Positions 1 to 64,000 of a stretch of DNA of 64,000 bases are shown in pieces. The stretch's first letter is position 1, and each line of letters begins with the position of its first letter. The notes under the pieces are model-generated. The model ran no database searches, was not told the origin of the DNA, and saw only the letters and a list, made by a program, of their open reading frames with translations. Origin of the DNA: Chromatiales bacterium. GTDB taxonomy: Bacteria; Pseudomonadota; Gammaproteobacteria; Chromatiales; Chromatiaceae. The position numbers were made by a program, and so were the translations under genes. The stretch covers positions 1 through 64,000 of the forward strand of contig JANQRK010000040.1 in NCBI GenBank assembly GCA_028284585.1. Reading direction: 5' to 3'.

Positions 1-310
1 ACTAGGGTACGGACTGAGGCACCGGCTTCTAGCGAAAGCTGCCGGCAACGGCTACTCCCCTGTACCTGTGGTTACCGCGCCAGTCGTCGACTCTACCCGA
101 TTCAGCGACGCGGGTGTTTTTCAGTCAGTCTTGCGGCCTATTCGGTGCCAGGCACCCGGTTGCTGCGGCGCAGCGCGATGACAGAGGCGACTTGCCTGGC
201 AGATTCGCCTGCCGGAGGCTGTTGAGAAGCGAGTTTGCACGGCGGCAGGCAAGCGTTGACCTCAGCCGTCTGGCTGCGGGTCGTCGAGGCCGGTCATGCG
301 GATGCGGGAG

Positions 311-1735
311 CTAACGCGGCGGTGACCAAGCAGGATAACGCTGGAAATAGGCCAGGATCTGCGCGATGTCTTGGGCATACGGATAGGCTTCGGAGAAGGA
401 CAGCCAGACCTTGCGAACAGTGATGCGCAGTCGTGCACCGATTTTCAACAGCCGCACCCGAATGGTCGCGCTTTGCGCTTTTGCATGGACGGTTCCGGCC
501 AAGCCCAGCCGGCGCAGGCCATGCATCAGCACATAGGCGAATGACGAGAAGTACAAGCGCAGCTGGTTGGCGCGCATTGTTGCCGTACTGGTGCGATCGG
601 CAAACAGTCCCAGTTGCTGTTCCTTTATGCGGTTTTCCATGTCGCCGCGCGCGCAGTAGAGCTTTTCATAGAGTCGCTTGGCGCTGGCCTCGCGTGCCGT
701 CAGATTGGTGACGACAAAGCGTGTATTGGCCTTGTCAGGCAGGTATTCCGCCTTGCCGATGACGCGCCGTTCACACGACCAGGACTTGCGCGTTTTATAG
801 CGGAAATCGCGAAACCGGCGTGCGGGTCTTCCGGTATGCTCATGGGCAGCACGGGCCTCTTCCATCGCTTCACCCAGCGCGCGCTGCAACCGTTTATTCC
901 GTGCCAGACCCAGCACATAGCGCACGTTATGGGTTTCGCACCACGCCATGATCGCCTCGCGGCAGAAGCCGGCATCGCCACGGATCACGATGCGTGTCTT
1001 CGGCCAACGGGCGCGGACCTGGCTGACGATCCGGTCCAGCTCGTCGATACTGCCCGCTGAGCCATCCCGACTCGATGGCCGCAGCCGTGCACACAGCAGG
1101 TGCTCGCCACAGAAGATGTACAGTGGCAGATAGCAATAACAGCGGTAATAGCCGCGGAAGAAACGCTCCTCCTGGTGGCCGTGCAATGGATCATCGGTGG
1201 CATCCAGGTCCAGCCAGATCTCGCGCGGCGGTTTGCGGTGTGATTCGAGAAACACATCGACCAGCAGACGGTCGAGTGCATCGGGATCGGCCGCAAGCCG
1301 CTTGTAGCGATCCGTTGTCGCCGATTCCGGTGTGCTCAACTCCAGACGATTGAGCGAATTCGACGCCGCCAACGGATTGCCACGATCCTGATCACGCACC
1401 CGGGCCTCACCGGTCAGGTCCTGCTTGCCGACCAGCAGCGCCAGCACGCTGTCCTTGCGCAGTACATCGTGGTCGTTGAGATCTTCATAGTCCAGCGCCA
1501 GGCCATAAACCCGTTGTGCGACCAGTGCCACTACGCTGTGCTCGATCGCATTGGGGTTGCGATAGTCGCTGAAGCAACCGGCCAGCCGTTCCAGCAGGCC
1601 AAGGCGTTGATCCACCTCCCGCAGCAGCAAACCACCACCATCGGAGGTGATGCGGCCGCCGTCGAATCGGCCAATCACCTCGCGTCGGCCAAGGGCGTGA
1701 AATTCCAGCTGCTCCGGATTACACTCTGTTTTCAT
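311..1735 (-). CDS. IS1380-family transposase, apparently intact
   Basis: 474-aa ORF; MKTECNPEQLEFHALGRREVIGRFDGGRITSDGGGLLLREVDQ N-terminus and DDE-type layout typical of IS1380. Confidence 0.93.
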   Translation of the reverse strand: MKTECNPEQLEFHALGRREVIGRFDGGRITSDGGGLLLREVDQRLGLLERLAGCFSDYRNPNAIEHSVVALVAQRVYGLALDYEDLNDHDVLRKDSVLALLVGKQDLTGEARVRDQDRGNPLAASNSLNRLELSTPESATTDRYKRLAADPDALDRLLVDVFLESHRKPPREIWLDLDATDDPLHGHQEERFFRGYYRCYCYLPLYIFCGEHLLCARLRPSSRDGSAGSIDELDRIVSQVRARWPKTRIVIRGDAGFCREAIMAWCETHNVRYVLGLARNKRLQRALGEAMEEARAAHEHTGRPARRFRDFRYKTRKSWSCERRVIGKAEYLPDKANTRFVVTNLTAREASAKRLYEKLYCARGDMENRIKEQQLGLFADRTSTATMRANQLRLYFSSFAYVLMHGLRRLGLAGTVHAKAQSATIRVRLLKIGARLRITVRKVWLSFSEAYPYAQDIAQILAYFQRYPAWSPPR

Positions 1736-2019
1736 AGGCCTCTCTTGTTTGTTGTCGGTAAGTGCTTGGTCGCTCTTACTTTATGCAACAAACAGAGGCC
1801 TATTTCTATGCCTGCGGTGACCGATGCGGGCTAAGCGCGCCACCTCCGCTTCTAGCTCACGCACCTTCGCCGCCAAGGGGTTGCGTTCGCGCGGCTTAGC
1901 TCCCCCGCTTCTTGGAGAACAGCCCCCGCAATGAGCCCTTACGGCGGGCTTTGCGTCACGTGGTCAAATGCAAGCTCCACAAGCCCTCGCGGCGCAGCAA
2001 TCGGCCGACCGCCCCCGGC

Positions 2020-2448
2020 TCAGCGCAGGGCCACCGGCCGGCCTTCAGCCCGCTCCGCGGCGGTGATGCGCATGAGCAGGAGCAACACCAGGATCAGGAA
2101 CACCGCATCGACGATGGCGATTGACAGATAACCTAGCGGTGCACCGAAGACCAGGACCATGACGGTGAAGTAGGTCGCCCCGCACAGCCGTGACGGGATG
2201 CAATGAAACCAGGCGTTGGCTCGGTAGCGATCCAGGTCCCAGGCGGCGGGGATGTAGAACACGCTGATGATAAACAACAGCATGCCGCTGGCCCTGGCCA
2301 GAATGGTGTCGGTCAGCGGTATGCCGAGCAGTGAGAAGATCAGCTCCGGGAAAAAGAACAACGGAATGACGAACAGCATATTGATCCCGATTCCGGTCCA
2401 GATGACCCGCGGCAGGGCGCGACGCGGGTCGGCGAAGAGGGCGGTCAT
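2020..2448 (-). CDS. Small multi-pass membrane protein, hypothetical
   Basis: 142-aa ORF with several hydrophobic segments; same strand as and adjacent to the cytochrome genes. Confidence 0.7.
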   Translation of the reverse strand: MTALFADPRRALPRVIWTGIGINMLFVIPLFFFPELIFSLLGIPLTDTILARASGMLLFIISVFYIPAAWDLDRYRANAWFHCIPSRLCGATYFTVMVLVFGAPLGYLSIAIVDAVFLILVLLLLMRITAAERAEGRPVALR

Positions 2449-2475
2449 GGTGGTACCTCCTTTTGGCGGCTGACT

Positions 2476-3963
2476 TCAAAGGGTTTTAAGATACGCCAGC
2501 AGCGCCTCCTTGTCGGTATCGGGCAGCTCGGTTCCGTAGCGATGGCCGGTATTGTCATTGCCGGGCAGCGTGGTGTCGTAGGCATCGCCGACGCGCTCGG
2601 CCTCGGGGCCACTGGAGACGAAGCCCCCGTCGGCGGCATTGATCAGGTCGTAGCCGCGATAAAACAGCCGCGGGCGCTTGGCCGGCGGTCGCAACATGTC
2701 GCGCAGCGTCGGTACTGAGCCGTTGTGGAGGTAGGGTCCGCGCAGCCACAGTCCGATGTGGGGCACGGCCACGTAGCCGTCGACGTCGCGGAAACCGCTG
2801 AAACCCCAGTCCTCTCCCTTGCCGCCGTAGCCGTTGTAGCGCTCGGCTGCCTCGGTCGTCCACATATCGACGCGGTGGCGGTCGGTGCCGACTTCTTCGA
2901 TCGGGATGACGGTGCGAAAGCGCGACCCTTGGGGGCTGTGGCAGTCCGCGCAGTGCTGGCCATACAGGGCCCCGCCACGGGCCAGCACACCTGCATCCAC
3001 GTGGAAGGGATCGTCGGCCGGTCGCTCACTGGAGAATGGCGACGGCGGTGGTTCGAGCCTGCGCACATAGTCCTCAATGCGCCCGAGGCGCTCGCGCACC
3101 GAGGCGCGCCGGTAGTTGCGCCAGCTCATGCCATCGCCGACGGCGCCGGTGACCACGACCTCGTGCAGGCTGGTGCTAAGTCCGTCCCAATGGAGCGAGC
3201 GCGCCTGGCCGGCGGCATTCTCGCCCTCGGCGAGGTCTTGACGCCAAAGCGGCATCATGTCGGAGTTGCCGATGGTGCCGTCGTTGCCCATGCGCAGGAT
3301 GCCGTACTTGACCGGGTTGAACGGGTCGATGCGCCCGCGCAACCAATCGGGGTTGGCATCGCTCCATGCAAACGCCATGGCCTGTTGCCGCAGCGCGCGC
3401 TTGGTCGCCGGGATGAACAGGTAGCGATAGGTCAGGCGTTGCCACCAGGGCATGTCGTAGATCAGGGTGATGGCGTCCATCAATGTGTCGGCGTTGAACC
3501 GGGGGTCGGCGCCGGCCTGGGCCAGGAAGCGCGGGTAGCCCTGCACCGCAACCCGGTTGCCGGGGCCGGCAACGACCAGCCTCGGCAAGCCCTCTGGGCT
3601 GAGCCGATAGCTGCCCTGATGGCAGAACGCACAGTTTATGGAGACCCGCTCGGTGCCGACCACCTTCTTGGAGAAGCCCACCGGAAGCTCTGCGCCTGGC
3701 GCCCAGAACAGTCCTAGGGACGAGTAGCCGCTAGGACCGGGTAGGTAGTCGTTGAACAGCGTCGGCAGCACCCGCCAGATCCAGTAAGGGATGCCCTGGG
3801 CACCCTCGTTGCCAATGGAGCCGTGATTGAATTCGGCTGCCATGTCGCCGCCGAAGTCGGACTGGGCGACGGTGCGGAAAGCGATCATCCAGATCCCGAC
3901 GGCTAGCAGGACAAGGACCAGCGCCAGCGCCAGCAACCGGCGAACCAGCTTCGATTTGAACAT
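2476..3963 (-). CDS. Di-heme c-type cytochrome (MauG/RoxA/cytochrome c peroxidase-like superfamily)
   Basis: 495 aa; N-terminal hydrophobic anchor, CAFCH and CADCH haem motifs, PYLHNGSVPTLRDML motif. Confidence 0.85.
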   Translation of the reverse strand: MFKSKLVRRLLALALVLVLLAVGIWMIAFRTVAQSDFGGDMAAEFNHGSIGNEGAQGIPYWIWRVLPTLFNDYLPGPSGYSSLGLFWAPGAELPVGFSKKVVGTERVSINCAFCHQGSYRLSPEGLPRLVVAGPGNRVAVQGYPRFLAQAGADPRFNADTLMDAITLIYDMPWWQRLTYRYLFIPATKRALRQQAMAFAWSDANPDWLRGRIDPFNPVKYGILRMGNDGTIGNSDMMPLWRQDLAEGENAAGQARSLHWDGLSTSLHEVVVTGAVGDGMSWRNYRRASVRERLGRIEDYVRRLEPPPSPFSSERPADDPFHVDAGVLARGGALYGQHCADCHSPQGSRFRTVIPIEEVGTDRHRVDMWTTEAAERYNGYGGKGEDWGFSGFRDVDGYVAVPHIGLWLRGPYLHNGSVPTLRDMLRPPAKRPRLFYRGYDLINAADGGFVSSGPEAERVGDAYDTTLPGNDNTGHRYGTELPDTDKEALLAYLKTL

Positions 3964-3981
3964 TGCTCTCTCCGGTCGGTG

Positions 3982-5568
3982 CTAGAAGGTCTTCATGTAC
4001 TCGACGATGGCGTCCTTGGAGGCCGCGGGCAGGTCGGTGCCGTAGGCGGGGCCCGCATGGCCACTGTTGCTGTTGCCGGGGAGGCGGGTATCGAACAGGA
4101 AAACCGCGCCCGGCGCCTGTGTCGGCAGGCTTTGGTCATAGCCGACCCGGTCCCAGTCGAAGACATCGTTTCCGCGGTAGAAGGTCGCGGGACGCTCGGC
4201 TGGCGGATCGAGCAGGGCACGCAAGGTGGGCACCGAGCCGTTGTGCAGATAGGGGGAGCGTGCCCAGATGCCGTCCAACGGCTGATTGGCGTAGCCATCG
4301 GTCTTTTTAAAGTGCGCGAAACGCGCGCTGCACAAGCGCGTTTCGCAATCGTCGCCGGGGTGCGGGTAGCTGGCGTAGAGCAGATTTTGATCGCCAGCGA
4401 ACTCCGGTGTGTAGGAGCGCCAGCGACCGGGGTCGGTGCCGATGGCCGCCAGCGGCTCGACTTCGCCTAGGCGTGGATAGCGGGCGCGGTCGTAGTCGTA
4501 GCTGCCGTCGGTGCCGGGTCCACCGTGGCAGCTGGCGCAGTAACGCGCATAGAGCGGGGCGCCCGAGGCGGCCTTGGCTTGGTCGATGCGCTCGGTCGGG
4601 AAGGCCGGCGCCGGCAGCTCCCAGAGCCAGTCGCGCACGCGCTGAAGGCTGGCCATGTCGATGGTGGTGGGCGTGACGCCGGCGCCCAGCGATGCGCTCA
4701 GATTGCGTTCTTCCACCGAGGCGTTGTTACCGTCCCAGTGCAGGTTCATGCCCTGGCGCGGGCGCTGCATCCAGATCGATGGGTAGTCTGCGGCGCCGGC
4801 AAGTTCGGCGTCTGGGATGCGCGTCATATCATAGTTGAACTGGATCTTCTTGTACGGGTTGAAGGTATCGACCCGGCCCGGACCCCAGTCGTGACCCAGG
4901 GCCGCTTGACGGTCCAGGAAGCGCAGCTGCCCCTCGAGATCCAGCAGACCGGCACGGACCTGGTCGATGACGACAAAGCGGTACAGTAGTCGCTTGAGCA
5001 GCCCCAGGTCGCCGCCGACCACCTCAATCTTCTCGAACACGTAGTCCGGCTGCCAGCGATTGTCGACGGCGGCGGCCCGCATGAACTGTATAAAATCGAA
5101 TAGCCGGAGGTTGTTGGCTGGCGCCCCAAGAATGAGCTGCTGCTCGCCGCCCGGCTCGGCGCGCACCGTGCCGACGTGACAGACCGAGCAGTTCAGCCAG
5201 ACTCGTTCAATGCCAGCCACCTTGCGCCTCGAGGTGCCGATCGGCAGGTCCTTGCCGGGCTCGTAGAGCAGGCCGAAGGCACGGTAATCCGCCGGGGCCC
5301 CGTCGGGCAGCTTGTCGGCGAACATCCTCGGCAGGGCCTGGAACATCCAGTAGGGGATGCCGCTGACGGGCTCGCTGCCGATGGACCCGTATTTGAAGTG
5401 CTCCACCGGATCGGCGTAGGTGGTTGGCACGGTCAGCACCAAGAACCTGTAGACGACAATGCTGCCCAATACGAGGATCAGCGCCAGCACCAGCCACGAC
5501 AGGTACCGCCACTTGCGCGAAGCACGAGGACGGGGCGGGGTCTCGGGGTTAGTCGCGGCGGCGGTCAT
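3982..5568 (-). CDS. Di-heme c-type cytochrome, paralogue of the adjacent gene
   Basis: 528 aa; CSVCH and CASCH haem motifs, KYGSIGSEPVSGIPYWMFQALP segment shared with neighbour (NHGSIGNEGAQGIPYWIWRVLP). Confidence 0.85.
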   Translation of the reverse strand: MTAAATNPETPPRPRASRKWRYLSWLVLALILVLGSIVVYRFLVLTVPTTYADPVEHFKYGSIGSEPVSGIPYWMFQALPRMFADKLPDGAPADYRAFGLLYEPGKDLPIGTSRRKVAGIERVWLNCSVCHVGTVRAEPGGEQQLILGAPANNLRLFDFIQFMRAAAVDNRWQPDYVFEKIEVVGGDLGLLKRLLYRFVVIDQVRAGLLDLEGQLRFLDRQAALGHDWGPGRVDTFNPYKKIQFNYDMTRIPDAELAGAADYPSIWMQRPRQGMNLHWDGNNASVEERNLSASLGAGVTPTTIDMASLQRVRDWLWELPAPAFPTERIDQAKAASGAPLYARYCASCHGGPGTDGSYDYDRARYPRLGEVEPLAAIGTDPGRWRSYTPEFAGDQNLLYASYPHPGDDCETRLCSARFAHFKKTDGYANQPLDGIWARSPYLHNGSVPTLRALLDPPAERPATFYRGNDVFDWDRVGYDQSLPTQAPGAVFLFDTRLPGNSNSGHAGPAYGTDLPAASKDAIVEYMKTF

Positions 5569-5587
5569 GATGGTCTCCGCGGTCGGT

Positions 5588-5707
5588 TCAGTCGAGGATC
5601 ATCCAGAGGATGAGCCCCAATAGCAGGGCGCGGACGATCCACTGATAGCGGCGGTAGACTCGCTCGACGGGGGTCATCGGCGGTTCCGTGGTGGTGAACT
5701 TACTCAT
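5588..5707 (-). CDS. 39-aa single-pass membrane peptide (not in ORF track)
   Basis: Manual translation MSKFTTTEPPMTPVERVYRRYQWIVRALLLGLILWMILD; fills the gap between the OYE and cytochrome genes. Confidence 0.65.
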   Translation of the reverse strand: MSKFTTTEPPMTPVERVYRRYQWIVRALLLGLILWMILD

Positions 5708-5717
5708 GGCGACGCTC

Positions 5718-7118
5718 CTAGTCATTGAAGGTTAGGCGCGAAGAGGTCGGCGGGTCAAACACCGACATCACCGTCTTAATCATGTTGGCGTGGCGCTCTT
5801 CGAAATCGGCGCCGTCGTAGCGCGAGAGTTCGTAGCAGCCGAGAGGGTTCTCCAGGTCGTTGAGCAGGCACTTGTTGCAGTAGCTGCATTCCTTGCCAGG
5901 GTCCGGCCCGTCTTGGCGCTCCAGGATATACGGCAGGTCAGGGTTGGCGATCAGCGGTCGGGCGATGCTCACGCCGTCGCAGGCGCCGTCGTCGATTGCC
6001 CGAGCGATGTTGCTCGCGTGTTGGAAGCCGCCGGTACAGAGCACCGGCACCGAGACCTGTTGCTTGACTGCGCGGGAATAGTCGAGGTTGATGCCCTCGA
6101 TCACCGGGCCACGACGGTATGTCCAGTAGCGGCGGAACAGGGGTCCCAGCAAGGGGTCGCCGAAAACGAACTGGTTCAGTCGGGTGCGCACCCCTTCGGA
6201 CAGCATGCCGTCGTACCAGCGCGAGGCGGAGCGCACGGGCAGGTCGCCGGGGGGGTTGCGCGGGTGCGGGAAGGTGCTGCCGCTAGAGATATGGAAGGCA
6301 TCGACCCCGTTGCCGCTGTCCTCGAGGATGCGGCAGATTTCGACATTCTCTTCCAGGCTGTTGCCCTTGGGCTGCCAGGGGTAGAGCCAGTCGTTATGAT
6401 CGACGCCGTTGATCTTGATCTGCAGATGGAAGTCGCGACCGCATTCCTTGCGGATGGCGCGAACGATCTCGAGCGCAAAGCGTGCTCGGTTGGCCACCGA
6501 GCCGCCGTAGTCGTCTGTCCGATCGTTGATGCCGGAACTGAGGAACTGGGTTATCAGATAACCATTGGCCCCGTGCAGCTCGACGCCGTCGAGACCGGCA
6601 GCGCGGGCGCGGCGGGCACCGGCGGCGAACTGGCCGATAACCTCGTCGATCTCCTGTTGGGTCATGGCCCGACACAGCAGGCCGTGGAAGAAGTCTTTCT
6701 TGTTCGTCGAGCTGAGCTTGTTGTGATAGATGTTCTCAATCCCGCCCAGATCCTGCTGGCGACCGGAGTGGCTAAGCTGCATGATGAATCGGCAGTCGTA
6801 GCGGTGCACCCGCTCGGCCACCAGGCGCCAGAACGGGATTTTGTCGTCGTCATCGATGGTGGCGTAGCGGAACAGGATGCGCCCGCGGATGGCCACGGGG
6901 CAGTACGACGAGATGATGGTGCCGACCCCGCCGCGGGCGAATTGCTCCTCCCAATTGATGCGGGCATTGCCGCCGTGGCCGTTGTAGTCGTCGAACATGC
7001 CGGCGATGTTGGAGCGGAACAGCCGGTTCTTGGAGGTGAAGCTGCGAAACTCGAGCGGGCTGAAGATGGTCCTTTTGTGACGAGCATGATCGGCGGAGGC
7101 GTGGCTGTTGACGGACAT
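5718..7118 (-). CDS. NADH:flavin oxidoreductase / Old Yellow Enzyme family
   Basis: FSPLEFRSFTSKNRLFRSNI, HGANGYLITQFLSSGINDRTDDYGGS, CTGGF, C-terminal CSYCNKC cluster; start taken at MSVNSHASAD. Confidence 0.88.
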   Translation of the reverse strand: MSVNSHASADHARHKRTIFSPLEFRSFTSKNRLFRSNIAGMFDDYNGHGGNARINWEEQFARGGVGTIISSYCPVAIRGRILFRYATIDDDDKIPFWRLVAERVHRYDCRFIMQLSHSGRQQDLGGIENIYHNKLSSTNKKDFFHGLLCRAMTQQEIDEVIGQFAAGARRARAAGLDGVELHGANGYLITQFLSSGINDRTDDYGGSVANRARFALEIVRAIRKECGRDFHLQIKINGVDHNDWLYPWQPKGNSLEENVEICRILEDSGNGVDAFHISSGSTFPHPRNPPGDLPVRSASRWYDGMLSEGVRTRLNQFVFGDPLLGPLFRRYWTYRRGPVIEGINLDYSRAVKQQVSVPVLCTGGFQHASNIARAIDDGACDGVSIARPLIANPDLPYILERQDGPDPGKECSYCNKCLLNDLENPLGCYELSRYDGADFEERHANMIKTVMSVFDPPTSSRLTFND

Positions 7119-7509
7119 GGCTCGAACCCTCGGTTGGTGGATTGCGCATTGACGGGACGGCAAATGGCCCTTGGCGTTAAGTTTACTCGTCGAATCTTGC
7201 GACGGTGAGGTGGCCGCATCGCCGCCTGGGTGTTGGTAGCAACGAGGGCCTCATCGAAATCGCCGAGGTCGCGGTGTTACTGGCGTAAACGAATACCTTA
7301 GGGAGAACTTGCCACGTTTGCATCGAACGGCTCAGCGCTGATCCTTACGCTTACGATCTGTGTCGGACTCGGCAGAGTATAGCGGACGGCTGGGGTGGCA
7401 GCTCCCGGAGTTGACGAATAAACCGATGTCCCCTCATGCCGGGAGCGGATAGGGCGACGCCGAGCGCTAGGGCCGACGCTGCCGCGCTTTCAGCGACGGC
7501 TGGCTATGC

Positions 7510-7725
7510 GCGGGTCCGGGCGGCGAAATCGAGCCGCTTTGCTTGCGCTTGAACTCCTGATGTTGCCAGTGCCGGTTGGGCGGACGGCTCTCCGCTGTCG
7601 CCGAGCAGGTGCGGCGCCAGGGCGACGATGCGCATCAGTTATGCGCCAGCGCATGCAACAACAGCACACAACGGACTTTGGTCTTGCCATGCACCCGCAA
7701 GCGCGTGAGGACACGCTCTCGCGAC
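7510..7725 (-). pseudogene. Transposase C-terminal remnant (frameshifted)
   Basis: Minus-strand RVLTRLRVHGKTKVRCVLLLHALAHN then frame change to LMRIVALAPHLL; resembles the C-terminus of DDE transposases. Confidence 0.5.
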
Positions 7726-7841
7726 GCATTGGCGGTGGCGGCGCGCGCTCTTAAGCGCTTCGCGTCGCTCGTATTCGTCCATGCCGTATCCAAAGTGCAA
7801 GATCCACCCTGTTGTACGACAGAACCTGAAAACGGCGAGCG

Positions 7842-8461
7842 TTACTCCTCTTCGTTCACATCAGCGGAGCTGCTGCTATCGGTGGCGGTCCGATCGAGTG
7901 CTACCCCCCTGGTTGCCTGTTGTTCCGAGTCCAATAGACAACTCAGACATTCGCCTACCCGAGCCTGCAATCCTTCGTTCGTGAGCATGATGCCGTTTGC
8001 ATAGTCGCCCGGCGCCAGCGCGGCGGATAGGGCCCGACGACAGTCCTCCCAGGCCGGCGTGATTGCATCAGCACTCAGCGCCGAGCGCTTGATGATGAAA
8101 TCATTGCTGGCGCCATCGAGACGTAACCGAGCGACTCGGCATTGTTCTGCGGTCGGGACCGTTGGCGGATCAGTGGCCACCATGCGGTGTGCGGAGGGTG
8201 GTCGCGTTCATCCACATAGTGTATCGAAGTCCGAGCGTCGGTTTCTGGACGGATAGATTGCGGCTGGGGTCGCATCGACGCGCCGGTGCGAGCCAACAAC
8301 GTTTCGACCTCCGCCTCGCTCCCAGCAACAGAGTGCCGCAATAACAAATACGGCCGTGTGGGGGCGTCAGGCAGGGAGAAAAGCATCGCTGCACAGAACG
8401 CGATTGTGAGCAACCACAACGACGCTTGAACACCTCGTCTGATAAGCCACAACAGGCCCAT
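7842..8461 (-). CDS. Hypothetical protein with N-terminal TM, probably frameshifted near 8180
   Basis: ORF 8075-8461 (TM N-terminus) and ORF 7842-8183 overlap in different frames; both look coding-like. Confidence 0.4.
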
Positions 8462-9691
8462 CTAGGCCGTTGCATTAAGCCCAATGTTAGGGGGCTCGCG
8501 GTCCTCTTTGATGTCCCAGCGCCAGTAGTCCGCCCCATCGTTTTGGTACTGCGCTATTCGTGCGTTACGGGTGGCCGCGGCTGCGCCGCCGTCATCACAG
8601 ATCTCTAGCGGCACTGCGGTAGCACCCATATCGGAGAGTAAGACGTTAGGGTATTGACCAGGCTCCGAATCGTAGTTCAATGGTTTGTAGAAAAAGCGTT
8701 TGTTCTCGATCAATCGCTTCGCGAGGATCGCTTCTGCCATTGAGTTGACGGGTATGTAGTGTCGATTCGTAACCAGGGGTGCAAGGGTGTCCACTCGCCA
8801 CGCCCCGCGGTCGTTTCGAAGCATCGTCTGGAGAACGAGTATCTGAAACTCATCATGTATCGAGGGCCAGTCAACAAACGCAAAGTCGGTGGCGCGGTGA
8901 AACCGGGTGGTGACCTCCTGGTCGCACCAGATCATCAGTTGCGGCGGTGTGTGCGCGAGGCGCAAACCCGAGCCATAGTCGGTGCGTTTCATCTCTTTGA
9001 GTTGCGCAAGGACCACGAGGCGTCTCGGTGCACCGCCTTCGGTTGTGCTGAGCCGTTTAAACGGCTCAGCACGCCGCGCCTCGATCTCGAGCTTGTCAGC
9101 CAGGTGGAACGGCTCCGGTATGTACACAGCATTGTGGAACGGGCGTCTGCGCACCAGGATCGTTTCCGCGCCGTCTAGGCAGTATTTGTGGACCTGGGTG
9201 TAGTGGCGACGACCTTCCATCTTCGGCGCCCAGCGATTGAACCCGGCCGTTTCCCAGATTAAATGGAGCAACCCGCGTAACTTCAGTCCGTCCTTTTGTA
9301 ACTTCGCACTCCCGGAGATGGGTGGTGCGGTTGGCGGTGCATCGGTGCCCCCACCCCGAATGGGTAAGGGCACCTCGAGTTTGACGCTGATCCGGCCGTC
9401 GGGGCGTTCCTTTAGGGCGGTCGCCGAGTAGATGCCTCGGCCACACAGCCCCGGATCAGGTTCGTACGAGGGGCAGAACGGCGCGTGCTCAGGTCCAGAG
9501 TTGGGTAGTCGTGCGAGATAGTATCTCTGTCGAAACGCGATATAGAGTTTCGGGCCGTCCTTCTTGCAGAGGCACACGGGATAGCGGCCCTTGCATGCGG
9601 CCATCAATTCCTGTGCCTTGTCTGGGTTGCGTGCAAGCCAATCACGCGAGTAGGTCCCGAGTTGAGGAAAATTGATGGAAAGATTGTCCAT
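8462..9691 (-). CDS. DUF1173 family ICE/plasmid protein
   Basis: KGRYPVCLCKKDGPKLYIAFRQRYYLARLPNSGPEHAPFCPSYEP matches the DUF1173 pattern; start at MDNLSINFPQ. Confidence 0.8.
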   Translation of the reverse strand: MDNLSINFPQLGTYSRDWLARNPDKAQELMAACKGRYPVCLCKKDGPKLYIAFRQRYYLARLPNSGPEHAPFCPSYEPDPGLCGRGIYSATALKERPDGRISVKLEVPLPIRGGGTDAPPTAPPISGSAKLQKDGLKLRGLLHLIWETAGFNRWAPKMEGRRHYTQVHKYCLDGAETILVRRRPFHNAVYIPEPFHLADKLEIEARRAEPFKRLSTTEGGAPRRLVVLAQLKEMKRTDYGSGLRLAHTPPQLMIWCDQEVTTRFHRATDFAFVDWPSIHDEFQILVLQTMLRNDRGAWRVDTLAPLVTNRHYIPVNSMAEAILAKRLIENKRFFYKPLNYDSEPGQYPNVLLSDMGATAVPLEICDDGGAAAATRNARIAQYQNDGADYWRWDIKEDREPPNIGLNATA

Positions 9692-9796
9692 GGCACGTGC
9701 AGGGACCCGAGTTCTCTCCACTGTAGCGGGCACGAGCGCCGAAAAGTATCTGCACAAAGCGCGTGACGAGCCGCTTAGTCCCTTGTTTTCTGCGCC

Positions 9797-10285
9797 CTAA
9801 CGCAGATGGAGCGGTGTCGGGTTCGGTGGCCGCCAACGACTTCGGGCCACCCGGTATTCGGGCGCGAGCGCCAACAGACGCTCATACAGCGCCTCGTCGA
9901 ATCGCACCGGCACGCGACGATCGTCAAAGCGTAAGACGCCTCGAACAGCGTCGAGGCGATTCTGCTATTTGAACATGCCCTGGTAAAGTGTGACCTGGTA
10001 GCGTTCTCGCCGGCGCATGACCCCCCGATGCCGCCGGCTCTTGTACTCGCCGACGATGCCATCCCGCCCGTGCCGGCTGACAAACAACGCATCGGCCGCC
10101 CCAACGAGTTGATTATGTCGCAGGTAGACGGTTTTTCGACCCCCGAGGTCGGTCGCGATCAAACGATATATCCGTGGGTCTATACCGAACAGTTCATAGA
10201 CACTTTGTCGCGCTCGATAGGCGCCAACAAACCACCAAACTGCCAACACAAGCAGGCCGAGTGAGACCAGCGCTACTGGAACCAT
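9797..10285 (-). pseudogene. Membrane-anchored PD-(D/E)XK-like nuclease interrupted by an in-frame TAG (9965-9967)
   Basis: MVPVALVSLGLL..LVGAADALFVSRHGRDGIVGEYKSR..YQVTLYQGMFK*QNRLDAVRGVLRFDDRRVPVRFDEALYERLLALAPEYRVARSRWRPPNPTPLHLR*; second half is in the same frame. Confidence 0.65.
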
Positions 10286-10659
10286 AGCGGTCGTGTCAGG
10301 TAGGCGGCGTAACTCAATACTGCGATACCCAGAACCCACGCGATTGGGGTTCGACTGCGATTGGCCGCACGATGAGCGTGCGCTCTGTCACCCCGCATCG
10401 CCGCACTTTGAGACCACGGTGCACCCTGACGATCGCAGTGACCCGCAGGGTTGGCTGCGTAGTCTGCCAAAGCAGAAACGGCGATCGAGCGTCTAGCGCC
10501 CACGTCGGGAAACGTCTTTCATGGTGGCTTAAGCATAGCGCGCCGGGTACCAAAAAACGGCTTGCAAACGGTCTTTTGGAGCCCGCTAAGTCCCCTAAAC
10601 CAGGCGTTCAACCTCGGCAACGTGTTCTTGGTCGTAGCGGTTGGATGCGTTGATGAAAA

Positions 10660-10830
10660 TCACCTTCTGGGTCCTGCTGCTTTCACCCCTCCCATCGCTT
10701 CGACATCAATGCCTTCGAGCGCCACGCGTTTGTTGGTGGCCTGAGCGAGTTCGTTGATCTCTTCCGGCATCGTGTCGAGACGGATCTGCTTGTCAGATGG
10801 CAATGTCGACAGCATCGACTTACGCTCAAT
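10660..10830 (-). pseudogene. C-terminal fragment of an unidentified ORF abutting the IS4 left end
   Basis: Minus-strand KSMLSTLPSDKQIRLDTMPEEINELAQATNKRVALEGIDVEAMGGVKAAGPRR*; upstream part missing at the IS4-like region. Confidence 0.4.
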
Positions 10831-11093
10831 TTAGCCTAGGGCCAATGGCACTTACTTAATAGCAGTAGGCTGAACGCAGTCGAAGTAACGAATTGAATAT
10901 CAAGGAGAAGGCTGACTTGAATTGGTAGGATGCTTGTCGCCAAACACACATTCCACCAACCCGAGGTCAGCCATGGATAAGCGTAGAGCGCGAGCGCAAT
11001 TGCAGCAACAGCAGACACGTATCAATCGACGTGCACAGGAAAGCCATGCGGTGGATTTTTTCAATGTGTTGACTGGGCCTGGCGCTGCTTGAT

Positions 11094-12188
11094 TTGACTG
11101 AGGCCCATCTCCCCGCGCATCGAGAACGCCTGTACCCCCCGACGGTCACCTTGTCACTGTTCATCAAACAGGCGCTGGAGGAGGATGGCTCCTGCCAAAG
11201 AGCCGTCAATAGCTGGGCCGCGCAACGTGTGGCAGAAGGACTATCTCCACAAAGTGTGCGCACCGGGGCGTACTGCAAAGCACGGCAGCGTTTGCCGCTG
11301 GTGATGGTAACGGCATTGACGCGAGAGACCGGCAATTTGCTCTGTACGGCGGGTTCTATCGGTTGGCGTTGGCAGGGACGAACGGTCAAGCTGGTTGATG
11401 GGCCCGGCCTATCGATGCCGGATACGCCAGAAAATCAGGCACGGTATCCACAACTCAGTAGCTAAGCCTGCGGTGTGGGTTTCCCTTTGGCTCGACTGGT
11501 AGCGGTCATTTGCTTGTCCACCGGGGCGATCATCGATGCGGCGATCGGGCCGTTTGTCGGCAAAGGGCAGAGCGAAAATGCGCTGGTGAGACAGTTGCTT
11601 GGTGCATTCCATGCCGGCGAGGTGGTGTTGGCGGATGCGCTTTACTGTAGCTATTGGCTGATTGCGACGCTGCAGTCGGTCGGTGTGGACATCGTGTTCG
11701 AACAGCACGGTTCACGCAGCACGGATTTTCGTCGTGGCCAACGTCGGGGCGTGCGTGATCACCGAGTCACTTGGCGCAAACCGAAACAATGTCCCGCGTG
11801 GCTGACTCGTCGTGAGTATGAGGCGTTTCCAGACACGCTCACAGTGCGTGAGGTCAAGGGGGACAAGCGGGTGCTGGTGACCACCCTGCTCGATCCCTGC
11901 GAGGTGAGAAAACAGGAGCTGCTCGATTTGTATATCCAACGCTGGCACATCGAATTGGATCTGAGAAACATTAAAACGACATTGGGCATGGATGTGCTCC
12001 GATGCCTCACGCCGGACATGGTTGAGAAAGAACTGTGGGTCAATCTGCTGGCTTACAATCTGATCCGTCTGCTGATGACGCAGGCAGCGATCGAAGCCGG
12101 TTTGCATCGGCGCGAGGTCAGTTTCAAGCACACGGTGCAGCTCTGGCTGCAATGGCAGCCATCACTACGTGGACGCGGCGTTAATTAG
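11094..12188 (+). pseudogene. IS4-family transposase with in-frame TAA (11463-11465)
   Basis: ORFs 11094-11465 and 11475-12188 are in the same frame: PQLSS*ACGVGFPLARLVAVICLSTGAIIDAAIGP; YIQRWHIELDLRNIKTTLGMDVL is IS4-like. Confidence 0.85.
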
Positions 12189-12614
12189 CCGAGAGAACTG
12201 TGTGGTCGCTCTTCGTTGATATTGAGTTCGCCAGCTGTCGTACGTTGGAGGTCTGAAGAAACGCCTAGGCGGGGTCGGATGGGGTCCTGGGAGGCGCTGA
12301 GAGGCCGTGAGAGCAGCGATCGGGCAGGTTACACGTGCGGTGTGATTGCTGTTCGGCGCAAAGACATGCGTGGAAACGGGTGTGGTGGACTCGCGACTTC
12401 GGCTACAGCTTCGCCAGCCGATCTTCGTAGCCAAAGAAGCCTGGTTGCACGCGATCTGCCCTCTAACTGCTCGGTTCCGAGATGCCCTTGAATAAGAGCC
12501 GCCGCGCTTATGGGCTCATCCAATAGCGAATGTGAGAACTCTCACATTTGGGCCAGATAGGCGATGGCATCCTAAATCCTCCTTAATGGCGCCTCAATTT
12601 CTAGAGGTGCCCAT

Positions 12615-13331
12615 TTGTTGCATGTGAAACGAAGGAGACTTGCCATGAGGAATTTATTGCTTACCGCCATATTTTTTTTTGCAACCGGCATCTCACCAAT
12701 AGTCAATGCCGAGACTTACAAAGGGTTCCAAGATCGCCTTGGCCAAAACGATAAAAAAAGTGATGCAATTCTACAGATTTTGTCTTTCGAAGGAGTTGTG
12801 ACTGAAAGCAACGTAGAAGATATCAAAACTGGCAGGACAGTCCATGGTCGCGCTGTTTGGGAAGTCGGTCTCGTAGATATGGATTCCAGTCCAACATCAG
12901 GACTATATATGAACCTGCGAAAAATCCGCACCTCCACTTCCTTGATTTTGCGAGGATCATCGGATGTTTTTGTCAACTCTACAGCTCCTGTAAGTGATGA
13001 TGTTCACTTTGACGCAACAGACACTGCACCAGCGGTTTGGTGGGGTCCTGGTGACGAGCCAGGGGATTGGATCATCATTATTTGTGAAAGCAATTCACCT
13101 GAAAATGGTGGCGATAAGTTCAGCTTCGTTTACGGTGGTGTCAGTGAGACTCATGGAGTTATTTTTATGAGGGCTGAATTTGCGGATCCCAGTGGGCAAG
13201 CAATTCAGGAAGATGCACTACCAGACGAATTCAATGTTGAAAAGTTTAAAACGGCGACATTTGAAATAGCAGATCACTCGGGAAAAATGATGGTCAAGGG
13301 CGAAGTTAAGGGGGTCGATCTTGGCCGCTAA
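12615..13331 (+). CDS. Secreted hypothetical protein
   Basis: 238 aa with signal peptide-like N-terminus (MRNLLLTAIFFFATGISPIVNAE); AT-richer than neighbours. Confidence 0.6.
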   Translation: MLHVKRRRLAMRNLLLTAIFFFATGISPIVNAETYKGFQDRLGQNDKKSDAILQILSFEGVVTESNVEDIKTGRTVHGRAVWEVGLVDMDSSPTSGLYMNLRKIRTSTSLILRGSSDVFVNSTAPVSDDVHFDATDTAPAVWWGPGDEPGDWIIIICESNSPENGGDKFSFVYGGVSETHGVIFMRAEFADPSGQAIQEDALPDEFNVEKFKTATFEIADHSGKMMVKGEVKGVDLGR

Positions 13332-13346
13332 ATGTGTAGGGATAAC

Positions 13347-13490
13347 GTAAGCGCCTACGAAACGGCGTCTGTTCAAACCCACGCGTGTATCCAACGCTGG
13401 CTCCTGTGCCCAACGACAGGAGTCAGTGATGAACGACAGCGAATCACCCGGCACGCGAGCGCGCTACTGGAGAGCACAATTCGATGCCTG
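13347..13490 (+). mobile_element. Truncated IS66-family end including the tnpA start
   Basis: GTAAGCGCCTACGAAACGGCGTCTGTTCAAACCC..ATGAACGACAGCGAATCACCCGGCACGCGAGC is near-identical to the terminus of the complete IS66 ending at 19290. Confidence 0.8.
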
Positions 13491-13697
13491 GTCGGCCGGG
13501 TGTTTCTCGATGGACGCAACATCAACGCCGAGATGGTTGCGGATGGTGCGGCCTGGGTGTACCGCAAATACAACCGCGATCCGCGGCTACTCGAACTGGA
13601 ACACCAGGCGCGGGAGCAGGGCAGGGGGCTGTGGGCGCTACAGCCGGACCAGCGAATACCACCATGGGAATGGCGGAAGCAACCGAGGTCAAAATGA
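13491..13697 (+). pseudogene. C-terminal part of a thermonuclease (SNase)-like protein
   Basis: GRVFLDGRNINAEMVADGAAWVYRKYNRDPRLLELEHQAREQGRGLWALQPDQRIPPWEWRK; N-terminal part absent. Confidence 0.75.
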
Positions 13698-13933
13698 CGG
13701 AGACCCGCAAGAGTACAGACCCTTGCCGCAGTTGCTGGCATTGCCTGAACTACATCCGTCGAATACCAAACATGCTGCTCGATGGCCCGGTAACAGGGAA
13801 CAGTACCGTGGATTGGCACACAGACCAGTATCGCCAGCCGGACCAATGGCATCGCGGGGATAAGGAGGTAGACGCCGATGATGTCTGGGACCGTTTCGAA
13901 ATCGATGCGCCGCCAAAAACGACGGACACTTGA
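13694..13933 (+). CDS. Small hypothetical protein with CRSCWHC motif
   Basis: 79-aa ORF MTETRKSTDPCRSCWHCLNYIRRIP.. overlapping the SNase stop. Confidence 0.45.
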   Translation: MTETRKSTDPCRSCWHCLNYIRRIPNMLLDGPVTGNSTVDWHTDQYRQPDQWHRGDKEVDADDVWDRFEIDAPPKTTDT

Positions 13934-14005
13934 GCAAATCCCGAGATCTGCAAATTCTCCCAACCCAGTCGATATCCCAGGAAACCGTTTAGAACAGGGA
14001 AGGCA

Positions 14006-14506
14006 ATGGACCCCATCGGTGCAATCTTCGCGTCCATCGTGGACGTTATTTCAAACCCGATTTCGCAGCGTTTCGCGGACGTGACCGGCACCCAGCTCCA
14101 AAGCGTCGTGGTCGAACACCAAGGCATCCAGGTTCCCTACAGCTATCAACTGTGGAAGATCCAGCCCAAGTCCGTCTGCCACAGCTATGGCAACAACGTC
14201 GAGGACTTCTCCCGTTGTACGGTCGCCGCGAAATCCATGTTCACGGAGGCCTGCCAACACCTTCAAGACAAACCCGCCGGCGATTGGCGACACACCAAGC
14301 TGCAGAACATGTACTGCACCGCCGCCGTGTCATACCAGCCGACCGTCGCGAACATCGGCTGGTCATCTGATACATCACCGCTGGATGAGGCCAGAACGGC
14401 GTGCAATCTCGCGATCGCCGAGCTCGTCGGCAATCCGGATCCGGCTGCCCGACAACGCAAAAAGACCACGTGCGACAAGTACGACGCGCTGAAGGCCGCC
14501 CAGTAG
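14006..14506 (+). CDS. Hypothetical cysteine-containing protein
   Basis: 166-aa ORF, coding-like composition. Confidence 0.55.
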   Translation: MDPIGAIFASIVDVISNPISQRFADVTGTQLQSVVVEHQGIQVPYSYQLWKIQPKSVCHSYGNNVEDFSRCTVAAKSMFTEACQHLQDKPAGDWRHTKLQNMYCTAAVSYQPTVANIGWSSDTSPLDEARTACNLAIAELVGNPDPAARQRKKTTCDKYDALKAAQ

Positions 14507-14850
14507 TCGGCTCGGGCAACGGTCAGGGAAGCGGGGAGAACGGTAGATTCCGGCGGGTATAGTGGCAGACGGTTTGCCAGCCGTTCGGACTGCGCGTGAA
14601 CGGTCCCCTTGACATTGTAGTTCTTCACCGGTTTACCTAAGATTAAGTGTAAGCGCCAAAGAATCGACCTTATAGCGGCTGGGCCAGACGTGACAAAGCC
14701 CCACGGACATCCTTGCGCATGGGGCTTTACGGAAATTCGCACCGGGTGACGTCTCCTTGTCGGTCGGCGTTCGACATTCCCTGTCATCATCCAATGTAGG
14801 TTTTGTCTTGCCAGGCCGCAAATCACTCGGTTCCCGAGATGCCTTGGCGG

Positions 14851-15429
14851 TCAAACCGATGACGTGGTCATGTTAGTTTGCCACGGCAGCAGCGCTTCGA
14901 TTGCCTCGACGGTGTCTGCTGCCGCGATGTGCGTCAGCACATGGCGGAGATAATCATAAGGCGCCAGCCCATTGGCCTTGGCGGTCTCGATCAGACTGTA
15001 GACGGTCGCACTGGCCCGCGCACCGCGTGAGGTGTCGGCGAAAAGCCAGTTCCGTCGGCCGACCGCGAAGGGACGGATGGCATTCTCCGCCAGTGCATTG
15101 CTGATCTGCAGCCGGCCGTCGTCGAGATACCCGACGAGGTAATCCCATTGGTTCAGCGTGTACTGGATGGCTTTATACGTCAGGCTGTCTTTCGGCACAC
15201 GGCTGGCATTGGCCTGTAACCAGGTTTTCAAGTCCTCGAGGATTGGCTGGGCGAGCTGCTGTCGCTGTGCCGTCTTCTGCTTCGGCGCCAGCGCCTTGAT
15301 CCGCTGTTCGATGGCGTAGAGCTGGCGGATCTTGCCGATGGCCACGTCCGCCTTGCTCACCTTCTGACCCTGCTTTTTGGCCGGTGCTGCCTTGCTCGCC
15401 TCGACAAACTTACGTCGGGCATGATCCCA
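14851..15429 (-). pseudogene. tnpC: IS66 transposase TnpC, C-terminal part (3' of the intron insertion)
   Basis: WDHARRKFVEASKAAPAKKQGQKVSKADVAIGKIRQLYAIEQ..LQISNALAENAIRPFAVGRRNWLFADTSRGARASATVYSLIETAKANGL. Confidence 0.9.
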
Positions 15430-17442
15430 ACTAGCGACAGGCTAAGCCTGGTAAAGGAGGACGATATGACGTAATGGTCTGAAACCTTTATTTGGAATCC
15501 AGAGGGTTCGACTCCCTCCCGGCAAAGACTAACCATCGGCCGGAAGATAGCCTTGCGTGTTGCCTGGTAACGGGTAGCGCGAAGCGTAGGCGTCGGATGC
15601 TAAAGCCGTGTGATTGAGCCTCGATATCATGTTCGTGCTGAGGTCTTCGTTGTGTTGGGTACGGGGACAGCATTGCAGGTACCGCTAAAGGTGAGGTGCT
15701 TGTGACTCGGCCGGGGTCTGAGAGCAGGGCAAAGGCATAGGACGGATTCCCCAGGAACCTGCGAGATCCTACGACCGACCCGCGAGGATGGTCTGAGCGG
15801 TGGCGGACCGAAAACAGCCACCTGGCCCGTCAGGGGCGGCACGGCCTGGCGGGAGCGGAACGGTGCAAGCCGCGGGAACCCGGCATCGAAACCATAAGAG
15901 GTCGGGCATTCGGCGTAGGAAGTCTTAGCGTCCTGATAGTACTGCTGACGTTGGGGAACTCGGCTCACGGGGACCCAGCCGAGGAAAGCGGGGCGTCACA
16001 TGAGTAGAACCGTTTGTGGGAAACACCGGGGGTGCCTTGAAACCCGAAAGCGTGTCAACGAAACAGGAACGGATAGCCGAATTGGCGAGAAGTAACCGGC
16101 AGATGGCGTTCACATCGCTGAACGGGTATCTGGATATCGAGTGGCTACGCCATGCCTATGAGCAAACGCGCAAGGACGGCGCGGTGGGCGTGGATGGACA
16201 GACGGCGCAAGCCTACGCTGTCAATTTAGAGGCGAACTTGGCGAACCTGCTGACGCGGCTGAAGTCGGGTCGGTATCGGGCGCCGCCGGTGCGTCGCGTC
16301 TACATTCCGAAAGCGGGATCAACGACGGAGAAACGACCGTTGGGTATTCCCGCGTTCGGCGACAAAGTAGCGCAACGGGCGGTCGTGATGTTGCTGGAGG
16401 CCATCTACGAGCAGGACTTCCGGTCATGCTCATTTGGCTTTCGGCGTGGTCGCTCGGCGCACCAAGCCTTGCAGCACTTGCGAAACCGGATCATGGATGG
16501 CGGTGGGCGATGGATTCTAGACGTGGATCTACGTCGGTACTTTGATTCCATCGATCACGTCAAGCTCCGGGAATTGCTCGCCAACCGAGTCGTCGACGGC
16601 GTGATACGTCGTTTGATTGATAAATGGCTGAAGGCGGGAGTGCTGGAAGAGGGGCAGTGGCATCGCTCGTTGACCGGCACGCCACAGGGGGGCGTCATAT
16701 CGCCCTTGCTGGCCAATGTCTATCTGCACTATGTGCTGGACGAATGGTTCCACCAGGCGGTGGAGCCGCGGATGAAGGGTCGTTGCACCCTGGTGCGGTT
16801 CTGTGACGATTTCGTCATGGTGTTCGAAGACTTCCTCGACAGTCAGCGCGTAAGCCGCGTGCTGGGCAAGCGGTTGGGGCGATTCGGCCTCACGCTACAC
16901 CCGGACAAGACCTGTCTGGTGGATTTTCGATTCGAACGGCCGGGCGGTGTCCGACATCGCTGTGCACAGGCCACTTGCTTTAATTTCCTGGGTTTCACCC
17001 ATGTCTGGGGAAGATCGCGGAGAGGCAAGTCGGTGGTCTACCAACGCACCGCGAAGGATCGCTACGCCAGGACGCTCAAGGCCCTGAGTCGGTACTGCCA
17101 GTACCATCGCCATCGCCCGCTCGAAGAGCAGCACGCCAAGCTGAGTCGGATGCTGCGTGGCCACTACGCGTATTTCGGCATTACCGGCAACGGTAAACGC
17201 CTACGCTGGCTGGCCCATCGGGCCGAGCACATCTGGCGGAAGTGGCTATCGCGCCGTGTGCGCAATGGCCAGATAGATTGGCAGCGGTTTAAGAACCTGC
17301 TGGCGCATTATCCCTTGCCGATGCCACGCATCGTTCATCAATACGCCGCGACGAGCGAAGCTGCCATGTGAAGAACCGGATGCGTCAATCGCGCTCGTCC
17401 GGGTCTGTGAGGGGTGGGGACGGTAACGTCCCCGCCTACTCG
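15430..17442 (+). mobile_element. Group II intron (boundaries approximate), inserted antisense in tnpC
   Basis: RT/maturase ORF on + strand; domain V-like hairpin at 17373-17405 and domain VI-like sequence GGGACGGTAACGTCCCC; tnpC interrupted on either side. Confidence 0.85.
16016..17371 (+). CDS. ltrA: Group II intron reverse transcriptase/maturase
   Basis: 451 aa; DGAVGVDGQTAQAY, RPLGIPAFGDKVAQ, SFGFRRGRSAHQAL, GTPQGGVISPLLANVYLHYVLD, FCDDFV. Confidence 0.93.
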   Translation: MGNTGGALKPESVSTKQERIAELARSNRQMAFTSLNGYLDIEWLRHAYEQTRKDGAVGVDGQTAQAYAVNLEANLANLLTRLKSGRYRAPPVRRVYIPKAGSTTEKRPLGIPAFGDKVAQRAVVMLLEAIYEQDFRSCSFGFRRGRSAHQALQHLRNRIMDGGGRWILDVDLRRYFDSIDHVKLRELLANRVVDGVIRRLIDKWLKAGVLEEGQWHRSLTGTPQGGVISPLLANVYLHYVLDEWFHQAVEPRMKGRCTLVRFCDDFVMVFEDFLDSQRVSRVLGKRLGRFGLTLHPDKTCLVDFRFERPGGVRHRCAQATCFNFLGFTHVWGRSRRGKSVVYQRTAKDRYARTLKALSRYCQYHRHRPLEEQHAKLSRMLRGHYAYFGITGNGKRLRWLAHRAEHIWRKWLSRRVRNGQIDWQRFKNLLAHYPLPMPRIVHQYAATSEAAM

Positions 17443-18507
17443 GAACCCGATGCGCGTGATCGGATTGTCCCGGCACACCTGGTTGTAGCCGGCATAGCCG
17501 TCCGTCTGCAGCACGCCTTCGTAGCCATCGAGCAGGCGTGAGGGCACGTCCTCACTGCGTGAGGCATCGTAATGGAATAACACCACTGGCCGATCCGGCG
17601 GCCCGCCGCGGATCAGCCACATCCATTTGTCCGAGCGCGCGACCTTGCCGTCCTCCTTGAGCACCTGGATCCGGGTTTCGTCGGCCTGCAAGTAGTCACC
17701 CGACAATTGGTGCTCCTGCAGCAGGTTGATCAACGGTTTGAAGACGTCATCTAAACGGATAATCCAGTTCGCCATCGCCGTGCGACTGAGGTGGCCGCCG
17801 TAGCGCGCCAGGATCTTTTCCAAGCGGTACAGTGGCAAGGCATCGGCATATTTCGCCGTCAGAATGTAGGCCAGCAGCGACACACTGGCGATGCATTTGC
17901 CCAGCGGGTGTGGCTGGCGCAACGCCGCCGCGATCCGTTGTTCACCGGTCTCCTCTTCAAACACCGCTTTTTCTTGCCAATATTCGATGACCTGTGCCTT
18001 GGCCGGCACGATGTCCAGCTCTTCCTTGACCTTGGTGAAAAAGGTCCGGCTGGCGCCTGCCTTCTCTTCCTCACTCAGCGTCAGATCAACACGCACGCGC
18101 GGCAGTTTGTCTGAGAAGCCTTTGCGTGGCTTGCGCTTGGGCTTGGCCGGCGGCTCGCCCGCTTCGGTCAGCGCCTGATCAATATCGCTGAGCGCCTGTT
18201 CCAGCTCGGCTTCGTCGAAGAAGTCACCCTGAAACGGCCGCTTCTCGCTGCTGGCACCAAAGCGCCGTTGCCTGGCCAGGCGCAGTTCTTCTTCGAGCAA
18301 TTTGAGCAGCTTCTGCTGCTCGCCGATGACATGTTTGTGGTCGACGATGACACGCTGGTGATCAGCAATGACATCATCGCGCTCAGCGATGACTTGATCA
18401 CGCTCGGCTATGAGGCGATCTTTCTCAACCAGCAAGGTGCGTAGTTCAGCCGGGGACAGCGACGCAAGATCAGAAGACGTTTGGCGTTGATCAGTCGCTG
18501 TGTGCAT
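17443..18507 (-). pseudogene. tnpC: IS66 transposase TnpC, N-terminal part (truncated by the intron)
   Basis: MHTATDQRQTSSDLASLSPAELRTLLVEKDRLIAERDQVIAERD..DGYEGVLQTDGYAGYNQVCRDNPITRIG. Confidence 0.9.
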
Positions 18508-18531
18508 ACGCGCATTTTACCTGAATGGCGT

Positions 18532-18900
18532 TCACAATGACGACGCGTAATGCAGCTTTCGATGGCCTTTCATCAGACTGATATCGTAGCCGTCGAGCAG
18601 CCAGTTGATCTGCTCACCGGTCAACCGCATGACCTCATCTTCGGGACGTGGCCAGCGAAACTTCTCCTCAGCCAGCGCCTTGTAATACAGCACGAAGCCA
18701 TTATCTTCCCACATCAGTAGCTTGATTTTGTTGCGCTGCCGATTGGTAAAGGCATACAGGCCACCGTCGAACGGATTGTGCCCGAGCGCTTGCTCGACGA
18801 TCGCCGCCAGGCCACGATAGCTCTTGCGGAAATCAACCGGGTCTCGGTAGAGATAGATCTGCGGAATCGCTAATGCCGGGCGCAGGTAGCGGTTCATCAC
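18532..18900 (-). CDS. tnpB: IS66 accessory protein TnpB
   Basis: IYLYRDPVDFRKSYRGLAAIVEQALGHNPFDGGLYAFTNRQRNKIKLLMWEDNGFVLYYKALAEEKF. Confidence 0.93.
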   Translation of the reverse strand: MMNRYLRPALAIPQIYLYRDPVDFRKSYRGLAAIVEQALGHNPFDGGLYAFTNRQRNKIKLLMWEDNGFVLYYKALAEEKFRWPRPEDEVMRLTGEQINWLLDGYDISLMKGHRKLHYASSL

Positions 18901-19211
18901 AGCCTGGCCAGCAGTTGCTCCACCAGGTGCAGATTCTGCGCGTTCACCCCGCGCAATTCGATCCCGTTGGGCAGGTGCACGCTCAGGCCACCTACCGGTG
19001 TGGCCACAACCGGCACGAAACCGGATACCCGGCCCGATTCCGACACCTGGCCCTGGCGCCGGAACTTGCGCAGCCAGTAACTAAAACGCGGATAACTCAG
19101 CTCGTTGGCTCTACAGAATGCCAGCTGGCTTTGACCAGAGGCTAACCAGGCATCAACCTGTGCTTTCCAATAGCGTTCTCGCGTGTCGGGTGATTCGCTG
19201 TCGCTCATCAT
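18897..19211 (-). CDS. tnpA: IS66 accessory protein TnpA
   Basis: SDSESPDTRERYWKAQVDAWLASGQSQLAFCRANELSYPRFSYWLRKFR. Confidence 0.85.
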   Translation of the reverse strand: MMSDSESPDTRERYWKAQVDAWLASGQSQLAFCRANELSYPRFSYWLRKFRRQGQVSESGRVSGFVPVVATPVGGLSVHLPNGIELRGVNAQNLHLVEQLLARL

Positions 19212-19637
19212 GGCTTCCCATCGTTGGTCATGGGGGCCAGTGTTGGTTACACGCGCGGGTTTGAATAGACGCTGATTTGGAGGCGCTTACGATTAAGTTG
19301 TGCTTTTGGACGCACTCGCGTCTACAAAAAGCCGCTCTCGGATCGTGCAACAGCGGCAGGGCCTCGGTGCCCCGGTCCACCATCCACCATCACTGCCTTT
19401 CGGCGGTTCTAGTATTTCAACTACCACTCACGCGGGTCTGCAGTACCCTCGCGGGGGCTGCGCTGCGCGTTCCCATTTCGGAGAGAAACAATGCTCAACA
19501 ATGGAAACGTTGGCCGCAGTTCGGCCGTGATACTACTTCTACTCAGCATCGGCCTCGTCGGTTGCTCAACCTTGCAGGATGACCCGCATCGTCGCGCCAA
19601 GATCGGCGCCGGCGTAGGTGCCGTTACCGGCACCGTT

Positions 19638-21427
19638 GAGACTGTCGAATTTGTCTTGAAGCCGCAGAAAAGCTGGGCTGTCGTGAAGTAGACTGGTCGC
19701 AACAACGGTTAGCAACCCAGGGAGGAAGGATGCCCCGCTACAAACCTGTCAATCTGCAGCAGGATGCCTTTGTCGCGATCTGCTTCGATAAACAGATCCT
19801 GCCGGGGACCTTTGAATACGCCCTGCATCATTTGATGGAGCGCACAGTCGACCTGTCGGCCTTCGATGCACAGTACGCGAATGATGACCTAGGTGCACGC
19901 GCCTACCACCCCAAGGTCCTGCTGAAGATTGTCCTGTTCGCCTATGCGCGTGGCCTGATCGGCAGCCGGCGGATCGAACGGGCCTGTCGTGAGAACGTGC
20001 AGTTCATGGCGCTCTCAGGCGAGGCCACACCGGATCATTCGACCCTCGCTGCCTTCATCAGCCGTTCGCCCGAGGCGATCCAGTCAGTCTTCCGCGAAGT
20101 CCTGCTGGTGTGCGATGCCGCTGGGCTGATCGGTCGCGAGCACTTCGCCATCGACGGCGTGAAGCTGCCGTCGAATGCCTCAAAGGATCTAAGCGGCCGG
20201 ATCGACGAGCTACAGGCAAAGGTCAAGAAACTGGACCGGGCGATTGAGCGGATGCTCAAAGCGCATCATCTGGAAGACGCGAAGGATGCCCAAGGCGACC
20301 TGGAAAGCCACGCGGCCCAGCAGATCGATAAGATCGAGCGCCAGAGCCGCAAGATCAAGGCCTTCCTCAAGTAAGCCCAGCCCAAGTTGGGCCCAAATGG
20401 CAAGGAGCGCAAGAGCAACGTCACCGACAACGACAGCGCCAAGATGAAGACCGGCAAAGGCGTGATCCAGGGCTACACGGCGATTGCTGTTACCGACGAC
20501 AAGCATCAAGTGATCGTCGAGGCCCAAGCCCATGGGGCACCCCAGGAGCAAGAGCTGCTGCAGCCGGTGCTGACCGACCTGCAGGAAAGCTTTCAGGACC
20601 TGGGGCTGTCAGGGAACATCCTGGCCGAAACCAAACTCACGGCGGATTCGGGCTTTCACAGCGGCGACAACCTCAACTGGCTCGACGAGCAACAGTGCGA
20701 CGCCTATGTGGCCGACAACCTTTTCCGTAAGCGCGATCCGCGCTTTGCGGATGCGGACAAGTACAAGCCACCCAAGCCACAACCCCATCGCTTTCGGCCC
20801 AGTGACTTCGACTACTACCCCCAGCGCCTGACTTGCACCTGTCCGGCAGGCAAGGCGCTGTACCGTAACGGCGCCAATGTGACGATCAAGGGTCGCACGG
20901 GCATCAAGTTCACGGCCCCGAAGTCGGCCTGCAGAGACTGTCATCTGCGAGCAAGCTGCCTGCGCGACGAACACCAAAAGACACCTCGCCAGGTCGTCTT
21001 CTTTCGAGAACCCGAGACTGTCGGCGATAGCACCGTCACGCGCATGAAGACCAAGATCGACAGCTTGGTGGGCCGGATGATCTACAGCAAGCGCCTGGGC
21101 ACGGTGGAGCCACCATTTGGCAATCTGCGCTACCACAAGGGGCTGGATCGCTTCACGCTGCGAGGGAGAGAGAAAGTGGATGGGCAGTGGAAGCTGTTTG
21201 CCTTGGTGCACAACATCGAGAAGCTGGCGCACTGTGGCTTATGAAACACAGGCTGCAGAGCGCAATGAACGGCTCAAAGCAGCCTGTCATGGCGCCAATC
21301 GGAGCGTGTGTGCATTGCGAGCGCGAACGGCGATGATTAGGTGAGTTGCGACATCATCGCTTGAAAGGAACCCAGATAATGCAGGTAAAGACACCGGCTG
21401 ACGTGCAATCAGAAATTCGACAGTCTC
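19638..21427 (+). mobile_element. IS1182-family insertion sequence
   Basis: Terminal inverted repeats GAGACTGTCGAATTT (19638) and AAATTCGACAGTCTC (21413-21427); GTT on both flanks. Confidence 0.88.
19730..21244 (+). pseudogene. IS1182-family transposase with in-frame TAA (20372-20374)
   Basis: ORFs 19730-20374 and 20387-21244 in the same frame: KIKAFLK*AQPKLGPNGKERKSNVTDNDSAKMKTGKG. Confidence 0.88.
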
Positions 21428-22011
21428 GTTATCGGCAACAGGTTCGATAGCGGCGCCGGCGCTCCCGTAGGCGCAATCGCCGGTGGACTGCTCGGTGGTT
21501 TCGTGGGCAACTCCATGGACCAGCAGGAACAGGCGTTTCAAGCGGCACTTGCCGCCGAACGAGAGGCTCACCAGATCGAGATCAAAAGACTCGCTGATGA
21601 CCTGCTGGTCCTTTCAATGACATCGGTCGCATTCGAAACGGGCCGAAGCGACGTTCCTCTACAGAGTATCGGTACACTCGATACGATGGCGCGCGTACTG
21701 AACCAGTACGATGCGTCGACTATCCACGTCGTCGGCCATACGGATAACGTAGGTAATCCACAGGCCAACCTCCAATTGTCTAAGGCCCGGGCAGATGCGA
21801 TCGCCGATCACCTCGCTAAGCGAGGCATTGAGGATTCGTGTTTGCAACGCTTCGGTGTTGGCGAAAACCACCCAGTCGCTAGCAACGACACGCTGGTGGG
21901 GCGGCGGCTAAATTGCCGCGTCGAGCTTTATATCCGCCCCTTGGAGCAGGACAACAAGCGTGTAACCCTTGAACCACCTATCGATCTGTTCTGAACCATC
22001 GTGACGCTTAT

Positions 22012-22047
22012 AGCCCCCTGTCCCGTAAGGGCAGGGGGCTATTGTTT
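22012..22047 (+). terminator. Rho-independent-like terminator downstream of the OmpA-like gene
   Basis: AGCCCCCTG / CAGGGGGCT perfect stem followed by ATTGTTT. Confidence 0.65.
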
Positions 22048-22202
22048 CCCCGGCGCCTGTTCGCTGTGCTCACTATTCCCGATCGCACGGCGGTTTAGAT
22101 AGGGTGTTAAGGCAATGGTGGTGACCTGCCGATAGATCACCGCAGATTGGAGAGACGGCGGTGCCGAAAAACCGCCCACTGAAAGGACGCACAGTACCTC
22201 AA

Positions 22203-22962
22203 TGGATTTCGCAGCCCCTACCGCGCCGGCCGTCTATGCCTTGTTGCTCCTCGTGCCGCTATCCTGAAGTCGCCCCGGTTCAAGGGCATTGTCGGTGAAG
22301 GCATTGTCAATCTCTCCGCTCGGCTTTTCCTTAGTCGCCGAGAATATCGCCTGATCCGCGACGTGACCCTTCCGACGGCCGATGGCACGACGCAGGTCGA
22401 TCAGGTCATCGTGTCCGAGTACGGTGTCTTCGTCGTTGAGACGAAGAACATGAAGGGCTGGATCTTCGGTCAGCCGAGCCAGCGCCAGTGGACGCAGCAG
22501 ATTTTCAAGCAAAAGTTCCAGTTTCAGAATCTTCTGCACCAGAATCACAAGCATGTCCAGGCGTTGAAAGCGCTCCTGAACCTCCGCGAGGACGAGGTCC
22601 ATTCGCTGGTCGTGTTCGTCGGGGACAGCCAATTCAAGACGCCGATGCCAGCGAACGTGACCTATGGGGCAGGCTAAATCCGGTTCATCAAATCCAAGCG
22701 GCGACTCGTTCTCGCTCCGACACGGGTCGATTCGATCGCGCAGCAGATCGCGCAGTACCGGCTGCTGCGCTCCCGAGCGACACGCCGTGCCCACAAGGTA
22801 CATGTCAGCGGCAAACGCTTACAGCCCGAGGCCTCGAGGCGCTGCCCGCGTTGTGGCAGCCCAATGGCACTGCGAATCAGTAAGAAAGGACAGAATGCAG
22901 GGCGTCAGTTTTGGGGCTGTTCATCGTTTCCGAAGTGTCGGCATAGTCAAAACGTCGAGTGA
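22203..22962 (+). pseudogene. NERD-domain protein with C-terminal topoisomerase-type zinc ribbon; frameshift near 22260 and in-frame TAA (22675-22677)
   Basis: MDFAAPTAPAVYALLLLVPL (TM) | KSPRFKGIVGEGIVNLSARLFL..VDQVIVSEYGVFVVETKNMKGWIFG..VTYGAG*IRFIKSKRR..CPRCGSPMALRISKKGQNAGRQFWGCSSFPKC. Confidence 0.8.
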
Positions 22963-23410
22963 CTGAGACACAACAGTCAGCACATGCCCTTTTTGGTGCC
23001 GTTCTTTCTCATGAATTGCCTCCAACAGATCAAGCGTCAAGTGAGCAAATTGGCGCGCTGCGGCAGCCGGTTGGCCCTTCGGCGCTCTGCGCCTCCTTTG
23101 CCGCGTGTTACTGGTAACGCGGCAGCCCTTTCTGGGTTGGGCCATTCCTCTTAGTCCGCCCCTTCCCTTCAAGCCCTTTCCTTAGGTCCCTTCTTGCTGT
23201 CCTTTCTACTGACGGGCATTTGCCTTGGGCCACTCTGGCGCTATGCTAGCGAGTGGTCATCGTTACCGCCGCGTTCAGCGGCATCCGATCCCGCCGCGCC
23301 AGTATCGGGATCCAAGGCCCGGGCCTTGAAGGCGCATCGTCCATCTGCGGGTCAGCGATCGTCTGACTCATCTTCCAGCCGCTGGGGATCTACAATCCCC
23401 TGCGGGCTAG

Positions 23411-23779
23411 ATCTCCGGCATCCACTTTCCGGAGCTCCACATAAAAACTCTGAACATTCCAGCGGGGCTCGCTACCTCGCTGTACGAGGCATATAACACG
23501 CTGTTCACTGCCGTCGAGAATGGGATCGACACCGACGCACTCTTTCGATTGCGTGAACAACATCGCCACATCAATCAACGCATCCACGAATTCGAGGTCG
23601 AGCAGCGCGCGCTGCGTCGTTACGCCGCATTCGCGTTTATGCAACACATCAACAACGATCAGCTCGATATCGATGAAGACGCCATCGTTTCCGCATCAGA
23701 CGAAGATGATGGCGCTTTCGTCCAGGGTTGGATTTGGATAACGAAAGACGACCTTCCCGGTTTCGCTGCTGACACCTGA
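23411..23779 (+). CDS. Hypothetical protein; possible upstream in-frame TAG at 23408-23410
   Basis: ISGIHFPELHIKTLNIPAGLATSLYEAYNTLFTAVENGIDTDALFRLREQHRHINQRIHEFEVEQRALRRYAAFAF..; start not resolved. Confidence 0.4.
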   Translation: MSGIHFPELHIKTLNIPAGLATSLYEAYNTLFTAVENGIDTDALFRLREQHRHINQRIHEFEVEQRALRRYAAFAFMQHINNDQLDIDEDAIVSASDEDDGAFVQGWIWITKDDLPGFAADT

Positions 23780-23846
23780 AACGACAATCTCGGGATTGAC
23801 GAACAGGACCGTGCTGCACAACAGGGGCTACTCGCCCCTGTGCTTC

Positions 23847-24441
23847 TTACTTGTCCCGATTCTCGGCTTTCCCCTCGGAGCGATCGATAGGCTCAACACA
23901 CTGCGGACCACCATTCCTGGCATTGCTGACATAGCGGCTCACAGCATGATGCGCGAGCCGCGGTACGCCACTCTGTGCGATTTCACCGGCCACTTCGGCC
24001 TTCGCCGCAAACCAGGTCTCGGTCGCGTCATGCCGGATGATCACCGGCATGCGATGATGCAGCTGCGCAATCTCCGCAATCGCGCTCGCGGGTGAGAATC
24101 GAGCAAGACAGCATCTGCGTCTCGTCCCTCGACCAGGTTTCCCAGATACCGCCGAGGAACAATGGGCTGTCATCTTTCGCCTTGATATAAAAGGGCTGTT
24201 TCACGCCATCTTCCAAACACCATTCGTCGTAGCCTGCCACAGGGATCAGGCGGCGGCGGCCGCCCTTCCATGGCCCGCGACAAAGTCGTTTTTCGGCAAC
24301 CGTCTGTATGACAGCGTTAATCGTGGAATACTTCGTTGTGGGCACCTTGCTCCACGACGGCACGAGACCCCAACGCATCGCGAAGCCGCCTTCATTGGTA
24401 AAGGCAGCAATAGTCTGAGTCGGTGCACGATTAGACGACAT
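23847..24441 (-). pseudogene. SRAP/YedK-like (HMCES) protein, truncated and frameshifted
   Basis: RWGLVPSWSKVPTTKYSTINAVIQTVAEKRLCRGPWKGGRRRLIPVAGYDEW..; after the frame change IAEIAQLHHRMPVII. Confidence 0.75.
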
Positions 24442-24695
24442 TGCGACATCGATCGGCCACTCGCCTTAATGTGCCCGTTCCCTTCCAGACCTTTTCACCA
24501 TTTGCCCCGGCCGACGGTATTCCTGGATGCTACATGGGGGTGAACTCCCGCACGTCACAAGCAAGCGGCTATGCTGCAGACGAAAACTTGGTCGATAATG
24601 ATACAGCGTGTGTGTTTCGCTTCGGCCTCGTTCCGCGTCTCGAGACCGCCGAGTATCACGAAGCGTGTGGGTTCGGCAGATGCTGAAATTGTTGC

Positions 24696-25181
24696 GTGGC
24701 CAAATACTGGCGCAAAAGGGGAAATACTGATAAGGATTCTGAAATGGACCAAATCGAAATCGGTTTCTACTCGGCTGTTGCTCTGTATGGCGTGATCGCC
24801 ACCTGGACGGTGCTAGTCCGCATGCGTTGGCTGCCTGCAGCGCTCGTGCACCTTGCATATCGTTTGCTGAACCGTCTCGGGCGTAGCCCTGTGCTGGGTG
24901 GCGCCGTAACAACTTGTCGCAGGTACCCCCTGGGTGCTGGCTTGGTGCTGGCCGTTGTGGTTGGATTCGCGGTGCCCTTTCTGGTGCTTTCTTTCCTTTG
25001 GGGTGTTTATTTGCTGTCGTTTGCTGCTGCGATTTTCCTCGGCTGGGTCGCCTTGAGCAGATCTCAGGACGATGATGCCTCAGACGAGCCCGACCCATAT
25101 GGGATGTATCAGGAAAAGCATGGCCAAGGATTAGTGCACGGATCATCTCCTTACGCCGATGGCGACCGTCCCGTCGGTTGA
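24696..25181 (+). CDS. Membrane protein, hypothetical
   Basis: 161-aa ORF with several TM segments; start could be the internal MDQIEIGFYSAV. Confidence 0.55.
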   Translation: MAKYWRKRGNTDKDSEMDQIEIGFYSAVALYGVIATWTVLVRMRWLPAALVHLAYRLLNRLGRSPVLGGAVTTCRRYPLGAGLVLAVVVGFAVPFLVLSFLWGVYLLSFAAAIFLGWVALSRSQDDDASDEPDPYGMYQEKHGQGLVHGSSPYADGDRPVG

Positions 25182-25231
25182 TAACCACTGATTTTGTGGG
25201 TGAGGGCTTCATCCAAGCGGTGGATTGCCTG

Positions 25232-26845
25232 CTATTTGCGAGTCCTCGCAGCGGTACGGGTCGCAATTCTTGCACCAGCTTCCCCTGATTGACGCGAACT
25301 TTTCCACCCGGCTTCCAGGCTCCCTTCAATCGATCGGCCGATGTGAATGCCAGCCCACCCCATCATCATCGTCCACAGCACCGGCATCCCGATCATGAGC
25401 ATCGCCAGCATGGTATCGAGCATCAGTGCCTTGCTGGTCGCACCGGCGAATCCGCCTGGTGATGCGGCCCAGTTCATCAGGCCATCCAGGCTGCCTGGGT
25501 GCATGGCGACGGTCAGGTTCTCGTCGACCCATTGGGCGAACTTCCACAGCACGGTCCAGAAATTGATCGTAAAGATGCCGACGGCGACGACGGCCAGCAT
25601 CGACAGCGAGTAGCCCGAGAACACGACGATGATCGGGAGCAAGGCATAGACCGCCATCAGCGTGACGGCCTGTATCGTCGGCAGCATCGGCTTGATCGCG
25701 GTGAGCATGGTGCCCAAGCTGAAATGTGTCGCGCCTGCACCGGCAGCGCCAGCCAAATCCTGTGCGGCACCGTACAGGTTGCCCGGCACGCCTTCGCGCC
25801 CGCTGTATGCACCCAGGGCGTCAGGCTGGAAGGTCGTCATGGCCTCGACGCGCGAGTTGTCTAACGATTTGCGCACGGCCGTGTCGGTGAGTTTCTCCGC
25901 CGCGATGGCGGCGCTGCTTCCCCAGGATCCGAGGAAGGTCGAGAATCGCGTCGCGGCGCTCGCGAGCGTATTGCTAAACCCGCTCGCCTCGGGCAGGGCC
26001 ATGATCTTGTCCCGGACCCCCGTCGACGTTCCGTCGCCCATCCACCATTCGGCGCAGGTGGGCTGGCCCCAGCCGCCGGTTGCTGCGGTTCCGTAGTCGA
26101 GATCCCGTGAGGCCTTGTAGGGCCAGCCGCTGACCCGCGACGCAGACCGCATATTCGGGTAGTAGAGCGAGCGATACACGTGCGATCCCATCCAGTCAGG
26201 ATCGTCGGCGCCGTGTTCGTTGAGCAGGGCGGTGATCGCCGGGCTGGTTGGTTTGTCGCGTAGGTACTTCGAGCGGGCTGGGACGAAGCAGTCGTTGTAA
26301 AACTGGCTGGCCTCTGCACGCACCACCGGGTCGCTGACGTTGGCCAGTTGCGCCTGCTGCTAAACTTCGCGGATCCCGACCGAGTCGGGCATGCCGGTAA
26401 CAATGGCGTGATTGATGCCCTTGCTGAGGCTCAGGATCGCATACCACCATACCGGTACATTCACGCTGGCCGGGGTACCCGAGAATGCGCCCGCCGAGCC
26501 GTAACTCGAGTCCGGCAGCGCCGGCGTCGCGGTCGCGGGTGTCGGGTCGTTCAGCGTGGGCGAGGGCGTGTAGCTCATCGCGGTGGCACTCAGGCCCACG
26601 GCTGGCGGACCGGCGATCAGGGCCACGAACACCGCGACGTAGAATTCGATCTCGATGCTGCGCAATGCGATATCGTGGACATTGCCAAAGCTACCGCCGC
26701 GGGCTGCGTCCTTCCAGCGCGTCAGTAGGATCATCACGAACGGTATGTACACGATCCCGGTGTCGGTCAGCGCGTCCCAGATAATGCCGTACCATTGCCA
26801 GCCGAACAGCGTGGTGAAGAGCTCGAGGTAGGAATCGACGGCCAT
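25232..26845 (-). pseudogene. TraG N-terminal-like conjugal transfer protein with in-frame TAG (26360-26362)
   Basis: MAVDSYLELFTTLFGWQWYGIIWDAL..SVGIREV*QQAQLANVSDPVVRAEASQFYNDCFVPARSKYL; both halves in the same frame. Confidence 0.85.
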
Positions 26846-26857
26846 CGATGAATGCCT

Positions 26858-27220
26858 TCAGTTCCACAAATGGGCCAGCAGGTTTTGGCCGAACAGGATT
26901 TCCAGCACCACGAGTGCGACGGCGATGCGCCAGCGCAGCGTTAGCAGGTAGTCGCGGTAGCCGGCAATCAGGCGCTGGCGCTGCGCGACCCAGTTGATGA
27001 AGGGCTTCCATTGCCAGATGAGCACGACCATGCCACCCCACTTGACCGCGGTGACGACCGGCGCGATACGGTCCCAGCCATCGCGCACGGCGGAATAGCC
27101 GTAGACCTCGATCAACACTAGGACGAGCACGGCGATCACGGTAAACAAGATGGCACTCAGACGCAGGATTCGTCTGCGCGCGCAGCGCGCATCGAAAGCG
27201 TCCTGCGGCTCGGAGCTCAC
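26858..27220 (-). CDS. ICE T4SS-locus membrane protein
   Basis: 120 aa, hydrophobic segments, position between the TraG-like and TIGR03755-like genes. Confidence 0.7.
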   Translation of the reverse strand: MSSEPQDAFDARCARRRILRLSAILFTVIAVLVLVLIEVYGYSAVRDGWDRIAPVVTAVKWGGMVVLIWQWKPFINWVAQRQRLIAGYRDYLLTLRWRIAVALVVLEILFGQNLLAHLWN

Positions 27221-28584
27221 CGGAAACGGCCTCCCTCCTCAAGCGGAGACCGTTCCGGACGTCCCTGGCGCAGCGTCTGCTGGCTTTGTGCATCCAACTG
27301 GTTACGCCGCGCGACGACGCCGGCGGCGGTATTGCTCGCGATCTCCTTGCTCACGCGCTGCTCGAACAGGAAGCTCTCGATCTCCTGCTCCAGTTCGTCG
27401 ACCGCACTGACTGCGACGTCCATCGCCGGCTTGGTACTCATCACCTCGGGTACGCGCTTGCCGCTGATCAACAGGCGGCGGATCGCGAAGGCCTCCTCAA
27501 TTGTGCGTGCGATCGCGACCTCGGAGGCCAGACGCCCGGCAAAGACACCGGCCTCGTCCGCCGGCAGTTCCCGCAGTGTCTCGATGACCTTGGCGGACAC
27601 GGCGACGCCGGGCGCGGAGACCCCTTGCAAGTCCGCATTGGTCGGCACGCCGGTCCCGCCGACCAGCGCGACCAGGTCTGTCGCAATGGCCTGCCGGTGC
27701 ACCTCGTACTTCACGTTCAGGCCGTTGCCGGGGATGCCGCGTTTCGGGCAGCCGTTACAGGTGTGGATTACCGCATCGCCGAGGACGTCGACCGCATAGT
27801 CGGCGGCCGACGAGGGCGTCGGGAAAAGGGTTGCCAGGCGAACCTCCGACCCGATAGCTGGTGGTGTGTACGGGGCGTTGCTGCCGGGCGGGCGTCCGAG
27901 CGTGGTGTTCCAGCCGGCGGCCGTGATGTCCCTGATCGGCTCAATCGGCGGGCCACTGGTGCCACCGGCCATTACGACGCCGCCACTGCTGACCTTCGGA
28001 AACGGGTAGCCGGCCGCGCCACCCCTGCTTTCGACAGACTGCTTGGCGGCCACGGCATCCTTGGTGGTGCCCATCAGGCGCCGCCAGTCGCCGGCCTTGG
28101 CCATCTGAATCCACTCCTCGTATGGATCCTTGCCGGCGAGGATCTGCTGCTCCATCTGCTCGCAGGATTTGAGCGCATCGCCGAAGTTCAGGCTGAAGTC
28201 CGCCGCATAGGTCTGAAACAGCTCGTACAAGCCCGGCGCGGCGCGCTGAAAGACGTACAAGGGCAGCGCCGCGATGGCTCCGCGTGCGGCGCCCATTACG
28301 GTACTCTGCAGGCTCGTCGCCGCGTTCGAGAAAGAGTTCGTCACCGAGCTGATGATGTCGAAGTTGCCGCAGCTGTAACTGGCAGTCAGTGACGAATGCG
28401 CATCGAGGACCTGGTGGGCCCCGGCGGGGTTCAGCGCAATCGACACGGGCTCTGCGCCGCCAATGGCGTAATACCAGGCTTGGTCCTCGGTGGGGACCGA
28501 TACCTCGCCGGCGAGGGCGAGCGCCTGTAGCACGTGCAACCAAACAACAAGTGATAGTGCCAGTGTCCGAACTCTTGCGCTCAC
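27217..28584 (-). CDS. ICE conjugation protein, TIGR03755-like (PFL_4711 type)
   Basis: Exported; SCGNFDIISSVTNSF, CNGCPKRGIPG; GTG start at 28584 proposed; conserved locus order. Confidence 0.75.
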   Translation of the reverse strand: MSARVRTLALSLVVWLHVLQALALAGEVSVPTEDQAWYYAIGGAEPVSIALNPAGAHQVLDAHSSLTASYSCGNFDIISSVTNSFSNAATSLQSTVMGAARGAIAALPLYVFQRAAPGLYELFQTYAADFSLNFGDALKSCEQMEQQILAGKDPYEEWIQMAKAGDWRRLMGTTKDAVAAKQSVESRGGAAGYPFPKVSSGGVVMAGGTSGPPIEPIRDITAAGWNTTLGRPPGSNAPYTPPAIGSEVRLATLFPTPSSAADYAVDVLGDAVIHTCNGCPKRGIPGNGLNVKYEVHRQAIATDLVALVGGTGVPTNADLQGVSAPGVAVSAKVIETLRELPADEAGVFAGRLASEVAIARTIEEAFAIRRLLISGKRVPEVMSTKPAMDVAVSAVDELEQEIESFLFEQRVSKEIASNTAAGVVARRNQLDAQSQQTLRQGRPERSPLEEGGRFR

Positions 28585-28588
28585 CGCG

Positions 28589-29560
28589 TTACCACCCTCC
28601 GATGGAACCGATAAAGATGCCTTTGACCTTGCAGCATTGATACGGGCGCCAGAGATTGAACTGGTATTCGCCATCGTCGCTCTTGCGACCATCGGACCAG
28701 CTCGACAGCGAGACTGAATCGTTCCTGCCGAACACTTCACAGGCGTTGTCGACGGTGGGATAGAGCATTTGCCAATCGCCGGTCTGATCATCCATTTCCA
28801 CCAACGAGCCAGGGCCCCAGTACCGCATGCCGCTGTCCGACAGCTTGTACATATCGAGGGGGTAGTAGACGTGCGGCTGGTAGAAGCGGGTCACTATGTC
28901 ACCGACACGCTGTGCGATGACCGCGCCGGCCTTGGGTTCTTCTTGTTGCAGCACACGACCCGTGCGCGGATACACGCTGCCCCAGGTATTGACTGGAAAC
29001 TGCCCGATCTCGCGCAGGCCGGGAATGAGGGCTGCCGGATAGAGTGACTCGATGGGTACCAGGCTGCGCCACACCAGGGCGTCCAGTGTCGACCGGAAAT
29101 ACGGCAGCGTCGGTATAGAGCGTGGCAGGCACAGCAGGCCACCGGTGATACCCGATACACCGGCGAATGAAGCCGCCGACAGGGGGTGACCAAAGAGATC
29201 CGCGTCGCGAAACGTCTGATGATCGCGTCCGCGCCTGGGATAGCCTCCTTCGTACCGGCCTTCGATTGATCCGCTTGCATCTCCGGGGGACATGCTCCCT
29301 CCGGCGGCACCTGTGGTGACATTGACGTAGGCGTCGGGGACGTGGTTCTGGACCTTGATCGAGGTTTTCACCGTGCAGCTGTACCCGCACACCAACCACA
29401 AGCAGATACCCACGGGACGCCAGCGCAGACATCGCGGCAGTGCGTCCAGCGTCGCACTGGAAACGGCGGCGTCGTTCAGAACCGCCAGAGGTGTGCGCGT
29501 AAGCGTAAGCAGGGAGACCAGCAGCATACCTGCGGTCAAACGGCGCCATGCGGGGCTCAT
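28589..29560 (-). CDS. ICE conjugation protein, TIGR03756-like (TraU-type)
   Basis: 323 aa; CLWLVCGYSCTVKTSIKVQNHVPDAYVNV; conserved locus order. Confidence 0.8.
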   Translation of the reverse strand: MSPAWRRLTAGMLLVSLLTLTRTPLAVLNDAAVSSATLDALPRCLRWRPVGICLWLVCGYSCTVKTSIKVQNHVPDAYVNVTTGAAGGSMSPGDASGSIEGRYEGGYPRRGRDHQTFRDADLFGHPLSAASFAGVSGITGGLLCLPRSIPTLPYFRSTLDALVWRSLVPIESLYPAALIPGLREIGQFPVNTWGSVYPRTGRVLQQEEPKAGAVIAQRVGDIVTRFYQPHVYYPLDMYKLSDSGMRYWGPGSLVEMDDQTGDWQMLYPTVDNACEVFGRNDSVSLSSWSDGRKSDDGEYQFNLWRPYQCCKVKGIFIGSIGGW

Positions 29561-29958
29561 CGGTTCATCTTCCGGTACAGATCGCGCGCCAGTACGAGGT
29601 CGGTGACGCCGTAAAGCACCGCGGCACCGTCGAAAACGATCGCCGGGTACCGGTCGAGTCGGTAGTGCTGGTGGGCGAGTGCCAGGCCATTGCCCGCTTC
29701 GCGCATCTGCGCTTTGAGGTCAGTGCGCTCGTCAAAGCGTGCCTTGGCCATTGCGGTCGCTGCTGTCGGGTCGGCTGGCAGGCCTTCCGACAGCTCGGCC
29801 ATGGCACGGGTTAATCCATCGACGTAGAACACGGCGGCCGAGGGGAAGGCCTGCGTGTTCGTTAGCGGGTGTGCGTGATCGGTGAAGACCTCCACGATTG
29901 GATCGGCAACCGCCGTGGTAGTCATCAGTGCAAGCATGAAGGTCAGTCCGCAGCGCAT
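29557..29958 (-). CDS. ICE conjugation protein, TIGR03757-like
   Basis: 133 aa; signal peptide, VEVFTDHAHPLTNT..YRLDRYPAIVFDGAAVLYGVTDL. Confidence 0.78.
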   Translation of the reverse strand: MRCGLTFMLALMTTTAVADPIVEVFTDHAHPLTNTQAFPSAAVFYVDGLTRAMAELSEGLPADPTAATAMAKARFDERTDLKAQMREAGNGLALAHQHYRLDRYPAIVFDGAAVLYGVTDLVLARDLYRKMNR

Positions 29959-29959
29959 C

Positions 29960-32716
29960 TCAGCCGCCCGCCCGTCGCCGTTCGATCTCGGTGGCGATGA
30001 GGATCGCCGCTTTAACCTCGCTGCAGTGCTCGCGGTTCATGATCTCGGCACGTGCCGCCTTCTCGTCCTTTTCGGTCTGAGCCAGCGCGAGGGCCAGCGC
30101 CGGCGGTACGTTGCGAAACAGCGCGGCCAGGTTGTCGGTGAGTACGACGCCCTCGGTGTACTTGCCGCCCTCCTTGCGTGCCGACAGCAGCATCTGGCGT
30201 TGCTCATCGGTCAGCTGGCGGAACCGTGCGATCTGCTCGACCTCGTCCTTCGGCATGACCAGGCACAGCCACCACTCGAGCATCGAGAGCATGCGCCGAC
30301 TCGCATCCGGGAAGTCGTCGAGGTTCTGGGTCGCGATCCAGTACCAGGCCCCGAACTTGCGCCACATCTTGGTGATCTTGATCACGTACGGCGCGAGCAG
30401 CGGGTTGGTCGTGATGATGTGGCCCTCGTCGGTGATTACCAGCGTCGGGCGGGCGTCATGCTGGCGCGCCTCGACCACGCCGTTGATGTGATTCATCAGC
30501 GCGATATAGGCCACCGTCAGCTGGTCCTCGTAGCCTTCGCGTTGGAGGATGCCCATGTCCAGATGGGTCACGTCGACGTCCGGCCAGCGGCCGCCTTCAC
30601 GGTTGAAGAAGTGCCCGGCGACCCCGGAGCAGAACAGCAGCAACGCATCGCCCATGTCCACGGCGCGTTCGCGCCGACGTGGATCCAAGGACTCGTCCTG
30701 GCCAGCCTGGCGCAGCGCCTCTGCAACGTCTTCGGTCAGCACCTGAGTACGTCCAGCGGCGCGCACCTGGCCAGCGGCTTCGAGGATCGCGCGGCGGATC
30801 ACGAGGCGATCTGCACGCGACATTCGGGCGTCTTCGCGCGCATCACCACCCGTGATCATGATCCGTGCGGCGATCTCCATCTCGCCGAGGAGGTCGCGGG
30901 CCTCGTCGAGGTCATTGGCCGGGTCGTCATCGTCGGACGTGGTGGCGTCGACGGCCTCAAGGTCGAGGCCGGTCAGGTTCGGATGGGTTTCCAGCAGTGA
31001 CAGCGCGCCGGCGAACGGTGGCAGGCTGACGTCGGCGTTGGGCTGCATCGCCACGCTGTGCACGGAAAGGTCATGGCTGCGCAGGTAGTCGCACATCAGG
31101 CCGAAACTGTTACCCGCCTCGATAAGGTAGACGCGCGGCCGCCAAACGGCCAGCGCCTGCATGATCAGGTAGACAAGTGTGGCGGACTTGCCGGCGCCGG
31201 TCGGCCCGACGATCAGCATGTGACCATTCTTCTTGCGGTCTTCCTTGTGCAGCGGATCGAAGCTCAGTGGCTCACCGCCGCGGTTCCAGAACAGCTGTCC
31301 CGGATGACCGGTACCACGGGAACGCCCGTACACCGGCAGCAGGCTGGTCAGGTGGGTTCCGAACATCAGTCGCGAGCGGCGGTGACTGCGGTCCAGTGCC
31401 GGGTCGTAGTTCATCGGCAGGTTGCGCAGCCAGGCGTCACAGGCTAGGAATTCCGACTCACGTCCGACGCTCTGCAGACCGTTCTGCAGCAGCAGGCTAT
31501 CGACATGATTGACCCGGCGCCGCAGTGCCGTGTTGTCCTCGGCACGTACGTAGAAACTCAGGTAGGTCGGGACCAGGCGGTCGCCGCGGGCCATCTGTAA
31601 CTCGACCTGCGACGCGTTCTCGTGCGCGAGCACTGCTTCGGCACCGTCACCGACCGAGGCGCGCTTGACGTTGGCGACGTGCGCACGCAACAGGTCCTGC
31701 GGTCGGCACACCATCGTCATTGCCATCACGGTGCCCACCGGGAGGTGGTCGAATACTGCGTAGACCTGGTCACCGACCGACCGCTCTGCGGTCAGCGCTC
31801 CGATCTCGGGTGCGCGGCGCAGCGCCTGTACCGACACGATGGTGTGCGGCAAGCCGTCGAGGTGCCACAGGTTCGCGTCTGTGTCCGAGCGCGGTACCGA
31901 GAGCGTCAGTAGCTCAGCGAAGTCGCGCCCGAACGGCAGATCCCGGTCGCCGGGGTAGGGTGCGATGTCGGCCAAGCGCGTGCTGTCGCCGTCGCAGATG
32001 GCCGGCCTGGGATTAAACCACTGTAGCAGCCAGTCATAGACATGCTCGCCACCGGCCAAACGCGATGACACGCCGGCGGCATCGAGCGAGGCCCGCAGGC
32101 GTCCAACCTGGTCGCGCAGTTGCTCCAGCGAGTCGCGCAGGGGTTGTTCCTCGCGCCGGAAGCGCCGGTAGATTACGAGGCGCGAGCGGCGCAGCTTGCC
32201 GCCCCATCGCCAGTTGGTGACTACGCTGTCGTCGAACACGCCGCCGGGGCGTGACGTCGCGGAAAGGTGTTCCTCCATCACCGCGAGCCAGTGCCTGGTC
32301 AGCGCGCTGTCGCGCAGTTCGGGGCGGGCATAGTCGCGCAGCGCCCTGCTGGTCTTACGCAGGTCGGTTTCGTCCTGCACATAGACCTGCACGACCCACG
32401 GCGAGGGGTCGATCTCGAGCACATTGGACAGCATGCCCAGCAACCCCTGGTGCAGCTCGGCCATGAAGCTTGGAGGACGCGCCTCACAACCGACCGGTGT
32501 GATCTCCAGTACCGCACCGACGCTGCGCCCGTCCTCGAGCAGGAAGGCCTGGTGGTCGGGCAGGTACTCGCACCATGGCAGCAGGTCGGTGAACGATGGC
32601 GGCAAGGTGTACTGATCGCGTGCGAGACGACGGCGTGTGACCCGACGACGAGGAATATTGGCCGAGGATGACGCCGCTGTTGTGGTCAGACCAAACAGTG
32701 AGAGCAGGTCCTTCAT
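29960..32716 (-). CDS. traC: Conjugative transfer ATPase, TIGR03744/TraC (VirB4-type)
   Basis: 918 aa; Walker A VGPTGAGKSATLVYL; PTLVITDEGHIITTNPLLAPYVIKITKMWRKFGAW. Confidence 0.92.
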   Translation of the reverse strand: MKDLLSLFGLTTTAASSSANIPRRRVTRRRLARDQYTLPPSFTDLLPWCEYLPDHQAFLLEDGRSVGAVLEITPVGCEARPPSFMAELHQGLLGMLSNVLEIDPSPWVVQVYVQDETDLRKTSRALRDYARPELRDSALTRHWLAVMEEHLSATSRPGGVFDDSVVTNWRWGGKLRRSRLVIYRRFRREEQPLRDSLEQLRDQVGRLRASLDAAGVSSRLAGGEHVYDWLLQWFNPRPAICDGDSTRLADIAPYPGDRDLPFGRDFAELLTLSVPRSDTDANLWHLDGLPHTIVSVQALRRAPEIGALTAERSVGDQVYAVFDHLPVGTVMAMTMVCRPQDLLRAHVANVKRASVGDGAEAVLAHENASQVELQMARGDRLVPTYLSFYVRAEDNTALRRRVNHVDSLLLQNGLQSVGRESEFLACDAWLRNLPMNYDPALDRSHRRSRLMFGTHLTSLLPVYGRSRGTGHPGQLFWNRGGEPLSFDPLHKEDRKKNGHMLIVGPTGAGKSATLVYLIMQALAVWRPRVYLIEAGNSFGLMCDYLRSHDLSVHSVAMQPNADVSLPPFAGALSLLETHPNLTGLDLEAVDATTSDDDDPANDLDEARDLLGEMEIAARIMITGGDAREDARMSRADRLVIRRAILEAAGQVRAAGRTQVLTEDVAEALRQAGQDESLDPRRRERAVDMGDALLLFCSGVAGHFFNREGGRWPDVDVTHLDMGILQREGYEDQLTVAYIALMNHINGVVEARQHDARPTLVITDEGHIITTNPLLAPYVIKITKMWRKFGAWYWIATQNLDDFPDASRRMLSMLEWWLCLVMPKDEVEQIARFRQLTDEQRQMLLSARKEGGKYTEGVVLTDNLAALFRNVPPALALALAQTEKDEKAARAEIMNREHCSEVKAAILIATEIERRRAGG

Positions 32717-33111
32717 GGCTGATAGACCTCGCCGGGCATCGCGTACTGATCGATCGCGTACATCGGGAATGCGGTGCTGTAGCCCGGTACCGGTGCACCC
32801 TCGGTGCTCAGGTGGGGAAACACGAACATCACCATCTGCGGGTTCGGCAGCAGCGGGAAGACCTGCTCGATCTCGTTGGCGGCCTGCTGGGTATAGTCAT
32901 GCAGATCCGCGGCGCCACGCGCGACGGGCCGATCCAGACCCTGGCGCTGTATAGACGCATCACGCGCTACGCCGGCGCTGTGCTGATGCTGTTGATAGAT
33001 CGCTGCCATGTCCGGCCCCTGCTGTGGGAGCACGTCTTCCTTGCTGGTTGCGCAGGCGGTCAGGCCCAGGGCTGCCGCGATAAGGGTCATTGGTCTAATC
33101 CAAATAGCCAT
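32713..33111 (-). CDS. ICE lipoprotein, TIGR03751-like
   Basis: MAIWIRPMTLIAAALGLTACATSKEDVLPQQGPDMAAIYQQH. Confidence 0.82.
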   Translation of the reverse strand: MAIWIRPMTLIAAALGLTACATSKEDVLPQQGPDMAAIYQQHQHSAGVARDASIQRQGLDRPVARGAADLHDYTQQAANEIEQVFPLLPNPQMVMFVFPHLSTEGAPVPGYSTAFPMYAIDQYAMPGEVYQP

Positions 33112-34522
33112 AGGCACCTCCAGGGCCGGCCAGGCGGGCGTGGTGATCGAGCCGGCGCCCGGCGGGGTCGTAATCGATCGGAAGGGTGACATCGAGGTGG
33201 ACGACCACCGGCTCGCCGGCGGCCACGAAGACGGCGTCGAAAGCGCTTGCCTGGCGCTCGGTCAGCCAGGCGCCAATCTCCTGGGCGCCGCCGGAGACGG
33301 TCTTACCGAGCACGTACTGCCCTTGGTCACCGGTGACAGTCGTGTTGGCCGTGCCTTCGTTGCTGACAGTGCTCGTGGTCTGTGATGCGGCGGCGGCTTC
33401 CGCGGCCGCCGACAATGCCGTGACGCCGATGCGTTGAGCCAAAAAGGTCGAGGCGTTCGTGATGCGTTCACCGCTGATGCACGGGACGCCGAAGCGATCG
33501 GAGATCCAGCCGAGGCCCTCCTGCTGTCGGTTGGCGCCCTGGTCGGTACTGCGCGATTTCTCGCCGAAGGTCTGCACACGACCGTCGTCGAACACGAAGG
33601 TTGCGGATTGGATGGTTCCGCGCACACACGACAACGTCCAGTCGCCGATGGCGAACCCCGACATCACCATGCCTTCAAGGCCCGGGATCTGGTGACCGTT
33701 GGCGGCGAGGTTGTCGGCACCAATCAACACCTTGAACGGCATCGGATCCTGCACCTGGCCGCCCACCGGGATGCGGCCGACCAGGGCGCTGAACGCCGTC
33801 GATTGTGTCAATGTCGCATTGGCAGGGATCGTATAGACCGGTTCGACCTGCGACTTGGCCGGCGTGGCCTTGCCATCACTGCCGGCGACTGCGCGCACAG
33901 GATTCGGGATTGGGTCAGCAAGCGTGTCGGGTTCGCGCGTCGTGCCACTGGCGTGCAGCAACGAGCCGCCGGCCAGCGACGCAAACGTCGGCTCACGGTC
34001 GGATGTGCCGGGGGCGGGTGCATCCAGCGCGTCGATCCAGTGGATTGCACCGGCGATGCCGCTGTCGCCATAGCCAAACCCCAGCGGCATGTCGGCCGGT
34101 GTCGGCGTGGTGGACTGGGTTTTCTCGCTCAAGGCAATTCGGCTGCGCAGCTTCTCGAGCTGTTGCGACAGCGCGGTCAGCGTTTGCTCGTCACGCCGAC
34201 CGGCGCGTTCGATGTCGTTGGCGAGTTCCGCGCGCACCTTGTCGGCCAGGCGCTTCTCCTGGTCCATCGCGGCGGCATTCTCCTCGCGCAGCTTCTGGTT
34301 TTCCTCGGTCAGGCGCCGGGTCTGGTCAACCATCTCCGCGACCTGGGCCGACAGCGAACGCACCGTATCGGCGGGTGTGTCGACGTCCGGTGCAGCGGCC
34401 GTGGGTAGCTCGTCCATCAGCTCCGGCTTGGGCCGGCGCTCGCCGCTCTTGACCGCGACGGCGACGGCAATCACGAGGACGATACCGCCGATGATCGGGA
34501 TCACCTGGTTCATTGTGATCAT
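33095..34522 (-). CDS. ICE conjugation protein, TIGR03752 (TraB/VirB10-like)
   Basis: MITMNQVIPIIGGIVLVIAVAVAVKS; coiled coil; ALVGRIPVGGQVQDPMPFKVLIGADNLAANG. Confidence 0.85.
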   Translation of the reverse strand: MITMNQVIPIIGGIVLVIAVAVAVKSGERRPKPELMDELPTAAAPDVDTPADTVRSLSAQVAEMVDQTRRLTEENQKLREENAAAMDQEKRLADKVRAELANDIERAGRRDEQTLTALSQQLEKLRSRIALSEKTQSTTPTPADMPLGFGYGDSGIAGAIHWIDALDAPAPGTSDREPTFASLAGGSLLHASGTTREPDTLADPIPNPVRAVAGSDGKATPAKSQVEPVYTIPANATLTQSTAFSALVGRIPVGGQVQDPMPFKVLIGADNLAANGHQIPGLEGMVMSGFAIGDWTLSCVRGTIQSATFVFDDGRVQTFGEKSRSTDQGANRQQEGLGWISDRFGVPCISGERITNASTFLAQRIGVTALSAAAEAAAASQTTSTVSNEGTANTTVTGDQGQYVLGKTVSGGAQEIGAWLTERQASAFDAVFVAAGEPVVVHLDVTLPIDYDPAGRRLDHHARLAGPGGAYGYLD

Positions 34523-35376
34523 CGCGTCACCTCCGCCTGCTTTGATACGAACGGCGCAAGGGCGGCTTCGGGTCTTTGGTCGGCGACCAGGTAGACCGTG
34601 GTGGTATCGGTCGGGTCGCCCGCTGCACCCAGGCGTGCATGCTGGAAGCTCGCTGCCCGCCACTGCCCACGCAGGTCGCGCGGATCGAGTGTCACTGGTT
34701 GGTCTAGGGTGTTGCGCAGCTTGATCGCCGCGAGCCACAGCGGACCGTAGGGACCATTGGCGCGCCAGGCTGCGACTGGTTGTGCGTCGATATGACCCCC
34801 ACGAACCAGGTCGATGGCACCATGCAACGGCAGGGGTGCACGCGCGATCGTCGCGGACTGTGGGACCAGGCGTGTGGGCGCGTACAGGGACTGTGCGGCG
34901 TGGCGCACCAGGTCAACGTAGCCAGTCGGTCTGTCGTTCGCCAGCGGCGTAAGTGAGTTTGTATTCGCGCCATTGCGTGTCGTCGACGCTGGGTCGGTCA
35001 GCACCTCGAGCGGTCCGCCGGCGGGAAAGCGCTGGTCGGCGGCCAGGTCCAGCAAGATCGACTGTCCGGCGTCTGGTTGAACGATCAGGCGCGTCGCCGC
35101 GAACGGTTGTTCCGCCTTCAGGTAGAGGTGATCGCCCAGTGCCTGCACGCGCAGGCCGGGTACTGGTCCGCCAAGCAGACCGCTGCGCAGCTGGGTGGCA
35201 CCGGGCAGGCGCACGGTGCGCTCGGTGTTCAGGCGGAGGTCAACGCGGATCGGTGAGCCGCGCCAGACCTGTTGCTCGGTCGCGTCGGCGACCGGGGTGG
35301 CGGGCGGCTCCTGTGCCACTGCCATGTCGGTGAGCGACAGCGCTGCCGAGAAGGTAAGAATACAAATGGCGACCAT
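34519..35376 (-). CDS. ICE conjugation protein, TIGR03749-like (TraK/VirB9-type)
   Basis: 285 aa; WRGSPIRVDLRLNTERTVRLPGATQLRSG; conserved locus order. Confidence 0.82.
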   Translation of the reverse strand: MVAICILTFSAALSLTDMAVAQEPPATPVADATEQQVWRGSPIRVDLRLNTERTVRLPGATQLRSGLLGGPVPGLRVQALGDHLYLKAEQPFAATRLIVQPDAGQSILLDLAADQRFPAGGPLEVLTDPASTTRNGANTNSLTPLANDRPTGYVDLVRHAAQSLYAPTRLVPQSATIARAPLPLHGAIDLVRGGHIDAQPVAAWRANGPYGPLWLAAIKLRNTLDQPVTLDPRDLRGQWRAASFQHARLGAAGDPTDTTTVYLVADQRPEAALAPFVSKQAEVTR

Positions 35377-35377
35377 G

Positions 35378-36025
35378 TTAGGAGTCCTCCTTGACCGGGC
35401 TTTCGATGCGGCTCGGTCCGGGCTCGGCGAAGCCGTCGATCGCCATGCCCCAGGGATTGAGTTCGCGGTCGACGTCGTAGCGCACGACGCGCAGCGGGTA
35501 GCGGATGCGCGTGTGCTTGACCGGCAGTCCGGCCACCGTCTCCTCGATCACCGCCTCGATCGTCACGGTCCAGGCGTTCGGCCCGACGGCCTGTACACGG
35601 CTGTCGTCGTATTGCGCACCCGGTGCCTCGTACAGAGCCCGCACGCGTCCGGTCAGCTCGCCCATGCGGCTGCGCGGGTCCATGTCGCGCAGCAGTTCGG
35701 CGCGAAAGGCCGGTGTCACGTACGCGGCAAAGCGGTACAGCTTGGCCGGGAAGTCCTCGGCGCCGTCCCGCGGCCAGCGGTTCAGTTGCTGCCACATGTA
35801 GTAGCCGAAGCCATAGACGTTCGGCTTCGGGATCTCGCCGACGCGTACAGTACTTCCGACAGACAGGTCCGGCGGGATGTGCAGCGTGATGTCACTCGGC
35901 GCGTTGGCCCAGCCGCGAAACGCGAAGGCCAAGCCGATCGCCAGCAGGATGATCACCAGCCATAGACTGACGATGTGGGCACGTGCGTTGTCGATCTCGT
36001 GACGGTAGCGGGACATGGCGGTCAT
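35378..36025 (-). CDS. ICE conjugation protein, TIGR03746-like
   Basis: 215 aa; MSRYRHEIDNARAHIVSLWLVIILLAIG..WGMAIDGFAEPGPSR. Confidence 0.82.
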   Translation of the reverse strand: MTAMSRYRHEIDNARAHIVSLWLVIILLAIGLAFAFRGWANAPSDITLHIPPDLSVGSTVRVGEIPKPNVYGFGYYMWQQLNRWPRDGAEDFPAKLYRFAAYVTPAFRAELLRDMDPRSRMGELTGRVRALYEAPGAQYDDSRVQAVGPNAWTVTIEAVIEETVAGLPVKHTRIRYPLRVVRYDVDRELNPWGMAIDGFAEPGPSRIESPVKEDS

Positions 36026-36417
36026 CCTCCCCCGCGGCTGCCGCGGTGGCGGGTGCGTCCCAGCGACCAGTACCCGCTGCGCAGCAGGAAGCGGTTGCCA
36101 CCGAACAGGCGCTGCATTAGCACGGCGAACTTCACCTGGTAGTGACCCATCGGGTGGCCGCGCTTGAGCCGGCGGAAGATCAGTGCGCCGATATAGATTC
36201 CGCCCATAAAGATGAAGCCGGTCAGCGCCAGCACGACGCTGCCGACGTCGATCGCCGCGGCGATCGCCAGGAGCAGCGGCAACATCACCAGCCCCGTGGT
36301 CAGCGCGACCAGCAGCAGCTCTGAGGTGGTTAGGCCCAGGATCGCGGGAGGTTCGCCGTCCACGCGGTCGGCGAGCACCCCGAAACCCTGTGTCGGTTCT
36401 TGTGGTTCCGACGACAT
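36022..36417 (-). CDS. ICE conjugation protein, TIGR03750-like
   Basis: MSSEPQEPTQGFGVLADRVDGEPPAILGLTTSELL; two TMs. Confidence 0.8.
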   Translation of the reverse strand: MSSEPQEPTQGFGVLADRVDGEPPAILGLTTSELLLVALTTGLVMLPLLLAIAAAIDVGSVVLALTGFIFMGGIYIGALIFRRLKRGHPMGHYQVKFAVLMQRLFGGNRFLLRSGYWSLGRTRHRGSRGGG

Positions 36418-36421
36418 GGCC

Positions 36422-36778
36422 TCAGATGACTCCGGTGGCCTGCGTGAGCGCATAGGTGCCGAACGCGATGCCGGCCGCCGACGCGAGGCCGATCTTGGCG
36501 ACATCGCCGACGGTGCCCTTGTTGGTCAGTACTTGGGTGACGGCCCAGATCATGCCGATCGCACCGATGACGAACAGCACCACGCCGACCACCAGGATGC
36601 CGACCTCGGAGGCATCTTCGAACACGCCCTCGAACCAGGCGATTGCGTCGTTGCTGCCGGGTGTCGTCGAGGGGGTCGGTGGTGCGGGCACGGCGGCCAG
36701 CGCCAGCCGCGGTGCGGCGACGTAGGCGGCCGCGAGAGCAGCCAGGGAAGTCCAGCGGTTTCCGAATCGGGACAACAT
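36422..36778 (-). CDS. ICE conjugation protein, TIGR03745-like
   Basis: MLSRFGNRWTSLAALAAAYVAAPRLALAAVPAPPTP; pilin-like small exported membrane protein. Confidence 0.78.
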   Translation of the reverse strand: MLSRFGNRWTSLAALAAAYVAAPRLALAAVPAPPTPSTTPGSNDAIAWFEGVFEDASEVGILVVGVVLFVIGAIGMIWAVTQVLTNKGTVGDVAKIGLASAAGIAFGTYALTQATGVI

Positions 36779-36846
36779 GGTTTCGATCCTCCGATCGTTG
36801 CGATAAACAACCCGCGGGCTCCGGCGCGGGCATCCGGTTACGAACA

Positions 36847-37077
36847 TCAGTTGACGACGTAGATAGCCACCGCGATCAGTGCCGAGGCGCGGATCCCTAT
36901 CCACAGCAGATCGAGTTCTGTCGCGCGGCCGTGGTAGAGCGACGATAAGGTGCGCGCGATCAGCCAGGCGGCGAAGACGAACACCAGCACCAGCACGATG
37001 CCGCCGATCAGCGTGTTCACGTCGCCGGGTGCGTGCCCGGTGGCAGCGGTGAACGCGGCCTGCTGAGTCGCGTTCAT
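36847..37077 (-). CDS. ICE conjugation protein, TIGR03758/DUF3262-like
   Basis: 76 aa; MNATQQAAFTAATGHAPGDVNTLIGGIVLVLVFVFAAW. Confidence 0.82.
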   Translation of the reverse strand: MNATQQAAFTAATGHAPGDVNTLIGGIVLVLVFVFAAWLIARTLSSLYHGRATELDLLWIGIRASALIAVAIYVVN

Positions 37078-37080
37078 GGG

Positions 37081-37380
37081 TTACCGCCGGTAGTCACCGC
37101 GCAATCGGTCGTAGCGTCGCGGCTCTGCCTGGTCGGCCGTTGCATGCTCGAGCACGCCTTCGCGCACTCGTCGGATATCGCGGCGCAGCCAGTCGTAACG
37201 GAAACGCACCCGCTCGGTCCGGTCGGCGCCGCTCTCGGCGGCGTCCACCAGCGGGGCCAGGGCTTCGAGTTCATGCGCCAGGCGAGCGAGCGCTTCGCGC
37301 TCCGCATCGGCGGCGGTCGCTGACCCGGTGGTGAGCAGTACCGCCAATACGGCGACGGAGATTGCAATGGGATAACGCAC
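37081..37380 (-). CDS. RAQPRD-family ICE protein
   Basis: 99 aa; signal peptide, EREALARLAHELEALAPLVDAAE..YDWLRRDIRRVREGV. Confidence 0.78.
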   Translation of the reverse strand: MRYPIAISVAVLAVLLTTGSATAADAEREALARLAHELEALAPLVDAAESGADRTERVRFRYDWLRRDIRRVREGVLEHATADQAEPRRYDRLRGDYRR

Positions 37381-37389
37381 GACGGTCTC

Positions 37390-38139
37390 CTACAGATACT
37401 TTTTGAACGAGGCCGCGGTGATCGCGACCAGCAGGCCGATCAGCGCGGCGAATGGGAGGATGGAAAACGCCGGGTGCACGCTGAACGGCAGCGACAGGTA
37501 GAGCACCCAGGCGGTGATGAACAATGGCCAGATCCAGCGCTTGGCGTGATGATAGAGATAGCTCGACTCGCGCCCGCCACCCCAGCGGCGCAGATCGCGC
37601 AGGACCAAGCCGTCCAGCGCACCGACCAATGTCGCCAGCACAAATGCGGGCATCGCCAGTGTGAGCACGGCCAAACGCACCGCGAAGACCTGGGTGATGG
37701 TCGCTGCGGCGACGATGAAGTCAGCGACCCAGATGTAGCCTGCATGGAGGCCCGCCTGCCACGTCGAGGCGTGGGCCGGTGGCGTGGTCGCGAGCCAGGC
37801 GATCGCGGATTCCACGCCGGTACGCCGCCACAGCCAGTGATAGGCGGTGTCGGCAAAGGCGCGTGCGTAGGCCGCGGTATCGGATACCAGCAGGGTCGCA
37901 CGAAGGTCACCCGACAAGTAACCGAGCTCGTCCGCGAGCATCCGCTCACTGTGGGCCGTACCTTCGTTGGGCCACCAGGTCAGCATGCCGATCCACTCGA
38001 TGAGGATCGAAAACAACAGTGCCACGAGCAGCCAGAAGAGCAGGCGAAAGATTGCGCGCAGCAGGCTGGGTGTGCCGTCGCTTGCCTGCTGACCGGCGTG
38101 CGCGCGGCGGTTCTGGACTTGGGCGGCACCGGCGCTCAT
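37390..38139 (-). CDS. ICE membrane protein, TIGR03747-like
   Basis: 249 aa; multiple TM segments; conserved position next to traD. Confidence 0.82.
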   Translation of the reverse strand: MSAGAAQVQNRRAHAGQQASDGTPSLLRAIFRLLFWLLVALLFSILIEWIGMLTWWPNEGTAHSERMLADELGYLSGDLRATLLVSDTAAYARAFADTAYHWLWRRTGVESAIAWLATTPPAHASTWQAGLHAGYIWVADFIVAAATITQVFAVRLAVLTLAMPAFVLATLVGALDGLVLRDLRRWGGGRESSYLYHHAKRWIWPLFITAWVLYLSLPFSVHPAFSILPFAALIGLLVAITAASFKKYL

Positions 38140-40241
38140 GCCACACCCACCCGCAGCAGCGACGTGGTCTGACTGTCGTCGAACCAGTGGTCGGCGGTGC
38201 GATAGCTCGCCGCCATCTGGCCAGCCAGGGCGTCGAGATCTGCCGGCATGTGCGGGTCATGCGACGCGTCGGGCAGCGGCATGCGCAGCTTCCATAGCCG
38301 TGCACCCTCAACCAAGGCGAAGGCTTGACCCTTGGGCAGGCTCATCACGTCGTTGTCCGAGATGATTGGCACTTCGGTGACGGTCAGGCGGTCCTCGTTG
38401 CGGGAGGAAAAGTCCACACCCGATCCCGGAGTCGACGAGTCGTTCACGCCGGAGACCTGCGTCAATGCATGGACCTCGACCCTGGGTAGCTGGTCGGTGA
38501 GCATCTGCGCGGTCGCCAGCTCTTTAACGCGCAGCATGATCAGCGTGTTGAAATTGCCCGCGACCTGGCCAGCCTTGGCCCGCGAGCCGACGCGGGCCTC
38601 GACGTCACTCCAGGTCTGGGTGTAGGCGGTGACCTGGAACCCGGCACCTCCGGCCTTGTTGATCATCGGGATGAACTCGTCGCCGATCAGCTCGTTGAAC
38701 TCATCGGCATGCAGGCAGATGCGCAGCTTCTGCGGTGCCTCGTCCAGCTTCGGCAGACCACCGTCCTCGCCGTGCTTGTAGAGATCGCCGGCGACCGAGA
38801 CGAGGTCGGCGAACATCGAGTTGCCCACCGCACCAGATACGGTGGTGTCCGACAGCGCGTCCAGGCCGACGTAGACGACTGAGCGGCTGCGGATCACCGA
38901 GCGCCAGTCGAAGATCGGGCGCGGATCCTCGGCATCGGTGTAGTCGGGGGAGATCAGCTCGGCGATCTTGCCGGTGGTCAGCTTCTCCATCAGCGGCCCG
39001 ACCGAGGACACGATCTTGTCGAAATAGGTGCGGTCGTACTTGAACGCGCCCATCAGACCCTCGAGCACCGGGTCGTAGAACTCGCCCGCGGAGACCCGGT
39101 CGCTCAGGAAGCGGAACACCGCGATCGCGTGCATGCCGCGGCCCTTGAGGTTGTGGGGCAGGTTGCGCTCGTTGAGATTGGCCTCGACGCCACCGATCCG
39201 TGCGGCCCAGTCGACGATGTCTTCGCGGACCAGGACGTGGCGCGCGTACTCGATGAACAACGGCTCTATGTCGTTGATGTGTCGGCATACCTGGGCGTAG
39301 TCGGGCCGCCGGCCAAGGTCGACCAGTGCGCGCGCGATGATGTTGACGAAGCGCCAGGCAAACTCTTTGAATGCTGCTGAGTTGCCCTCGGACGGCAGCT
39401 GGTTGGCGATACGTGTTGCGACCTCGGTTACCCGGCTGAAATTGCCGATCGCGTTGTAGCGTGCCGACAGCTCCGGGTAGCCGAGGTGAAACACGAACAG
39501 ATCGCGGCCGGCGCGCCGCGACTCGGCATACACCCGGCGCATCAGGTCGGCGTCCCCCTTGGGATCGAACACGATCACCGTGTCGCCACGGCGGATGTCC
39601 TGCGTGATCAGGATCTCGGCCAGGCGCGTCTTGCCGACGCGCGTGGTACCGAGCACCAGCGTGTGGCCGTTGCGCTCGTCGAGCGGCATCCAGACGTCCT
39701 GTTCCTCCGGCTCGACCGCGTGCAGCTGCGGTTTGCCACCGACCGGTGGGGCCGGGCGCAGCGGATTGAACAGCGTGTCGGCCGACGTCAAACGGTACAG
39801 CCAGCGCAGAGCGGACGAACGTTCCCAGGCGGGCTCGTTACGGCGTACCCAGCGCGAAAGCGCCGGGTCTTCGAGGTAGGTCCGCACCTCGGGCCGCAGC
39901 GTATCGCGCAGGCGTTGGGTGTGCTTCTGGCCCCAAGCGAAGCCACGTCCGAGAAACAGCCGACTTGGCGACCAGGGGATCTGGTCGGCGCGCATCCGGT
40001 AACGGGGTAGGGAGCGCATGTGGCGCTGGTATCGCAATACGCGCCAGGCCTGGTTCCCGCGGTGCCAGGCCAACCACCCAAACAGCAGCGCGGCACCGTA
40101 GGCCACACCCGGTGCCATGAACAGTGCCCAGGGGGCCAGCAGGCAGATCGCCATACCGATAGCGGCGGTACTGGCCGACCAGGCCTCGACCGGCGGGCGC
40201 AACAGAGCCTCGATCGGATGGACGCTCATTGTTCGATCCAC
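38136..40241 (-). CDS. traD: Conjugative coupling factor, TIGR03743/TraD
   Basis: 701 aa; GTTRVGKTRLAEILITQDIRRGDTVIVFDPKGDADLMRRVY. Confidence 0.92.
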   Translation of the reverse strand: MDRTMSVHPIEALLRPPVEAWSASTAAIGMAICLLAPWALFMAPGVAYGAALLFGWLAWHRGNQAWRVLRYQRHMRSLPRYRMRADQIPWSPSRLFLGRGFAWGQKHTQRLRDTLRPEVRTYLEDPALSRWVRRNEPAWERSSALRWLYRLTSADTLFNPLRPAPPVGGKPQLHAVEPEEQDVWMPLDERNGHTLVLGTTRVGKTRLAEILITQDIRRGDTVIVFDPKGDADLMRRVYAESRRAGRDLFVFHLGYPELSARYNAIGNFSRVTEVATRIANQLPSEGNSAAFKEFAWRFVNIIARALVDLGRRPDYAQVCRHINDIEPLFIEYARHVLVREDIVDWAARIGGVEANLNERNLPHNLKGRGMHAIAVFRFLSDRVSAGEFYDPVLEGLMGAFKYDRTYFDKIVSSVGPLMEKLTTGKIAELISPDYTDAEDPRPIFDWRSVIRSRSVVYVGLDALSDTTVSGAVGNSMFADLVSVAGDLYKHGEDGGLPKLDEAPQKLRICLHADEFNELIGDEFIPMINKAGGAGFQVTAYTQTWSDVEARVGSRAKAGQVAGNFNTLIMLRVKELATAQMLTDQLPRVEVHALTQVSGVNDSSTPGSGVDFSSRNEDRLTVTEVPIISDNDVMSLPKGQAFALVEGARLWKLRMPLPDASHDPHMPADLDALAGQMAASYRTADHWFDDSQTTSLLRVGVA

Positions 40242-40747
40242 TCCGGCCCGATCAGCACCGGGTAGTGGCGCAGCCCGAACTGCTCGGCCAGCATCTCGCC
40301 ACTGCCGGCGGCCAGCGGCAGGTCGCCGGCAACGCGCTTGATCTCCAGGACATCGGAGACGCCGTTTGCCTCCACGACCAGGCCGACCGCTCCCAGTGCG
40401 GAGAGCCGGATGCGATGATCGGCGAGCCAGCGCAGCGACAGTTTGTCCGCGCCGACCAGAAAGATCGGACGTGGCAGGTGGGCAGCGGCATCACCGACTG
40501 CGATGCGCGGCTGTGTCCCAGGTGTCAGGCTCGGAGAACGCACTGTGGCCTGTTGTTCCAGAACCGCCTCCATCGTTGGAGCGATTGGTGGCAGCTCAGC
40601 GTCCTGCGATTCCAGAATAAATCCGGAGGCCTCCAGCAGAGGTGCCAATGGCAACGTGTTGCCGTTGTCGTGTAGGACCGTCAACGGCGTGGCGGAGAAT
40701 GTCGGCATCGCCGCGCACAGGAGGAGGGGTGCGACCAGCCTGCGCAT
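40226..40747 (-). CDS. ICE protein, TIGR03765-like
   Basis: MRRLVAPLLLCAAMPTFSATPLTVLHDNGNTLPLAPLL..HYPVLIGPEWIEQ. Confidence 0.78.
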   Translation of the reverse strand: MRRLVAPLLLCAAMPTFSATPLTVLHDNGNTLPLAPLLEASGFILESQDAELPPIAPTMEAVLEQQATVRSPSLTPGTQPRIAVGDAAAHLPRPIFLVGADKLSLRWLADHRIRLSALGAVGLVVEANGVSDVLEIKRVAGDLPLAAGSGEMLAEQFGLRHYPVLIGPEWIEQ

Positions 40748-41259
40748 CAGTCGAGCCTCGCGTACCAGCGCAGCACCCGCGCTCGGTAGGCCTTGGCACG
40801 TGTTGGCGTGCCCGAGTGATAGCGCCCGACGGCCGTCCACCAGTCGCCGGTCGCTCGGTACGCTTCGCGCAGGACGGTCGCTCCGGCACGGAGGTTAAGC
40901 CAGGGATCGAACGCCTGCCGGATATTGCCAAGCTTGTGCTGGTGGTAGCGCCAGTTCACCTGCATCAGCCCGATGTCCGGTTTTTTACCTGCCGCCAGCA
41001 GCTGCTCAAGGTGAGTGTCGGCCTCGCGCCTACTGGTAAAGTAGAAGGCGCTGCCGTTCACGTTCAATGCCCAGGGGTAGGGCAGTGTCTTACCATCCTT
41101 TCGCTGGCGCCCGCTCTCGGTGAGCGCAATTGCAAACAGGATGCCGGCCGGTACGTCGTACTCCAGCGCCACCTGGTGGTAGGCGACTGGCACACGCAGT
41201 GCGTAGGCTGGAAGTGGCGAACAGGTCAGCAATACGAGCGCGAGGATGGGCCGCTTCAT
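40747..41259 (-). CDS. Lytic transglycosylase (SLT-type), ICE-associated
   Basis: 170 aa; VPAGILFAIALTESGR..DIGLMQVNWRYHQHKLGNIRQAFDPWLNLRAGATVLREAYR. Confidence 0.88.
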   Translation of the reverse strand: MKRPILALVLLTCSPLPAYALRVPVAYHQVALEYDVPAGILFAIALTESGRQRKDGKTLPYPWALNVNGSAFYFTSRREADTHLEQLLAAGKKPDIGLMQVNWRYHQHKLGNIRQAFDPWLNLRAGATVLREAYRATGDWWTAVGRYHSGTPTRAKAYRARVLRWYARLD

Positions 41260-42032
41260 GGCAAAGCCCCTGCGACAATTTTCAGCGGGCGCAGCTGCGC
41301 GCCCTCGCGCGCGAACACCTGGGGTAGCTCGCGGTCATCACCGCGGTACTGCTTGAACAGCGCCTTGCCCTGGTTGAGCGTGATGCGACGATTGGAAACG
41401 GCGTCGGGGAGTACCCCCACGTCCCGAGCGAAGGTGCGGATCATGTCGGGATCCTGCGTATCGACTGCGTAGATATCCAGGCCGCTGAGCGGACCCCTAT
41501 CGGTGGCGAGCTCGACGAGTTCCCGGGTACTCGAGCTGCAGCGCGGGCAGTCTTGCGTGGCGACGAATATTGCGAGTCGCTTGCCCCAGAGTTGGTTCCG
41601 ATTCGAGGATAGCGGTGCTGATGCACCAGGCAGGCGATCCGGGTCGAACATCGGCTTGCCAAGACGTTGCCACGCCGCCTGGGTCGCGCGCTCGAAGGCG
41701 AGCACGCGTTCGGTGTCCTCATAAAGCAATCGAACGAAGCGGTCGGCGTATTGCCGACGCTCTGCCGGCGTCGCGGCGTGAATGCCGAGTACCTCGATCG
41801 GCGAAATGTTCTTAACCGAAAAGGCCCCGCGCGGGCCACGCATCAGCCTCTCGTAGCGCTCCAGCTCCTGTGCCGTGAGCCCCCAGGCCTTGGCTAGCTG
41901 GTCACCGGTGTGTAGGGACTCGACCTGCTCAAGCGGGCGTTGCTCGGTCAGGCGGATTGAGGTATCCGCGGCGGCCACTGGCGTGGTCGCCGCGGCAAGA
42001 CCGAAAGTGATGAGGATCGGTCGCCGCATCAT
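41256..42032 (-). CDS. ICE protein, TIGR03759-like
   Basis: MMRRPILITFGLAAATTPVAAADTSIRLTEQRPLEQV..LTAQELERYERLMRGPRGAFSVKNISPIEVLGIHA. Confidence 0.82.
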   Translation of the reverse strand: MMRRPILITFGLAAATTPVAAADTSIRLTEQRPLEQVESLHTGDQLAKAWGLTAQELERYERLMRGPRGAFSVKNISPIEVLGIHAATPAERRQYADRFVRLLYEDTERVLAFERATQAAWQRLGKPMFDPDRLPGASAPLSSNRNQLWGKRLAIFVATQDCPRCSSSTRELVELATDRGPLSGLDIYAVDTQDPDMIRTFARDVGVLPDAVSNRRITLNQGKALFKQYRGDDRELPQVFAREGAQLRPLKIVAGALP

Positions 42033-42418
42033 CGGGGCGCCTCTGAACCCGGTGGAGCACAGAAGGTGCCGTCCGGCATTAGGTAGCGGCGCTCTTCCCA
42101 AGGAGTTCGCAGGTCGCGGACGCGACACTCGTCTGGCCGGGGGAGGCAACGGAATGCGTCGGCGTAGTAGGTGCTGCCACGGATCGCCAGGTCTGCCTTC
42201 GTTGCCTCTGTTACGAACTGGCCGGTCTGGCCGGCCGTCGCCCGGGCATCGCGATCACTGGGTAGTTCCATCGACGTCGTTGGCCGTTCCACGGGCGTGC
42301 TGCAGCCTGCGAGCAGGGCCAATGCCAGCGTTACGACGGCCAGTGCGCGCAGACCGACAGCAAGGCTGCCCCGCCCCTGTTTCGTAGTCGCTTGACTGTT
42401 CATCGTGTGGCTGGCCAT
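42029..42418 (-). CDS. Lipoprotein, hypothetical
   Basis: LALALLAGCSTPVERPTTS lipobox; in T4SS locus. Confidence 0.65.
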   Translation of the reverse strand: MASHTMNSQATTKQGRGSLAVGLRALAVVTLALALLAGCSTPVERPTTSMELPSDRDARATAGQTGQFVTEATKADLAIRGSTYYADAFRCLPRPDECRVRDLRTPWEERRYLMPDGTFCAPPGSEAPR

Positions 42419-42419
42419 C

Positions 42420-43361
42420 TCAATGATCTGCCTTCGGGTTATTGGAAGGCGTGGTTGTTCGCTCCTCGACCCGGGCGAGGCTCGAGTAGGGTGCGCGCAG
42501 TTCGCACGACACCAGTCGGTTGACCGGGTCGACCACGATCACATAGGCCTCACCACAAAGAATGGCCAAGGCGTCGAACAGGGCAATCGGGCCGAGCGAG
42601 CGCTGCGACTCGGGCAACGGCAGGCTCATTAGGTCAGGAATCGTCGGGTCGCTTGCCTGTGTCGACGCGAGGGCCCAGCCGCTGCGCGCGAGAACGTGGT
42701 TGAGTGCCGCCCCGACAGTTCGAATCTGGCTCGGGAAGAACAGCGAGATGATCGTCTGCAGCGGGTTGGCCTGGCCGGGCTTTGGTACCGATGCGAGCTG
42801 GGAATAGCGGCCGACGCGCAGGCGGTCCTTCGTAGACAGGGCAAGGTTTCTATCCGATTGGTGCGGCAGGTCCGGTCCCACGACCTCCAACTGGCTAGCC
42901 ATCGGTTGGATCTCAACTCGCCGATTGAGGCGCCGGGTAGCCTCTTTGCGGTTGTCGCCCACGTAATCGCTGCGCCCCGTCCAGGCCGTCCCGATGCGTG
43001 TAGCGACGATTCCCTGCGCCACCAGCGCATTGCGCACTGCCTCTGACCGACGCCGGGCGAGGTCGTCGTTGTAGGCCTGGAAACCGATGCCGTCCGTAAA
43101 CCCGTGCACCGTCAGGGGCGCGTTGTCAGTGCTGAGCAACTCGATTGCCCGGTCGAGCCGCTGCCGCTCGGCAGGCGACACGCTATCGTCACCGAATCCG
43201 AAGTAGACGGTGTGGATCGACTGTTGATCGGCCTTGATCTGGTCATTCATGAAGCTGTCTGCACCTGCCGGTAGAGCGCCGAGGATGGAGAGTACGAGTC
43301 CGACCGTCGTCCAGCCGGCGCGGAGTGAGCCGGAGTTGGGGCATGGGGAAATCAAGGCCAT
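42420..43361 (-). CDS. OmpA-like domain plus PilL_N-like C-terminal region
   Basis: VYFGFGDDSVSPAERQRLDRAIELL..VHGFTDGIGFQAYNDDLARRRSEAVRNAL..VGDNRKEATRRLNRRVEI; then IRTVGAALNHVLARSGWAL..LFDALAILCGEAYVIVVDPVNRLVSCEL. Confidence 0.78.
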   Translation of the reverse strand: MALISPCPNSGSLRAGWTTVGLVLSILGALPAGADSFMNDQIKADQQSIHTVYFGFGDDSVSPAERQRLDRAIELLSTDNAPLTVHGFTDGIGFQAYNDDLARRRSEAVRNALVAQGIVATRIGTAWTGRSDYVGDNRKEATRRLNRRVEIQPMASQLEVVGPDLPHQSDRNLALSTKDRLRVGRYSQLASVPKPGQANPLQTIISLFFPSQIRTVGAALNHVLARSGWALASTQASDPTIPDLMSLPLPESQRSLGPIALFDALAILCGEAYVIVVDPVNRLVSCELRAPYSSLARVEERTTTPSNNPKADH

Positions 43362-43644
43362 GAAGCATCCTTTCGTTTCCGGCACGGGGCCGTGTCTACG
43401 TCTGGATGCAGTGTGCTCGGCGGGGCGGGGGAGGAGAACGATCAATTCCTCCCGATGTTGGGCGGGGTTGTGAGTTGATCTCGGGGCTTGCTTGTGGTTT
43501 CCCTCGTGGCCAGCGGTTTGCGGTGACTGGCCTTGACGGCATATTCCAAGTGAAATGCGTCATCACCGCGCGTGACCGCTGGCCAGCGGGCCCTGAGATC
43601 GTCGCCGAACGGATACCCACCTACAATCGAGGAGCCCGTCCATA

Positions 43645-44337
43645 GTGAATCTGCGCCTGGTTGCCAAGATCGAGGCCGAAGAGCCGACGCTGCGGCTTGC
43701 CGTTCTCATCGACGCGGACAACGCGCAGGCGGCCGTCATCGAGGGGTTTATCGGCGAGATTGCCCGGTTCGTAGGCGATCAATTGGTCCGGGTGAGTTTG
43801 GAGCCCATTGGATCAGGCAAGAAAGCAAAACCCCAAAGAGGCCGTACACGAGAGCGGTTCAAGCTTACCGTGGGTCACAGTTGGTATCGGTACGGGTCCG
43901 AGCCGCTTGTTTGGGAGGACAGCGCCGAGAAAGATCTCGAATCGATGCTTCCGGAGATCGTCCTTGAACTGATCTCGATGGGGGAGCGGCAATACCACGG
44001 ACACAGGGAGTATCAGTACCGGAACCTTGTCGACCGCAAAGCGAAGCTCGAAGAAAAAGAGAAGGAGCGGATTGAAACTTAGGCTCGGTTGGAACGCGAA
44101 AGGGTAGAGCGACTCAAGCAGGCCCGGATTCAACGGCTATCGGACGAAGCTGGGGCCCATCGGCAGGCTTGTGACATCCGCGAGTACGTAGGCCTTGTAT
44201 TGGCGTCACTACCTATGTCATCGCTCGGTGATCGAGCGAAAGCCGAAGCTTGGGCGGAATGGGCGAGGGAGCAGGCCGATTCGTTGGATCCCATTACCGC
44301 CGGGCAGTTGGGCATAGGCGAGCCCATACTGGAGTGA
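43645..44337 (+). pseudogene. Chimeric ORF: NYN-like N-terminus joined to an unrelated hypothetical C-terminus, with in-frame TAG (44080-44082)
   Basis: LRLAVLIDADNAQAAVIEGFIGEIARF then RGRTRERFKLTVGHSWYRYGSEPLVWEDSAEKDLESMLPEI..KERIET*ARLERERVERLKQARIQRLSDEAG; both halves same frame. Confidence 0.6.
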
Positions 44338-44489
44338 TTCGCAAATGATCGACAGATCCTTGGATCTGGGGAAAGCTCCTCGTGTCGGTCTGCTGGGCGT
44401 GTAGAAACCGCGGTTGGATGCGGGTCAGCTGAGTAGTGTCGCTCAATCCGTCCGTGGGTTGGGGCGTCCGCTTTGTTCAATTGCTGTCG

Positions 44490-44576
44490 GCGAAATTGTC
44501 GTCACACCAGGTTCTGGCCTCTCGAACTCCGCGCAATCTGCAGCAGAACCACTCCAGGCAACGCTTCTGGCCGAAC
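44490..44576 (+). repeat. 87-bp divergent direct repeat, copy A (left of cargo)
   Basis: GCGAAATTGTCG..CGAACTCCGCGCAATCTGCAGCAGAACCACTCCAGGCAACGCTTCTGGCCGAAC. Confidence 0.7.
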
Positions 44577-44850
44577 CTTTTCCTGGGACGGTGGCTCAAG
44601 GGGTTGTCCTGGTGTTTGCGCGAGAAATGCAGACATTAAGTGTCGGGCAAAACCAAAGGGCTTCGAAAATCAGTCGGTTAGGTCTGCGTGGGGGAAGAGA
44701 GTGGGTCGCTTCGATTTTCGCGGCGGTTTGTTCAATCGATGGACGACCAAGGCGAGGATACTCATCCACGCTGGGTTCCAGCTGTTTCTTCCAAAACAGT
44801 CGGTGATTTCGCTAATCTAGCTCAGCATTTCGTTATTGAGGGTACGGGGA

Positions 44851-46503
44851 ATGAGTTTAAGCAGTGAAGAAGTCTTATACCGCGACACCTACTGTCAGCC
44901 CGATCTAGGTTTCCAGCGCGAGATTGAGCAGGCGATTGGAGCTTCCTTTACTCGCGTAGCGGAAAATCTTGTCGATCAAGGAATGGTAACTCTTACGAAA
45001 CTTTTTACTCCCGACGCCGTATCAAATATGCAGCGCGAGTTTGGTGCGCTGATGTGTTTAAAGGAACCCGATAACCATGCCCACATTCAATTTGGTGGCG
45101 CTGCCGACGAAGAGTTTCTCCAAACGGCAGAGGCGCTTAGCTCCGCGGTCGCAACCCCACTTGTCTGGGCCCTTGGAGCTCATGCATGGGGACGTGATCC
45201 GATGCTCTCCTATGTCCGTGCCTATCGGATTGAACCGATTGAGCCGTGCGCGTATCGAGCTTTCCAGCCGCATGACGATGGTCACGATAAAGAGTTTAAG
45301 GCGATGTTGCTTTTAACTGACGTCGATGAGGACGGTCAGTGTATGTTGTACTGGCCCGGGACTCATAAGATCGAGCGAGAAACTAGATCCAGCTGGGATA
45401 CACTGTACGATCCTAATCAACTGCGTTCACTTGGGGAGCCCGTTCCTTGTATCGGAAAAGCGGGCACCATCATACTGTTCAATACGAAAGGAGTTCACTC
45501 CGGCCAACGCAATCTTTCGTCCCGTAGAGACACTCTTGTCTTCAATGTAACCGGTGGAAAACGGCTCTATCCCGTACCGAGATTGCACCGAACTGTTATT
45601 GATAAGATGGATCCTTACCTAAGCGCAGTGTTGCGGATTGGGAGTGAGAAGGAGTTACTTGAAACTGATTCACATTTGCCGGAGCCACTGTCTTCGGAGC
45701 ATCGACGGCAATTTTTTGTTGCACGAAAATCGGTGGTAGAAGCACAAGCGGCTGCAATCGACGATGGAAGTTTTGATCTAAATATTGTGCTCGAAAAACC
45801 CAGCGCATTGCTTGGAACCTTCCCGAAAATCACTGCACCAAAGCCACCGAGTTTCGAGCTTTTTGCGGTTAATGTTGGACTTTCTTCTTCTGACAAGCTT
45901 GAGCTTTTTTCCGCGCTCCCTGGATGTTTACGTATCGATTTGAATAGAGGAATCGATCTTCCCATTCGCCCATACTCGGGAACTCGAGACCGTGAGCGTG
46001 ATCTCGCGCTATGTGAGATACGGGACAAAAGAATGAAAGACGATCGAATCGCAAGAATTCTTCAGGAATTGGATCTTCACTTAGAGGATGGCTTTCCTGA
46101 TTTTGTCCACTCGTATCGAGAACGGGCTCGTGAATTGGGAGAACTGATTGCACGTGGAATAGCACAAGGTGTTCTGAACAAGGATCGGGAGCTTTGTCAA
46201 CACGCAAAGCTTGTTCAAGACCTGGGATTCTGCGTTTACAACGCGCAGTCATTGGCACTACTCCGCACTCCGCTGGCCTTAATGCTCGGCAGCGCGGATC
46301 AGCTTGCAGAATTGTATGGCGAGGAGGATTCTTGGATTGAAGCAAAAGAAGCAAGAAGACTTAGGGACACAATTCTTACTACCTACGCCTTCTATGTCTT
46401 CTCCGAAACATTTGCAGAGCAGTTCCAGGTGCAGGACTTGGGTGATCTAGTCTCTAGGGGTGAAACGATGGAGGATACTCCTGATTTTTCAGAGATGCCG
46501 TAG
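44851..46503 (+). CDS. PhyH-like Fe(II)/2-oxoglutarate dioxygenase N-terminus with unknown C-terminal domain
   Basis: FQPHDDGHDKEFKAMLLLTDVDEDGQCMLYWPGTHK (HxD) and GVHSGQRNLSSRRDTL (distal His / Arg); about 270-aa unassigned C-terminus. Confidence 0.75.
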   Translation: MSLSSEEVLYRDTYCQPDLGFQREIEQAIGASFTRVAENLVDQGMVTLTKLFTPDAVSNMQREFGALMCLKEPDNHAHIQFGGAADEEFLQTAEALSSAVATPLVWALGAHAWGRDPMLSYVRAYRIEPIEPCAYRAFQPHDDGHDKEFKAMLLLTDVDEDGQCMLYWPGTHKIERETRSSWDTLYDPNQLRSLGEPVPCIGKAGTIILFNTKGVHSGQRNLSSRRDTLVFNVTGGKRLYPVPRLHRTVIDKMDPYLSAVLRIGSEKELLETDSHLPEPLSSEHRRQFFVARKSVVEAQAAAIDDGSFDLNIVLEKPSALLGTFPKITAPKPPSFELFAVNVGLSSSDKLELFSALPGCLRIDLNRGIDLPIRPYSGTRDRERDLALCEIRDKRMKDDRIARILQELDLHLEDGFPDFVHSYRERARELGELIARGIAQGVLNKDRELCQHAKLVQDLGFCVYNAQSLALLRTPLALMLGSADQLAELYGEEDSWIEAKEARRLRDTILTTYAFYVFSETFAEQFQVQDLGDLVSRGETMEDTPDFSEMP

Positions 46504-47676
46504 GTGGGTGCTCCAACGAATCGTCTTGTTCAGCTTGGAAATCGAATCTTGATAGTTGGAGCTGGGCTTGCCGGAGCAGCACTCGCCAGGACACTCGCAG
46601 AGGGCGGTTTCGGGGTCCTGGTTATCGATAAACGAGAGCATGTTGCCGGCAATTGCTATGATGAAGTCAATGAATACGGGGAGCGTATTCATCGCTACGG
46701 TCCTCATCTGCTACATGGGCGAGAGGGCTCACGAGCGGTAAGGTGGCTCTCACAGTTCACTGATTGGGTTCCATATGAGCACCGAGTAAGGGCGCTTGTC
46801 GGAGGTGGATCTGGGGCGACGACTCCACTTCCGATAAACGCAACAACCCTTGAATCTATGTTTTCCCAGAGTTTTGGGAGCGAAGCGGAGGTGCGGGAAT
46901 TCCTTCGGGAGCTTAGGGGAGAGACAAATCAGCCACCAAAAAATGCAGATGAGTTCTTTCTCCAAAGTGTAGGGCGAGAACTCGCAAATTTATTCTTACG
47001 CCCGTACACGCGGAAAATGTGGAACCGCGAACCCGCAGAACTCGGAATCGAGGTTGCGAAGAGAATTTCTGTGCGGTTGAATCGTGATGATCGGTATTTT
47101 ACAGATTCGTTTCAAGCGCTGCCGCAAGATGGTTACACGGCGCTTGTCGACGAAGCTCTTCGTCATCCCAATATCACTGTTTCGCTACGCACTGCTTTCG
47201 AGCGACCAATGGTCGATAAATTCAGCCACAGTTTTTTGGCGATTCCTCCGGATGAATACTTCGACTATAAGTATGGTGAGCTACCTTACCGGGCAATTCG
47301 ATTTCACGTTGAGCGTCGCGCGGATAGCCAAGATGCACCGGTTGTAAACTTTACAGATGATTCGCCTTACACCCGTGTTACCCAATGGGATCTTTTCCCA
47401 AATTCTGGGTCCGCGAATGCTAACTGGCATACCGTGACACTTGAAGAACCATGTGACCCGCGAGATGTTGATGAAGAGCGGTACTATCCAGTGCGAAATC
47501 GTGAAACAGTAGAGCGCTATCGTCGATATCAGGCAGCGGCTGCTCGGGAAAGCAGCAAGGTTACCTTTTGTGGGCGCGCTGCATTATTCGCTTACATCGA
47601 TATGGTACCAACCGTTGAACATCACTTAAGAATGGCGAACCGATTTATCGAAAAATCAAACCATGCGAAAAAGTAA
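46504..47676 (+). CDS. glf: UDP-galactopyranose mutase-like flavoprotein
   Basis: ILIVGAGLAGAALARTLAEGGFGVLVIDKREHVAGNCYDEVNEYGERIHRYGPHLLHG..FLRPYTRKMWNREPAELG. Confidence 0.85.
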   Translation: MGAPTNRLVQLGNRILIVGAGLAGAALARTLAEGGFGVLVIDKREHVAGNCYDEVNEYGERIHRYGPHLLHGREGSRAVRWLSQFTDWVPYEHRVRALVGGGSGATTPLPINATTLESMFSQSFGSEAEVREFLRELRGETNQPPKNADEFFLQSVGRELANLFLRPYTRKMWNREPAELGIEVAKRISVRLNRDDRYFTDSFQALPQDGYTALVDEALRHPNITVSLRTAFERPMVDKFSHSFLAIPPDEYFDYKYGELPYRAIRFHVERRADSQDAPVVNFTDDSPYTRVTQWDLFPNSGSANANWHTVTLEEPCDPRDVDEERYYPVRNRETVERYRRYQAAAARESSKVTFCGRAALFAYIDMVPTVEHHLRMANRFIEKSNHAKK

Positions 47677-47806
47677 GTGAGGCTCATTTGATATTCGGTA
47701 GCGCTTAGATCTGAAAATTGTCCGTGGGCAAGAGTTTATTTGGTATCTTTTTCATTTGGTAGTTTTTCGCACGCCATGATTGAGGCGCTTTACCTTGGAG
47801 AAGTGT

Positions 47807-48940
47807 ATGAACGCGAATATGAACGAAGATGCATCAGGTATAGTACCGGAGTCAAGTGCAGCTCTGGATCGAGTCGGCTGGCAACTCCTCGCTCACCTAG
47901 AGGAACTTTCAGCGGATTGTTTTAATAGGCCACTCCTGGCTGCCCTTTGCGAACGCTTCGGGAACGAGGCTCGTGATGCCGGGTATGAGGGTTTAGCCCA
48001 GTATGCTGACGCAAAGGCTAGTCTGCAGCGCGCTGTCATCGCAGAGGAGCCGACGCTCGACGCTGCTCGGCAATACTTTGAAATGAAGCGCAGTGCAGGA
48101 GAAACAGGAGAGCCGCTACTTGAATCTATTGCCACAGCGAAGCTTGCTGCCGCTGTTTCTCAGTCCTATGTTGGAATAGATAATATCTTGTTTGATGCAT
48201 CAGTGCGTGGCGACGTGGAGCGAATGCTTGAAAGGGAGCTGCCAGATCTTCAGGCACTTTCTCGCTACAAACTAGAAGCCTTTTCTGAGGCAGTAGGCTT
48301 AGCGCTTACTGGGGAGCGAAGCTCAGTAGGTCTCGGGCTTGAGCTTTTATGGCATCATTCTGAACATGCGGAATCAGCTTCTACGGTAGCTGGGGTTCCG
48401 ATCGATACATGCACTCGTGCGGTCGTAGGTTCTGGGGTCGGAATTGCGAATGAGCAGAAACTAGACTTGGACCATGGTCACGAGATTTTTGAAGCAGTAC
48501 TTAAAGTCCATCCGACTTTTCTCGCTGCGAGACTAGCCGCTTTTTATAATCGTGCAGCGCGTGCTGGAGAGTTCGTTGATCAGCAGGCATCGTTAGTCGA
48601 TAAGATGAGAGAGCATCTACAGGTTTGTGTAGATTGCGTTCCGCAACCCGTAGCGGATGCCCTAGTATTTTCTGACCGCGAGCATCAATTGATACAGACT
48701 GTTTCGCTCGATGATTTGTATGACTTTGTCCTCGAGCGAAAATCTGCGCCGATTCGTGCTTACGCCGAGCACGTACTAGGATTCGTTGAGCGATATGAGC
48801 AAGGCAAGATGAGCGCCGAGGGGCTGCAAGAAGCCGCTGCTACTTTTGGATTTCCCGTAGTTAGAAAAGAGGCGAGCGGGACCTCTTTTCTTTGTGCAGT
48901 GGAGAACTCTTGGCGGGCGAGACTAGCTGGTAACAGATAG
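47807..48940 (+). CDS. Hypothetical protein, third gene of the cargo trio
   Basis: About 377-aa ORF, no recognised family; same strand and spacing as the dioxygenase and UGM genes. Confidence 0.65.
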   Translation: MNANMNEDASGIVPESSAALDRVGWQLLAHLEELSADCFNRPLLAALCERFGNEARDAGYEGLAQYADAKASLQRAVIAEEPTLDAARQYFEMKRSAGETGEPLLESIATAKLAAAVSQSYVGIDNILFDASVRGDVERMLERELPDLQALSRYKLEAFSEAVGLALTGERSSVGLGLELLWHHSEHAESASTVAGVPIDTCTRAVVGSGVGIANEQKLDLDHGHEIFEAVLKVHPTFLAARLAAFYNRAARAGEFVDQQASLVDKMREHLQVCVDCVPQPVADALVFSDREHQLIQTVSLDDLYDFVLERKSAPIRAYAEHVLGFVERYEQGKMSAEGLQEAAATFGFPVVRKEASGTSFLCAVENSWRARLAGNR

Positions 48941-49388
48941 ACTATTTGTGTGTAACCTCCAGTGTCTCGTGCCCCGAGAAAGTCTCTCTCCTGACAATCG
49001 TATGCGACCTACTCGAATATTTTTGTGTTGCTGCCGTATATGGAAGGCCTATCGGTCAGCTGAACGGTAGACATCTTAATACTTGGGTACGGGGAGTTTG
49101 ACATCAGCTGGACCGCGTGCGCACCAAGGGGGTCACGCAGCAAGGGGGCAGTACGAAAGAGGAAAGATGTCAATTCCTTTGAAGCTGAAACGAACTGCCG
49201 TTCGTTGTCTGAATCCGTAAATGCCCTAAGTGTCGGAACTAGCCTAACGGATGTCACGATTTTAAGCTCTGGTCGCGGACGGAATTAGAGCTGCTGTCCA
49301 CAATCAGGGCATCGAATTGCATTTCCGTCACATAGCATTCGCCAATCATCCTGGCTGATGGCAAATAGACGGCTACAGCATGAAGCAG

Positions 49389-49598
49389 CTACGAGTGCCG
49401 AGTATTGCTTGCGGTTGGGGCACCGATGTCCTGTTCCGCCTTGTGCCAGGTTGTTCTGGGTCCTTTTGGTGAGATGGGAATAGCCCTGGAGCAGTACCAG
49501 CAGCGAAGGTATAGCTTCCCATCACTGGGCAGTTCTTCCTCGAAAGGTGGAGCCCACACGTGACGGCGCTCTTGGTCGGCGCCGTTGTTGTTACTCAT
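49389..49598 (-). CDS. Small zinc-ribbon-like ORF, possibly frameshifted downstream
   Basis: LYLRCWYCSRAIPISPKGPRTTWHKAEQD; another frame continues CPNRKQYSALVAASCCSRLF..IRCPDCGQQL*. Confidence 0.4.
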   Translation of the reverse strand: MSNNNGADQERRHVWAPPFEEELPSDGKLYLRCWYCSRAIPISPKGPRTTWHKAEQDIGAPTASNTRHS

Positions 49599-49824
49599 GC
49601 GGTATCGTCGAGCAACTTGCCTCTCAACACGCTGAGGGCGTCAGGTGCATACGATCTATAGGTTGACCTAAGAGCCCTTCATCACGGAGACATTGACCTC
49701 AATAGAACAGTCTGATGTCACTATGATAAGGCTGCCGGCTTGCGGCAGGTAGTACGAAAATTTCAATCCCCGCGCTCAGTGTTGTCGGTGAGCGTTCAGA
49801 TCGTACGGCAACCACCGGAATCGT

Positions 49825-51900
49825 TCAAGGGCGTAATCGCAGAGATTGGTCAGGGCCCTCGCAAAGCGGCGCGGTGATTAACTCAACCTCGACTCTCCTT
49901 GTAAGTATCCCAAGACGTTCGTCGTAGGCCCCGCTTATCAATCGATCATTAAAACCACGCCCTCGCTCCATTGCGGATACGGTTTTCCATTCATGCATTT
50001 CGACGTCGAGATTGGGCGCCGTCAAGAGGCCTTTTACGACTCTAGCTCGACGATTAGCAATAGCAACATTCGCCTCATCAGGATCAGTGGCACCGTTACA
50101 ATAGGAGTACGCCCGCAAAGTGGAGGTGCTTGAGAAGCCCCTTACCCGAATCTTCGCAGGTATTATTTTTGAGGGCTGACCCATATCTGCACAAGCCGCG
50201 AGGTCGCTGGCCAGCCTTCTCAGAAAATTGGCATGCTCTGTAGGGTATGTTCCCTTCCAGTTTCCAAATTTGTCAGTATTCATGCAGGACGCCTCGGTCT
50301 CGAAAGGCACAATGAATGTCGCTAGAACGTCATCATCCGTGCGAGCAAGTATTGCTGCTCCGTTGTCTAACACGAACACCGTTGGATCATATACGCGAGA
50401 CTCAAAGCCAGGAATGGAGAAAATCCGCGTTACTTTGACGTCGCGATCCAACCAATTCCAGGTATCACTAAACAGTGAAGTAATTGCGGCAAGCACGCCG
50501 ACGACGGCCCCGGCTGCGCCTGCAGCAGCTGTAATTCGTTTAGGCCAAACAATCCACATGTCTGTTTCGCGACGAAACAATAGGAATAATGTGAGGATGA
50601 TTATTCCAATTGCAACAATCACTACACCGTTAGATAGAAATTCGTTCCCCCACACTTCTACCTTATCTACAATTTCCTCTACAACAGGATCAAGCGCAAT
50701 GATAGGTCGCGAGTTAGGGGAAGGTTGGTCTTGGTTGTCGAGATCGGAAGTATTTGCGGCGCCACCCATGAGCACCGCGTAACCCATCACCAAAAATGTT
50801 AATGCGAATCCGCCAAAGAATACTGGCATCAATTTCCCGTATCTTCTCCATGCAGGGCGACGCTCATCCGTGTAGAGCAGCGTTTCGAACTCGCGAATCG
50901 TTGTTTTTACACTCAACATTCTTTCCAATCTTCGTGATAGTCGTTCAGCACTATCTACGAGACTTTCGTTGCGTTTGTCCAACGAATAAAAGACAAATGT
51001 GATGAACAGTCCAACGACAATTATTGCGACGCCGACAAAATGGCCAACCTGAGAGCGAAGAATGGAGGCATCGGTAATCAACGCAACAAGAGCAGCGACC
51101 AAGGCAGCAGAGCCTAGCAAGTAAAATCTTAGAGATGTCATACGCTGACCGGCATAATATTTAAACATGTCCCTGGAATGGGAAAGCCCGTCAAATACAT
51201 ACTGCGTACCCAGCCTTCTCATCAGTTGTTTGTCGATGGAAGGATTAATGTTCCTAACGTAATCGAGAATATCAAGGGGGTTACCGATAGTCGGGATGTC
51301 TCCGTCTTCGACAGAAATGCCCCACCCCCATCTCGCTCCAAGAAACTCCACATCGGCCTTACACGCAGCTTCAACATCTGAATGCTGATCGCCAATAAAA
51401 AGTATCTCTGACGGCTGAATATTCAGGTGCTCAGCTACCTCCTGCAATGCAACGGATTTACTAAACTCGTCATAATCACTCTTCGTTGCAATTGCAGATC
51501 GCTCAAAGAATTTTTCAATGCGTTCCTCTCCAATCGCTTTCTCAACTATAGGACGCTCATTAGCCGTTACAATTCCCAGTTGAACATCGCATCTCGATAG
51601 TACGTCAAGCAAATCGTCTATTTCAGAAAACAGGGATAACTCAACCTCTTTGAATTCTCTCCCATAGTCTTCCGCTGCTTTCTTGGCATTTTCCTCCGAG
51701 AAGCCTACTGCTCGCAAGAAATTATGCATTGGACTGATTCGCATACCGGAACGAGCTACATCCGACTTGAACTCGTCTACATTTGGTATCTGCACATGTG
51801 GTTCGTACTCCTGTGCTTTTCTTCTACAAAACTTAAGATGAGCGTCAAGTGAATCAACTAGCACGCCATCAACATCAAAAATTATTGCTCTAATGGTCAT
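49825..51900 (-). CDS. HAD hydrolase fused to transmembrane region(s) and an OmpA-like C-terminal region
   Basis: IIFDVDGVLVDSLDAHLKFCRRKA..LGIVTANE..LFIGDQHSDVEAACKADVEFLG; TM pair around YYAGQRMTSLRFYLLGSAALVAALVAL; further TMs; C-term IRVRGFSSTSTLRAYSYCNGATDPDEANVAIANRRARVVKGLL. Confidence 0.82.
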   Translation of the reverse strand: MTIRAIIFDVDGVLVDSLDAHLKFCRRKAQEYEPHVQIPNVDEFKSDVARSGMRISPMHNFLRAVGFSEENAKKAAEDYGREFKEVELSLFSEIDDLLDVLSRCDVQLGIVTANERPIVEKAIGEERIEKFFERSAIATKSDYDEFSKSVALQEVAEHLNIQPSEILFIGDQHSDVEAACKADVEFLGARWGWGISVEDGDIPTIGNPLDILDYVRNINPSIDKQLMRRLGTQYVFDGLSHSRDMFKYYAGQRMTSLRFYLLGSAALVAALVALITDASILRSQVGHFVGVAIIVVGLFITFVFYSLDKRNESLVDSAERLSRRLERMLSVKTTIREFETLLYTDERRPAWRRYGKLMPVFFGGFALTFLVMGYAVLMGGAANTSDLDNQDQPSPNSRPIIALDPVVEEIVDKVEVWGNEFLSNGVVIVAIGIIILTLFLLFRRETDMWIVWPKRITAAAGAAGAVVGVLAAITSLFSDTWNWLDRDVKVTRIFSIPGFESRVYDPTVFVLDNGAAILARTDDDVLATFIVPFETEASCMNTDKFGNWKGTYPTEHANFLRRLASDLAACADMGQPSKIIPAKIRVRGFSSTSTLRAYSYCNGATDPDEANVAIANRRARVVKGLLTAPNLDVEMHEWKTVSAMERGRGFNDRLISGAYDERLGILTRRVEVELITAPLCEGPDQSLRLRP

Positions 51901-52156
51901 GGATTTTAGTACTCACGAGCATGGGAGATGTAGGATGAATCGAGTTTAGTCCGATCATGTCACTGGCGGAACTGTACCGGGATTCCACTAGTCCAAACTG
52001 CGATTACTTACCAAGGTGACCAGTCATTCTGACGATCCAGGGCGGTCGTTGCACCGGTTCCCCACTGGCAGGGTTTTCGAATCGCGATCAGTCACAATGG
52101 TTAGGAATACACCCAAATCAAGTAGACTACGAAATGGCCAGACATTTCCATAGAGC

Positions 52157-52570
52157 TTACGAGAGGATCTCGAAAGTCGTATGGCGGTGCCCTCGCTTGA
52201 TGCGGTAGCTTGAGAAATCGCCGCGATCGATGGTGAAAACCTTGCGTACCTTTAAGGTTTCCGCGAGCGCCACCAGTGACGCGTCAGCAAGATCCATGGG
52301 ATGATCTGCGTACTGCATCATCAGCTCGAACATCCTGGTCAAAATCTTGTCGTCGAGATACCAGATATTGAGTCCTTGGCCTGTGACAAAGTCCATCAGG
52401 CGTTGTGCGCCGATGCTGCCTGGGTCGAGCAGGTGAAAAGCTTCCGTGAGAACGGGAATCGTGGTGCACAAGGGTTCCTCAATACGCCTGAGCACGGCTA
52501 CACATCGTTTGTGATCTTGATCGGCAGGGTCGAAGAGCGCGACGAGTGGCCCGGTGTCGGCCAGAATCAT
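52157..52570 (-). CDS. PIN-domain toxin (VapC-like)
   Basis: MILADTGPLVALFDPADQDHKRC..MDLADASLVALAETLKVRKVFTIDRGDFSSYRIK. Confidence 0.9.
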   Translation of the reverse strand: MILADTGPLVALFDPADQDHKRCVAVLRRIEEPLCTTIPVLTEAFHLLDPGSIGAQRLMDFVTGQGLNIWYLDDKILTRMFELMMQYADHPMDLADASLVALAETLKVRKVFTIDRGDFSSYRIKRGHRHTTFEILS

Positions 52571-52833
52571 CTCTTGTGTTTCCGACCGATTGCTTCCTTG
52601 ATCGCAGACTTGGCGTGCCGGGCAGGCTCAATCGCGTAACCGCCCTCGCCAAGATCCAGCTCGCGGTAGATGGCAAAAGGATTGCGGGCAGCCTGCTGCA
52701 TTGCCTGTTCCTCGTAGGCACTCAGACCGCGCTTAAGAACCTCGGAAATCGACAACCCAGTAAATTTTTTCAACTTCGCTAGGGTCTTCTCAGCTTCGTC
52801 GTCGAGTCGCACAGTTCTGGTTCCCACTGCCAC
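52567..52833 (-). CDS. Ribbon-helix-helix antitoxin
   Basis: RTVRLDDEAEKTLAKLKKFTGLSISEVLKRGLSAYEEQ; overlaps the PIN gene by 4 bp. Confidence 0.85.
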   Translation of the reverse strand: MAVGTRTVRLDDEAEKTLAKLKKFTGLSISEVLKRGLSAYEEQAMQQAARNPFAIYRELDLGEGGYAIEPARHAKSAIKEAIGRKHKR

Positions 52834-52894
52834 TTGCCTCTAATTAGATGTAATACAAATGGTAATACAGGCGCGCGAACATCGCAACGTGTGG

Positions 52895-52981
52895 GCGAAA
52901 TCGTCGACAGCGCTCATCCCCATCGCCCGAACTCTGCGTAATCCGCAGAGAAACCACTTCGGGCAACAGTCCTGGCCGAAC
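52895..52981 (+). repeat. 87-bp divergent direct repeat, copy B (right of cargo)
   Basis: GCGAAATCGTCG..CGAACTCTGCGTAATCCGCAGAGAAACCACTTCGGGCAACAGTCCTGGCCGAAC; same spacing as copy A. Confidence 0.7.
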
Positions 52982-53517
52982 TACCTGCACGACATTTAAT
53001 TCGCTTTCTGACGGAATTTCCCGGTGCAGGACCTACAAGTAGCGGATTTTACAGGTTGTTTTCTTTGGGCTGTTCCGAACTGCGCTGCATAAAACCGCGC
53101 ATGTCGCCATGCGCGGCGGGCCATGGCCGAAGTCACCGTATCTCTCGGTCTATGCGGGATGCCTGTCGGACAGTGGAGTGGCATTCCCCGAAAGTTCACA
53201 AAGCCCTGGGTCAGCAGGATCGTGCCGTGGATCGTTGCCGATGCGCGATCAGGAATAGGGCGACCAATCGCATTTCTCATGGCGCATGACTGCACAAAGG
53301 GGCGCCGCCGGCTTCTGGTGACGGGCAACCAGCGGCTTGGAGACAAAGGCCAGAGGCCTTTCCAGAACCCCTTTCAATAGGATTCCGGAAAGGCCTCTCG
53401 CCCGACACGCTGGTGGCATGAGCCATGAGAATGCAAAAGATGCGGACATCGGCCCAATGGGGGTAGCCGATGTCCGCTTAGTGAAGACTCGAGCGCTTCA
53501 CGCTTTGTGCGTGGCGA

Positions 53518-53994
53518 TCACAACAGCCCACGCTCAGCGAACGAGGTAATCGAATCACCGACCACGAAGTGATCGAGTACCCGAACCTCGACCAGGGCGA
53601 GCGCTTCCCACAGCCGGCGGGTGATCGTCTGGTCCGCCTGGCTGGGCACGGCGACACCGGATGGATGATTGTGACAAAGCACCACGGCCGCGGCGTTGTG
53701 ATGCAGTGCTGCCTTGACCACCTCGCGTACATGTACCTGGGCGCCATCGATGGTGCCGCGGAACATCTCCTCGATAACGATCAGGCGATGCCGGTTGTCG
53801 AGAAACAGCACCGCGAATACCTCGTGCTCGCGTTCAGCGAAACGCACCCTCAGGAGCTTGCGCACCGCATCAGGTGACTCCAGGCAACTGCCGGCACGGT
53901 CGGTGCGGTATTTCAGGCGCTGCTCCAGCACATGGCAAGCATGGGCGATGAGTTGATCGTCGTCGAGTTCGATGACGGTTTTGGCGTTGGACAT
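53518..53994 (-). CDS. RadC/JAB (MPN+) domain protein
   Basis: [29 protein letters not shown] motif; start [13 protein letters not shown]. Confidence 0.9.
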
Positions 53995-54077
53995 GGAAAC
54001 CTCCAGGGAATACCGGGAGGCCGCCCACCGGGACCTGGTCCCGGTGGGGTTGATGATGTGGGTCCGGCCTTTCGGCC

Positions 54078-54123
54078 ACCTGTCTTCCGGATCCGAACAG
54101 GTTTGTCGCTTTGGCCGAGCGAC
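54078..54123 (-). promoter_or_regulatory. Tandem-hairpin leader motif, copy 1 (upstream of radC-like gene)
   Basis: ACCTGT-CTTCCGGATCCGA-ACAGGT-TT-GTCGCT-TTGGCCG-AGCGAC. Confidence 0.65.
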
Positions 54124-54269
54124 GCGGCAGAGAACCTTTGCGCAACACCTTCGGAGAAGGTGCTGTGCAAAGCGTTGCACCGCTGAGCGGTGCCTCGAAA
54201 TAGCGGGTCATGTGACTTCGCGTTCTTGAGGCAAGGCTGCCTACAACGATTGCGCAGGCATGGGATCGA

Positions 54270-54449
54270 TCACCAGCCGGCATACCAGTGCCCGCATGCA
54301 GGCCATGTGGTAGAGGGTGCCAGGTCCGCCAGCAACGGCTCGATGCGGTTGCCAGTTTCGCTGAGCGAAGACAGCCCGTTGAATCGGTGCCCGTCACCGG
54401 GAACGGGGCAGACGGCGATCTGATCAGCGATCTGGGTGAGTGATTTCAT
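54270..54449 (-). CDS. 59-aa hypothetical ORF
   Basis: MKSLTQIADQIAVCPVPGDGHRFNGLSSLSETGNRIEPLLADLAPSTTWPACGHWYAGW. Confidence 0.5.
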   Translation of the reverse strand: MKSLTQIADQIAVCPVPGDGHRFNGLSSLSETGNRIEPLLADLAPSTTWPACGHWYAGW

Positions 54450-54642
54450 GCTATTCCTCCGAATAAGCCCCACCACGGAAGCCCTCCGAAACGACCCCGG
54501 AGACGGTGGAGACGTTGCGGAGGGCTCCCGCAGCGGGATCGAACCTGGGAACACCATGCCCCAGCGGGACAGGTGTCCCCAGGGGGTGTGAAAGAAACCG
54601 GGTCCGCCCGGCTAGGTGAAGAATGGATCAAACCCGCAGGCC

Positions 54643-54691
54643 GCGCTTCTTCCTGATCCGAAAGCGCTTTGTCACTGACCACGAAGGTCAG
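54643..54691 (-). promoter_or_regulatory. Tandem-hairpin leader motif, copy 2
   Basis: GCGCTT-CTTCCTGATCCGA-AAGCGC-TTTGTCA-CTGACC-ACGAA-GGTCAG. Confidence 0.65.
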
Positions 54692-54831
54692 GCAACAAAC
54701 CAGTAAGCCGAGTTTAGCGTAACCGCCAGTAGAGTCGGACTGTGTCACCACTTTTTTCAACACCCTGGCAGGGCGCTCAAAAAAGGCCACCCGAAGGATC
54801 GCAAAGGGGATGGCATCTGTCGTGGTTTGTT

Positions 54832-55140
54832 TCAATGGATGGCCGGGGACGGGATCAGCAGATGACAGACGTCGGCTTGCACGTAGCCAAGGCGGCAGCG
54901 TACGCCGGTGTTGCGAACGACGCCGGCCTCCTCCAGTGCCGTGAGCAGTCCCTCGTTTTCGCCGTAGTCCTTGATCAGGACCTGGTCTTCGGCCAGCGGC
55001 ATCGTCGGCACGTTGATGGTCGCCGTGGCGAAGGGCTCGCCTCTGTCGTCGTGGAGCTGGATCGCCAGCCGGCCGTTGGCATAGCGACTGAATTGCAGCC
55101 GGCAGCGGGTGTTGAGAAAAGTCACAGTGTTGTAGGTCAT
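54832..55140 (-). CDS. DUF4313-like protein
   Basis: MTYNTVTFLNTRCRLQFSRYANGRLAIQLHDDRGEPFATATINVP. Confidence 0.7.
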   Translation of the reverse strand: MTYNTVTFLNTRCRLQFSRYANGRLAIQLHDDRGEPFATATINVPTMPLAEDQVLIKDYGENEGLLTALEEAGVVRNTGVRCRLGYVQADVCHLLIPSPAIH

Positions 55141-55175
55141 CGTATTTCGTTCCTTGCATGTCTTTGGGGTAAACG

Positions 55176-55243
55176 CCGCCTTGCCGGGTCCGAAGGTCCG
55201 GCAAGGCGGTGCGTGTTGTAAGAGAGCCCCGCGTGAGCGGGGC
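55176..55243 (-). promoter_or_regulatory. Two perfect hairpins in the leader of the DUF4313-like gene
   Basis: CCGCCTTGCCGG-gtccgaaggt-CCGGCAAGGCGG and GCCCCGC-gtga-GCGGGGC. Confidence 0.6.
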
Positions 55244-55249
55244 AGGGGA

Positions 55250-56050
55250 TCAGCCGGCCTTGAGGGCGGCAAACTCCTCGGTCAGGCGCCACAGCGCCCG
55301 GTTGAGTCGGACGTCTTCGTGGACGGAGTGGATGGCCCGGGTACGCACCCGGCGACCACCGCTTGAGCGGCCGCGCAGACCACCGCGTACCAGGTTCTCC
55401 TGCACGCGGTTCATGGTCAGCCACAGGCTGTCACCGGTGTCGGAGCCGCGCCGTGCACCGAGCAGTGCCTGCGGTTGGACGGGTGACCGCTGCTGCCAGT
55501 CGTCGCCATAGCGCAGTGCCAGCGCGGTGCGTGCGTAGAGGTCCTGTTCACCAGCGTCGAGGGTCAGGCCGTTGAAACGGTCGACACGCTCGACGAGCTG
55601 CGGGGTCTCGTCGACCAGGCTATAGACGCCCTCGATCACCGAGTTGACGACCTCGCGGCCATGGCGAAAGCGCATGCCGCCAGCCTTGCCGATCGGGGTC
55701 ACCATGCCGTTGCTGCAGACCAGGCGGAACAGCCCCAGGTCGAGTTGGAACGACGAACTGCCGTCATGCGAGTTGAGCAGCACCAGCTCGGTCACCGAGT
55801 CGCCGACCTGGGTCGGCTGCTCCTGGCGAAAACGCAGCATGTGGCGCTGGAAGCCGTGGCGTGCCTCGTCACGAACCCGCGACTGCCGGACCGCGACCGG
55901 AAACCAGCCTTCCTGCTCGATCGCCTCGACCAGGTCGATGGTGGGGACAAACCCGTACCGGTTGGTGACCCGGCCATGCGGCTTGGTCGCAAACACAGAA
56001 GGGGCAACGCGCTGAATCTGCGCGTGGGACAGTGCATTGTTGAGCATCAC
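55250..56050 (-). CDS. DUF932 family protein
   Basis: 266 aa; GRVTNRYGFVPTIDLVEAIEQEGWFPVAVRQSRVRDE..LVCSNGMV. Confidence 0.88.
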   Translation of the reverse strand: MMLNNALSHAQIQRVAPSVFATKPHGRVTNRYGFVPTIDLVEAIEQEGWFPVAVRQSRVRDEARHGFQRHMLRFRQEQPTQVGDSVTELVLLNSHDGSSSFQLDLGLFRLVCSNGMVTPIGKAGGMRFRHGREVVNSVIEGVYSLVDETPQLVERVDRFNGLTLDAGEQDLYARTALALRYGDDWQQRSPVQPQALLGARRGSDTGDSLWLTMNRVQENLVRGGLRGRSSGGRRVRTRAIHSVHEDVRLNRALWRLTEEFAALKAG

Positions 56051-56146
56051 GTTCTCCAGAATGCCGGATCACGCCCGCCCTGCCGGGGTGACGTTCCCCG
56101 GTGAGGTGAAAGACAAAGGTGGATCGTTGGATTCAGCCGCGTGGCC

Positions 56147-56192
56147 GCCTGTCTTCCGAATCCGGACAGGCTTGTCGCTTTAACCGAGCGAC
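56147..56192 (-). promoter_or_regulatory. Tandem-hairpin leader motif, copy 3 (upstream of DUF932 gene)
   Basis: GCCTGT-CTTCCGAATCCGG-ACAGGC-TT-GTCGCT-TTAACCG-AGCGAC. Confidence 0.65.
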
Positions 56193-56205
56193 ACCGGTGT
56201 GAAAC

Positions 56206-56823
56206 TCATCCCGGCCCGATCCGGTTGGACGCGGCCAGCCAGATACGCCCGGCCACCCGCGTCAGGTGATAGACCCCCAGCGGGATCCCTGCGCCGAGGA
56301 TGACCGCCAGCACCATGCCCGTCACGGCGGTATCGCCTTGCGGGGGCCAGAAGGCCCAGACGTTCAGCGCAATCGAAATCGCGATGGTCGAGACGACATA
56401 GCGGTGCGCGTAGCCGGCAACGCGGATGTTTGGGAAGGTCGCCAGCACGATCAGCGCGACCTCGCTGGCGACCATGCCGACGTCGATTGCGATCGCCAGT
56501 GCCCAGGCCGACCAAGCGGCGCTGTGGGTGATCTCGCGGATACCGGACGCCAGATGCTCCAGCGAGACGCCGAGCATGATGGTCACCACGGTGCCGAGCG
56601 CAACGACCAGGTGCCGACCAAGGCGCTGCTCGGCCTCGGTCAGGCGGGGAACCTTGTCTCTGGCCCGGCCGCGCGATCGTGGCGCTGCCTTCTTCTTCGC
56701 CACAGCGGGCTTCGGCTTGGCGGCTGCAATTTTCGGCGAAGTCACCGGTGCCGGTATGTCGGCCGGTTCGCCAAAGGTCTGCAGCGCACGAACGGTTCTG
56801 GTTGCTCCGGTTGTCATCGTCAT
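56206..56823 (-). CDS. Membrane protein, hypothetical
   Basis: MTMTTGATRTVRALQTFGEPAD..; basic linker then several TMs. Confidence 0.7.
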   Translation of the reverse strand: MTMTTGATRTVRALQTFGEPADIPAPVTSPKIAAAKPKPAVAKKKAAPRSRGRARDKVPRLTEAEQRLGRHLVVALGTVVTIMLGVSLEHLASGIREITHSAAWSAWALAIAIDVGMVASEVALIVLATFPNIRVAGYAHRYVVSTIAISIALNVWAFWPPQGDTAVTGMVLAVILGAGIPLGVYHLTRVAGRIWLAASNRIGPG

Positions 56824-57217
56824 ATCCTGGTTGGTAAGGGATGGGCTGGCGCTCAACGCTGCACCCGGAAGAGGGTGCAGGGTTGAACGCTCCGCTGGCG
56901 GAGTAGTTGCGTTGAGGAAGTGCCGGTCCCGCACTAGAGATTGCAGGGCCGGGTGGTCTCAGTAGGTAAGGCACAGCAGCAGGTGGCCGTTGGCCGGTGG
57001 TGGCTCGAGCTGGCCGAGCCGTCCGTCAGCCAGTGCGGCATACCTCCGCTCCAGCCTGTCGAGTATCACCATGGTGGCCTCGACCGACGGTGCGTCGGCA
57101 ATGAGCCTCTTGGTGGAAACGACCCCCTGCAGTTAGCCGAAGACCTCAGCGCACTGAAGTGGGTCCGTGGTCAACTGCCATTGGCCGTTACGAAAAACTG
57201 CTGACGTGAAAGACTGC

Positions 57218-57418
57218 TTAGTAGCGTCCGCCGACCGTATAGGCGGCGGGGTAGATGCGGCTGATCGAGAACTGCCCGGCATACTGACCGGGCAAATACT
57301 CCTCGATGCCCTCCTTGATGTTGAACTCACCTATCTCGGTGGTCAGGCGCCCGACGTTGAAATCGTCGTTGCGCCCGTTGATTGTCTTGACCGTGATGGT
57401 CCCTGTGAGGTTGATCAT
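57218..57418 (-). pseudogene. DUF3275 protein, apparently truncated
   Basis: MINLTGTITVKTINGRNDDFNVGRLTTEIGEFNIKEGIEEYLPGQYAGQFSISRIYPAAYTVGGRY*. Confidence 0.7.
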
Positions 57419-57525
57419 GCGTGAACTTCGAAAGTGCCGGAGACCACGCAGCGCCCTGACGGGATGCGTGGCCCCGGCAGGGTTGAGAACAGACAAAGCG
57501 CCAAGACGCTTCGCGGTGATGCGGG

Positions 57526-57969
57526 TCAGGCCGCTGCGGATTCGCTATCCGCGGCGTCAGTACTGCCGGTACCTGACGATGATGGCGCAGAGTAGACGAG
57601 CCGACCGTCGACCCTCACCCAATCGATGCGCAGCAAGCGCGCCTTGAGTGAGACGCCGGTGGTGCCGGCCTTGGCACCCTTCTCGTAGGTAAAGGGCTCC
57701 GGGTAGAGGTCGCCCAGCTTGAAGGCGACGAGCACCTTGCGCTCGCCATCGACGTGCTTCTTCGCATGTGCGATCACGCGTTGCGCCTCGGCGCCGACGA
57801 CACGGCAGTCGAAACGGGTTCGCTGGACGTTCTCGGCCGAGCCAAAGATCGCGGCGATATCGGTCGCCCAAAATGGCTCAGAGCGGGCTGGCTTCACTTC
57901 GCGGATGCGATTGAGATAACCGATGCCCTGGATGTGAAGGTCGAAGTACTTGGTTTCGCTTTGAGTCAT
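57526..57969 (-). CDS. DUF3577 / STY4534-type ICE replication-associated protein
   Basis: YFDLHIQGIGYLNRIREVKPARSEPFWATDIAAIFGSAENVQRTRFDCRVVG. Confidence 0.88.
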   Translation of the reverse strand: MTQSETKYFDLHIQGIGYLNRIREVKPARSEPFWATDIAAIFGSAENVQRTRFDCRVVGAEAQRVIAHAKKHVDGERKVLVAFKLGDLYPEPFTYEKGAKAGTTGVSLKARLLRIDWVRVDGRLVYSAPSSSGTGSTDAADSESAAA

Positions 57970-58172
57970 GGTGTTCTCCTTGAGTAAACGAAGGGAAACA
58001 CCACGCACAATGCGACCCGTCAGGGATGGTGTTTCCCTGTGGGGGTGAATGACAGCCGCAGTGCGGCATTACTGGGTTTATGCGGTTCCGCCTGATTGGA
58101 ATCAGCGGAAGCACTAGGGAACGGGGACTGATCCCGGTTGGATTTTATGGATAGATCGAAGGCCTGAGACCT

Positions 58173-58221
58173 GCCTCTTCTCGCGATCTGCAGAGGCTTT
58201 TCGGATGCCACTGGAAGTGGC
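58173..58221 (-). promoter_or_regulatory. Tandem-hairpin leader motif, copy 4 (divergent; upstream of DUF3577 gene)
   Basis: GCCTCT-TCTCGCGATCTGC-AGAGGC-TTTTCGGAT-GCCACT-GGA-AGTGGC. Confidence 0.5.
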
Positions 58222-58499
58222 CGCACGAAAATGAAGTCGATGAGTCAATCTTATGCGGGATGTGCTGAGTGTCAAGGCCTTCGGCGGGCATTGTGATAAT
58301 TCTTGGAGACACAGGGACTTGGCAGTGTCTGCGCGCCTGTTCTCGGGATGCTGCTGTCGATCCGTGCTGTGAAGTGCGATGACAATGGACGGACGAGTCG
58401 ACCTTTGCGTACTCGGCGAAAGCCGGCTTGAGGTTAGTGGATGCGCTGAGGATACATGGGGAAATCCGGGAATATGGGCTTTATGCGACCTATACCCGA

Positions 58500-58920
58500 C
58501 TTATTGCCTGAATGCTCAGTGACCGGGGCGATGCCGATTCAGGGCCGCGGTGAGGCGGTTGGTAAAGCGCACCTTGTCGGCGACGAGTGTACGGCGTTGC
58601 TCGACCAGGCTGGCCAGGGCACAGACCTCGGGGCGTTCGGGTATCCAAGGGTTGAACTGCTCGGGATGACGCGAGACGAGGTCAAGGAGGAGTTGAGCAG
58701 CGCATGGATCAAGGGCACCTTACGTGACTCGATGCAAACGGCGACCTGCTGATGGGGAAAGCGCTGCTGCATGTCGTTGGCCCAGTCATCGAGGCCTGGG
58801 GGTTATGGGCCATGACACTGAAATCCACGCTATCGGAACCGTTCTCTCGCAGACACGGATCGTGTTTTTTGTCGGCCCAGTCGATGCCGACGATCGCGGC
58901 GAAGTGATCGAGTGATGTCA
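58500..58920 (-). pseudogene. IS110-family transposase N-terminal remnant, frameshifted
   Basis: MTSLDHFAAIVGIDWADKKHDPCLRENGS..WANDMQQRFPHQQVAVCIESRKVPLIHALL..HPEQFNPWIPERPEVCALASLVEQRRTLVADKVRFTNRLTAALNRH. Confidence 0.8.
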
Positions 58921-59185
58921 TGGCAAGGCCTCCTGCGCTACCGTTTGAGAGGGATAGGCGTGCCGATTTCTGCGAAGGCTTTATAGGGAGCACCTGCGAG
59001 GCGGTTCCTGAGTATTCGTTGTTGAAATCGGCGACACTTGCTGGGTCGACGGTATGTCAGTGAGCATCGTATGTTTGGGCGTTCAATAGTCGTCCCCAGT
59101 AGGTGCCTGTCCCACCATCGAGCATAGGAAAGCAGAACAATGGCTATGGACGGACCATCTATAAATAATTTAGGAGGAGTTAGAG

Positions 59186-59986
59186 ATGTTAAGTAGGAAG
59201 AAGCGAGCCAATCACTATGTGAATAGAATTTTTATCTTTACGATAGCACTTTGGTTTAGTAGTGCTATTAATGCTCACTGTACCCTCTACCATCCACATC
59301 ATTGCTTCGATGATGCTCTAGATGCAGCGGCAGATCTTGATCCGACAAATCCAGATAGTCAATTAAATGAAGAGCTAGCTAATCTTGATAGATTGAGATT
59401 GGACATGATGCATCTAGGTGGACAGGGGTGCAAAGTGAAGGCAAGAGACGTTGCATCTGATAATAGGCTTGGGGTCAGGCTAACCCGTTATGAAAGGTAC
59501 TTTTTAGAACCATGGTTTGGCGATAAATTGGATTTGGGCAGAGTTAGAGTTCATTGGAACGCAAGATTGAACGACGAAATGAAAATTGGAGGGTGGACTG
59601 TTTGGGTTGCGCCAAGCGCACAAACCTTTGGGTATAATATATATTTTGCAGAACAACACGACGAGGGCAATCCTTGGCAATTAATTGGGCTGTTTCATGA
59701 GCTCATGCATACGTTTCAATATGTGAGAATGGGAGGGCTCACCCGATTTTGTCAAAAATACATGGATGGTTGGACTAATGGCGGTGCAGATTATTATAAG
59801 AACTGGATGGAGAAAGAGGCATTTGATAACCAAAGTAAGTTTGTCGCTTCACTGCAGGATTTACATTCTGTCACCGGCGAATACTATCAATACCATAGCT
59901 CAAACCCGTACAACAGAAGGACACCCTACGTAATCCCGGGAAGACTATATACTAGCGGACGGCAACTAGGCCTGAGAAGAAGGTAG
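59186..59986 (+). CDS. Secreted protein with HExxH metallopeptidase-like motif
   Basis: 266 aa; N-terminal signal-like segment; LIGLFHELMHTFQYVRMGG and NWMEKEAFDNQ; AT-rich. Confidence 0.6.
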   Translation: MLSRKKRANHYVNRIFIFTIALWFSSAINAHCTLYHPHHCFDDALDAAADLDPTNPDSQLNEELANLDRLRLDMMHLGGQGCKVKARDVASDNRLGVRLTRYERYFLEPWFGDKLDLGRVRVHWNARLNDEMKIGGWTVWVAPSAQTFGYNIYFAEQHDEGNPWQLIGLFHELMHTFQYVRMGGLTRFCQKYMDGWTNGGADYYKNWMEKEAFDNQSKFVASLQDLHSVTGEYYQYHSSNPYNRRTPYVIPGRLYTSGRQLGLRRR

Positions 59987-60212
59987 ATAACTATTTTTTT
60001 AGTTCTGACCCTGTTTGCGAAAAAAATACTTGAGGGCGCCTCTAGAGATTGTCTTTGGCGAGCCCCGCCGCAATGAGTTCGATGGATTGCGAACCTCACG
60101 CGACGCAAGTTCCCGATTACATATATGGGATGGACACCGTCCTCTCCTCGCCAGCATGAAGAGTGCCATAGTTGAAGTGATTTCGATCAACTACACAGAG
60201 AGGACGACACTC

Positions 60213-60372
60213 ATGAGCAAGATTAGCGCGATTGGACTGGATTTGGCGAAGAACGTGTTTCAGATTCATGCAGTAGATGGCAACGGCCAAGCGGTGATGC
60301 GCAAATAGTTGTCGCGTACCCAGATGCAGCGGTTTTTCGCCAAGCTGCTGCCTTGCCTGATCGGTGTAGGCA
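60213..60372 (+). pseudogene. IS110-family transposase N-terminal fragment with in-frame TAG (60306-60308)
   Basis: MSKISAIGLDLAKNVFQIHAVDGNGQAVMRK*LSRTQMQRFFAKLLPCLIGV. Confidence 0.8.
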
Positions 60373-60620
60373 TTCGCACGCCGACTAGCCTCCGCCTTCG
60401 TCCCATCTTATGTGCCCGCAGTCTCTGATAACCCAGATGTACGATACATGCAGCGGCTAGCTCCTAGGCCTTCTGGGCGTCAGCGCCAGGGGCCCGACCA
60501 GAATGCAACTGATAGTCTGCTAGTTCCTTGTGCCTCCATGTAGTGCATATCCCCAGCGCCCGCACAGCTCGATGAGTGCTATCATAGCTGCTCCACCACT
60601 ATCAGCAAGGAGGCTGTACC

Positions 60621-60800
60621 ATGCTTGTTCTAACCCGCTACCAAGGCGAAGAGATCGTCATCAGCGACAACATCCGCGTTGTTGTACTTGAAACACACCG
60701 CGGCTACGCCCGGATCGGTATTGAGGCGCCTAAGGACGTGTCGATCTTGCGTGAGGAACTCGTCGAGGAAGGGCTCAGCTCTTGCGGATCGCCACGGTGA
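60621..60800 (+). CDS. csrA: CsrA-like carbon storage regulator (not in ORF track)
   Basis: Manual translation MLVLTRYQGEEIVISDNIRVVVLETHRGYARIGIEAPKDVSILREELVEEGLSSCGSPR. Confidence 0.85.
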   Translation: MLVLTRYQGEEIVISDNIRVVVLETHRGYARIGIEAPKDVSILREELVEEGLSSCGSPR

Positions 60801-61162
60801 CGCAAACCCTGCGCGCATCGTATGCAATCGTCGCGATACTGGTGTTGGCCGTCCCTGCTTCCGTCGGTGCCTTCAATCGCGACGACTATCCACACTGGCG
60901 CGATCTGGACGGAGGTGGTGTGGACACCCGTGAAGACATCTCGGTTCGAGACAGTAGGGCCGACCTTATTCAAGATGCCAACTGCACCGTCCAATCAGGC
61001 CTATGGATCTGCCCCTACACCAGCAAGGTCCTTACGGATCCAGCAGATATCCATATCAAAGATCTGGTAGCTCTTGCCGAGATTTACGCCGCCACATCAG
61101 TGGCACGTTGGAAGCATCGAATTTCCACTAAATCTAATAAGTATCTACTCACAGCCAAGTAA
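60782..61162 (+). CDS. Secreted HNH-endonuclease-like protein, degenerate/truncated
   Basis: FNRDDYPHWRDLDGGGVDTREDISVRDSRAD..SGLWICPYTSKVLTDPADIHIKDLVALAEIYA; expected D-H of the HNH core absent. Confidence 0.6.
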   Translation: MRIATVTQTLRASYAIVAILVLAVPASVGAFNRDDYPHWRDLDGGGVDTREDISVRDSRADLIQDANCTVQSGLWICPYTSKVLTDPADIHIKDLVALAEIYAATSVARWKHRISTKSNKYLLTAK

Positions 61163-61222
61163 CCTAAACTCTTATGTTACATGTAAATAGAATACAAGTT
61201 CTATAACCACCAAGGATTGGGT

Positions 61223-61939
61223 ATGACCAGTATGAAGGCTCTTCTGTTGGGGCTTGGCGCGGTAGTGGTAGCTTCTGGCGCTGGCGCATACATCTTGTTT
61301 ACTCCGATTTCAGTAGAACTCGGTCCACCTGATTCTATTCTACCAATCAAAATCGCCTTAGATGATCGCACTGCTAAGCCGAATATAAATGTATCCTCGC
61401 CTGACTTAGACATGCGCCCAGTTGTGTCAATAACCGCCGAACGAGAACCGAGTATTTCTAATCTGAGCATTGGTGCAACATCTCCCGCAGATGCTGCAAC
61501 CGCAACTATCAGTAGATCTGCGGCGGCGAAAGCCGCTCTCACATCGATTAGCAGTAGCAAAAATTCCCGCGTCTCTGATTCTGGAATCTCTACAGGTACA
61601 ACGCTGCAAAATCAATCATACATAGCCAAGTCAGCCGTATATTTCGAAATCGATAAATGGGTCTCGCCCAAGTCATGGGCCAACCTGGACGCGATCCCAT
61701 TGCTCGGCATTTTTGTTGTCCACGGTCACACAGATCGCGCGGGCACGGCCCGGTATAACGACGACTTATCAAAAAAACGAGCTCTTAGTGTCAAGCAGTA
61801 TTTACGAGAAAAAAAACAAATCCCGGCATCTAGCATTAGGACATCGTGGTTCGGCGAAAGTAAGCCCCGTATAGAAACCAACGACGGCGTACCGAACGGA
61901 AAAAACAGAAGAGTCGAGGTGTACGTCTATCATGACTAA
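61223..61939 (+). CDS. OmpA-like domain membrane-anchored protein
   Basis: N-terminal TM; VYFEIDKWVSPKSWANLDAIPLLGIFVVHGHTDRAGTARYNDDLSKKRALSVKQYL..GKNRRVEVYVYH. Confidence 0.82.
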   Translation: MTSMKALLLGLGAVVVASGAGAYILFTPISVELGPPDSILPIKIALDDRTAKPNINVSSPDLDMRPVVSITAEREPSISNLSIGATSPADAATATISRSAAAKAALTSISSSKNSRVSDSGISTGTTLQNQSYIAKSAVYFEIDKWVSPKSWANLDAIPLLGIFVVHGHTDRAGTARYNDDLSKKRALSVKQYLREKKQIPASSIRTSWFGESKPRIETNDGVPNGKNRRVEVYVYHD

Positions 61940-61957
61940 GGTGACTGACAGTACTGC

Positions 61958-63805
61958 CTAGACACCTCCTTCTTTACACAATCGATCACGAACACAGTCT
62001 TCCGTGATATACGGCTTATAGTCGGAAATAATGACCGAACAAGAAGGTAGACCGGATTGCGACGCTTCAGAGTCGATACTTAAATAAAATCTCAATCCAT
62101 CTTCGGTACAGGCTTGGTAAGACGCTTTTGTGATAGGCTCGTCAGGCCTTCCCCATAGATCGAAGTCGTCTTTCACATCTGGGCGATCAACTGGAAATAT
62201 TGTCGCGAACGCAATTGAAGATTCTGGATGCTTCGGTACTTTAGAAAGAAAAAAGTCAAATAGCCTAATCCTACGTATCGTCGGGCAGAGCTCAGCCAGT
62301 CCTCTATTTGTTCGCTCCTTGATTCGTGTCAACTGCTCCTCTACTGATTCGTCGCTCCCGGGCTCTATAGCATCCACTTCTTCTTGCATGCTCAGCGCTA
62401 ATTCTTGATATTCTTCAGTCGTAGAATTTGCGATATCACGAGCAAGCCCGTGGAAAAGGCGCTCACAATGAGACTGGGCCCGCGCGGCGTCGCCTACAAG
62501 CTCAGACCAGTCATGTCGGATTTCGACTCCATTAAGAGCACCTGCTCGATAACGTTGCGAAATCCGAAATTGATGTTCCCGTAGAGTAGTCTCCAATTCG
62601 ATGAACTCGTCCAGTCCCACGTAGCGTTCGTGAGTCACAGCGTGACCGTATACTTTTTTGGCCTCGGTCAATTCCTGGTCTCGTTTAAAGTGGGTGAGTA
62701 CAGCCGCTAGGCTGTTCGATGGTAGAGTAAACTTTCGGTTCTTAACACGCCTAGGTGGTACTCGTGGTTCTTTGATGGCTCTGTCTAGGAAACCAGCCCC
62801 CCATTCTGGTTCCCCCCTCAAAATGGTGTCAAAAGAGACCGCTCCTGAGACCGTGCGCCGGTCTTGCGCCAAGTTCGTTGGGGCATTGCTCAAATGGATT
62901 CCGATGAAATCACCGGTTGACGAGAAAATTGGGCTACCCGATAGCCCGTCGTTACCTTCACAGGAATGGTAGATCCTCAAATCTAAACCATCTTCGCGAT
63001 CTGCAATTCGGCATGGCGAGACCTGAGAGAGCCTTGCGCCTCCGGGATGGCCCACAATGGTGTAGTCTGTTTCATGGACAACCTTTTGCGCTTTTAATCG
63101 AAGGGGAATCATGCCTCCGTTCTCGGGGGCGTCTGACTCTGCCACAATCGGATGTATTGCCACATCGTACTGTGGCTTAGAGATATCATCGATTGGATTT
63201 GGATCAACGGGCCAGACTACCCCCTTTAGATATTCGGCACTCGGTCCCAAAAAGCCGATTCTTACAAACGCAGCCACTGGAATGAACTCCCTGTCCCAAC
63301 TAGCCGGCCGCGCACAGTGGTAAGCCGTAAGAAGTCTATTCCCTTCAATCAGCGATGCAGTACATTTCCTAACAGCGCATACCGGCGGCAGTGGGTCTCC
63401 GGTTTCGCTAGATTTCTCAGGATAGTAAGCAACAACCGTCAGCAACCCGATAGATTTTGACAGTTCTGTCCTTGGGTCGATCTGACCCATACTCTCTAGC
63501 GGACGAGGTGTCGTAACTGCATTGTCTATGTTCCGCTGCTTATCATTTTGGTTGTTGCCGTCCGCCCGGTGCTGCACAGAAAACCTAACAGATTGAGCCT
63601 TCTTATACTCATCCTTACACTGAAGCGGTACCGATTGCCCACCAACCGCTGTGGGTTCATCTATATCCACCAGATTGCTGCGAGCTTCCCCAATGCTGTT
63701 AGCTGGAAGATTGGTGCCGTCTATAGCCCAAGTCTCGGCACCAACGGCTGCCAATGCACATAACGTTGCTCTGACTAGGATTTGGCCACGATATTCCGTT
63801 CGCAC
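61958..63805 (-). CDS. Trypsin-like serine protease with long C-terminal extension
   Basis: CTASLIEGNRLLTAYHCARP (His), QYDVAIHPI (Asp), GNDGLSGSPIFSSTGDFIGIHLS (Ser); about 260-aa extension. Confidence 0.82.
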   Translation of the reverse strand: MRTEYRGQILVRATLCALAAVGAETWAIDGTNLPANSIGEARSNLVDIDEPTAVGGQSVPLQCKDEYKKAQSVRFSVQHRADGNNQNDKQRNIDNAVTTPRPLESMGQIDPRTELSKSIGLLTVVAYYPEKSSETGDPLPPVCAVRKCTASLIEGNRLLTAYHCARPASWDREFIPVAAFVRIGFLGPSAEYLKGVVWPVDPNPIDDISKPQYDVAIHPIVAESDAPENGGMIPLRLKAQKVVHETDYTIVGHPGGARLSQVSPCRIADREDGLDLRIYHSCEGNDGLSGSPIFSSTGDFIGIHLSNAPTNLAQDRRTVSGAVSFDTILRGEPEWGAGFLDRAIKEPRVPPRRVKNRKFTLPSNSLAAVLTHFKRDQELTEAKKVYGHAVTHERYVGLDEFIELETTLREHQFRISQRYRAGALNGVEIRHDWSELVGDAARAQSHCERLFHGLARDIANSTTEEYQELALSMQEEVDAIEPGSDESVEEQLTRIKERTNRGLAELCPTIRRIRLFDFFLSKVPKHPESSIAFATIFPVDRPDVKDDFDLWGRPDEPITKASYQACTEDGLRFYLSIDSEASQSGLPSCSVIISDYKPYITEDCVRDRLCKEGGV

Positions 63806-64000
63806 TGTGTCGATTCCTTATATCCAGATTTTGGCACGAACCTCACTTCTTCGACCGTTCTCGCATCGCCAGCGTTAATCCATAACTCAGCATGAAAATT
63901 TTCCGCTGGGCGGTAGGTTTCCCAGACAGCCCACGCTGAGTATCCTTCATCCCAGATCCATTTCCCGATCTCTAACGCGATTGCGGTACTCTCATTCGGA
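63775..64000 (-). CDS. Hypothetical ORF running off the window edge (C-terminus only)
   Basis: Minus strand PNESTAIALEIGKWIWDEGYSAWAVWETYRPAENFHAELWINAGDARTVEEVRFVPKSGYKESTQCERNIVAKS*; overlaps the protease start by 31 bp. Confidence 0.55.
   Translation of the reverse strand, partial: PNESTAIALEIGKWIWDEGYSAWAVWETYRPAENFHAELWINAGDARTVEEVRFVPKSGYKESTQCERNIVAKS

Follow-up and report, generated by a model that had tools for sequence, protein, structure and literature searches.

A putative pseudoknotted leader RNA at the mRNA starts of many genes in an ICE family

The window, a 64,000-nucleotide stretch of a Chromatiales contig, carries a group of minus-strand ICE genes. Four intergenic sites between 54078 and 58221 have, on their 3' side, genes for RadC (site 1), a 59-aa ORF (site 2), DUF932 (site 3) and DUF3577 (site 4). 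The sole promoter-like site within 53400-59000 stands before the first leader. The genes with domain assignments and this promoter are as follows.

53518..53994, minus strand: RadC-like JAB domain protein, 158 aa (Pfam, 1.4e-43)
55250..56053, minus strand: DUF932 protein (Pfam, 1.7e-39)
57526..57969, minus strand: DUF3577 / STY4534 family ICE replication protein, 147 aa (Pfam, 1.4e-51; NCBIfam NF040584, 2.6e-50)
58248..58275, minus strand: sigma-70-like promoter, TTGACA-16-TAAGAT (p = 0.005, local shuffle test)

The internal window copies tested for promoters gave no significant match. Minus-strand terminator-like sites were found neither at the four sites nor between the window genes. With one promoter serving four copies and no minus-strand terminator between the genes, gene-by-gene control fits translation.

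A sequence-only reading had described the sites as tandem hairpins, a 6-bp stem closing a 13-nt loop followed by a second hairpin, about 80-205 nt upstream of minus-strand ORFs. All four stems and loops are present, at a measured 83-203 nt from the starts, and the stems of the window copies do differ in sequence while staying paired. The hairpins are thus real, but the element is a pseudoknot flanked by hairpins, together with one that sequesters the Shine-Dalgarno sequence; of these parts, P4 and the pseudoknot strand had been missed. Because the RNA corresponds to the minus strand, the "second hairpin" sits 5' of the 13-nt-loop hairpin rather than after it. From 5' to 3' the RNA comprises one or two 5' hairpins, P3, P4, the pseudoknot strand, P5 and P6. 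P3 is the 6-bp stem, and its 13-nt loop has a GGATCG-type sequence with conserved unpaired bases. P4 is a hairpin immediately 3' of P3, and the strand 3' of P4 pairs with the P3 loop, forming the pseudoknot. P5 is a GC-rich hairpin, and P6 uses the Shine-Dalgarno sequence as its 3' strand and reaches the AUG. The copies in the window are listed here, with E values from a model containing no window sequences.

54105..54123, minus strand: site 1, 5' hairpin (GTCGCTCGGCCAAAGCGAC), from sequence
54057..54108, minus strand: site 1, core (P3, P4, pseudoknot) before RadC, E = 1.8e-5
54060-54065, minus strand: site 1, pseudoknot strand GGACCC, 5/6 pairs with loop GGATCC
54675..54691, minus strand: site 2, 5' hairpin (CTGACCTTCGTGGTCAG), from sequence
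54622..54673, minus strand: site 2, core (P3, P4, pseudoknot) before the 59-aa ORF, E = 2.7e-10
54625-54630, minus strand: site 2, pseudoknot strand TGATCC, pairs with loop GGATCA
56174..56192, minus strand: site 3, 5' hairpin (GTCGCTCGGTTAAAGCGAC), from sequence
56126..56177, minus strand: site 3, core (P3, P4, pseudoknot) before DUF932, E = 3.4e-5
56129-56134, minus strand: site 3, pseudoknot strand GAATCC, pairs with loop GGATTC
58207..58221, minus strand: site 4, 5' hairpin (GCCACTTCCAGTGGC), from sequence
58150..58203, minus strand: site 4, core before DUF3577, E = 1.3e-7
58192-58197 with 58173-58178, minus strand: site 4, P3 stem (loop 58179-58191, then P4)
58153-58158, minus strand: site 4, pseudoknot strand CGATCT, pairs with loop AGATCG
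19325..19381, plus strand: fifth copy, E = 5.6e-8
19340-19345 with 19373-19378, plus strand: fifth copy, pseudoknot of loop GGATCG and CGGTCC

The pseudoknot covaries inside the window itself (GGATCA/TGATCC, GGATTC/GAATCC, AGATCG/CGATCT). The fourth loop, formerly set apart as divergent, is an ordinary member, since its AGATCG pairs with the CGATCT downstream. Nor are the sites limited to four: the fifth copy lies 109 nt upstream of a 66-aa lipoprotein-like ORF. The hairpins also reported in the DUF4313 leader (about 55167-55243) are genuine, but the model does not recognise them and they fall outside the family.

The independent model draws on 29 sequences from other genomes and none from the window; it was searched against the 64-kb window. 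It recovered the four sites at E values of 3e-10 to 3e-5, so they exceed chance; the next-best matches after the five copies had E = 0.067 and 0.19. Taken by itself, the loop sequence does not reach significance in the window. Compensatory changes occur in 13 of the 17 pairs of the pseudoknot model in an alignment of 14 sequences, where covariation was 0.576 (0.208 ± 0.027 in shuffles). It was 0.487 with 43 sequences (0.213 ± 0.015 in shuffles), with the pseudoknot helix 99.2% paired, and 0.542 with the 29 sequences lacking the window (0.215 in shuffles); these counts include related copies and use a measure other than R-scape. Covariation across related ICEs, whose absence the sequence-only reading had named among the results that would refute it, is present. 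On the sense strand, G-U pairs outnumber A-C pairs by 59 to 18 overall and by 41 to 7 in the main type.

Strong matches (33 among 369 gammaproteobacterial genomes) are confined to 7 genomes, all of which encode the DUF3577 ICE protein. An ICE carries several copies, fixed in position and orientation before genes, and the same leader is kept across genera. The genes downstream are for ICE replication, anti-restriction, RadC and other DNA functions. The copies in a Thioalkalivibrio ICE are nearly identical, indicating that duplication has occurred. An exact-pattern scan of genome contigs returned mostly chance matches, except in Thioalkalivibrio and one MAG. In other ICEs, some internal copies are directly preceded by terminator-like or long hairpins, which the leader model does not explain.

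Downstream of the pseudoknot, most leaders have a hairpin that hides the Shine-Dalgarno site. The corresponding hairpins of the DUF3577 leader in the window are these.

58022..58038, minus strand: P5 hairpin (AGGGA-loop-TCCCT)
57967..58005, minus strand: P6 hairpin hiding the DUF3577 Shine-Dalgarno sequence and start codon (CGTGGTGTTTCCCTT / AAGGAGAACACCATG), fold prediction

This P6 scores 29 (15.9 ± 3.5 in shuffles). Among 27 DUF3577 leaders, counting every type, 23 have a Shine-Dalgarno sequence that is more paired than in shuffles (p = 2e-5), and there are compensating changes between the P6 strands. The P6 test is significant for the leaders as a set (mean z 1.9) and not for each one; scores near or below shuffles occur in several leaders, window sites 1-3 among them. 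A search for an alternative pairing that could link the pseudoknot to P6 across the leaders in general found none. As a general switch, base pairing between the P5 loop and the 5' strand of P6 was rejected, since p <= 0.05 was reached in only 6 of 34 leaders. The same pairing is striking in two other ICE leaders and, by eye, in the window leader at 58150.

At the level of sequence, then, the sites belong to a pseudoknotted RNA at mRNA starts, before many genes of an ICE family; its P3, P4 and pseudoknot, its placement and orientation, its multiplicity within an ICE, the occluded ribosome site and a leader position shared with radC RNA and STAXI RNA are all evident. The proposal of a cis-acting RNA family that co-regulates the module is supported as to the RNA family, by strong covariation, fixed position and orientation, copies per ICE and the G-U excess; co-regulation itself would be a consequence of the mechanism proposed below. 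We put at roughly 0.7 the probability that a structured leader with a pseudoknot sensor gates translation of the next gene, including the response to a trans-acting signal, and with equal confidence we take the leader to act on translation. The pseudoknot would bind the signal, and binding would decide whether P6 opens. Gating by P6 could in this way set together, at translation, the anti-restriction, DNA-handling and ICE replication genes of one ICE transcript.

A compact pseudoknot with conserved unpaired loop bases and an adjoining Shine-Dalgarno hairpin could also describe an orphan riboswitch, with the P3-P4 pseudoknot as aptamer for a metabolite or signalling molecule and P5/P6 as translational expression platform, and the discoverers of radC RNA left a "switch" open (Weinberg et al. 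2010, PMC2864571). We regard this as unlikely, if the strongest of the rivals: the downstream genes are those named above and none is metabolic, and the unit sequence, pseudoknot bases included, differs widely among ICE lineages, which is unusual for an aptamer. Less likely again is an element for processing, stability or antitermination of a long polycistronic ICE transcript, with secondary effects on translation. Multiple copies inside one transcript and the hairpins just 5' of internal copies in other ICEs speak for it, but a copy also lies at the 5' end directly after the promoter, the window genes lack intervening minus-strand terminator-like sites, and this reading would give no reason for the conserved P6 at the ribosome site.

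A further possibility is that the structures work at the DNA level, serving as Frpo/ssi-like single-strand promoters or origins while the ICE arrives in a recipient in single-stranded form. Their early-gene setting is typical of leading regions, and single-stranded DNA was considered by the authors who described STAXI (Weinberg et al. 2010, PMC2864571). The excess of G-U over A-C pairs, the ordinary sigma-70-like promoter before the first copy, the tested internal copies without a significant promoter match, the stems in which no -10 or -35 is seen and the placement of P6 on the Shine-Dalgarno sequence make this quite improbable. A dispersed REP/MITE-like repeat with no regulatory role would account for the Thioalkalivibrio copies within one ICE, but hardly for window stems that differ yet stay paired, or for strong copies that occur only in genomes with ICEs, follow the direction of the gene downstream and keep to the same leader across genera. 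The random placement and orientation that such a repeat would require are not seen, and we give it almost no weight.

For the translational leader, our leading guess at the signal is the ICE's own DUF3577 protein, under autogenous control like that of T4 gp32. Its predicted fold is OB-like, strand-strand-strand-helix-strand-strand (a model of medium confidence), and its best PDB neighbours are SSBs, as a weak match (E 0.016, TM 0.40). On this model and the gp32 analogy, DUF3577 is a tentative candidate for the regulator that reads the leaders. Somewhat more doubtful is the wider combination, in which radC RNA, STAXI RNA and the GGATCG lineage would be three branches of a single class of leader RNAs in ICEs of the ICEclc/SPI-7/pKLC102 type, and DUF3577, as an OB-fold protein encoded by the ICE, would read the pseudoknots, setting translation of establishment genes by the amount of single-stranded ICE DNA.

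The host ICE superfamily spreads pollutant-degradation, pathogenicity and resistance genes. One leader shared within it by radC RNA, STAXI RNA and a third lineage places the two known RNAs in a shared biological context and offers a partner protein that can be tested. It also suggests that many anti-restriction and DNA-handling genes of such ICEs are set at the level of translation. The ICEclc literature that we searched mentions neither leader hairpins nor a translational layer, and our literature search found no functional follow-up of radC RNA or STAXI RNA.

Both RNAs, radC (RF01754) and STAXI (RF01728), are families from Weinberg et al. 2010 (PMC2864571). No Rfam family matches the GGATCG-type window copies, nor do these resemble an intrinsic terminator (GC hairpin and T run). 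The earlier view that no named family fits needs revision: the radC and STAXI models do not match these sequences, but both families share the leader position and, apparently, the pseudoknot topology. Even with E values up to 10 allowed, the radC model finds nothing in the window; its best score in the source genome is 18 bits, outside the window (gathering score, 40 bits). STAXI gave nothing above cut-off in the source genome or five related ICE genomes, and a STAXI search in the order of genome G126 found no match there and none in controls either, and is therefore uninformative. Two below-cut-off matches were set aside: one to LOOT (L013:171-280, 34 bits), which is antisense and covers a terminator-like hairpin rather than the element, and one to radC (L184:14244, 24.7 bits), taken as chance given weak matches on both strands.

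Like the window sites, radC RNA occurs in leaders of ICE genes and in several copies per element. In pKLC102 it stands about 105 nt before DUF3577, in an E. ludwigii plasmid and a Ralstonia plasmid 112-113 nt before it, and in one further genome it likewise precedes DUF3577. It too has a stem-loop, an adjoining hairpin and a pseudoknot strand (for example CGGTC/GACCG, GACC/GGTC), with a Shine-Dalgarno hairpin downstream. In contrast, its loop is xCGATCTTCAA (11 nt) whereas that of the window type is YCGGATCGGGAAG (13 nt), the scan places a second tandem pseudoknot unit in radC-type but not in window leaders, and the two covariance models fail to recognise each other. The original description of STAXI RNA is of pseudoknots in tandem, in the neighbourhood of genes for SSB, topoisomerase, antirestriction and integrase (Weinberg et al. 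2010, PMC2864571). In a Pantoea plasmid and in Salmonella SGI4, STAXI RNA precedes the start of DUF3577 by 136-145 nt. It has two or three tandem units where the window type has one per leader, and the equivalence of the units was judged by eye only. A sequence-free unit scan with strict criteria gave p <= 0.05 in 14 of 29 leaders and overlooked several that are recognisable by eye. From these comparisons, the pseudoknot unit of the window type also appears to be the building block of radC RNA and STAXI RNA.

Phage T4 gp32, an OB-fold ssDNA-binding protein, binds a pseudoknot in its own mRNA leader and represses translation. The window type likewise places a pseudoknot in the mRNA leader, and we propose this as an analogy only; gp32 acts on its own message whereas the window element stands before many genes, and the sequences are, as far as known, unrelated. 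Frpo/ssi elements are also structured and lie before early genes of conjugative elements, but Frpo is a promoter in folded DNA (PMC11541004), whereas the window type folds as the mRNA sense strand, downstream of an ordinary promoter-like site. Our reading is that the window type forms a new lineage within one class of ICE leader RNAs, a class that acts in translational control.

On each of the four minus-strand leaders, which is the strand of the downstream genes, the same order is found. A 5' hairpin is followed, after a few bases, by the 6-bp stem P3, its 13-nt loop, P3', a further hairpin (P4) and six bases that pair with positions 3-8 of the P3 loop to form a pseudoknot.

54057-54108, minus strand: site 1, before RadC; pseudoknot GGATCC with GGACCC (5 of 6 pairs)
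54622-54673, minus strand: site 2, before a 59-aa ORF; GGATCA with TGATCC
56126-56177, minus strand: site 3, before DUF932; GGATTC with GAATCC
58150-58203, minus strand: site 4, before DUF3577; AGATCG with CGATCT
19325-19381, plus strand: fifth copy, before a 66-aa lipoprotein-like ORF with a weak Gly-zipper match

The differences between loops and strands are compensatory changes within one ICE. The four stem-loops of the sequence-only reading lie where it placed them. Its second hairpin is, on the RNA, the one that stands 5' of the 13-nt-loop hairpin, and the fourth loop, taken as divergent, fits regularly once AGATCG/CGATCT is considered.

Taken by itself, the loop pattern does not reach significance in the window (three matches, a number reached by 11 of 100 shuffles). 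The structure, in contrast, is beyond chance there. R3, a covariance model of the element built from 29 sequences, all from other genomes and none from the window, recovers all four sites, with E values from 2.7e-10 to 3.4e-5, and also matches the fifth copy (E 5.6e-8); the next-best hit is at E 0.067. Covariation across related ICEs, proposed earlier as a check, is present by shuffle comparison (not R-scape; counts include related copies). In each of three sequence sets (sizes 14, 43 and 29), the pseudoknotted structure beats all 500 shuffles in percent paired, double-change pairs and covariation score, and shifting pairing partners by 1-3 columns abolishes the signal. The pseudoknot helix is 99% paired, in types including GGATCG/CGATCC, GGACCG/CGGTCC, GGGCCG/CGGCCC and GGACCA/TGGTCC. 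Since G-U pairs outnumber A-C pairs (59 to 18), it is the sense strand that folds.

DUF3577 is present in 21 of 369 gammaproteobacterial genomes. A gene-blind search of these 369 with model R1 returned 33 hits at E < 1e-6, every one of them in one of seven DUF3577-carrying genomes, which have two to eight copies each. Among 299 proteobacterial genomes, no match better than 9e-4 was found outside the window's own genome. The broader model R2 detects the element in 14 of the 20 genomes chosen, most with DUF3577; among the carriers are ICEs that have a 14-nt loop and a DUF3577 similar to the ICEclc type. Downstream genes encode DUF3577, DUF3275, DUF932, RadC, antirestriction protein, DUF4942, SNF2 helicase, coiled-coil proteins and small ORFs.

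The window contains an ICE of the PFGI-1/ICEclc class, with TraD, TraC, PilL and others. Its gene block comprises DUF3577 (STY4534 ICE replication protein), DUF3275, DUF932, a DUF4313-like protein scoring below the Pfam cut-off, and RadC. Because 53.4-59.0 kb holds a single sigma-70-like promoter, just upstream of the DUF3577 leader, and no minus-strand terminator-like site was found there between block genes, copy 4 is probably at the transcript 5' end and copies 1-3 intercistronic in one transcript. In other ICEs, internal copies (L177 13940, 11937, 7909; L178 7132-12809; L179/L180) have a long upstream hairpin of CTTTCC..GGAAAG type, followed in some by a T run, and in some ICEs the hairpins before internal copies are terminator-like; no clear promoter was seen between hairpin and copy at these loci. 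Downstream of the ORF behind the fifth copy come transposase ORFs (19730-21244) and then an OmpA-domain ORF (21503-21994, plus strand), and an insertion sequence may have split a lipoprotein/OmpA gene (19325-21994, plus strand). A Group II intron RNA (RF02005, 142.6 bits) with a downstream reverse transcriptase ORF lies at 15509-17371 (plus strand).

In most leaders the pseudoknot is followed by hairpins P5 and P6, and the P6 3' strand is the Shine-Dalgarno up to the AUG. Strand pairs include GGTCTGTCCCC/GGAGACAGACC-AUG and GGTGCTCTCC/GGAGAGCATC-GAUG, and CGTGGTGTTTCCCTT/AAGGAGAACACCATG in the window. P6 helices score a mean z of 1.9 over 34 leaders, seven of which are not above their own shuffles; Shine-Dalgarno pairing is 0.70 versus 0.57 in shuffles (p = 2e-5; 27 DUF3577 leaders, all types). 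A general switch pairing the P5 loop with the Shine-Dalgarno was unsupported across leaders. DUF3275 and a 205-aa ORF in the window and a small ORF in pKLC102 lack the pseudoknot element and seemingly have only P5/P6-like hairpins before the start (regions 57420-57500 and 56825-56900, minus strand, in the window; L229 ~6760-6829 in pKLC102).

Comparative analysis establishes the structure, strand, position and multi-copy use of the element and the occluded ribosome site; a trans-acting signal would set translation through the leader. In every lineage examined, the gene that follows the leader is DUF3577. The AlphaFold model of the protein (five sequences, pLDDT 71) runs strand-strand-strand-helix-strand-strand, and an OB-like fold is predicted for the window protein (57526-57969, minus strand). 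No solved structure matching by sequence was found; the model's best structural neighbours, at weak scores (E 0.016, TM 0.40), are single-stranded-DNA-binding proteins. T4 gp32 is a precedent for autogenous binding. By analogy, the leading, unproven option is that DUF3577 would bind its own leader.

That no named family fits, as the sequence-only reading had it, stands in part. Neither the window copies (E up to 10) nor the tested ICEclc-like leaders matched any Rfam model plausibly, but radC RNA and STAXI RNA occupy the DUF3577 leader in other elements. Genuine radC RNAs (RF01754, 93-138 bits) occur in the ICE of genome G296, one directly before DUF3577; others lie 112-113 nt upstream of DUF3577 in one Enterobacter ludwigii and one Ralstonia plasmid, and ~105 nt upstream in pKLC102. 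In Salmonella SGI4 and in one plasmid of Pantoea, it is STAXI RNA (RF01728, 87-88 bits) that stands in the DUF3577 leader. Single pseudoknot units were found in ICEHin1056, Comamonas, Klebsiella and Vibrio leaders, by eye or by a sequence-free scan, which at p <= 0.05 picks up 14 of 29 leaders.

Like the window element, radC RNA reads as a stem-loop/hairpin/pseudoknot unit, but it unexpectedly has a second tandem unit, GTTCGC..GCGAAC, which a scan did not find in the window leaders. This unit was read from covarying strands in radC RNAs of five loci (L190, L227, L228, L229, L230), with strand pairs GGCATC/GATGCC, AGCATTC/GAATGCT, GCTTCC/GGAAGC and GCACTC/GAGTGC; Rfam's printed RF01754 structure is without its outer stem. 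STAXI RNA is described as having two to three tandem pseudoknots (Weinberg et al. 2010, PMC2864571). Because a covariance model of one leader type fails to recognise the others, family criteria make the window RNA neither a radC RNA nor a STAXI RNA. It is positioned like them and probably works like them, and place and topology together suggest common descent of the leader types.
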